NCBI GenBank assembly: GCA_016235815.1
Contig: JACRIM010000009.1
Span: 1-32,733 of the forward strand
DNA: 32,733 nt
DNA from: Planctomycetota bacterium
GTDB lineage: Bacteria > Planctomycetota > Phycisphaerae > UBA1845 > UTPLA1
Reading direction: 5' to 3'
Shown: in pieces, positions 1 to 32,733 of the stretch
Layout of the letters: the number at the start of each line of letters is the position of its first letter
How positions within the stretch are numbered: position 1 is the first letter of the stretch
Program-made: the position numbers and the translations under genes
Notes under the pieces: model-generated
What the model saw: only the letters and a program-made list of their open reading frames with translations
What the model was told of the DNA's origin: nothing
Database searches by the model: none

Positions 1-23
1 AGGTCTGCGCCGATGAAGTGCAT
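1..23 (-). CDS. Putative IS110-family transposase, first 7-8 codons only
   Basis: The minus strand reads ATG at 23-21 and encodes MHFIGADL before the window ends. AGAAGGAGAA lies just upstream as the ribosome-binding site. IS110-type transposases start with a beta strand of the form hhGhD, where the Asp is the first acid of the DEDD RuvC-like site. IS621, for example, reads HYIGID. The visible residues fit this. They would also fit other RNase H-fold proteins such as sugar kinases, so the call leans on the repeated, conserved leader at both window ends. Confidence 0.5.
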
Positions 24-175
24 GGTCTTCTCCTTCTGTGGAAATGGTTGCGTAATCAAAAAACACCGCAATGGTTTACCACGAACGCAAGGAACCGTGT
101 GCCTCGACGCGACCTCCGCTTCATAGTTTCAAGATTGATAGACGTCTGGAGGAAAGAGAGCGAGCCACGCAATGA
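1..175 (-). mobile_element. Left boundary: 5' end of an IS110-like insertion sequence, truncated by the window edge
   Basis: Read on the minus strand, about 118 bp upstream of an ATG at position 23 match the region upstream of the ATG at 32710. My hand alignment of 24-141 with 32592-32709 gives about 12 mismatches. Weaker similarity continues to about 175. Both copies end in an AGAAGGAGAA ribosome-binding site and then a gene starting MHFIGAD. In the IS110 family, the non-coding DNA upstream of the transposase holds the element end and encodes the bridge RNA. Calling this an IS110 end is an inference from eight residues plus the long conserved non-coding leader. The outer boundary of the element cannot be fixed here. 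Confidence 0.55.
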
Positions 176-230
176 ATCGAGGTGTGACAATGCCCTGCGC
201 AATCGATGGTCCCAATGCGCCCCAAGTCCC

Positions 231-325
231 AGGTCTCAGGACTCAGGACTCAGGACTCAGGACTCAGGTCTCAAGCCTTCCTTTGCGGCCATTTGCGGGC
301 ATTTGCACTATTTTGCGGGGGCATC
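231..325. repeat. Heptamer word array (AGGACTC)n followed by TTTGCGG-type words
   Basis: From 231 to about 275 the 7-bp unit AGGACTC or AGGTCTC is repeated six to seven times. It is followed by spaced words TTTGCGG, TTTGCGG, TTTGCAC and TTTTGCGGG up to about 320. The same two-part block, in the same internal order, occurs inverted at 32101-32225. It sits directly in front of the uracil-DNA glycosylase start. The region 176-230 between it and the IS end shows nothing I can name. Confidence 0.85.
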
Positions 326-359
326 TTTTTCGCACATCCCCCCGCCGTATCATGTCGAC

Positions 360-1196
360 ATGGCCGACGACCTTTCCACCGCACTGCGAAACCGATTCGA
401 GGCCGATGCCCTGCTTGGGGCGCGGGCCCTGCCGATCTGTCCACCGGTGAGCGCCGGGCCGCGAGCGCCTTCACCTTCGGCCGCGCCAACCACCGGGCGC
501 GCGACAATCGCCGGGCGCGGCCCAGCGCCGATTGATCCGCGCATCGAGGTCGATCTGCCCGAGCGGCCGCCCGTCGCCGCCGAAGAAATTGAGCGACGCC
601 GCGTCGCGCTCAGCGTGATCGACAACGACGAAGTCAAAGGCTGCACCCACTGCGGCCTGCACACCACGCGCACCAAGACCGTCTTCGGCGTCGGCAGCGC
701 TGCCGCGCGGATCATGTTCATCGGCGAAGCGCCGGGCGCCGACGAGGACGCCAGCGGCGAACCCTTCGTCGGCCGGGCCGGGCAACTGCTCACCGACATG
801 ATCCAGAAGGGCATGGGCCTGAAGCGCGAGGACGTCTACATCTGCAACGTGCTCAAGTGCCGCCCGCCGAACAACCGCACGCCGGCCATCGACGAGATCA
901 TCGCCTGCAAGGGCTACCTCTGGCGGCAGATCGAGATCATCATGCCGCAGGTCATCATCACCCTCGGCGCGCCGGCGGCGCAGACCATCCTCAACACCCG
1001 CGAGGGCATCGGCAAACTGCGCAGCCGGTGGCACAACTTCTATGTCAGCGGATCGGAGACCATCGGCGAACCGATCCCGGTCATGCCGACCTTTCACCCG
1101 GCCTATCTGCTGCGCAGCCCCGGCGAGAAGGCCAAGGCGTGGGCGGATTTGAAGATGGTCATGGGGCGATTGGGGATTCCGATTCCGGGGAAGTGA
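360..1196 (+). CDS. Uracil-DNA glycosylase, family 4 (4Fe-4S)
   Basis: This enzyme removes uracil from DNA to start base-excision repair. The product has 278 residues from the ATG at 360. An in-frame extension back to position 18 would translate the IS end and the heptamer array, so it is rejected. Residues 1-85 are a Pro/Ala-rich leader. The catalytic domain shows the family motif GEAPGADED (122-130) with [12 protein letters not shown], and the second motif HPAYLLR from H246. Cys95, Cys98, Cys167 and Cys183 match the four iron-sulfur ligands of family 4 enzymes. No ribosome-binding site is visible, because the repeat array reaches close to the start. The gene stands alone, with hairpin repeats behind it. 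Confidence 0.93.
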
Positions 1197-1230
1197 TGGC
1201 GACCAAGAGCCTATTCGAATGGCTGCTTCG

Positions 1231-1338
1231 CACCGGCTATTAGCCGGTGCCACATCTCACCGGTTGGAAACTGGTGCCACATCACACCGGTTGGAAACTG
1301 GTGCCACATCTCACCGGTTGGAAACCGGTGCCACAGGT
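1231..1338. repeat. Four tandem 27-bp palindromic units (CACCGGTTGGAAACYGGTG + CCACATCW)
   Basis: Four contiguous 27-bp units start at 1231, 1258, 1285 and 1312. Each has an inverted repeat, CACCGG...CCGGTG or CTGGTG, with a short centre and then CCACAT. The first unit differs in its centre (CTATTAG), which keeps a perfect 9-bp stem. Change in one arm is partly matched by the other, as expected for hairpins under selection or for spread of a mobile hairpin. Degenerate copies recur at 18470-18574. There are no unique spacers, so this is not CRISPR. Confidence 0.85.
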
Positions 1339-1350
1339 GATCGTCGGCGC

Positions 1351-1382
1351 AAGAAAACGCCCCGATCGGTTGCGACCGGGGC
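1351..1382 (-). terminator. Rho-independent terminator of the dockerin-like gene
   Basis: On the minus strand, 1382-1359 forms a 10-bp stem (GCCCCGGTCG with CGATCGGGGC, one mismatch) around a 4-base loop. GTTTTCTT follows. It lies 34 bp beyond the stop codon at 1416-1418. Confidence 0.7.
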
Positions 1383-1415
1383 ATCCATTTATTCGCTTCC
1401 GTTGCAGAGTCCGTT

Positions 1416-2336
1416 TCAGTGCATCAAGGCCTGAATGAAGGGGCCGTGGTCGAGCATGTCCACCGCGCCGTCGCCGTTCAGATCGCCGTTGAGGCGGTTG
1501 CAGCCGATGTGCGACTGGTTCCACTCGGCCGGCGTCATCAGGATCGCATCGACGAACGGCTGGATGTCGAGGGCATTCACAACGCCATCGCAGTTCATGT
1601 CGCCGGGCACTTGCGGCGGCGGCAGATTCGGGATGACCACGAATCCCTGCGCGCCCTGGCCCTGCGAGGTCGTGCCGAAGGTGATGCCGCCCTGGGTGAC
1701 GGTGTAGGCCGGGTCGAAGTAGACTTCGAGCCGGTCGCCGGCGTAGTTGATCTGCGCGCCGTACTGCGGGGCGCGGGGGGCGAGTCGCTGAAAGAGGGCC
1801 TGGCAGATGATGGGGCCGTCGGTCTGGAAGTTGAGTTCGCTGGCCGAAACCTGCGCCGTCAGTTCGCCAACATCCGTGACGATTCCGGCCGTGAAGATGG
1901 CGGGCTGATTCTGGAAGTTCATCGGAGGAAAGAAAGCGGGGAACGCGACGTTGCCGACGAGTTCACCGACGGTGTCCTGAACGACGATGCTGTCCTGGAT
2001 CTCGCCTGTGCCGCCGTCGACCATTCGGACCGTCGACCCCGCGGGGAGGCCGGTGATCTCGGCCTTGTTCGGCTCGGGCCGGGCGACGGCGGTGAACCCG
2101 GCGGCATTGAGCGCGCCCACGATGAGGTTGCGCTTGCCCATGACGGTTGTGCCCGGCGGGATCATGACGGGCACGGCGGCTGGGGGTAAGCCTGGACGTT
2201 CGATGTGCACGGTGACTGGTCGGGGCATGGTGTTGGTCGGCGTGCTGACGCTTAGTTCGACGTCAACCGCGAGGGATGCAGCGGTTGTGGCCAGCATGGC
2301 GCAGAGTGTGATCGCAGCAATTCGAAAGCGGTTCAT
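1416..2336 (-). CDS. Secreted protein with C-terminal dockerin-like EF-hand repeats
   Basis: The product has 306 residues. The start is the ATG at 2336, preceded by AAAGGAG at a good distance; the open frame further upstream has no such site. Residues 1-23 (MNRFRIAAITLCAMLATTAA...) form a signal peptide ending near SLAVD. The middle, about 24-230, has no domain I recognise; it looks beta-rich and repeatedly mentions small polar stretches such as GLPAGSTVRMVDGG. The C-terminus carries two calcium-binding dockerin-type motifs, GDMNCDGVVNALD and GDLNGDGAVDMLD, each followed by a PF-x-x-AL helix. In Planctomycetota such modules are common on envelope and exported proteins and need not imply a cellulosome. 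It probably acts outside the cytoplasm; its partner is unknown. Confidence 0.8.
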   Translation of the reverse strand: MNRFRIAAITLCAMLATTAASLAVDVELSVSTPTNTMPRPVTVHIERPGLPPAAVPVMIPPGTTVMGKRNLIVGALNAAGFTAVARPEPNKAEITGLPAGSTVRMVDGGTGEIQDSIVVQDTVGELVGNVAFPAFFPPMNFQNQPAIFTAGIVTDVGELTAQVSASELNFQTDGPIICQALFQRLAPRAPQYGAQINYAGDRLEVYFDPAYTVTQGGITFGTTSQGQGAQGFVVIPNLPPPQVPGDMNCDGVVNALDIQPFVDAILMTPAEWNQSHIGCNRLNGDLNGDGAVDMLDHGPFIQALMH

Positions 2337-2480
2337 CGTGTCGCTCCTTTGTCTCGCTCGTTTGGAGGGTCGCTCGGTTGAAGGGCCGCAATTGGCCCCT
2401 TCCAAGAGAGGACGGGCGAGAGCGGAGGCGCGGCTATTGGATGAGGCGACTTTGTGGGGATGGCCGGATCGAAACGGGGA

Positions 2481-2882
2481 TTAGGACCCCGTCAGGGCCT
2501 GTTGGCGGAGGTCTTCGGCATTTTGAATGAGGGCCTGCTTATCGGGGCGCGTCTCGGGGTCGAGGGTGTAGGTGGGCAGCGATCGCTCGTCATAGATGGT
2601 GAAGGGCACGAGGCACTCGGCGAAGATATCGATCACGGGGGTCTGGTACCACGGGGCCTTGATCTTGTGGTGCGTCTGAAGCGTCTTGTAACCGGGCTTG
2701 CGCACGATGATCTCGTAGTCGCCGTACCAGGTGAAGGGCACCTTGATCGGGGATTGACCGACTTCTTCATCATTGAGGAAGACGGTCGCGCCCTGCGGCT
2801 CGGTGGTGATGGAGACGGTTCGCTCGACGCAGCCGGTGAGGCAGACCGTGACAAGAAACAGAATGGAAGCCTTCCGTGCCAT
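2481..2882 (-). CDS. PEGA-domain lipoprotein
   Basis: This is a predicted lipoprotein of 133 residues. The N-terminus MARKASILFLVTVCLTGC is a lipoprotein signal with lipobox LTGC, the lipidated Cys being residue 18. Residues 22-70 (VSITTEPQGATVFLNDEEVG...SPIKVPF...YEIIVRKPGYKT) are a PEGA domain, a small surface beta-module. The rest has aromatic residues (PWYQTPVIDIF) and a charged C-terminal helix. Its exact role is unknown. It lies 43 bp downstream of ruvX on the same strand and may be cotranscribed with it. Between it and the next gene, 2379-2403 holds an imperfect GAAGGG...CCCTTC hairpin without a clear U-tract. Confidence 0.85.
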   Translation of the reverse strand: MARKASILFLVTVCLTGCVERTVSITTEPQGATVFLNDEEVGQSPIKVPFTWYGDYEIIVRKPGYKTLQTHHKIKAPWYQTPVIDIFAECLVPFTIYDERSLPTYTLDPETRPDKQALIQNAEDLRQQALTGS

Positions 2883-2925
2883 GGGTGTAGTCTAACGGCT
2901 GGCAAGTCGGGGGCAATTCAATTGT

Positions 2926-3345
2926 TCAGGCCGGCCGGTCGAGCCAGGCCTGGAGGATTTTCTGCGCGGCGATGCGGTCTGTCAGGGCTTTTTTCTTGCG
3001 GCGCGTGACCGCGGCCTGGCGGAGCACTTCCTCGGCGGCGACGCTGGTCAGATGCTCATCCTGCACATGGACCGGCTTGCCCGAGAGGCGGGCCAACTCA
3101 TCAACGAAGCCGCGAATGTGGGCGGTCTGGTCGCTTTCCTCGCCGTCGGCGGTGAAGGGCAGGCCGACGACGAATTCGGCGATCTGCTCTTTGGCCCCGA
3201 CATCCGCGATGGCCCGGGCGTCGCGGGTGATGTCGTTGCGGCCGAGGATCGTTGAATGCGGGGTGGCCACGCGCACCGTGTCATCCGCGATGGCGAGGCC
3301 GATCCGCTTTCGGCCGTAGTCAATCCCGAGGAGTCGCTTGGCCAT
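2926..3345 (-). CDS. ruvX: Putative pre-16S rRNA nuclease / Holliday junction resolvase-like protein YqgF (RuvX)
   Basis: The product has 139 residues, the normal length for this RNase H-fold family. In bacteria it is linked to 5'-end maturation of 16S rRNA, and it was earlier proposed as a Holliday-junction resolvase. The N-terminus RLLGIDYGRKRIGLA holds the first catalytic Asp (D9). VVGLPFTADGEES follows in mid-protein. DEHLTSVAAEEVL gives the acidic helix, and TDRIAAQKILQAWL matches the conserved end (usually D-x-x-AAxxILQ-x-W). The ATG at 3345 is the only sensible start. It is divergent from enolase across a 206-bp gap in which I see no strong promoter. Confidence 0.93.
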   Translation of the reverse strand: MAKRLLGIDYGRKRIGLAIADDTVRVATPHSTILGRNDITRDARAIADVGAKEQIAEFVVGLPFTADGEESDQTAHIRGFVDELARLSGKPVHVQDEHLTSVAAEEVLRQAAVTRRKKKALTDRIAAQKILQAWLDRPA

Positions 3346-3524
3346 GGTTGTGATTAGCTTATCCGAATCGGCGAGGTGCAGAATCTGCGCGAGTCTTGTC
3401 AGTGTGTGGGGCCGGGCCTAAAGTGGACCCTGAAATCAACCGTCGGGGGGCGGCGAGGCGCGCCGCCACTTCGGCGCGCGTGCGTCGTCCAGCCGGGCCA
3501 AACGGCAGGTCGATACACCTGTAA

Positions 3525-4847
<1,323 letters not shown>

Positions 4848-4850
4848 CTC

Positions 4851-5495
4851 ATGGCGCAACCGGACAGAACATCCTCGACGCCGACGGCCGTGGAATTCCC
4901 ACGTTCGCCCTTCGGGCATCGTCTGATGTTTGTCGTTCTTGCGTTGCTTTCGTTCGGCCTTTTTGCACCGGCCGTATTGCTGCCGCGCATTCGCTCGTAC
5001 GGCGAATTGCTCGTGGAGGAGCAGAAGCTCAAGCAAAAGGTTGTCGAACTAAACGACGAAGCCCGGAGGCGGGCCGAGTTGGAAGAGGCGTTTACGCGCG
5101 ATGCCGTTGTAAACGAGCGGCTTGCGGTGCTCGATCTGGGCTATCGCAAGCCGAACGAGGAAGTCTTCTCGGTCATCAGCGACGAGAGCATCGCACAGTC
5201 GCTCGTGCCGCCGATGGAACAGCATACGCCGCGCAGCGCGCTATTGATCCCCGACGATTGGCCGGCGTGGGCGATCAAGGCCGAGCGATGGGCGCAGGAA
5301 CGCGGCATCATTGATCTTTTCCTGGATGAGTCGTTGCGGCCTGTGTTTCTGCTAATGTCCGGCGGATTGCTCGTCGCGGCGTTTGTGCTCTTTGCTCCCC
5401 GGATTCGCCGTCCGCGCGTGATTGAGCCGCTGGAAGCGGAGCGCGACCAGGTCGCCCATCCATTGCCCCACGCCGTAAACCACCAACCCGCCTAA
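4851..5495 (+). CDS. FtsB/DivIC-like septum formation initiator with an extra C-terminal membrane segment
   Basis: This is a predicted cell-division membrane protein of 214 residues. It has a first transmembrane helix at about 24-44, a coiled coil at about 46-82 (rich in E, K, L and R), and then the family-like segment RLAVLDLGYRKPNEEVFSV (90-108). That segment resembles the RLGxxxPGE turn that ends FtsB/DivIC coiled coils. Position directly after enolase supports FtsB. Usual FtsB proteins are 90-110 residues with one membrane helix. This one adds a second helix at about 163-182 and a basic, cytoplasmic-looking tail, so both ends may face the cytoplasm. The ATG at 4851 is 3 bp after the eno stop. 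Confidence 0.65.
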   Translation: MAQPDRTSSTPTAVEFPRSPFGHRLMFVVLALLSFGLFAPAVLLPRIRSYGELLVEEQKLKQKVVELNDEARRRAELEEAFTRDAVVNERLAVLDLGYRKPNEEVFSVISDESIAQSLVPPMEQHTPRSALLIPDDWPAWAIKAERWAQERGIIDLFLDESLRPVFLLMSGGLLVAAFVLFAPRIRRPRVIEPLEAERDQVAHPLPHAVNHQPA

Positions 5496-5549
5496 AATAG
5501 CATTCCCGGCGCATTGGGCGCCTTTCGCAAATGCGTCCTGAATGCGTTT

Positions 5550-7478
5550 ATGGCCTCCGTGTCGCTACAAGATGTTCACAAGTCCTACGCCGGGCAGCTC
5601 GTGCTGCGCGGTGTGTCGCTTGATTTGCACAAGGGCGAGAAGGCCGGATTGATCGGCGCCAACGGCAGCGGCAAGACGACGCTGTTCAAACTCATCAACG
5701 GCATCGAGACCCCGGACATCGGCACGGTTACCACGTCGCGTGGCACCACGATCGGCTATCTTCCGCAGGAGCCTGACCTGCCGGAGGGTGCGACACTGAT
5801 TGAGGCCGTGGAGTCCGTATTTGCGGATCATCGGGCGTTGGAGAAGCGGCTGGAGCAACTCTCGCACGAGATCGCCGAGGCCGACGATGACGCGCGACGG
5901 GCGTCGCTGATGGCGGAGTATGACCGGTCGCGGGCCAAGTTTGAGACGGCCGGGGGCTATTCCTATGAAGTGCGCCTCCGCGAAGTGCTTGGCGGGCTGG
6001 GCTTTGACCCTGATGAGTATCACAAACCGGTGGCCGTTCTTTCGGGCGGGCAGAAGTGCCGTGCATCGCTGGCGCGCATGCTGCTTGCCGACTGCGACAT
6101 GCTGCTGCTCGATGAGCCGACGAACCACCTCGACATCGACGCCACACGCTGGCTGGAGAAATACCTCGCGGCCCACGACGGCGGCGCGGTGATCATCTCG
6201 CACGACCGTTATCTGCTCGACCGCGTGGTGACGAAGATCATCGAGTTGGAGAATCACGGCGTCGCCACCTATCCAACGAACTACACGAACTATGCCGAGG
6301 CCAAGCGGATTCGGCAGCTCAATGCCGAACGCGAGTATGTGAAGCAGCAGGAGTGGCTCACGCACCAGCGCGACTACATTGACCGCGTGCGCTATGCGAA
6401 GGACTCTGCAAAGCAGGCCCGCGGCAGGCAGAAGTACCTCGATCGCATGGAGGCCGACGGCAAGATCCTGGAGAAGCCGACCGGCGACCGGGCCAAGATG
6501 AATCTTGCCTTCAAGGCCGACAACCGCGGCGGCGACATGGTCATTCGCTGCGAAGGTGCGTCGAAGGGATATGACGGCGTCACGCTGATTCGCGATCTGA
6601 ATTTTGAGATGACGCGCGGCGAGAAGGTCGGCATCATCGGGCCCAACGGCGTGGGCAAGACGACGCTGCTTCGCATGTTGCTTCGCCAAACACCGGCCGA
6701 CGCCGGAACTGTGCGGCTGTTTGAGAATCTCACGGTCGGATACTACGACCAGGAGCACCGCGATCTTGACGGCTCGCTCACGATCATTGAGGCCGTTCGG
6801 CAAGTGCGACGGGGCGTGAGTGAGGCGGAGGCGCGGTCGTTTCTCGCGCTGTTTCTGTTTCGAAAAGATGACGTTTTCAAACGAGTCGGGACGTTGTCGG
6901 GCGGTGAACAGTCGCGCGTGCTTCTTGCGAGACTGGTCTGGACGAATCCGCAGGTCCTGGTGCTTGATGAACCGACAAACCATCTGGACATTCCCGCGCG
7001 CGAGGCGCTGGAAGACGCACTGACGCAATACCCCGGCAGTCTGCTGATGGTTAGCCACGATCGCTATTTTCTCGACCGCGTGGCCGAGCGGCTGCTGGTG
7101 CTTCGGACGCGGGGCGAGCACGAACTTGTCGCGGGAAATTGGTCGACCTACGCCGCACTTCTTGCCAAGCGCGAGGACGCCCAGCGGGCCGAGGCCGAAA
7201 AGCTGCGCGAGGAGACACGACGCGAGCGCGAGCGGCATGCCCCGGCTGCGCCGAAGAAGAAATCGCGGTCGAAATACGCCGCGAACCGGATCGTGGAACT
7301 GGAAGCCAAGATCATCGCCCATGAGACTCGCATGAAGGAGTTGGAGACGCTCTTTGCCGATTCAGCGGTGCTCAAGGATGCGGCACGGTCGAAGCAATTG
7401 CACGAGGAGTACCACGGGCTGAAAGAGGAGCTGGAGGACTTGAACGCGCAATGGGAGGCGGCGGTGGAGACTCTGTAG
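5550..7478 (+). CDS. ABC-F family ATPase (ribosome-associated, Uup/YheS-like)
   Basis: ABC-F proteins are soluble tandem ATPases, without membrane domains, that act on the ribosome. The product has 642 residues from the ATG at 5550 (MASVSLQDVHKSYAGQ). An in-frame TTG at 5514 would add 12 residues without support. Nucleotide-binding domain 1 has Walker A GANGSGKTT (36-44), signature LSGGQ (about 163) and DEPTNHLD. The linker, about 240-320, is charged (HQRDYIDRVRYAKDSAKQARG). Domain 2 has GPNGVGKTT (about 364), LSGGEQSRVLLARL (about 449) and a second DEPTNHLD. Residues from about 540 on are Arg/Glu-rich with a coiled coil, as in Uup-type C-terminal domains. It is probably a housekeeping translation factor; antibiotic resistance cannot be claimed from sequence alone. 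Confidence 0.93.
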   Translation: MASVSLQDVHKSYAGQLVLRGVSLDLHKGEKAGLIGANGSGKTTLFKLINGIETPDIGTVTTSRGTTIGYLPQEPDLPEGATLIEAVESVFADHRALEKRLEQLSHEIAEADDDARRASLMAEYDRSRAKFETAGGYSYEVRLREVLGGLGFDPDEYHKPVAVLSGGQKCRASLARMLLADCDMLLLDEPTNHLDIDATRWLEKYLAAHDGGAVIISHDRYLLDRVVTKIIELENHGVATYPTNYTNYAEAKRIRQLNAEREYVKQQEWLTHQRDYIDRVRYAKDSAKQARGRQKYLDRMEADGKILEKPTGDRAKMNLAFKADNRGGDMVIRCEGASKGYDGVTLIRDLNFEMTRGEKVGIIGPNGVGKTTLLRMLLRQTPADAGTVRLFENLTVGYYDQEHRDLDGSLTIIEAVRQVRRGVSEAEARSFLALFLFRKDDVFKRVGTLSGGEQSRVLLARLVWTNPQVLVLDEPTNHLDIPAREALEDALTQYPGSLLMVSHDRYFLDRVAERLLVLRTRGEHELVAGNWSTYAALLAKREDAQRAEAEKLREETRRERERHAPAAPKKKSRSKYAANRIVELEAKIIAHETRMKELETLFADSAVLKDAARSKQLHEEYHGLKEELEDLNAQWEAAVETL

Positions 7479-7503
7479 TTCGATCGAACTGCGCCGCACG
7501 GGT

Positions 7504-7509
7504 TATAAT
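7504..7509 (+). promoter_or_regulatory. Perfect -10 box (TATAAT) before the nucleotidyltransferase-like gene
   Basis: TATAAT lies 25 bp after the ABC-F stop. No good -35 box is seen at 16-18 bp. If it is used, transcription would start near 7516, almost on the ATG codons at 7517 and 7520, so the message would be leaderless or use a later start at 7541. Confidence 0.35.
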
Positions 7510-7516
7510 AGAATGT

Positions 7517-8125
7517 ATGATGCCGTTTGAAGAAAAGATGCAACGTGGGGGAAGCGTGGCCATCGAGGAGGCATCGCGTTTCTTTATGAAATCGGATCCG
7601 GTTCATGAGACCCTGCGCGGCATTGCCCGGAAACTCGCTGAACTCGGAATCCCCTACGCCGTGGCGGGCGGAATGTCCCTCGTTGCCCATGGATACGACC
7701 GAACCACCGTTGATGTTGACATTCTTGTAACACCCGAAGGACTTGACGCGATCCATCGATCGCTCGACGGCCTCGGTTTTGTGCCGCCTTTTGAGGGAAG
7801 TAAAAATCTCCGCGACACGCGAACGGGTGTGCGAATTGAGTTCATCGTTACGGGGCAATTCCCGGGCGACGGCAAGCCCAAACCGGTCTCCTTTCCCGAT
7901 CCTTCAAACGTTGCCGAAGAAATCGACGGCATTCACTATGTGAACTTGCATACACTCATTGAACTCAAACTGGCGTCGGGAATGACCAATCCCGGCAGGC
8001 TGCGGGACCTTGCGGACGTGCAGGAGTTGATTCGCACCCTCGGTTTGCCGCGCGAGTTTTCGAATCGGCTTGGTCCTTATACACAGCCAAAGTTTCTTGA
8101 ATTGTGGGCAACAACGCAGCCCTGA
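7517..8125 (+). CDS. Nucleotidyltransferase-fold protein, AbiEii/MNT-like
   Basis: The product has about 202 residues with a minimal nucleotidyltransferase-type core. LAELGIPYAVAGGMSLVAHGYDR gives the conserved GG-S helix, and TTVDVDILV gives the paired Asp residues that bind metal in this superfamily. IEFIVTGQFPGDG and a DLADVQELIRTLGLP tail follow. Such proteins range from antitoxin or toxin enzymes (MNT, AbiEii) to uncharacterised housekeeping forms. No HEPN or AbiEi-like partner is seen next door, so I do not call a toxin-antitoxin pair. Start choice is uncertain: 7517 (ATG), 7520, 7541 or a GTG at 7556 behind GGGGGA are all possible. Confidence 0.7.
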   Translation: MMPFEEKMQRGGSVAIEEASRFFMKSDPVHETLRGIARKLAELGIPYAVAGGMSLVAHGYDRTTVDVDILVTPEGLDAIHRSLDGLGFVPPFEGSKNLRDTRTGVRIEFIVTGQFPGDGKPKPVSFPDPSNVAEEIDGIHYVNLHTLIELKLASGMTNPGRLRDLADVQELIRTLGLPREFSNRLGPYTQPKFLELWATTQP

Positions 8126-8166
8126 CGACCTAAAGGCGCTACACCGCATTCCAATCGACGATCTGC

Positions 8167-8472
8167 ATGGGTCAGCTCGAAATGTTCGGCATGAACATCC
8201 ACCTGCTCATCGGCCTATTGGCCTGTGGCGGGATTGGGTTGATCGTCGTCATTATTCTCTACGTTTCAATACGGGCCATCGTCTTTCGGTCGCAGCAAAA
8301 GCTCGCGCTGTCCGATTTCAAAAAGCGAAACACCGACGAGCGCGGCGAGGTTTTGCCTCCGATGGGATCGGGTATTTGCGGGACGTGCGGGAAGGCGTCG
8401 TCGGCGATCTACTTCCTGTCGGACGGCGCGCGAATGTGCCGCGAGTGTTACAACACTGCCCGTGATCGATGA
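8167..8472 (+). CDS. Small membrane protein with C-terminal zinc ribbon
   Basis: The product has 101 residues. One long hydrophobic segment at about 10-37 (HLLIGLLACGGIGLIVVIILY) is followed by a charged stretch and a Cx2C...Cx2C pair (CGTCGK and CRECYN), likely a zinc ribbon in the cytoplasm. I recognise no named family. The ATG at 8191 is an alternative start that keeps the membrane helix. No strong ribosome-binding site is seen for either. It points in the same direction as the gene before it, 41 bp away. Confidence 0.65.
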   Translation: MGQLEMFGMNIHLLIGLLACGGIGLIVVIILYVSIRAIVFRSQQKLALSDFKKRNTDERGEVLPPMGSGICGTCGKASSAIYFLSDGARMCRECYNTARDR

Positions 8473-8483
8473 TGGAACTGGCT

Positions 8484-9620
8484 TTACATGAACGCCGGTG
8501 AGAAGTCGGTCGGCACTTGGCGCGTCAGCACATCGCAGCCGCCCGCCGTGACGGCGATCACGTCTTCGATGCGGATACCGAACTGGCCCGGGACATAGAC
8601 GCCCGGCTCGACGGTCAGCACCATGCCGGGTTGCAAGCGGGTCTTATTGCCGCGCACGAAGTACGGCGCCTCGTGAACATCCAGGCCGATGCCGTGTCCG
8701 AGGCGATGTACAAAATAGTCGCCGAGGCCAGCGTTTTCGATGACGGTTCGCGCTGCCGAATCGATCGATTCGCAGGGGATGCCGGGCCGAATCGCGGCAA
8801 TGGCGGCTCGCTGGGCATCGCGCACGACCGAGTAAGCCCGTTTGATTTCGTCGCTCACGTCGCCGACCGCGAAGGTTCGCGTCATGTCGCCGAGGTAGCA
8901 ATCCTTCGATGCGACGAAGTCGACAATGACCGCGTCACCGTCGCGGAAGAGCCGCGAACCCGTCGGCTGATGCGGAACGGATGCGCTCTCGCCACCCTGA
9001 ATCAACTCCCCAAACGGTGTGACGCCCATCTTTTCGAGTTGGCCGATGACATCGCGGCGAAGGTCTGTTTCGGAAATCCCCGCGCGAAGGCGCTTGGCGA
9101 TCAACGCATAGATCTTGCCCGTGTCGTCGCAGGCAGCGCGAATCGCGGCGATTTCCTGCGGCGTCTTGATCATGCGGATGGATTCGATCAGGTCGGTGTC
9201 GAGCAGCAACGTCGCACACGGCATAGCGGCCGCGAGCTTGGCTTGCGCGCCGATCCAGGTATGCCCGTCGAGGAGGATCGTGCCGGACTCAACGCCCATT
9301 CGCTCGGCAGCGCGGGCCACCGCCTGATACGGATCTTCATCCTCTTCCCACGGCACCAATTCACTGCCGGCGGGCAACCCCGAGGCGATGCTGGCCTCGA
9401 ACGCGGGCACCACGAAGCCAACCTGTCCGTCACGGCTGATCAGCCCGCAGACCAGTCGATCCGACGGCTCCAACGGCACGCCGCAAAATCCAAGGATGTT
9501 CGTGTTTCGAAAAACGAGCAGGGCGCCCGCGCCGCGCTTGGTCAATTCCGCCGCAGCGCGTTCGATGTGCTGTTGAACAAGGTCCGCTGAGATCGGCGGA
9601 CGAATCGTTTCGATGGTCAT
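8484..9620 (-). CDS. M24-family metallopeptidase, Xaa-Pro aminopeptidase/prolidase-like
   Basis: This is a predicted cytoplasmic dipeptidase or aminopeptidase that cleaves the bond before proline using two metal ions. The product has 378 residues. The N-terminal creatinase-like domain spans about 10-145, and the pita-bread catalytic domain about 155-370. All five metal ligands are present: Asp234 (IVDF), Asp245 (GDMTRTF), His309 (HRLGHGIGLDVHE), Glu338 (TVEPGVY) and Glu352 (IRIEDV). The start is the ATG at 9620; the TTG nine bases earlier is not needed. It is convergent with the zinc-ribbon gene, their stops 11 bp apart. Exact substrate (Xaa-Pro peptides, prolidase dipeptides) is not decided by sequence. 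Confidence 0.93.
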   Translation of the reverse strand: MTIETIRPPISADLVQQHIERAAAELTKRGAGALLVFRNTNILGFCGVPLEPSDRLVCGLISRDGQVGFVVPAFEASIASGLPAGSELVPWEEDEDPYQAVARAAERMGVESGTILLDGHTWIGAQAKLAAAMPCATLLLDTDLIESIRMIKTPQEIAAIRAACDDTGKIYALIAKRLRAGISETDLRRDVIGQLEKMGVTPFGELIQGGESASVPHQPTGSRLFRDGDAVIVDFVASKDCYLGDMTRTFAVGDVSDEIKRAYSVVRDAQRAAIAAIRPGIPCESIDSAARTVIENAGLGDYFVHRLGHGIGLDVHEAPYFVRGNKTRLQPGMVLTVEPGVYVPGQFGIRIEDVIAVTAGGCDVLTRQVPTDFSPAFM

Positions 9621-9858
9621 TCGGCGCAATCCTTAAGGCGATGCCGGCCGGGTGGGCTCCAACTTGCACCGGCAGCCATTAGTTTAACGTTATCATAATA
9701 GGATTCCAGAGAAAAAACGGAGGAAACGCGGGATGGTCGTTCTCGGACGACGTCTCATTGTGCGAATGCAGAAACGGGGCGTTTGCCCGAGAACGTGCGC
9801 GATTGACGCACTCAACAGGCACTGGCCTGGCTAAAATAGGCATCATCTGGAGGGGACC

Positions 9859-10611
9859 ATGATATCCAAACGAACCACGATGTGGCTCGCGATCTGCGTT
9901 GCCATCGTTGCAAACGACTTCACTCATGCCGCGCTAATTTCCATAGGGGCGTCGAAAGACAACACGCTCTATCAGGACGCGGCCGGTTCGCTGAGCAATG
10001 GCGCGGGACAGCGATTCTTTGCCGGCACCTCGGGCGGCGGCGGTGTTCGACGCGCGCTGCTCGCTTTTGATATTGCTTCCGCGGTACCCGTCGGCTCGGT
10101 GATCAACAGCGTTTCGCTTCGACTCAACATGTCCAACACCTCCGGCGGCCCGGCGATCATCGAACTTCGCCCGGCATTGCAAAACTGGGGGGAGGGGGCG
10201 TCGGTGGCCGGCGGGGGCGAAGGCGGCGGCGGACCAGCGACGTTCGGCGATGCGACGTGGCTGCACACGTTTTTTAACACGTCGTTCTGGACGAATCCGG
10301 GCGGCGATTTTTCAGCGACTCCGAGCGCGAGCCTTTCCGTTGGCGGCGTCGGCGCGTACACATGGGCGTCGAATGCGCAATTCGTGGCGGATGTGCAGAA
10401 CTGGCTTGATAATCCCGGCACGAACTTCGGCTGGGTGATCCTCGGTGATGAGGCGACCAGCAGCAGCGCGAAACGGTTTGATTCGCTCAACAACGCCAAC
10501 CCCGCGAATCGGCCGCTCCTGACCATCGACTACTCCCCCGTTCCTGAGCCTTCCTGCCTGGGCCTTGTCCTGCTTGGGGCGATTGGTAGCCGACGTCGTC
10601 GGCGCCTATAA
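9859..10611 (+). CDS. Secreted DNRLRE-type beta-sandwich protein with PEP-CTERM tail
   Basis: The product has 250 residues. The start ATG at 9859 has a strong GGAGGGG just upstream. Residues 1-25 form a signal peptide ending near THAALIS. The body, about 28-230, matches the pattern of DNRLRE-type domains (SKDNTLYQD..., RALLAFDIA..., VSLRLNM..., W-x-x-GGDFS..., WVILGDE...). These are beta-sandwiches found on secreted proteins. The end is a PEP-CTERM signal: VPEPS, a short hydrophobic helix (LGLVLLGAIG), then RRRRRL. That implies processing by an exosortase and placement at the envelope or in extracellular matrix. A TAAAAT box at 9832-9837 is a weak promoter candidate. The next gene has a related N-terminal domain. 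Confidence 0.85.
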   Translation: MISKRTTMWLAICVAIVANDFTHAALISIGASKDNTLYQDAAGSLSNGAGQRFFAGTSGGGGVRRALLAFDIASAVPVGSVINSVSLRLNMSNTSGGPAIIELRPALQNWGEGASVAGGGEGGGGPATFGDATWLHTFFNTSFWTNPGGDFSATPSASLSVGGVGAYTWASNAQFVADVQNWLDNPGTNFGWVILGDEATSSSAKRFDSLNNANPANRPLLTIDYSPVPEPSCLGLVLLGAIGSRRRRRL

Positions 10612-10612
10612 T
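10583..10612 (+). promoter_or_regulatory. Sigma-70-like promoter for the multicopper-oxidase fusion gene
   Basis: TTGGTA (10583-10588), an 18-bp spacer and a perfect TATAAT (10607-10612) lie over the end of the previous gene. Transcription would start near 10619 and give a leader of about 60 nt with GGAGGGG before the GTG at 10680. Confidence 0.45.
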
Positions 10613-10679
10613 CGGAGTAATCGGCCCGCTTGATTTCGTGCGAATCGAAGCAGGCACAGAATATTCCGGAGGGGAACTT

Positions 10680-13280
10680 GTGACGCTGTCTCCCATTCGC
10701 GCCGTGCTGGTCTGCGCTGTCTGGCTAACGATTGCCCGAGGCGCGTGGGCCGACACGGCAACGATATACCCCTCGAAAGACAACACACTCTACGAAAACA
10801 ACTTCGGCAGTTATAGCAACGGCATCGGCGATCACATCTTCTGCGGGCGAAATAACAGCGGCCAGCGTCGTCGCGCGGTCATGGCGTTCAATGTCGCGGG
10901 AAGCATTCCTGCCGGCTCCACGATCACCAATGTCTCGTTGCGACTGAATATGTCTCGGGCGAATGATGGATCCGGCGCGAGGACGCTCAAACTTCAACGG
11001 CTGCTCGCCGATTGGGGCGAAGGCACCTCGGACGCCAGCGCCAACGAAGGCAGCGGCGCTGCATCCACGACCAATGACGCCACATGGAAACATCGCTTTT
11101 ACAATTCGACGAACTGGACGACCCTCGGCGGCGACTTCAGCGCCACAATTAGCGCATCTACGGTCGTCGATCAGGAGGCCGCTTACACTTGGGGCTCCAC
11201 GGCGCAATTGGTCGCCGATGTGCAGGACATGCTCAGCAACCCCGGTACTAATTATGGTTGGATACTCATCGGCGACGAATCGGTTTTTCTCACGGCGAAA
11301 CGTTTTGACAGCAAGGACCTCGATAACGCCACCTCGAACTGGCCGCGATTGACGATCACCTATACGCCGCCCGTGCCAGTCGGGGCCTGCTGCTTTTCCA
11401 ACGGCACTTGCAGCGTGCTGACCTCCGCAAATTGCAGTTCACAATCCGGCACTTACCAGGGCAACGGCACATCCTGTTCGCCGAATCCATGCCCACAGCC
11501 CACCGGCGCGTGCTGTTTCAATAATGGCACTTGCTCGCAGCTCAGCCAGACGGCCTGCACCAATGCGAGCGGCGCCTTTCAGGGAAGCGGCACGACCTGC
11601 ACGCCGGGATTGTGTCCGGTTGTCCTGACGCCGTTTGTCGATGCACTGCCTATTCCCGGAGTCGCCCAGCCGACCAGCGGCTCGCCGGGCGGCGCGGCGA
11701 CGTATCGAGTGGACATACAGCAATTCCAGCAGCAGCTTCACGCCGATCTACCGCCGACCACGCTCTGGGGCTATTACGGGCAATACCCCGGCCCGACGTT
11801 TGAAGTGGCCGCCAACGTGCCCGTCACCGTCGATTGGGTCAATGATCTTCGCGAGATCGGCGGCGCGCTGCGCACGTCGCACTACCTCCCGGTTGAAGCA
11901 TGCCTGCACGGGGCGGAGAACGTTGCCAAGACCGTCACGCATCTGCACGGCGGACATATTCCGGCGGCCTACGACGGCCACCCCGATACGGCCTTCACGC
12001 CGGGCAATCATCTTGTTTATGAATACGGCAATCGCCAACTGCCCGCGACGCTTTGGACGCACGATCATTCGCTCGGCATGACGCGGCTCAATGTGATGAT
12101 GGGGCTTGCGTCGTTTTATTTGATTCGCGATGCGTTCGAACAATCGCTCGGGCTGCCCGATGGAATTGATGAAATCCCGCTGGCGATTCAGGATCGCACC
12201 TTCAACCCTGATGGCTCGCTGAAGTACCTCACCGTGTGGGACGAACATTTCTTCGGCGACACCATGTTGGTGAATGGCAAGGTGTGGCCGTACTTGAATG
12301 TGCGGCAGGGGAAGTATCGCTTTCGATTGCTCAACGGCTGCAACTCGCGTGTGCTTGCGCTGGCCTTGTCCAATGGCGCATCGTTCAACGTCATCGGCAG
12401 CGATGGTGGGTTGCTGGCTGCGCCGGTGACGGTTTCGCAGCTCACCTTCGGGCCTGGTGAGCGGTATGACGTGGTGATGGACTTTGCGTCCTATGCACCG
12501 GGCACGCAGATCACGCTTTCGAATTCCGCACCGGCGCCTCATCCCGGCACGCCCGGTGTTGGTGTCGTGCCGAACGTGATGAAGTTCATCGTTACCGCGA
12601 CGCCGGGCCATACGGATGCCGTGCCCGGTTCGCTGCGGCCGTTCCAGGCGATCCCCGAAGCTGACGCCGTTCGCACACGCGAGTTCGTGCTGAAGAAGCA
12701 AGCCGACCCGTGCACCGGTCAGGCGTGGATGATCAATGGCCTCGGCTGGGATGACATCACCGAATACCCCAAGGCGGGCGAGACGGAGATTTGGAGCTTT
12801 ATCAATCAATCGACCTTCACGCATCCGATGCACGTTCATCTCGTGATGTTCCAGATTCTCGACCGGCAGAACTTCACGCTCAGCGGCAACACGGTGATCC
12901 CCGTCGGGCCGCGTGTCGCACCGCCGGCGCATGAGGCCGGTTGGAAGGACACAGTACTGGCCGCTCCGAACCAGATCACGCGGGTGATCATGAAATTCAC
13001 GGATTACACCGGGCTTTATCCGTATCACTGCCACATCCTCGAACATGAGGATCACGAGATGATGCGGCAGTTCAGCATGGGCTGCACGAAGGGCGACCTC
13101 GATCAGAATCTGAAGATCGACGGGCGGGATATTTCACTGTTTGCCGGCGAGCTCATCACCGGCGGCACGCCCGGGACGGTGGAGTTCTGCGCGGCGGACA
13201 TGAACGACAGCGCGGGGATCGACATGGCGCTGGATTTGCCGAGTTTTGTGGATTGTGTTTTGAATGCGGTGTGTCCGTAG
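10680..13280 (+). CDS. Secreted multidomain CotA-like multicopper oxidase with DNRLRE-type and dockerin-like modules
   Basis: The product has 866 residues. The start is a GTG at 10680 with GGAGGGG upstream; this places a clean signal peptide first (MTLSPIRAVLVCAVW...GAWA). Domains in order: a DNRLRE-type sandwich (about 26-232) homologous to the preceding gene, and two Cys-rich repeats starting GACCFSNGTC (about 235) and GACCFNNGTC (about 275). Next comes a CotA/bilirubin-oxidase type multicopper oxidase (about 330-795), then two dockerin-like motifs (KGDLDQNLKIDGRD, about 803, and ADMNDSAGIDMALD). Copper ligands are complete: HLHGG, WTHDHS, HPMHVH and HCHxxxHxxxxM. It should oxidise phenols, metals or similar donors with oxygen outside the cell. 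The true substrate is unknown. Confidence 0.92.
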   Translation: MTLSPIRAVLVCAVWLTIARGAWADTATIYPSKDNTLYENNFGSYSNGIGDHIFCGRNNSGQRRRAVMAFNVAGSIPAGSTITNVSLRLNMSRANDGSGARTLKLQRLLADWGEGTSDASANEGSGAASTTNDATWKHRFYNSTNWTTLGGDFSATISASTVVDQEAAYTWGSTAQLVADVQDMLSNPGTNYGWILIGDESVFLTAKRFDSKDLDNATSNWPRLTITYTPPVPVGACCFSNGTCSVLTSANCSSQSGTYQGNGTSCSPNPCPQPTGACCFNNGTCSQLSQTACTNASGAFQGSGTTCTPGLCPVVLTPFVDALPIPGVAQPTSGSPGGAATYRVDIQQFQQQLHADLPPTTLWGYYGQYPGPTFEVAANVPVTVDWVNDLREIGGALRTSHYLPVEACLHGAENVAKTVTHLHGGHIPAAYDGHPDTAFTPGNHLVYEYGNRQLPATLWTHDHSLGMTRLNVMMGLASFYLIRDAFEQSLGLPDGIDEIPLAIQDRTFNPDGSLKYLTVWDEHFFGDTMLVNGKVWPYLNVRQGKYRFRLLNGCNSRVLALALSNGASFNVIGSDGGLLAAPVTVSQLTFGPGERYDVVMDFASYAPGTQITLSNSAPAPHPGTPGVGVVPNVMKFIVTATPGHTDAVPGSLRPFQAIPEADAVRTREFVLKKQADPCTGQAWMINGLGWDDITEYPKAGETEIWSFINQSTFTHPMHVHLVMFQILDRQNFTLSGNTVIPVGPRVAPPAHEAGWKDTVLAAPNQITRVIMKFTDYTGLYPYHCHILEHEDHEMMRQFSMGCTKGDLDQNLKIDGRDISLFAGELITGGTPGTVEFCAADMNDSAGIDMALDLPSFVDCVLNAVCP

Positions 13281-13362
13281 TACGTCATCGGCAATCAACT
13301 CCCGACCCCTTTTCTGCCTTCTTTTCTGCCTTCACGCTCGGCTCGCAAATTGTGGGGAATTG

Positions 13363-13391
13363 AAAGGTTCACCGGACGCTTACCTTTTTTT
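13363..13391 (+). terminator. Weak terminator candidate after the multicopper oxidase gene
   Basis: AAAGGT at 13363 can pair with ACCTTT at 13382 around a 13-base loop, and a run of seven T ends at 13391. The stem is short and A/T-rich, so support is limited. The rest of 13281-13404 holds only a short direct repeat, TTTTCTGCCTTC, near 13310-13333. Confidence 0.25.
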
Positions 13392-13404
13392 GTGCCGTCT
13401 CGGT

Positions 13405-14154
13405 TCAAAGCCAATCACCGTTCATCGAGTTACCTGACTTCCAGTGCGAGCTTAGGCCGCAATGCAGGCAGGACCGAGTCAACGTATTCGTGTATCCAAA
13501 GAGATGCCCGCGAACATAAAACTGCCTTGAACAACTGGGGCATCGAATGTTCAAGACGCGAAAGGCGCAGAAAATACCCCCGACGAACCCGCCCACGATC
13601 ACAGCAAGTCCAATACTGGACGCTGCTCCTTTGAACGGAAGAGCAAGCGCTCCACCAAGTATTGTTGAAATAATTAGTACTATGATCGGAACGAAACGGC
13701 TTCGACGAATCCTAGATAGTTGTGCTTCGACTATTTGAGTAGCTAGCTGTATAGGGCGTTGGCTTGGCGACGATCCGAGCTTCAGTCTCAACTGGCTCGT
13801 GTGACGCATAAGAACCTTCACAATTCTCGCTGTTTTCACGCCACCCTCTGAATCAAAAACAAAACTCGAATCCGCGATCGACTCAGCTCGACGGGCGACG
13901 AGTGACCTGCCGCTGGCATCGCAAATCAGCAGTGACTGTAACTGCGCATCATTGAAGTCGTTGACCATGCGCAGAAAAGCGGCACTTGATTCGCACCAAC
14001 CGAGCCGAATCGGCTCGCCATCATCAACGACGAGTATCGGATACATAACCCGACGGTCGACCTCATCGCCTGGGCAACTCAACTCGTCCATACTAATGAC
14101 GCAAAAGCGTCCCTTGTTAGCATTGACCATTCCATTGGTATCATCGCAGACCAC
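13405..14154 (-). CDS. Two-helix membrane protein with zinc ribbon, possible immunity partner of the RHS protein
   Basis: The product has 249 residues and no family I recognise. Residues 1-150 are a soluble domain (GRFCVISMDELSC..., YPILVVDDGEPIRLGW..., LLICDASGRSLV). Two membrane helices follow at about 155-174 and 179-201. The end has a CPSC...CLHC zinc ribbon (Cys205, 208, 229, 232). It starts with GTG nine bases after the RHS stop codon; later ATG starts at 14130 or 14091 are possible. Its base composition is visibly less G+C-rich than the nearby housekeeping genes. Small genes directly behind RHS genes often encode immunity proteins against the RHS tip, and a membrane location would be compatible with that. 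This role is an inference from position only. Confidence 0.6.
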   Translation of the reverse strand: MVCDDTNGMVNANKGRFCVISMDELSCPGDEVDRRVMYPILVVDDGEPIRLGWCESSAAFLRMVNDFNDAQLQSLLICDASGRSLVARRAESIADSSFVFDSEGGVKTARIVKVLMRHTSQLRLKLGSSPSQRPIQLATQIVEAQLSRIRRSRFVPIIVLIISTILGGALALPFKGAASSIGLAVIVGGFVGGIFCAFRVLNIRCPSCSRQFYVRGHLFGYTNTLTRSCLHCGLSSHWKSGNSMNGDWL

Positions 14155-14163
14155 CGCAACTCT

Positions 14164-17100
14164 CTAATAAAAAATCTTCCATATTACATATCCGACTCCA
14201 TTGGCCACCGCAGTATGCGCCTGGCCAACACTGTCAATTACACCAATTGTGTACGTATGTTGCAGATTTGCCCCAGTGCCCTTAGAGAGTCCAGGTAACC
14301 CGACGCCACCTTGTGCGCCAGCGTACCCAGATCCGCCCACGCCGCCCACATATATTGGACCCGCACCAATGCCGCCACACCAGCCTTTTCCGGTGAGTTG
14401 AGAAACACAATCTGCGTTTGTATAGGTGCCGACCGCCGACGCTCCCGCACCCGCGCCTCCCCCAACTCCTGCACCTCCTGAAACCAACACGTCACCCGAC
14501 CAGCCTCTATACCAGGGCGAATTAGAATCGTGCCCAATGTGAAGGCCAATACCTGCTGATCCTGCAAATCCAGGTCCAATTACGTCGAGATCTATTCCGA
14601 TGCCGATTGTTGTAAGGCCAGAGGGGTCTACCGAGCGTGTCGGTAGGCTATGGCAGTAACCGTATGTATTCAACCCACCCCGAATCCCAATCGGATCGCG
14701 CTGTACAAACCGCCCGCTCGACGGATCGTAGTAGCGATGGCCCACATGCTGCCACCCGAGTTCCGCCAGTGGATCACCGGTTCCCGCCTCCTGATACCCC
14801 CACGCCCCCGCGTAGCCATAGCGCGTATCCGTCGAGCCGTTCTCATACACCGGCTCGCCGAAGGCCGTAAAGACCGCGCGGCGGCTGACGGAACTGGTGT
14901 CATCCGTCATCGCCTCGGTCGTGCCGATGAGGTTCCCGTTGGCGTAGTTCGGATCGGTCGGCTCGGCCGGCGTGCCGGTCCAGGTGAATTGACCAAGGCC
15001 CGGCTCGTGGCCGATGGTGTCGTTCTTGGTAATCGTCTGGTTCGGCGGTGATCCCGTGATCGCCAGCGTGTAATCCCCGTGAATGCCATCGCCCGAGTAA
15101 TCGCTCCACGTCCCTTCAGCCGGGACGTTCCAACATGGCCCATCGGCCAGCGAAGGATCGTAAGGGAACAAAAAGTGCGCGGCGTTCGACGAACCGTTGG
15201 CCAGTTTGGGTCGCGGGTCGCGCCGCTGCGTGCGATAGCGGCCTCGGGCGCTGTCGTAGCGGTATTCCATGGCGGACAACCCGACCTCGTTGATCACGGC
15301 ACCGCTCGCATTGAGTTGCCACTTGGCCGACCGGGCGATCCAGATCAGCCCGGCGGAATTGTAGAGCAGATCCACGCCATGGTACCACTGGCCATTCTCG
15401 TTGGCGTCGCCGGTGATCTTCCAGCCGGTACGCACCATGCGACCCGCGAGGTCGTAAAGATAGACCTGTTCCTTCGACGAGGTAACTGGGTCGCCGAAGT
15501 AGGTGACCTCCTTCACGAGCCGATTCCCCTGACTGAAGTATTCCTCCGGGTCTGATACGTCGTAGGTATAGACTGTTAGAACATCGTCGAGCAGGTTCTG
15601 CTTGGTGAGCCGGTTGCCGGCCTTGTCGTAGGTGTAGGCGAAGCCATAAGGATGCAGGCCGGTCCGCTGCTCCTGAACGAGTCGATTGCGCCGGTCATAG
15701 GTGAAGTCAATCACATTCGGCCCGCCCTCGCTGGTCGTCTCTGTGATGTAGTCGACGAGGCCGTAGGGAGTCCAGGCGTATTGAAGCTGGTGCAGGAGCG
15801 CGCCGCCCGCCCACTCATGGCGAATCTTAGTCAGGCGATTGGCGAGATCGTATTCGTACCGTGTCTGGGTACCATTGCCATAAGCGACGAGCGTAACACG
15901 GTCGCCGTCATCGTATTGGGCCTGCACGGTGAAAATGTCCGTCGTGCCTTTTCGGCGAGCGTAGGATACCGGGCGACCAGCGGCGTCCAGTTGCACCTCC
16001 GAAAGTGTCCCGTCGGGGCCGGTTCGGCTGAAGTAGCCGCTGGTCCAGTCGTGGCCATACTGAATCGTCCGCACGAACGGCGTGCCCACACTGCTTGTCG
16101 CAGTGGCCTCAATGGAGGTGATGCTCGCCGAGGTAAGTCGGCCCAGATTGTCGTAGTTCATTTCGTGAGTGCGCGTGGTCGGCGCGCCGGTGATGCCGTC
16201 CGGGGCGCACTTGGGGTAGGCGGTGGTTTCACCGTTGGGGTTGTAGGAGATGTTGCCGTTCGTGCAGCCGCTGTTGACCGGGCAAAAATAAGCTGGAAGC
16301 GAAGGGAAGTGGAACTGGCAGTCGCCGCCGCCCGCCGCTGGGCCTGGATTGGGGGGCGAGGGAAAGCAGTCTGGGAGGTACCTACCTGCGCAAAACTCCG
16401 ACGCCACCAAGTCTGCGCAATCTACTCGGATCGGCCGGCCGAGATTATCAAGAGGGGTTTCTCCCGAGTTGATTCCGTTGCCCATGAACTTTGGGGTTCC
16501 GTCCGGAGCGTAATCGGTGGTGATGACAACCGGTGGGGCCGCGACATCGAGCAGGATCTCCGTCGGCGCTCCCTCGCGTTCTTGGTTGAGCCTTCCATAG
16601 GGATCGTATGTGTATTCCGTCACAACCGGATTGATCGAGAACGGAGGAATGACCTTCTTGAGTTTGCCGTACGCTGTGGGATTGTTGCCGGCGTCGAGGG
16701 CGTGATAACTCAGGAGCGTTTCGACGACGGGATCACCAGGATTGGCGCCGGGTTCGATGATCTTGGTGGGACTCGTCGGGTGAAGTGGATCATCGTATTC
16801 GATCTCGATGATTTGCGTCGTGCTGGAAGTGCCGGGCAACTCTCCCGGCGGTGTAATCATGACGAGGTTATGCAGGGCGTCATAATCATACATCCAAATA
16901 CTGCTCTCCGGGTCGAGAATGACTTCGAGGTCGCCGTTCGTCAGATTGTGCTGATAGAGCCACGCTTGACCGAGTGCATTTGTATAGACAGACACCTCGT
17001 GCATCAACGGGTAGCCCGGCGGATCACCATATTCGACCGATTGGGTGTGATTGAGCGGGTCGATCAACTCGACCAGATTGCCACTCGTTGTATCAAACGT

Positions 17101-18441
17101 GAACTTCCACGGGTTCCCGCGCCGATCGACGTATTGCGTTTGCTGCTCGTAGAAAGACGAAAACTCAAAGTAATAGATGGTCTGTTGTTGTTGACCGAAC
17201 GGGTCCGGGTCGAAGATTTGATTCAAGCGACCTTGATAGTAGTTCATCCAATAGGTTCGAGGGGTGATGGGGTCTTGATTGGCATCGACGGCATGTTGTT
17301 CGGTAATACTGTCGATGTCCCAGGTGCGCTGGGAAGCGTTCTGTGGGTTTACGCGATAGGTAAAGCTGATTCGATATTTGGGAGAGATGGGCGTTGTCAC
17401 GTTCGGCAATTCCACGGCAAGCAGCGGACCGGTTCCCGAATTTGCGGGATGCGCAGGATCAGCCGAAACTTCGTAAAGGAGGTTCCACTGCAACGTGTTT
17501 CCGCCGAGAATTCGATAGATCGTGACCATTCGGCCGTTCGTTGAGTAATAGAATTCCAGATATCTTGACGTGCCGGTGGCGTCAAAGACCTTGACGAGTT
17601 TCTGACTTGTAATGCCGCCGACGGTAAACGGCACATACTCGCATTTGACCTTATTCGTCGGGGAGCCAGACGCATCGCGCGAGGCATCGGCAATCCATTC
17701 CAAACGGCGTCGTGGTGAGGATGTGCCGTCGATTCGGTTGAAGTGGGCCTTCCACTGGCCTTTGCTTGTGAGTGTGTAGTCCACTCCATTGGTATCGCGG
17801 GTCAACATTTCCCAAACTCCGAACGGCGACTTGTAGCTGCCGTTGGACTGATACTCGAAGAGGTCTTTCGTCCCATCGTCGCGAGTAAGCGTCACGTTTT
17901 GAGTCGATGTGTCCACTTCGAGTTCGGCTGAGTAACTGTGCCGCCATTCCGGCGCTGTGGGCTGAGTTTCGAGTTCGGTGAAGAATGACGCCAGGTCTTC
18001 GATGGTGATGTCGCCATCCTCGTTGAAGTCGGCGAGCTTCAAATCCGGATCGGAATGCTCCTCCTCCAGCATCAGGTCGATGAAGGGGTCGATGTCGTTT
18101 TCGTCGATTACTTCGTCGCCATTGATGTCGCCCTGGAGAAAGCCGGGAGCACCCCAAGCGGAGTTCTGGTTGTGGTACAGGTTGAATTGAATACTCGGCC
18201 CGCGACCCGACCAGCCGGTAATCGGGATCGTCGTAAGCACCCGGCCGGTGCGAAGGTTTACCTGTCCATAAAGGCCTACCGGCAGCGATGCCTCCCACCG
18301 GCGGGCGGCGCCTTGGGGCGCGCCGAAGGGAGTAAAGGCGTGAACTGGTACAGCGCCAACGAGGATGGCGATCAAAGCAGCGGAAATGGAGGTTAAGTAA
18401 CTATTTCGGACACGGGGGGGGGCAAATGCAAGGGAAGACAC
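14164..18441 (-). CDS. RHS/YD-repeat exported protein with N-terminal dockerin-like module and distinct C-terminal tip
   Basis: The product has 1425 residues. The GTG start at 18441 follows GAAAGGAG. A signal peptide (about 1-36, ending VPVHAFT) directs export. A pair of EF-hand motifs (GDINGDEVIDEND and ADFNEDGDITIED) lies at about 100-155. The rest is a long series of YD/RHS repeats (for example YDYDALHNLVMIT, YDLAGRMVRTGW, RYEYDLANRLTKIRHEW) that form a beta-shell. The core box GHRYYDPSSGRFVQRDPIG...YGYCHS...SVDPSG ends near residue 1276. Beyond it, about 149 residues form a Gly/Ala-rich tip ending in YVIWKIFY, which resembles no toxin I know. RHS cores often release such tips as toxins, but this may instead be a surface protein. 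Confidence 0.9.
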   Translation of the reverse strand: MSSLAFAPPRVRNSYLTSISAALIAILVGAVPVHAFTPFGAPQGAARRWEASLPVGLYGQVNLRTGRVLTTIPITGWSGRGPSIQFNLYHNQNSAWGAPGFLQGDINGDEVIDENDIDPFIDLMLEEEHSDPDLKLADFNEDGDITIEDLASFFTELETQPTAPEWRHSYSAELEVDTSTQNVTLTRDDGTKDLFEYQSNGSYKSPFGVWEMLTRDTNGVDYTLTSKGQWKAHFNRIDGTSSPRRRLEWIADASRDASGSPTNKVKCEYVPFTVGGITSQKLVKVFDATGTSRYLEFYYSTNGRMVTIYRILGGNTLQWNLLYEVSADPAHPANSGTGPLLAVELPNVTTPISPKYRISFTYRVNPQNASQRTWDIDSITEQHAVDANQDPITPRTYWMNYYQGRLNQIFDPDPFGQQQQTIYYFEFSSFYEQQTQYVDRRGNPWKFTFDTTSGNLVELIDPLNHTQSVEYGDPPGYPLMHEVSVYTNALGQAWLYQHNLTNGDLEVILDPESSIWMYDYDALHNLVMITPPGELPGTSSTTQIIEIEYDDPLHPTSPTKIIEPGANPGDPVVETLLSYHALDAGNNPTAYGKLKKVIPPFSINPVVTEYTYDPYGRLNQEREGAPTEILLDVAAPPVVITTDYAPDGTPKFMGNGINSGETPLDNLGRPIRVDCADLVASEFCAGRYLPDCFPSPPNPGPAAGGGDCQFHFPSLPAYFCPVNSGCTNGNISYNPNGETTAYPKCAPDGITGAPTTRTHEMNYDNLGRLTSASITSIEATATSSVGTPFVRTIQYGHDWTSGYFSRTGPDGTLSEVQLDAAGRPVSYARRKGTTDIFTVQAQYDDGDRVTLVAYGNGTQTRYEYDLANRLTKIRHEWAGGALLHQLQYAWTPYGLVDYITETTSEGGPNVIDFTYDRRNRLVQEQRTGLHPYGFAYTYDKAGNRLTKQNLLDDVLTVYTYDVSDPEEYFSQGNRLVKEVTYFGDPVTSSKEQVYLYDLAGRMVRTGWKITGDANENGQWYHGVDLLYNSAGLIWIARSAKWQLNASGAVINEVGLSAMEYRYDSARGRYRTQRRDPRPKLANGSSNAAHFLFPYDPSLADGPCWNVPAEGTWSDYSGDGIHGDYTLAITGSPPNQTITKNDTIGHEPGLGQFTWTGTPAEPTDPNYANGNLIGTTEAMTDDTSSVSRRAVFTAFGEPVYENGSTDTRYGYAGAWGYQEAGTGDPLAELGWQHVGHRYYDPSSGRFVQRDPIGIRGGLNTYGYCHSLPTRSVDPSGLTTIGIGIDLDVIGPGFAGSAGIGLHIGHDSNSPWYRGWSGDVLVSGGAGVGGGAGAGASAVGTYTNADCVSQLTGKGWCGGIGAGPIYVGGVGGSGYAGAQGGVGLPGLSKGTGANLQHTYTIGVIDSVGQAHTAVANGVGYVIWKIFY

Positions 18442-18469
18442 GGCGAGGCTCCTTTCAATAAGCCATGCA

Positions 18470-18574
18470 CACAGGTTGGAAACCTATGCCACAAAGACTC
18501 ACAGGTTGAAAATCCACCCAGGCGGATCTTCGACCTGTGTTACCACTCACCGGTTGAAAACCGGTGCCACAACG
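18470..18574. repeat. Three degenerate copies of the CACCGGTTGGAAACCGGTG hairpin family
   Basis: Copies start at about 18470 (CACAGGTTGGAAACCTATG), 18499 (CACAGGTTGAAAATCC, with a longer centre before GACCTGTG) and 18549 (CACCGGTTGAAAACCGGTG). Each is followed by CCACA or a variant. They sit upstream of the RHS gene, and better-kept tandem copies lie at 1231-1338. The arms vary together in part, CACAGG...CCTATG versus CACCGG...CCGGTG. Confidence 0.75.
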
Positions 18575-18847
18575 ATGCAAACACGTCGGCCCGAAGCACT
18601 CCCCCGGTCGCCCGAGCACTTCAATAGCAAGAATAACCCGTGCCGCTAGAAAGGCAAATTAATTTCTTCGCGCGTAAAACCAAGTCGTCAGCATGTCCCG
18701 GCCGGATCGGAAGTTATGGCGGAGAAAAAATATTCCGAGAACGTCGAACCACAGTGGAAACTGGTTCACGGGCATGCAACTGACGTATCTATTGAAATGA
18801 GAGGATTCCGCCCAGTGCAATACGCCAAGTTCCAGCGGGGCAAGGAG
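18575..18847. other. Intergenic region between the RND pump and the RHS gene
   Basis: No gene is supported here. On the minus strand, TTGCCT (18657-18652), a 16-bp spacer and TATTCT (18635-18630) could be a promoter for the RHS gene, each box matching four of six consensus bases. A small plus-strand open frame from 18716 runs antisense into the RND gene and is not accepted. No terminator hairpin with a U-tract is seen after the RND gene. Confidence 0.4.
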
Positions 18848-21800
18848 TTACCCAAACGCCTCAGTCTCATCGTGAATGGCGTGCTGGTCGCCGCGGAAGT
18901 GGATGACCACGCGGCGGATGACGTAGTAGAACACCGGGGTGAGGATGAGGCCGATCAGGGTGACGCCGAGCATTCCTGAAAAGACAGCGGTGCCGAGGGT
19001 GCGGCGCATTTCGGCGCCGGCGCCGGTGGCGAAGGTCAGCGGCACGACGCCGAGGATGAATGCGAACGAGGTCATCAGGATCGGCCGAAGGCGCAGGCGG
19101 CAGGATTCAACCGCCGCTTCCAGCGGGCCGCGCTTGTCTTCCTCTTCGCGCTGCTTGGCGAATTCCACGATGAGCACGGCGTTCTTGCAGGCCAGGCCGG
19201 CCAGGACCACGAAGCCGATCTGCGTGAGAATGTTGTTGTCCATGCCGCGGCCCCACACGCCGAGCAGCGAGCAGAGAATGCCCATCGGCACGATGAGGAT
19301 GATGGCCAGCGGCAGGGCCCAGCTTTCATACTCGGCCGAGTGCGTCAGAAAAACGAACAGCACGCAGAGCGGGAAGATGAGGAAGATGGTGTTGCCCGAG
19401 AGGTTCTCCAGATAGGACAACTCGGTCCACTCATAGCCCATGCCGCGCGGCAACTCGGCCGACGCGAGCGCCTCCATCGATGCGACGGAGTCATTGGAAC
19501 TGAAACCGGGAAGCGTCGCGCCATTCACAGCGGCCGCGGGGTACATGTTGTAGCGCTGCACGACGATAGGTCCTCCGACGTCGCGCACCTTGATGAGGGT
19601 GCTGAGCGGGATCATCTCGCCGGAGGCATTTCGCACTTTGAGTTGGCCGATGTTGTCGGGGTGGAGGCGAAACTTCGATTCGGCCTGCACGTTGACCTGC
19701 CAGGTGCGGCCGAAGCGGTTGAAGTCGTTGACGTAATATCCGCCGAGAAAGACCTGCATGGTGTTGAAGACGTCGCTGATGTTGACGCCGAGCATTTTGC
19801 ACTTTGTGCGGTCGACGTCGGCGTAGAGCTGCGGCGTGTCGGAGCGCATGCCGCTGAAGACGCCGACGAGGCCGGGTGTTGCATTGGCCTTGGTCACGAA
19901 GTTTTCGGTCTGGTTCTGTAACGTTTCCAGGCCGAGGTCGGAGCGATCCTGAATCATGATCTTGAAGCCGCCGGCGTTGCCAAGCCCATCGACGGCCGGC
20001 GCGCCGAAGACGGCGACGATGGCCTCCTGCACCTCATGAAAACAGCGTTCGCGAAGGGTGGCGATGATCGCCTCGCCGGCTTTGGCCGGTTCGCGGCGAT
20101 GATCGAAATCGTCGAAGACGGCGAACATGGAGCCGAGGTTGGAGCCGTTGACGCCGAGGAGGAACGACTGGCCGGCGACGCCGACGCTGTGTTTCACGCC
20201 GGGGATTTCGCGGGCGATTTTTTCAATGCGTGCGAGCACGGCCTGAGTGCGCTCCAGCGAGGCGGAGTCGGGAAGCTGGACGTTGGCGAGCAGATACCCC
20301 TTGTCCTGTGAAGGGATGAAGCCGGTCGGAACGTTCTTGAAACTCCAGTGCGTCAGGACGAGAAGCCCTGCATAGACCAGCAGGCACACCGCGCTCAGGC
20401 GAAGGCACCGTCGAACGATGCGTGCATAGCGTTCGGTCGTTATGGCAAAGACTGTGTTAAAGAGCCGGAAGAACCATCCGAGAATGGCGTTCATCAATCG
20501 TGTGAGCCAGTCGGGCTTTGCACCACGGGCCGGCAGGAACAGGGCGGTCAGCGCGGGGCTGAGGGTGAGCGAATTGAATGCGGAGATCAGCGTCGAGGTG
20601 GCAATCGTCAGGGCAAATTGGCGATAGAACTGGCCGGTGATGCCGGACACGAAGGCCGTCGGGATGAATACGGCGCTGAGGCCGAAGGCAATGGCGATGA
20701 CGGCGACCGTAACCTCGTCCATGGATTTGTACGATGCTTCGCGCGGCGACAAGCCGCGATGGATCCAACGCTCCACGTTTTCCACGACGACGATGGCATC
20801 GTCGACCACGATACCGATGGCCAGGACCATGCCGAAGAGCGACAGGTTGTTCAGGCTGAACCCGAGCAACTTCATGACGGCAAACGTGCCGATCAGCGAC
20901 ACGGGCACGGCGATGAGCGGAATCAACGCCGACCGCCAGTTCTGCAGGAACACCAACACCACAATCGCCACGAGTATGACGGCGTCGATCAGGGCCTTGA
21001 AGACTTCGCGGATCGACTCGCGCACGAACGGCGTCGTGTCATAGACAATGGAATAATCCAGGCCCGCGGGGAAGTATTTTTTCAACTCCTCCATTCGTGC
21101 GCGGATGTGGTCGGCTGTTTCAAGGGCGTTGGAACCGGGAAGCTGAAACATGGCCAGCCCGACGGTGGGCATTCCATCCAGCGTGCACGCGATGTCCTGA
21201 TTCCTCGCCCCCATTTCGACGCGGGCCACGTCGCGCAGACGCGTCACTTCGCCCTTGTCGCCTGATTTGAGGATGATCTGCGCGAATTGCTCGGGATCGA
21301 TCAGGCGACCGAGCGTATTGATGATGTACTGAAAATCCTGGCCCGGCGGCGCGGGGGGCTGGCCGATCTGGCCGGCGGCGACCTGGATGTTTTGCTCCCG
21401 AAGGGCGGCGACGACATCGAGCGTGGTCATGCTGTTGGCGGCGAGCTTTTCCGGATCGAGCCAGACGCGCATGCTGTAATCTTTGCGGCCGAGGAAGAAG
21501 ACATCGCCGACGCCCTGCACGCGGGCCAATTCATCGCGCACCTGAATCGCGGCATAGTTGCTGAGATACAGCTGGTCGTATCGGCCGTCGGGCGAGAAGA
21601 GATTCACCACGAGCAGGATGCTGGGCGATCGTTTTTGGGTGAGGACGCCGGTCTGTCGAACGGCCTCCGGCAAAAGCGGCTGCGCGATGGCGACGCGGTT
21701 CTGCACGCGAACCTGGGCCATGTCGAGATCGGTGCCGACCTTGAACGTGATCGTCAGCGTGTAGGTTCCGTCGTTGGTCGACTGCGACGACATGTACATC

Positions 21801-22027
21801 ATGTCTTCGACGCCGTTGACCTGTTCCTCAATCGGCGAGGCAATCGTCTCGGCGACAACCTTGGCATTGGCGCCGGGATACATGCAACTGACCTGCACCG
21901 TCGGAGGCGCGATCTCGGGATATTGCGCAACCGGCAGCGTGAACGCGGCGATCGCGCCGACCAGCGTAATCACGATGGAAAGCACCGATGCGAAGATGGG
22001 GCGATCGATAAAAAAGCGGGAAAGCAC
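18848..22027 (-). CDS. RND efflux pump inner-membrane transporter, HAE1/AcrB type
   Basis: This is a proton-driven tripartite pump subunit of 1059 residues, the full family length. The N-terminus FFIDRPIFASVLSIVI is the classic first membrane helix. The two large periplasmic loops and twelve membrane segments are in the usual order. The proton-relay pair DD lies in GIVVDDAIVVVENVER (about residue 406), and the matching Lys in GLACKNAVLIVEFAKQ (about 950). Start is a GTG at 22027, four bases after the adaptor stop, so the two are translated together. It probably exports hydrophobic drugs, detergents or metabolites; which ones is unknown. No TolC-type outer-membrane gene is present in the window, so an unlinked channel would be needed. 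Confidence 0.96.
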   Translation of the reverse strand: MLSRFFIDRPIFASVLSIVITLVGAIAAFTLPVAQYPEIAPPTVQVSCMYPGANAKVVAETIASPIEEQVNGVEDMMYMSSQSTNDGTYTLTITFKVGTDLDMAQVRVQNRVAIAQPLLPEAVRQTGVLTQKRSPSILLVVNLFSPDGRYDQLYLSNYAAIQVRDELARVQGVGDVFFLGRKDYSMRVWLDPEKLAANSMTTLDVVAALREQNIQVAAGQIGQPPAPPGQDFQYIINTLGRLIDPEQFAQIILKSGDKGEVTRLRDVARVEMGARNQDIACTLDGMPTVGLAMFQLPGSNALETADHIRARMEELKKYFPAGLDYSIVYDTTPFVRESIREVFKALIDAVILVAIVVLVFLQNWRSALIPLIAVPVSLIGTFAVMKLLGFSLNNLSLFGMVLAIGIVVDDAIVVVENVERWIHRGLSPREASYKSMDEVTVAVIAIAFGLSAVFIPTAFVSGITGQFYRQFALTIATSTLISAFNSLTLSPALTALFLPARGAKPDWLTRLMNAILGWFFRLFNTVFAITTERYARIVRRCLRLSAVCLLVYAGLLVLTHWSFKNVPTGFIPSQDKGYLLANVQLPDSASLERTQAVLARIEKIAREIPGVKHSVGVAGQSFLLGVNGSNLGSMFAVFDDFDHRREPAKAGEAIIATLRERCFHEVQEAIVAVFGAPAVDGLGNAGGFKIMIQDRSDLGLETLQNQTENFVTKANATPGLVGVFSGMRSDTPQLYADVDRTKCKMLGVNISDVFNTMQVFLGGYYVNDFNRFGRTWQVNVQAESKFRLHPDNIGQLKVRNASGEMIPLSTLIKVRDVGGPIVVQRYNMYPAAAVNGATLPGFSSNDSVASMEALASAELPRGMGYEWTELSYLENLSGNTIFLIFPLCVLFVFLTHSAEYESWALPLAIILIVPMGILCSLLGVWGRGMDNNILTQIGFVVLAGLACKNAVLIVEFAKQREEEDKRGPLEAAVESCRLRLRPILMTSFAFILGVVPLTFATGAGAEMRRTLGTAVFSGMLGVTLIGLILTPVFYYVIRRVVIHFRGDQHAIHDETEAFG

Positions 22028-22030
22028 CGA

Positions 22031-23227
22031 TCATCCTCGGGAGTGGGTCGACGTGGTTTGCGGGGAGGCCGGCTGAGTGGCGGCAACTTCGTTCGCCGCG
22101 TCGATGGGCTTGACGCTCATGCCCGGCCGAACGCGCTGCAGGCCGTTGACGATGATCTTGTCGGTGGGGCCGATCCCTTCGGTGATCACGCGCAGCCCGT
22201 CGCGCAAGACGCCGATCTTGACCTTGCGATACTCGGCAACATTCTGGTCGTTCACGACCATCAAATAACGCTGCCCCTGGTCGCTGCCGATGGCACGTTC
22301 GGTCACCAGAATGGACTTGTATGGTTCGCCGATGGGAATCTGAATGCGGGCGAAAAGCCCCGGAAGCAGGAGTCCGTCGGGATTGGGGAAACGGGCGCGA
22401 ACCTGAACCGTGCCCGTGCTGCGGTTGAGTTGCGTGTCGCAATAGTCAATGTAACCGTGGTGCGGGTAGCCTTCCTCGTTCATGAGGCCCATCGAGGCGG
22501 GCCGCTTTTCAATCGCGGCCACGTGTTCAAAGGTGCCGTTTTCGGCGCGAATCCGGTCTCGGACCGTCAGGGCATCCTGTTCGCTTACATCGAAATAGAC
22601 GTGAACGTCGTCATCGTTCGTGATCATCGCCAGCGGAGTTTCGTCGGCCATGACGAGATTGCCGGCATCGACCAGGTTTCGGCTGATCCGACCGGAGATC
22701 GGCGCTTTGACCTGTGCATAGTCCATTTGCAGTTTGGCCTGCTCGACCGCGGCGCGGGCGGCCGCAAGATCGGCACGGGCCGCATCCAGGCGGCTCGTTG
22801 TCGCCACGCGCTCATCTTCGGCTGCCGATCCGGTCGCCATCAGATCGGCAATGCGCTTGGCATCGAACTCCGCCTTGTCGATCGTGGCCTGCCTCGCCAT
22901 CACGTCGGCCTCGGCTTTGTCGAGTTGCACCTTGAAAGGGCGCAGATCGATGACGAAGAGCAATTGCCCTTTCTGAATCCGGGTCTGCGGCATGAAGTGA
23001 TACGACTCGACATAGCCCGTGACGCGCGGGCGGACGGTCACGGTCTCCAGAGCCCGGGTATATCCCGAGTACTCAATGCGATCGCGAATCTCCTTTACAT
23101 ACGGAGTGCTGACCGTGACTTCGGGCGCGGACATGGCGGGCATCGCCGGCTTGCGGCCCTCGCATCCCGCGAAAACCGGGGGCAGTGCAACGAAAACGGC
23201 CCAAAGATAATGAGGCTGATACTTCAT
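22031..23227 (-). CDS. RND efflux periplasmic adaptor (membrane fusion protein), lipoprotein
   Basis: The product has 398 residues. The N-terminus ends with lipobox VFAGC (Cys22), anchoring it in the inner membrane. VRPRVTGYVESYHF and VKAPISGRISRNLVDAGNLV are the two halves of the lipoyl domain. Between them, about 105-175, lies an alpha-hairpin coiled coil rich in Ala, Asp and Arg. Beta-barrel and membrane-proximal domains follow, including TGTVQVRARFPNPDGLLLPGLFARI and GLQRVRPGMSVKPI. The Thr/Ser-rich end is flexible. It bridges the transporter downstream to an outer-membrane channel. ATG at 23227 is the start; no strong ribosome-binding site is seen. The DUF1844 gene lies 61 bp upstream on the same strand. 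Confidence 0.95.
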   Translation of the reverse strand: MKYQPHYLWAVFVALPPVFAGCEGRKPAMPAMSAPEVTVSTPYVKEIRDRIEYSGYTRALETVTVRPRVTGYVESYHFMPQTRIQKGQLLFVIDLRPFKVQLDKAEADVMARQATIDKAEFDAKRIADLMATGSAAEDERVATTSRLDAARADLAAARAAVEQAKLQMDYAQVKAPISGRISRNLVDAGNLVMADETPLAMITNDDDVHVYFDVSEQDALTVRDRIRAENGTFEHVAAIEKRPASMGLMNEEGYPHHGYIDYCDTQLNRSTGTVQVRARFPNPDGLLLPGLFARIQIPIGEPYKSILVTERAIGSDQGQRYLMVVNDQNVAEYRKVKIGVLRDGLRVITEGIGPTDKIIVNGLQRVRPGMSVKPIDAANEVAATQPASPQTTSTHSRG

Positions 23228-23288
23228 GCGAGGCGTCGTTTGGGGTTATAGCGCGCCGACCGCCCATCGGCCCGCCCTTGCTCACTTG

Positions 23289-23669
23289 TCACATCGGGCC
23301 GGGCTGCGAGAGCGCACGCAACGTCTCAACGTATGCCATGCGAAGCTGATGGAGCGTCGTCTCCAGCGTTGCTTTTTCATCGGGGTTGAGGTTGTTGGCC
23401 GTCTTTTTCTCCAGCACGTCGAGCAGGTCGATGTGGTGCTTGGCGGCGTCGAGATTCGGCGGGATTTCCTGCCCACCCGGACCGGCAAACCCGCCGAGGC
23501 CGATCACGGCCTGCATGGCGAGCAGCTGGACCAATCCGAGGAAGTCCGCCTTGGGGATGCCGCCGCCGGGCGCGGCATGGCTTTCCACGGTGTCGGCGAG
23601 TTGTTCCTTTTCGCGGGCGGCCTGAGTTTTCCAATCATCGTCTATGTGAATTCGGGGGGCGTCGGACAT
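23289..23669 (-). CDS. DUF1844-family protein
   Basis: The product has 126 residues. I chose the ATG at 23669 (MSDAPRIHIDDDWK) because this is the usual start of the family and a GGAAAGG lies upstream; the longer open frame to 23834 translates the hairpin region. Family traits seen are the early acidic DDDWK-x-AxxEKE stretch, a hydrophobic segment (FLGLVQLLAMQAVIGLGG), and the helical end AKHHIDLLDVLEKKT-x-x-NL followed by LHQLRMAYVE. The family is widespread in several phyla, including Planctomycetota. Its function is not known. It stands before the efflux genes but may be independent of them. Confidence 0.85.
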   Translation of the reverse strand: MSDAPRIHIDDDWKTQAAREKEQLADTVESHAAPGGGIPKADFLGLVQLLAMQAVIGLGGFAGPGGQEIPPNLDAAKHHIDLLDVLEKKTANNLNPDEKATLETTLHQLRMAYVETLRALSQPGPM

Positions 23670-23787
23670 GGCGCGGCCTTTCCGTTGGAAGCAGTTGAAG
23701 GATGGATGCCTGCGAACCGGCGTCTGGAACACGTTCCACCATTGAAACCCGGTCCGTGAATAAGGCAGGATAGGCGTGAAAAGGTGG

Positions 23788-23855
23788 AAAAAAAAGGGCC
23801 AGGGTGCGGAACGCAGTTGGGGGGAACCGCGCAAACCCGCAGCGCCTGGCCGGGA
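23788..23855 (-). ncRNA. Candidate small RNA: long imperfect hairpin with C6 loop and U8 tail
   Basis: On the minus strand, a GGCCAGG/CCTGGCC outer stem, an inner TGCGG/CCGCA stem and an apical stem (GCGCGGTT with AACTGCGT, two G-U pairs) enclose a loop of six C. The outer stem is followed at once by CTTTTTTTT. A perfect -10 box lies only a few bases before the hairpin, so the predicted transcript is about 68 nt. A C-rich loop could pair with the GGAGGGG ribosome-binding sites seen in this window. It may instead be the terminator of the oxidase-like genes upstream, or an attenuator for DUF1844. Confidence 0.4.
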
Positions 23856-23860
23856 CTTCG

Positions 23861-23888
23861 ATTATAACATTTTTTCGGTCCGAAACAA
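23861..23888 (-). promoter_or_regulatory. Promoter before the C6-loop hairpin
   Basis: Minus-strand TTGTTT (23888-23883), a 16-bp spacer and a perfect TATAAT (23866-23861). Start would be near 23855. It lies between the oxidase-like gene pair and DUF1844, upstream of a strong hairpin with a U-tract. Apart from this promoter and hairpin, 23670-23973 shows nothing I can name. Confidence 0.45.
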
Positions 23889-23973
23889 GTGTTCGAGGGG
23901 TTCCTGTGGATATTCTTCGCGGAGATTGCAGCAACAGGAGTTACAGTCGTCGGTTGTTCAATGAAATCACAGG

Positions 23974-25116
23974 CTAGCGGGAATTCGTGGCATTGCGCGC
24001 GCGGCGGGCGATGCGAATGCACCATGCCACGAGTGCGGCATTTACGAATAAGAAGAGGAGAAAGAGAGGAAGTCCCGCGATGCGAAAGGCGTCGGCGTGA
24101 GATTGCGCCAGCTCGGCCATATCGATTATAGCGACGCGACCTAATTCGCGAATCGCTACGATTGCAACAAGAAGAGCCAGATGTCCGAAGGTACAGACGA
24201 GCAACAGGCTTGTGCGGATTGAATTTCGGAACGCCAGAAAAATCCATCCTAATACTTGAAATGTTAATCCAATCAACATCAGGAAATCGAAACGCATTGA
24301 TCTTGCCATGTTCGACGTATCAACCTCACCAGTAGCGGATATTGATATGCGGACAGGGAATGTGGAAAGCAGAGAGATGATGCCGGCCATCACGGATAGG
24401 ATCGCAATCGCAGCCAGTTTTCTGATAATGGGCGGCGACGAGTTGATGTTGTACGAACGGTGGCAGTGAATCTGCCATCCCACTAGAAGCAGCATGGTCG
24501 GAAACGATGACAGAAACCAACCAAGTGTGCGCAGGTAAGCCCCCGGAGTGTGATGAAACAGTTCACCTCGCTGATACACCTCTGCCCAAGACTTGCTGTC
24601 GAGGCTCAGCAGGTGATTCTCCGACCACGACCACGCCGTGAAGCCGAAACACGCGAGGGCCGCGAGGGCGACGGCTGATTCCCGCCAGGCGGGACCGCGA
24701 CGGATGCGCTCGGTTTTCAGCAGGTAGAGCAGATAGAACCCCACGATCAGCACCGGGACGATGGCCATCCAACGGTGAAAAAGCAGGAGGTTCGCCGTGT
24801 AGAAACTCTTGCGATAGAGGATCTGCAGGAAGAGCAGCGGCGCGACGCCGGCCGTGATGGCGGCGCTGGTGGCGAAAGGAAGCCAATCGCGAAGGGTTTC
24901 GTGGATTGGATCGGGTTGAGTATCGACGGCCGCCGTGTCGGGCTGTGGCGTTCGTCGAAACGACAGCGAACGATTCAGGAATCGCCCGAAGACAAGATAG
25001 GCACTGCCCGCGAGCACATACTGCATAAATACGAGATGCACCAGCAGCGTGACCATGTAAGCGGTCAGGTAGAAGGCCGTCGGCGCGGGGTAGCAAAATG
25101 GAAACACAGGATCCAT
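23974..25116 (-). CDS. Multi-pass membrane protein, partner subunit of the CydA-like/cytochrome c protein
   Basis: The product has 380 residues with about nine predicted membrane helices and no soluble domain. It begins MDPVFPFCYPAPTAFYLTAYMVTLLVHLVF. Histidines are visible near helix ends (LLVHLVFMQ, LLLFHRWMA, FGHLALL), which could bind haem, but I cannot assign them. Its ATG overlaps the stop of the CydA-like gene by one base (TGATG), so the two are translationally coupled and probably form a complex. It does not clearly look like a classic CydB. I infer a second subunit of an oxidase- or quinone-linked membrane complex; the function is unproven. Confidence 0.6.
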   Translation of the reverse strand: MDPVFPFCYPAPTAFYLTAYMVTLLVHLVFMQYVLAGSAYLVFGRFLNRSLSFRRTPQPDTAAVDTQPDPIHETLRDWLPFATSAAITAGVAPLLFLQILYRKSFYTANLLLFHRWMAIVPVLIVGFYLLYLLKTERIRRGPAWRESAVALAALACFGFTAWSWSENHLLSLDSKSWAEVYQRGELFHHTPGAYLRTLGWFLSSFPTMLLLVGWQIHCHRSYNINSSPPIIRKLAAIAILSVMAGIISLLSTFPVRISISATGEVDTSNMARSMRFDFLMLIGLTFQVLGWIFLAFRNSIRTSLLLVCTFGHLALLVAIVAIRELGRVAIIDMAELAQSHADAFRIAGLPLFLLFLFVNAALVAWCIRIARRARNATNSR

Positions 25117-26759
25117 CAGCGATTGGTCCTTGCGTCAGACGGTGCGTCCCGATCGGGAATTGGAAATCGCTTCACCGGATTATCCGAGGGCATCGTCGTG
25201 GGAATCAACCGGAACGCACCCGGACTTTGCGTCGTTGGAATTGGAATCACGCTTCTGGGCGGCGAAAGCGTTTCTGTGAGTGCCAACAGTTCCCTGAGTT
25301 CCCTAAGTCGCTTCTCGGACTCCGTTACGGATTCGCGCGCCAGTGACTCACTTGCCGCCTGCTCGGAGGTGGTCGGAGGATTGGGGCGCATCCACCACGA
25401 CGCATTCGTTGGCTTTGGGGCAACGGTGGAGAATTCCTGCGGTGGTGTAGACACGGCCCACTCCTTCGGCCGCTCAGCCTTTTCCCACTCGATCAGTTGC
25501 ACGATGGCCTCCAACTCCGCGGCGTTGCCCGCGAAGGGCGGCATGAACTCCTTGGTGTGTTCGAGGCGCGAGATATTCAGACGCCGCTGCTCGGTGGTCC
25601 ACGAACCGGCCAGGTGGGTCAGCCCGTTCATGCCGGACATGGTGTGGCAGACGCTGCATTGCACGCGAAAGACCTTGGCCCCGAGGCGGAGTTGATCGTT
25701 CGGATAGAGACTCGCATTTCGCAACGGGTACGGGTCTTCGGTGGTGCAGCCGATTTCTTTAAGCCGGGCGACCTCGGAAGGCTTGATAGAATTCGAGTAC
25801 AGGTGCTCGCGGATGGTGAAGGGTTTACGAATGCCCTCGCGCACGAACTCGCCGCCGGCCGTCGCGCCGAACGCAAGGGCGACAAGCAGCGTGGCCGTCG
25901 CGCCGTTGATGTAGAGCTTCCTGCGAATCAGGCCGACCAGGGCATAGAGGCCGATGAGCAGCGATGCGCCGATGGCCAGCGTCATAAACAGTGTCATGGC
26001 GGCGCTCCCGCCCAGCACCCACGACCGGCTGTCCGGCGGAATCACACGGAGGTACCACACGCCCAGCGCCGGCATGAAGACCATCGGCGCGAGCAGATAG
26101 GCCGCCTGATTGAGCAGCCCGCGCCGCGCCGCGAGGTCGAGGTCGTGCATCGCGTTAATCACGATGCAGGCAGCCAGTGCGGCGATGGTCAGCGACGTGA
26201 TCGTGCGATAGCAGAGCGACGGCCAAAAGCTCGGATTGAAGAAACCGGCCCAGACATTTTGCGTGCGCGTCCATTCGCCGGGCGTCAACTGCCACGAAAG
26301 GATGCCGTTGATCCAGAACAGACTGAACCATGCCGCGACGGTGTAGAGCACGAGCAGGGTCATTCGATCCCGATCGTTCAGCCGCGGTCCGACGCGATAG
26401 AAGGCATAGCCCGAGACGACTTCGAGACAGAAGAAGGTCCACTCAATCGCCCACATCCAGTGGAACTGATCGACCATGACGCCGATGGTTCGCGGGCTGA
26501 CCTGGATCGTGGTGAACCACATGCCGACGCCGGTGAGCGCGCCGACGACAAATGAGACCAGCACAAGCACTTTGAAATAGCCGTCGAGCAATTTGCGGGC
26601 GTGCGGACTGCGCCCGGTCGACGCAAGTCGTTGGAAGTAGCACATTAACATCCCACCGCCGATGGCAAACTGCGCGAGAAAGACGTGAAAAATGCCCAAC
26701 CCGCCGATGACAACGCCCTTCATGAGCGGGCCGAAGTCGTTGATGGGGTAGTAGGTCAT
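25116..26759 (-). CDS. CydA-like (cytochrome bd-type) membrane protein fused to a C-terminal cytochrome c domain
   Basis: The product has 547 residues from the ATG at 26759. The upstream open frame overlaps the AMP nucleosidase end and is dropped. The N-terminal half resembles subunit I of cytochrome bd oxidase. His25 in GIFHVFLAQFAIGGGML corresponds to the high-spin haem ligand region, and DQFHWMWAIEWTFFCLEVVSG has the conserved acidic helix. About eight to nine membrane helices are seen. After the last helix, a soluble domain holds a c-type haem site, CSVCH (about 368-372), with MPPFAG as a likely Met ligand, then a Pro/Ser-rich tail. This differs from standard CydA, which has no haem c. 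It may pass electrons from or to a c-type carrier. Confidence 0.72.
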   Translation of the reverse strand: MTYYPINDFGPLMKGVVIGGLGIFHVFLAQFAIGGGMLMCYFQRLASTGRSPHARKLLDGYFKVLVLVSFVVGALTGVGMWFTTIQVSPRTIGVMVDQFHWMWAIEWTFFCLEVVSGYAFYRVGPRLNDRDRMTLLVLYTVAAWFSLFWINGILSWQLTPGEWTRTQNVWAGFFNPSFWPSLCYRTITSLTIAALAACIVINAMHDLDLAARRGLLNQAAYLLAPMVFMPALGVWYLRVIPPDSRSWVLGGSAAMTLFMTLAIGASLLIGLYALVGLIRRKLYINGATATLLVALAFGATAGGEFVREGIRKPFTIREHLYSNSIKPSEVARLKEIGCTTEDPYPLRNASLYPNDQLRLGAKVFRVQCSVCHTMSGMNGLTHLAGSWTTEQRRLNISRLEHTKEFMPPFAGNAAELEAIVQLIEWEKAERPKEWAVSTPPQEFSTVAPKPTNASWWMRPNPPTTSEQAASESLARESVTESEKRLRELRELLALTETLSPPRSVIPIPTTQSPGAFRLIPTTMPSDNPVKRFPIPDRDAPSDARTNR

Positions 26760-26791
26760 GGCGTCTGCCGCGCGAATTGCGCGGCCCGGCG

Positions 26792-27565
26792 TTAATACCG
26801 AAAGTGCTTGATGTTCTCGCCCTGCGCCTCGATGTGGGTCATGGCGTCGATGCCCAATTGCAGGTGGATGTCGGCCCAATTGCGCGTCACGCGGGCGTCA
26901 CTCTCCTCCGTCTTTACACCGTCGGGCGTGATGGGCACGTCGGACACGAGCAACAGGGCGCCTCGGGCAATTTCGTTGCGATGACCGACGATGAAGACCG
27001 TCGCGGTTTCCATGTCGATGGCGATGGCGGTCATATCCTGCAAACGCTGCTGGAATTCGGCGTCGTGTTCCCACACGCGGCGGTTTGTCGTATACACCAC
27101 GCCGGTTCGATATTCGTGGCCGGCCTCGTTGAGCTTCTGCGAGACGAACTTGTGCAGCTTGAACGACGGCAGCGCGGGCACCTCGGGCGGGAAATAATCA
27201 TTCGATGTTCCCTCGCCACGAATCGCCGCGATGGGCAGGATAAAGTGGCCGATCTCGCTTGTGGTTTTCAGACCGCCGCACTTGCCGAGAAAGAGCACGC
27301 CGCGCGGACGCCGCGCCGCGAGAAGGTCCATGATGATCGCCGCGTTTGGGGAGCCGATGCCGAACTTGACGATGGAAAGTCCGCGGTTGTTCGTCGCCGC
27401 CTGCATGGGCCGATCTTCGCCATAAACATCGCACTTGAACTGTTCGGCGAAGCGGGCGACATAGTTACTGAAGTTTGTGAGGAGGATGTAATCGCCGAAG
27501 CGATCCACGGGCATGCCGGTGTAGCGAGGCAGCCATGATTGAGCCAGTTCGAGCTTGGTGGGCAC
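26792..27565 (-). CDS. amn: AMP nucleosidase (short form)
   Basis: It hydrolyses AMP to adenine and ribose 5-phosphate, helping adenylate balance. The product has 257 residues from a GTG at 27565, which has AAGGAG at ideal distance; the longer frame to 27664 reaches into the divergent intergenic region. The family start QSWLPRYTGMPVDRFGDYILLTNFSNYV is clear. Nucleoside-phosphorylase fold motifs follow: GIGSPNAAIIMDLL, FLGKCGGLK, TTNRRVWEHD and the ribose-binding AIDMETATVF. It is of the short type, lacking the extra N-terminal domain of the E. coli enzyme. The CydA-like gene starts 32 bp downstream; a small palindrome (CCGCGC-5-GCGCGG) at 26768-26784 lies in the gap. Confidence 0.9.
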   Translation of the reverse strand: MPTKLELAQSWLPRYTGMPVDRFGDYILLTNFSNYVARFAEQFKCDVYGEDRPMQAATNNRGLSIVKFGIGSPNAAIIMDLLAARRPRGVLFLGKCGGLKTTSEIGHFILPIAAIRGEGTSNDYFPPEVPALPSFKLHKFVSQKLNEAGHEYRTGVVYTTNRRVWEHDAEFQQRLQDMTAIAIDMETATVFIVGHRNEIARGALLLVSDVPITPDGVKTEESDARVTRNWADIHLQLGIDAMTHIEAQGENIKHFRY

Positions 27566-27685
27566 AACGACTCCTTCGGCGGAAGCAAAAAGCCCGAGCG
27601 ATCCGCCTTGCGTGATTGTATCGAACCGCCCGCCCTGCGACATCGGCGAGTGGAACCGGCACACACCGACCCATACACTGACGAT

Positions 27686-28912
27686 ATGCCCTTACCCGAT
27701 CCGGACACGCCGCCTTCCAACGACGAGTGCAAGCCCCCCATGGCAGCGGCGGCCGGACTGAAGCGCCGGGAGTGGCTGGCCCTCGCGGCCGTGTATCTCC
27801 TCTGTGGGCTGCATTTCTCCGACGTGGCCACGACGCTGGTCATTGGACTGATGACCCTCCTCGGCTATCAGTGCATCTACCGCCGAAACCGAAAGGCCAT
27901 TCTGCTGGTCGTCAGCGTGGTGGCGTCGTTCGTTGCATTTTCCTATGCGGGCAAGTTCGTCATCCGCCGGGCCATCGCCCTGACAAACCAGACCGACGTC
28001 GACCATCGCTTGAAGCCCAACAAGGCGGCCGGCATCAACAGCGACGGACTTCGCTGCCCGGTCGAGGCGTCGGACTTCACCGCTGACACGCGTAACATTA
28101 TTTTTCTCGGCGACTCGTACACCTACGGTTTCAAGCTTTCCCCGGGTGAACGGCCTTTTCCCGATTTAGTGGAAGACCTGATCGGCGGCATGAATCCGGC
28201 GAAGCGGGTCCGCTGTGTGAATTTTGGCTGGACATCATCGTCGCCACTCCTGTCGGGGCGTTTGCTCAAAGATTTCGGAGCGAAGTACAAGCCCAGCTTG
28301 GTCGTGCTAACGCTGGACATGACCGATTTTCATGACGACCTCCGCTACGCCTATGGGGATCGTGAGGATGTCTTTGAAGTGTCGCCGGGCGAATTCGTGC
28401 TGGATCGTGTGGGTCTCGGCGATGCCTACGTGCAACTACGTCGCCGCTGGATGGCCTCGGAGTATTGGAGCCGGCTCCTCGGTCGGGAAGTCATGGCCCC
28501 GTATGACAAGTACTTCATCGTGAATCAGCCATTGGAGCAGAGCCGGCCGTTTCTCAGCGAGATTGAAACGAACCTGAACGACATCGGCGGCTACTGCAAG
28601 GAAACGCTGAAGGTGCCGTTCGTGGTGGTCATGGTCCCGCGACACTATCAGTATACAGATGTCGAATGCCCGCAAGACAACGAGACACGATTCTACCGGC
28701 GCGGCGGCCCGTATGTTTTGGAGGCGTTCCGGTGGCTCGAAGACTTTCGCACGCGCGCGGCCTTCCCGTGCTACTCGCTGCTCGACGACTTCAAATCGTC
28801 GACGGAGCATCCGCACTGCTTCGCTGACGATCCGCACTGGAATCAGCTCGGCCACACCATCGCCGCCCGCGGAATGATGCGCGTGCTTCGCAAGGAGGGC
28901 TTCGTCAAATGA
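27686..28912 (+). CDS. Membrane-anchored SGNH-hydrolase-like protein
   Basis: The product has 408 residues from the ATG at 27686; the longer open frame overlaps the divergent amn start. Two hydrophobic segments lie near the N-terminus (about 30-62 and 71-89). The rest is an SGNH/GDSL-type domain: the nucleophile block LGDSYTYG (Ser144) and the C-terminal DDPHWNQLGH block with Asp381 and His384. The linker has the NSDGLR motif often seen before such domains in exopolysaccharide-linked or acyl-transfer proteins. It may act as an esterase or O-acetyl transferase partner at the cell envelope. It starts 120 bp from the divergent amn gene. Its stop overlaps the AroDE start (ATGA), so it is translationally coupled to an aromatic-pathway gene. 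Confidence 0.82.
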   Translation: MPLPDPDTPPSNDECKPPMAAAAGLKRREWLALAAVYLLCGLHFSDVATTLVIGLMTLLGYQCIYRRNRKAILLVVSVVASFVAFSYAGKFVIRRAIALTNQTDVDHRLKPNKAAGINSDGLRCPVEASDFTADTRNIIFLGDSYTYGFKLSPGERPFPDLVEDLIGGMNPAKRVRCVNFGWTSSSPLLSGRLLKDFGAKYKPSLVVLTLDMTDFHDDLRYAYGDREDVFEVSPGEFVLDRVGLGDAYVQLRRRWMASEYWSRLLGREVMAPYDKYFIVNQPLEQSRPFLSEIETNLNDIGGYCKETLKVPFVVVMVPRHYQYTDVECPQDNETRFYRRGGPYVLEAFRWLEDFRTRAAFPCYSLLDDFKSSTEHPHCFADDPHWNQLGHTIAARGMMRVLRKEGFVK

Positions 28913-30519
28913 CGCTCCTCATCGCATCGATCTTCGGCCATTCGGAAGTGGAGCTGCGCGAGGCCATCGGTTCGGCCATCGAGCAAGGCGCCGACGCGGT
29001 TGAACTGCGCCTCGACCTCTGTGACGGTGTGACCGACGAGGAAGTTCGCAGGATTCGTGAATCCGGGGCGCTGACCGTGCCCCTGATCCTGACGATTCGG
29101 TCGGCCGGCGAAGGCGGTGCGTGGGAAGGGGATGACACCGATCGGGTCAGCCGGCTTATCGAGCTTGGTCCGATCGCGGATTACATCGACGTCGAATTGG
29201 CGCTTTGGAATCGGTCAGCCAACATCCGCCAGAAGATCGGTCTCGCGCTTGCCAGGGCCGGCCACATCACCCAAGCGGGCGGCAAGGAAGAGATCGAGCA
29301 CGCCGTTCGACGCCGCCTGATCCTCTCCCGGCACGACACGACCACACGACCGGCCAATCTGCACAGTGATCTTGTTGACATGCTCTCGGCCCGCGAGTGT
29401 GACGCGCCGAAACTCGCATGGCGGGCGCGCACGGTACGCGACAACTTCGAGGCGTTTGACTTGATGCGCGAAAGCCCGAAACCGCCGATTGTAATCTGCA
29501 TGGGCGACGTTGGGATCGCGTCGCGTGTTCTTTCGAAGAAGTTCGGCGCGCTCGGCACGTTTGCTTCGCTGACCACCGACACAACAACGGCCGCCGGGCA
29601 GGCCACCGTGGCGCAGATGCGAACGCTGTATCGCTGGGAGCAGATCACTCCGCGAACAAGAATCTATGGAGTCATCGGAGACCCGGTGGCGCAATCGCTC
29701 AGTCCGTTGGTTCACAACGCGGCGTTCACGCAGACCGGTGTCGACGGCGTCTATCTGCCTTTTCGTGTCGCACCGGGATACGAGTCGTTCAAGGCGTTCA
29801 TGGTCGAGGTGATTGCACGGCCGTGGCTGGACCTCGGCGGATTCAGCGTCACCATCCCACACAAAGAAAATGCTCTGCGATTTCTCGTTGAGCGCGGCGA
29901 TGAGATTGAGTCGACCGCGCGCAGCGCCGGGGTGGTGAATACCATCGTCTTTCGCAATGACGGACGCATCGCGGGTCACAACACCGACCTGCCCGCCATC
30001 ATCGAATCGGCGTGCCGTCTGCTTGATTGCACCAAAGAGCAACTCGCGGGAAAGCGCATCACGATTCTCGGCGCCGGGGGCGTGGCCCGCGCTGCGGTGG
30101 CCGCGTTCATGGAAAACAACGCCGACATCACCGTCCTCAACCGAACCCAGGATCGCGCGCGGTCTCTGGCCGAAGACCTTCGTTGCCGGATCGAGCCGTG
30201 GAGCCGGCGCGACGAGGTATCCGGCGATTTGCTGGTTAATTGCACGAGTTGTGGAATGGCGCCTCAGGACGACCAATCCCCCATGCCGGCCGGTCGTCTG
30301 GCAAACCATGGCGCGGTGCTGGACACCATCTACCGACCGGATCCGACCAAACTGGTGCGCGAGGCCCGGGCCGCCGGAATCCCGGCCGATGTGGGATTGG
30401 GTCTCTTCATTTCACAGGCGACCGGGCAATTCCGGATTTGGACCGGTCGCGACGCGCCCGAGGGACTCATGCTTGCGGCGGCGGCGAACGCTCTGAAAAC
30501 CGCGGCGACGGGACATTAA
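28909..30519 (+). CDS. aroDE: Bifunctional 3-dehydroquinate dehydratase (type I) / shikimate dehydrogenase
   Basis: This catalyses steps three and four of the shikimate pathway on one chain of 536 residues. Residues 1-235 are type I dehydroquinase: GADAVELRLDLCDG, the active-site His142 in LILSRHDTTTRP, Schiff-base Lys168 in PKLAWRART, and the GQATVAQM end. Residues 250-530 are shikimate dehydrogenase: GDPVAQSLSPLVHN, VTIPHKEN (Lys319), NTD (358-360), the NADP-binding GAGGVARA, NCTSCGM, DTIYRPDPTKL and GLGLFISQATGQF. The same fusion is known in plants, Chlamydiae and some Planctomycetota. The start ATG at 28909 overlaps the stop of the SGNH gene by four bases. Shikimate kinase follows two genes later. 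Confidence 0.95.
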   Translation: MTLLIASIFGHSEVELREAIGSAIEQGADAVELRLDLCDGVTDEEVRRIRESGALTVPLILTIRSAGEGGAWEGDDTDRVSRLIELGPIADYIDVELALWNRSANIRQKIGLALARAGHITQAGGKEEIEHAVRRRLILSRHDTTTRPANLHSDLVDMLSARECDAPKLAWRARTVRDNFEAFDLMRESPKPPIVICMGDVGIASRVLSKKFGALGTFASLTTDTTTAAGQATVAQMRTLYRWEQITPRTRIYGVIGDPVAQSLSPLVHNAAFTQTGVDGVYLPFRVAPGYESFKAFMVEVIARPWLDLGGFSVTIPHKENALRFLVERGDEIESTARSAGVVNTIVFRNDGRIAGHNTDLPAIIESACRLLDCTKEQLAGKRITILGAGGVARAAVAAFMENNADITVLNRTQDRARSLAEDLRCRIEPWSRRDEVSGDLLVNCTSCGMAPQDDQSPMPAGRLANHGAVLDTIYRPDPTKLVREARAAGIPADVGLGLFISQATGQFRIWTGRDAPEGLMLAAAANALKTAATGH

Positions 30520-30693
30520 CACCGCGAAATCGGCCGTCATTAGGCGTTTTCAAGCGGATTCGGTGGTCATGCCGTGCCCCACGCAAGGATCACCGTTTGA
30601 CCAAATGACCCTTTCCCCGCATCATTTCAGACTGCCAGTCATGGACCTCACCGTTGAGGAAGGGTCTCTGGTCAGGAAGCCGACACCGAACCG

Positions 30694-31548
30694 ATGAAGC
30701 TACTTTATTGCTCTGATCTTCATGGGAACGAGGGACATTACGCCCGGCTGGCCACTGTGGCGGCCCGCGCGCGTCCCGAAGTGATTGTCCTCGGCGGCGA
30801 CCTCCTCCCTGACGAAGCGTCCACAATGCCATCCAAGATGGGCGTCGGGCAGCCCCAATGGGTTCGCAAGGAGTTCCGCAAGGCCGTTACATCCCTGCGC
30901 GACACCACCGGCGTCAAGAACATCCTCGTCATTTTCGGCAATCACGATTGGAGTAGCAGTGTCACCGCCATGCGAGAACTGGCCGGGGAAGGCTTGCTCT
31001 CCATGCTCGACCTGAAGACTCCGGTTTCCATCTCCGGCGTCAACTTCGTGGGCTACTCCTGCACGCCGCCGACGCCGTTTTACGTCAAAGACTTCGAACG
31101 CCTCGACCTGACCGGCGACATTCCTCCGCTTCTCGGCGGTGCCCGGTGGGATCCACGCTTTTCGCGCCCCGGCACGCATGGCGCCAATCATATCTATCAC
31201 TCGAGTCCTTCCATCGCCGATGAACTCGCGACGTTTGCGCCGCCGGCGGCGCCCTGGGTTTTCGTTGCCCATGCCCCGCCGTTCGACAGCGGGCTGGACA
31301 AGATGTATTCGCAACAGGCCGTAGGCTCGAAAGCCATCCGCGCTGCCATTGAAAAACATCAGCCCATGCTCAGCCTGCACGGTCACATTCATGAATCGCC
31401 GAAGGTCACCGGGCAACATCAAACCAAGATCGGAAAGACCGTCGCCGCCAACCCCGGCCAGGCGGGATCGGCACTCAATCATCTCATCATTGACATCGAT
31501 GTCGCCGCGAAGGCCGTGCGCGGGATGGAGTTCGGGCAGCAGTCGTGA
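30694..31548 (+). CDS. Calcineurin-like metallophosphoesterase
   Basis: The product has 284 residues of the two-metal phosphoesterase fold. Motifs in order are CSDLHGN (Asp8, His10), GGDLLPD (Asp36), FGNHDW (82-85), VAHAPP (about H193) and LHGHIHES (about H229, H231, H233). All metal ligands are present. The substrate is unknown: such enzymes act on phosphomonoesters, phosphodiesters or cyclic nucleotides. A 174-bp gap separates it from AroDE, in which I see no clear promoter. Its stop overlaps the GTG start of shikimate kinase (GTGA), so the two are probably coupled. Confidence 0.9.
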   Translation: MKLLYCSDLHGNEGHYARLATVAARARPEVIVLGGDLLPDEASTMPSKMGVGQPQWVRKEFRKAVTSLRDTTGVKNILVIFGNHDWSSSVTAMRELAGEGLLSMLDLKTPVSISGVNFVGYSCTPPTPFYVKDFERLDLTGDIPPLLGGARWDPRFSRPGTHGANHIYHSSPSIADELATFAPPAAPWVFVAHAPPFDSGLDKMYSQQAVGSKAIRAAIEKHQPMLSLHGHIHESPKVTGQHQTKIGKTVAANPGQAGSALNHLIIDIDVAAKAVRGMEFGQQS

Positions 31549-32078
31549 ATCTCCTCCTCATTGGTCATCGTGGAAGCGGCAAGAGCACCGTCGGGCAGAT
31601 GCTCGCCACACGGCTTAATTGGCGATTCACCGACACCGATCAGATCATCATCGATCAGACCGGCCGCACCATTGCCGACATCTTCGCGCGCGATGGTGAG
31701 CCCGCGTTTCGGCGAATGGAGAAGAAGGTTCTGGAGAGTCTGCGCAAGGCTCAGAACCGGGTCATCTCCCTTGGTGGCGGATCGGTCATCGACCCCGACA
31801 ATCGATCCCTCGTTCGTCGGCTTGGGAAGATTGTGTGGCTTCGCGCCCCGGCCGCTGTGCTCTGGTCGCGCATTTGCAAAGACCCGCATACCTCGCGAAC
31901 GCGGCCGAACCTGACGGCGTCGGGCGGCCTGGCCGAGGTTGAGACCGTTCTTGCCGAGCGCGAGCCGATTTACGAATCCATCGCCTCGCAGATCATCGAC
32001 ACCATGACCATGACGCCCGCCGAGATCGCCGACTCGATTGAGATGTGGTTTCAGGCTAACGACATGGAAGCCGGTTGA
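31545..32078 (+). CDS. aroK: Shikimate kinase
   Basis: It phosphorylates shikimate to shikimate 3-phosphate with ATP. The product has 177 residues, the usual size. The P-loop GHRGSGKST is at 7-15, and FTDTDQII holds the shikimate-binding Asp. FRRMEKKVL gives the conserved Arg, ISLGGGSVI the Gly-rich loop, and SRTRPNL the lid Arg. The start is a GTG at 31545 overlapping the phosphoesterase stop. With AroDE two genes upstream, this gives three shikimate steps in one transcription unit. No terminator hairpin follows; the repeat block begins about 20 bp later. Confidence 0.95.
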   Translation: MNLLLIGHRGSGKSTVGQMLATRLNWRFTDTDQIIIDQTGRTIADIFARDGEPAFRRMEKKVLESLRKAQNRVISLGGGSVIDPDNRSLVRRLGKIVWLRAPAAVLWSRICKDPHTSRTRPNLTASGGLAEVETVLAEREPIYESIASQIIDTMTMTPAEIADSIEMWFQANDMEAG

Positions 32079-32100
32079 TTGTCTGACGCGGAAGTCTTGC

Positions 32101-32225
32101 AAAAAAACTACCCCCACAAAAAAGTGCAAAAGCCCGCAAAAGGCCGCAAAAAAGTCTTGAGACCTGAGACCTGAGACCTGAGACCTGAGTCCTGAGTCCT
32201 GAGTCTTGAGACCTGAGGCTTGAGG
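32101..32225. repeat. Inverted copy of the heptamer-word array, (GACCTGA)n / (GTCCTGA)n with CCGCAAAA words
   Basis: 32101-32153 has words GTGCAAAA, GCCCGCAAAA and GGCCGCAAAA. 32154-32225 has about ten 7-bp units such as GACCTGA and GTCCTGA. Its reverse complement is colinear with 231-325: the CTCAGGA/TCTCAGG heptamers come first, then TTTGCGGCC, TTTGCGGGC and TTTGCAC, then TTTTG(C/T)GGGGG. It begins about 20 bp after the shikimate kinase stop. Confidence 0.85.
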
Positions 32226-32455
32226 CAATAAGGGAACGGGGAACGGGGAACAGAAGGAAGGCACAGAGGCACTGAGGCACGAAGGCACTGAGGGGTGGAA
32301 AATTCGAAACGTCGAAAAGTCGAAAAGTCGAAATGAGGTGGCAAGGGATTCGAGGGGGCAAGGGGCCGAGGGGAAGTGGGACCCGCAAATGGCCGCAAAT
32401 CGCGGTTTTTGGCCGCAAGAAGCCGCAACTTGTTGCGGGTTGTGGCGGGGGTGGA
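32226..32455. repeat. Run of four further short-word tandem arrays
   Basis: After the heptamers come GGGGAAC units (about 32230-32252), 8-bp GGCACTGA/GGCACAGA/GGCACGAA units (about 32258-32292), 8-bp TCGAAAAG units (about 32304-32335), and words built on GGCCGCAA or its complement (about 32385-32450). Each set has a different sequence but a similar 7-10 bp period. No gene is supported in 32079-32709. Between 32456 and about 32559 I see no repeat or site. Confidence 0.75.
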
Positions 32456-32559
32456 ATGCGATGGGTCGCAACCGAAGCGTTTGCAGAGGGGCGCAGGTAT
32501 GACCCCTGCGGTGCGACTTGTGTGTGTCATGTTCGACCTGGCGCATGGGCTCTCCTGTT

Positions 32560-32733
32560 GGTTGCCGGATTCTTTCTTTCTCCAACGACACCTATCAATC
32601 TTGAAACTATGAAGCGGAGTACGCGTCGACGCACACGGTTCCTTGCGATAGTGTTAAACCATTGCGGTGTTATTTCATTACGCAACCAATAACACAGAAG
32701 GAGAAAACCATGCACTTCATCGGCGCAGACATC
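32560..32733 (+). mobile_element. Right boundary: 5' end of a second IS110-like element, facing outward
   Basis: 32592-32709 matches the reverse complement of 24-141 at about 90% by hand alignment, including an identical 28-base stretch at 32592-32619. An AGAAGGAGAA ribosome-binding site and an ATG at 32710 follow. Weaker similarity runs back to about 32560. The conserved leader of at least 118 nt is longer than a ribosome-binding site needs, which fits a structured RNA such as an IS110 bridge RNA. The name of the element family rests on the few transposase residues visible. Confidence 0.55.
32710..32733 (+). CDS. Putative IS110-family transposase, first eight codons only
   Basis: ATG at 32710 encodes MHFIGADI before the window ends. 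It is the same start as the minus-strand copy at 23 (MHFIGADL), with the same ribosome-binding site, GAAGGAGAA. The hFIGAD motif fits the first catalytic Asp of the IS110 DEDD domain. The rest of the gene is outside the window. Confidence 0.5.

What the first reader, a model, noticed from the sequence alone, without database searches (positions are those of the whole stretch)
32560..32733. Conserved non-coding leader before an IS110-like start: candidate bridge RNA
Two outward genes starting MHFIGAD share about 118 nt of non-coding leader at roughly 90% identity, beyond any need for a promoter and ribosome-binding site. IS110-family elements encode a bridge RNA in the DNA upstream of the transposase; it pairs with target and donor and guides recombination. 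Differences between the copies cluster in two short patches (near GCGATAGTG and near CCAATAACA), which could lie in guide loops.
Basis: partly seen in the sequence, partly recalled or inferred. Interest (0 to 1): 0.68.

Follow-up and report, generated by a model that had tools for sequence, protein, structure and literature searches.

The report
IS110-family element leader with hairpin
The repeat at both ends of this contig is the left end of a jumping gene from a known RNA-guided family; its leader folds into a conserved hairpin that probably hides the transposase's ribosome-binding site, while the guide RNA most likely lies at the element's other end, outside the window.

Summary
Both contig ends carry the left end of one multicopy element: TG core, subterminal repeat CTATGAAGCG, a leader (99 of 111 nt identical, core and ATG included), then MHFIGAD. 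Homologues with this leader encode an IS110-family transposase.

A stem GUGR-[U]-AAAC/GUUUYCAC sits on an outer stem containing the Shine-Dalgarno AAGGAG; pairs covary across 11 leaders. Best reading: a translation-repressing 5'-UTR hairpin, as reported for ISPpu9.

A bridge RNA in the leader is not supported: leaders do not, as a rule, match their own targets better than foreign ones. The 3' non-coding region of relatives holds a larger covarying RNA (46 pairs, 15 with changes on both sides), next to a long right end and subterminal repeats, the layout published for IS1111-type elements. The guide RNA is probably there; its guides could not be shown either.

The element inserts at TG in a dispersed 25-bp repeat (29 uninterrupted sites). 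The window's own transposase is missing from the assembly. New member of a known kind.

The parts
32589..32601 (+). Left half of the insertion target (host DNA), CACCTATCAATCT
   Evidence: coordinates; the same half precedes the other five left ends from CTATCAATCT on and is continued in 29 uninterrupted sites.
32602..32603 (+). Core dinucleotide TG, start of the element
   Evidence: Left junctions ...ATCT-TG-AAACTATG, right junctions CATAGA-TG-CTCGG.
32607..32616 (+). Left subterminal inverted repeat CTATGAAGCG
   Evidence: Matches the reverse complement of the right end CGCTTCATAG of the same genome, 10 bp.
32602..32709 (+). Non-coding leader (left end) of the element
   Evidence: Homologous leaders of 101-117 nt (core and start codon included) in seven other genomes or records of the aligned set, plus G316.
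32639..32645 (+). Outer stem H1, 5' arm TTCCTTG
   Evidence: Pairs with AAGGA of the Shine-Dalgarno; inner closing pair G-C 6, A-U 1, C-G 1, unpaired 3 (this copy unpaired) of 11 leaders.
32651..32656 (+).
   Evidence: Perfect partner of 32690-32695; covariation at H2 pair 4 and 6.
32690..32695 (+).
   Evidence: As above.
32662..32666 (+). Apical hairpin arm TTGCG, partner CGCAA at 32681-32685
   Evidence: In the predicted fold of this copy and of G000a; only in this genome's copies, no covariation support.
32698..32703 (+). Shine-Dalgarno AAGGAG, 3' arm of H1
   Evidence: Six nt before the ATG; less open than with shuffled upstream sequence, 8 of 200 shuffles as closed.
32710..32733 (+). Start of the transposase gene, MHFIGADI, cut by the contig end
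21..131 (-). Second copy: core TG (130-131), leader and ATG (21-23), outward
   Evidence: Subterminal repeat 117-126, H1 5' arm 88-94, H2 arms 75-82 and 38-44, Shine-Dalgarno 30-35.
1..23 (-). Start of the second transposase gene, cut by the contig end

Best explanation
The contig ends are left ends of a multicopy IS110-family insertion sequence in a bacterium of the same order as a Phycisphaerae MAG. Shown: insertion at TG within a dispersed genomic repeat; subterminal inverted repeats; a short left end and, in relatives, a long structured right end. Supported by covariation: the leader forms a two-part hairpin whose outer stem takes in the Shine-Dalgarno. Inferred: when the ends meet in a circular form they make a promoter (TTGACA/TTGACT in the right end, 17 nt, then GAAACT/GAAGCT), the transcript begins with the leader, and its hairpin keeps transposase translation low; the RNA that guides target choice is read from the 3' non-coding region, not from the leader.
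For: Leader: covariation 0.200 against 0.081 in shuffles, 0 of 500; double-change score 98 against 12, 0 of 2000, in 11 leaders with three pair types at H2-4 and at H1-7. A more distant leader (L058) folds with its Shine-Dalgarno paired too, z -2.92. Right end: 46 pairs, 15 with changes on both sides, covariation 0.383 against 0.221 (0 of 500) and at most 0.100 when slid; 46 G-U against 5 A-C cells, so read on the transposase strand; no frame open in all six rows. Layout: right ends 285-475 nt in three elements, left ends 101-117 nt, subterminal repeats 7-11 bp. Precedents: PMC11187229, PMC11208160 (guide RNA in the right end of IS1111-type), PMC8450116 (ISPpu9 5'-UTR covering the ribosome-binding site; weakening it raised translation).
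Against: Most single leader folds are no more stable than shuffles (z near 0 for the window copy; 2 of 10 clearly lower). Shine-Dalgarno closure is individually weak (only 1 of 12 under 5%; 2 of 12 on the wrong side). In one search, pairs with both-side changes were reached by 23 of 500 shuffles and further pair types by 157 of 500. Own-genome transposase and most of its right end unseen. Guides not identified in the right end. The A2 structure was predicted from the same alignment that was counted.
Confidence: 0.7

Rival explanations
1. The leader itself is the bridge/seeker RNA, with guides in the variable apical loop of the hairpin.
For: Structured, conserved, variable apical loop; CGGTGTTT in the own leader equals part of the own right target half; G316 and G365a leaders rank first for their own targets, G316 with 8 of 200 shuffles. 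Canonical IS110-type elements have it upstream (PMC11187229, PMC11208160).
Against: Own-target ranks of 12 are 5, 7, 12, 11, 3, 1, 10, 1, 3. The CGGTGTTT match is as good or better in leaders of elements with other targets (PNKX, JAJDED, G365), and is absent from the G010 leader although the G010 right target half is alike. A larger covarying RNA is at the other end.
Confidence: 0.12
2. The hairpin is a site where the transposase or another factor binds its own mRNA, so that translation is regulated rather than simply kept low; or it guards against translation of transcripts that read in from outside.
For: Same structural evidence; conserved six- to seven-nucleotide internal loop side and bulged U look like protein contacts (inference).
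Against: No binding data; not separable from plain repression by sequence.
Confidence: 0.13
3. No RNA function: the leaders are alike only through recent copying and common descent, and the stem is chance.
For: Five of six copies in the genome are almost identical; most single folds are unremarkable.
Against: Compensated changes at three positions across genera.
Confidence: 0.05

Closest known systems
ISPpu9 of Pseudomonas putida (PMC8450116; abstract, outline and passages read)
   Same: Transposase mRNA with a 5'-UTR structure proposed to take in the ribosome-binding site; element sits in dispersed repeats at a dinucleotide; an RNA is encoded downstream too.
   Different: Its 5'-UTR is 244 nt and has an antisense RNA, Asr9; here the leader is about 108 nt and I did not look for an antisense RNA. 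Effect on translation is measured there, inferred here.
IS1111-type elements such as ISEc11 and IS4321 (PMC11187229, parts 1-3 of 9 read; PMC11208160, passages)
   Same: Subterminal inverted repeats, short left and long right non-coding end, structured RNA downstream of the gene, transposase of 337-344 aa in three relatives (330-350 published), GL-P----S motif in two of three.
   Different: Repeats 7-11 bp (published 11-13); extensions 5 and 3 including the shared TG (published 7 and 3); SA in place of SG/TG; the small tree puts the transposase on the other side of a 100/99 branch from IS4321, ISKpn2 and IS5708.
IS621 / IS110-type with bridge RNA in the left end (PMC11208160, passages; solved sequence matched)
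   Same: DEDD transposase (P0001 matches IS621 at E 3e-13), dinucleotide core, insertion in repeats.
   Different: Left end too short to hold the published 5' bridge RNA plus the gene's own leader in the same way; right end is the long one.

Membership tests
IS110 family (broad sense) | DEDD_Tnp_IS110 and Transposase_20 domains | tested here: met
   Met in the homologue P0001 (60.4 and 71.7 bits; NF033542 232.2 bits). Not testable in the window's own copy, whose gene is missing from the assembly.
IS110 family (broad sense) | Site-specific insertion at a short core without classical terminal repeats | tested here: met
   TG core at left and right junctions; 29 uninterrupted target sites, 0 for the reversed pattern.
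IS1111 group | Subterminal inverted repeats of 11-13 bp | tested here: inconclusive
   10, 11, 9, 11, 7, 7 bp in six elements.
IS1111 group | Terminal extensions of 7 (or 6) bp left and 3 bp right | tested here: not met
   5 left and 3 right, both counting the shared TG (its G000 right value of 2 came from a one-base cut, mended).
IS1111 group | Longer non-coding region downstream of the gene | tested here: met
   285-475 nt right ends in three elements, 101-117 nt left ends.
IS1111 group | Transposase in the IS1111 clade | tested here: inconclusive
   Tree of 11 proteins, one starred inner branch, separates the three relatives from IS4321, ISKpn2, IS5708; 25 of 28 loci lost to my filter and no IS621 row.
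Left-end bridge RNA (IS110-type) | Guide segments in the leader matching own target and donor | tested here: inconclusive
   Own target ranked first for 2 of 9 leader-target pairs, lower for 7. Donor match not tested.
Right-end guide RNA (IS1111-type) | Conserved structured RNA downstream of the gene | tested here: met
Right-end guide RNA (IS1111-type) | Guide segments matching both target strands | tested here: inconclusive
   Own target ranked first for 2 of 8 right ends; only G316 is rare in shuffles, 2 of 200.
Ribosome-binding-site-covering 5'-UTR (ISPpu9-like) | Conserved stem that includes the Shine-Dalgarno | tested here: met
   H1 with AAGGAG, covarying closing pair; thermodynamic closure only weak.
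Ribosome-binding-site-covering 5'-UTR (ISPpu9-like) | Opening the stem raises translation | not testable with these tools
   Needs a fusion experiment.

The most novel reading that the evidence does not exclude
The element carries two separate conserved RNAs, one at each end: a right-end guide RNA and a left-end hairpin with a fast-changing apical loop that also acts in trans, for instance by binding the transposase or touching target or donor DNA, so that guide use and transposase synthesis are coupled.
Probability: 0.1. Interest if true: 0.65.

Novelty: new member of a known kind. Interest (0 to 1): 0.36.

Why it matters
It warns against placing the bridge RNA of an IS110-family element by the rule 'upstream of the transposase': here the upstream structure is most likely translational control and the guide RNA candidate sits at the other end. 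If the hairpin does hold back translation, it extends the ISPpu9 observation to a distant clade with covariation support and offers a small, testable switch on an RNA-guided recombinase.

Tried and rejected
Guide search. In one search, rank of the own target among leaders, of 12: G000a 5, G000b 7, G010 12, G040 11, PNKX 3, G365a 1, G365b 10, G316 1, G401 3; shuffles at least as good, of 200: 16, 30, 188, 200, 34, 25, 187, 8, 88. Among right ends, of 8: G000 part 5, G010 part 8, G040 8, PNKX 6, G365 1, G316 1, G288 3, G401 4; shuffles 24, 189, 200, 152, 175, 2, 87, 58. The G010 and G365 targets were pieced from different copies; G288 and G401 have a right half only; G357 was used only. By eye I saw GTTCGGGC and CCTTGCTT in the G316 right-end RNA facing its target; the script preferred another left match and I do not rely on it.

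Own transposase: PF01548, PF02371 and P0001 gave 0 in G000. P0001 in genome contigs: 3 loci, one of them the same contig as G040. Right-end pattern in viral contigs: 0. Rfam on six loci at E up to 1: one hit, below its cut-off and outside the element. Right-end model in 397 genomes: 11 with a match; of the 8 matches over 70 bits, 7 were model sequences. A leader alignment for a second model (A4) put H1 out of register and no model was built from it.

Rows dropped: the tree kept 11 of 36 proteins attempted, because my filter lost 25 of 28 loci. L058 was left out of the pair count (11 of 12 leaders). G365a/b are near-copies and G000a/b come from one genome, so rows are not independent. One of 29 target sites (L033) was missed by my pattern. 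Two of the nine right ends (C40, C43) share their flank and may be one insertion. In one search the G000 right end was cut one base short; one search gives the mended distance.

Papers: PMC11187229 parts 1-3 of 9; PMC11208160 passages; PMC8450116 abstract, outline and passages; PMC11208158 and PMC1525189 in search listings only.

Full report
What is there. The window is one whole contig, G000:C48, and both its ends run into the same repeat. The repeat is the left end of an insertion sequence; six copies of it were found in this genome, all stopping at contig ends. I read both ends of all 60 contigs and clustered them. In a cluster of ten contig ends, nine share a right end, CGCTTCATAGATG, followed by the right half of one target; the tenth, C36_start, has neither. 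C40 and C43 share their flank, so nine may be eight. Left and right ends do not balance, so some copies are incomplete or their contigs missing.

Target. Uninterrupted sites CTATCAATCTTG-nTCGnTGTTTCAG occur 29 times with up to three mismatches, and the reversed control pattern 0 times. Left junctions read CTATCAATCT-TG-AAACTATG, right junctions CATAGA-TG-CTCGG or similar. TG is therefore the shared core. In 28 of the 29 sites the surroundings agree as ACaCCTATCAATCTTGcTCgGTGTTTCAg. I did not check whether the sites are intergenic. Insertion into dispersed repeats is known for the family (PMC11208160, passages).

Which family. The own transposase is not in the assembly: PF01548, PF02371 and P0001 give no match in G000. 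Leaders alike in sequence stand before IS110 transposases elsewhere: P0001 of G040, 340 aa, matches DEDD_Tnp_IS110, Transposase_20 and NF033542, and the G010 gene starts MHFIGCDLHKKTIT. P0001 also matches the solved ISCro4 and IS621 sequences at E 9e-15 and 3e-13. The G040 contig equals a Phycisphaerae MAG record and G040 is of the same order as the window's genome.

Leader structure. Alignment A1 has 10 leaders from eight genomes or records. RNAalifold predicted 10 pairs, one of which has changes on both sides. The eight-pair stem GUGR-[U]-AAAC/GUUUYCAC has 93.8% of cells paired and a covariation score of 0.200 against 0.081 in shuffles (0 of 500); pairs with changes on both sides, 2, were reached by 23 of 500 shuffles and further pair types, 4, by 157 of 500. 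One slid version reached 0.169. A hand-placed count of 11 leaders, with G316 and the outer stem, gave a double-change score of 98 against 12 (0 of 2000) and 92.7% of cells paired against 89.0%. Key pairs: H2-4 (G-C 8, A-U 2, U-A 1), H2-6 (A-U 10, G-C 1), H1-7 (G-C 6, A-U 1, C-G 1, unpaired 3). In the window copy G-C became U-A at 32654/32692 and 32691 lets the otherwise bulged U pair: with the bulge kept this copy pairs 5 of 8 in H2, in its own register GTGTTA/TAACAC it pairs 6 of 6.

What the leader does. The outer stem contains AAGGAG, six nucleotides before the ATG. The Shine-Dalgarno is less open than with shuffled upstream sequence in 10 of 12 leaders, individually weak: 8 of 200 shuffles for the window copy, 17 to 134 of 200 for the others. 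ISPpu9, an IS110-family element in dispersed palindromes, has a 5'-UTR structure proposed to cover the ribosome-binding site, and weakening it raised translation (PMC8450116). I take the same role as most likely here; it is inference until a fusion is tested.

Why not the bridge RNA. In one search the own-leader match CGGTGTTT to the own target is equalled or beaten by leaders of elements with other targets (PNKX, JAJDED, G365). G010 has a right target half like that of G000 in both its right-end copies (CTCAGCGTTCCG), yet its apical loop lacks that segment. In one search the own target ranks first for 2 of 9 leader-target pairs.

The right end. The 3' non-coding regions of six rows from five genomes or records (A2) share 46 predicted pairs, 15 with changes on both sides; covariation 0.383 against 0.221 shuffled (0 of 500) and at most 0.100 when slid. 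The structure was predicted from this same alignment, which favours it over the slid versions. G-U cells outnumber A-C cells 46 to 5 of 276, so it is read on the transposase strand, and no reading frame is open in all six rows. Right ends measure 285-475 nt in three elements, leaders 101-117 nt. Published work finds the guide RNA downstream of the gene in elements of this layout (PMC11187229, PMC11208160). The own genome's right end is known for its last 138 nt only, homologous to those of G010, G316, G288 and G365.

Filing. Subterminal repeats of 7-11 bp and extensions of 5 and 3 differ from the IS1111 definition, and an 11-protein tree sets the relatives apart from IS4321. I file it as IS110 family with IS1111-like layout, not as IS1111.

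Promoter. TTGACA or TTGACT stands 22 nt before the core in six elements, so that joining the ends puts GAAACT or GAAGCT 17 nt after it. In PNKX the right core reads CG. This agrees with the junction promoter described for the family; it was not tested.

Limits. Guides were not identified at either end. Leaders are few and related. Nothing here shows expression.

Noticed in passing
219-278 and 32160-32226: Inverted runs of a CTTGAGTCCTGAG-like short repeat near both contig ends; similar runs flank several other copies of the element.
   Followed up: no
1228-1335 and 18518-18571: Short direct repeats with ACCGGTTGGAAACTGGTGCCACA units, three in tandem and one far away.
   Followed up: no
G000, 29 places, e.g. 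L015 293-317 of C45: Dispersed repeat ACACCTATCAATCTTGCTCGGTGTTTCA, whose ACACC and GGTGT could pair around the insertion point; it is the element's target. What the repeat itself is stays unknown.
   Followed up: partly
L239 (G316:C338): Copy with both ends and the right-end RNA but an internal loss in the transposase gene, so non-autonomous.
   Followed up: partly
L058 1939-2043: A distant IS110 relative with the same TGAAACTATGAAGCG start and a different leader sequence that folds with its Shine-Dalgarno paired, z -2.92.
   Followed up: partly
L064 2012-2071: Sub-threshold Rfam hit to Acido-Lenti-1 RNA (28.1 bits, cut-off 37) upstream of the G040 element.
   Followed up: no
14164-18441: Reading frame of 1425 codons with an RHS repeat and a dockerin domain.
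   Followed up: no
18848-23227: AcrB/AcrD/AcrF-type pump next to an HlyD/CusB-like membrane-fusion protein.
   Followed up: no
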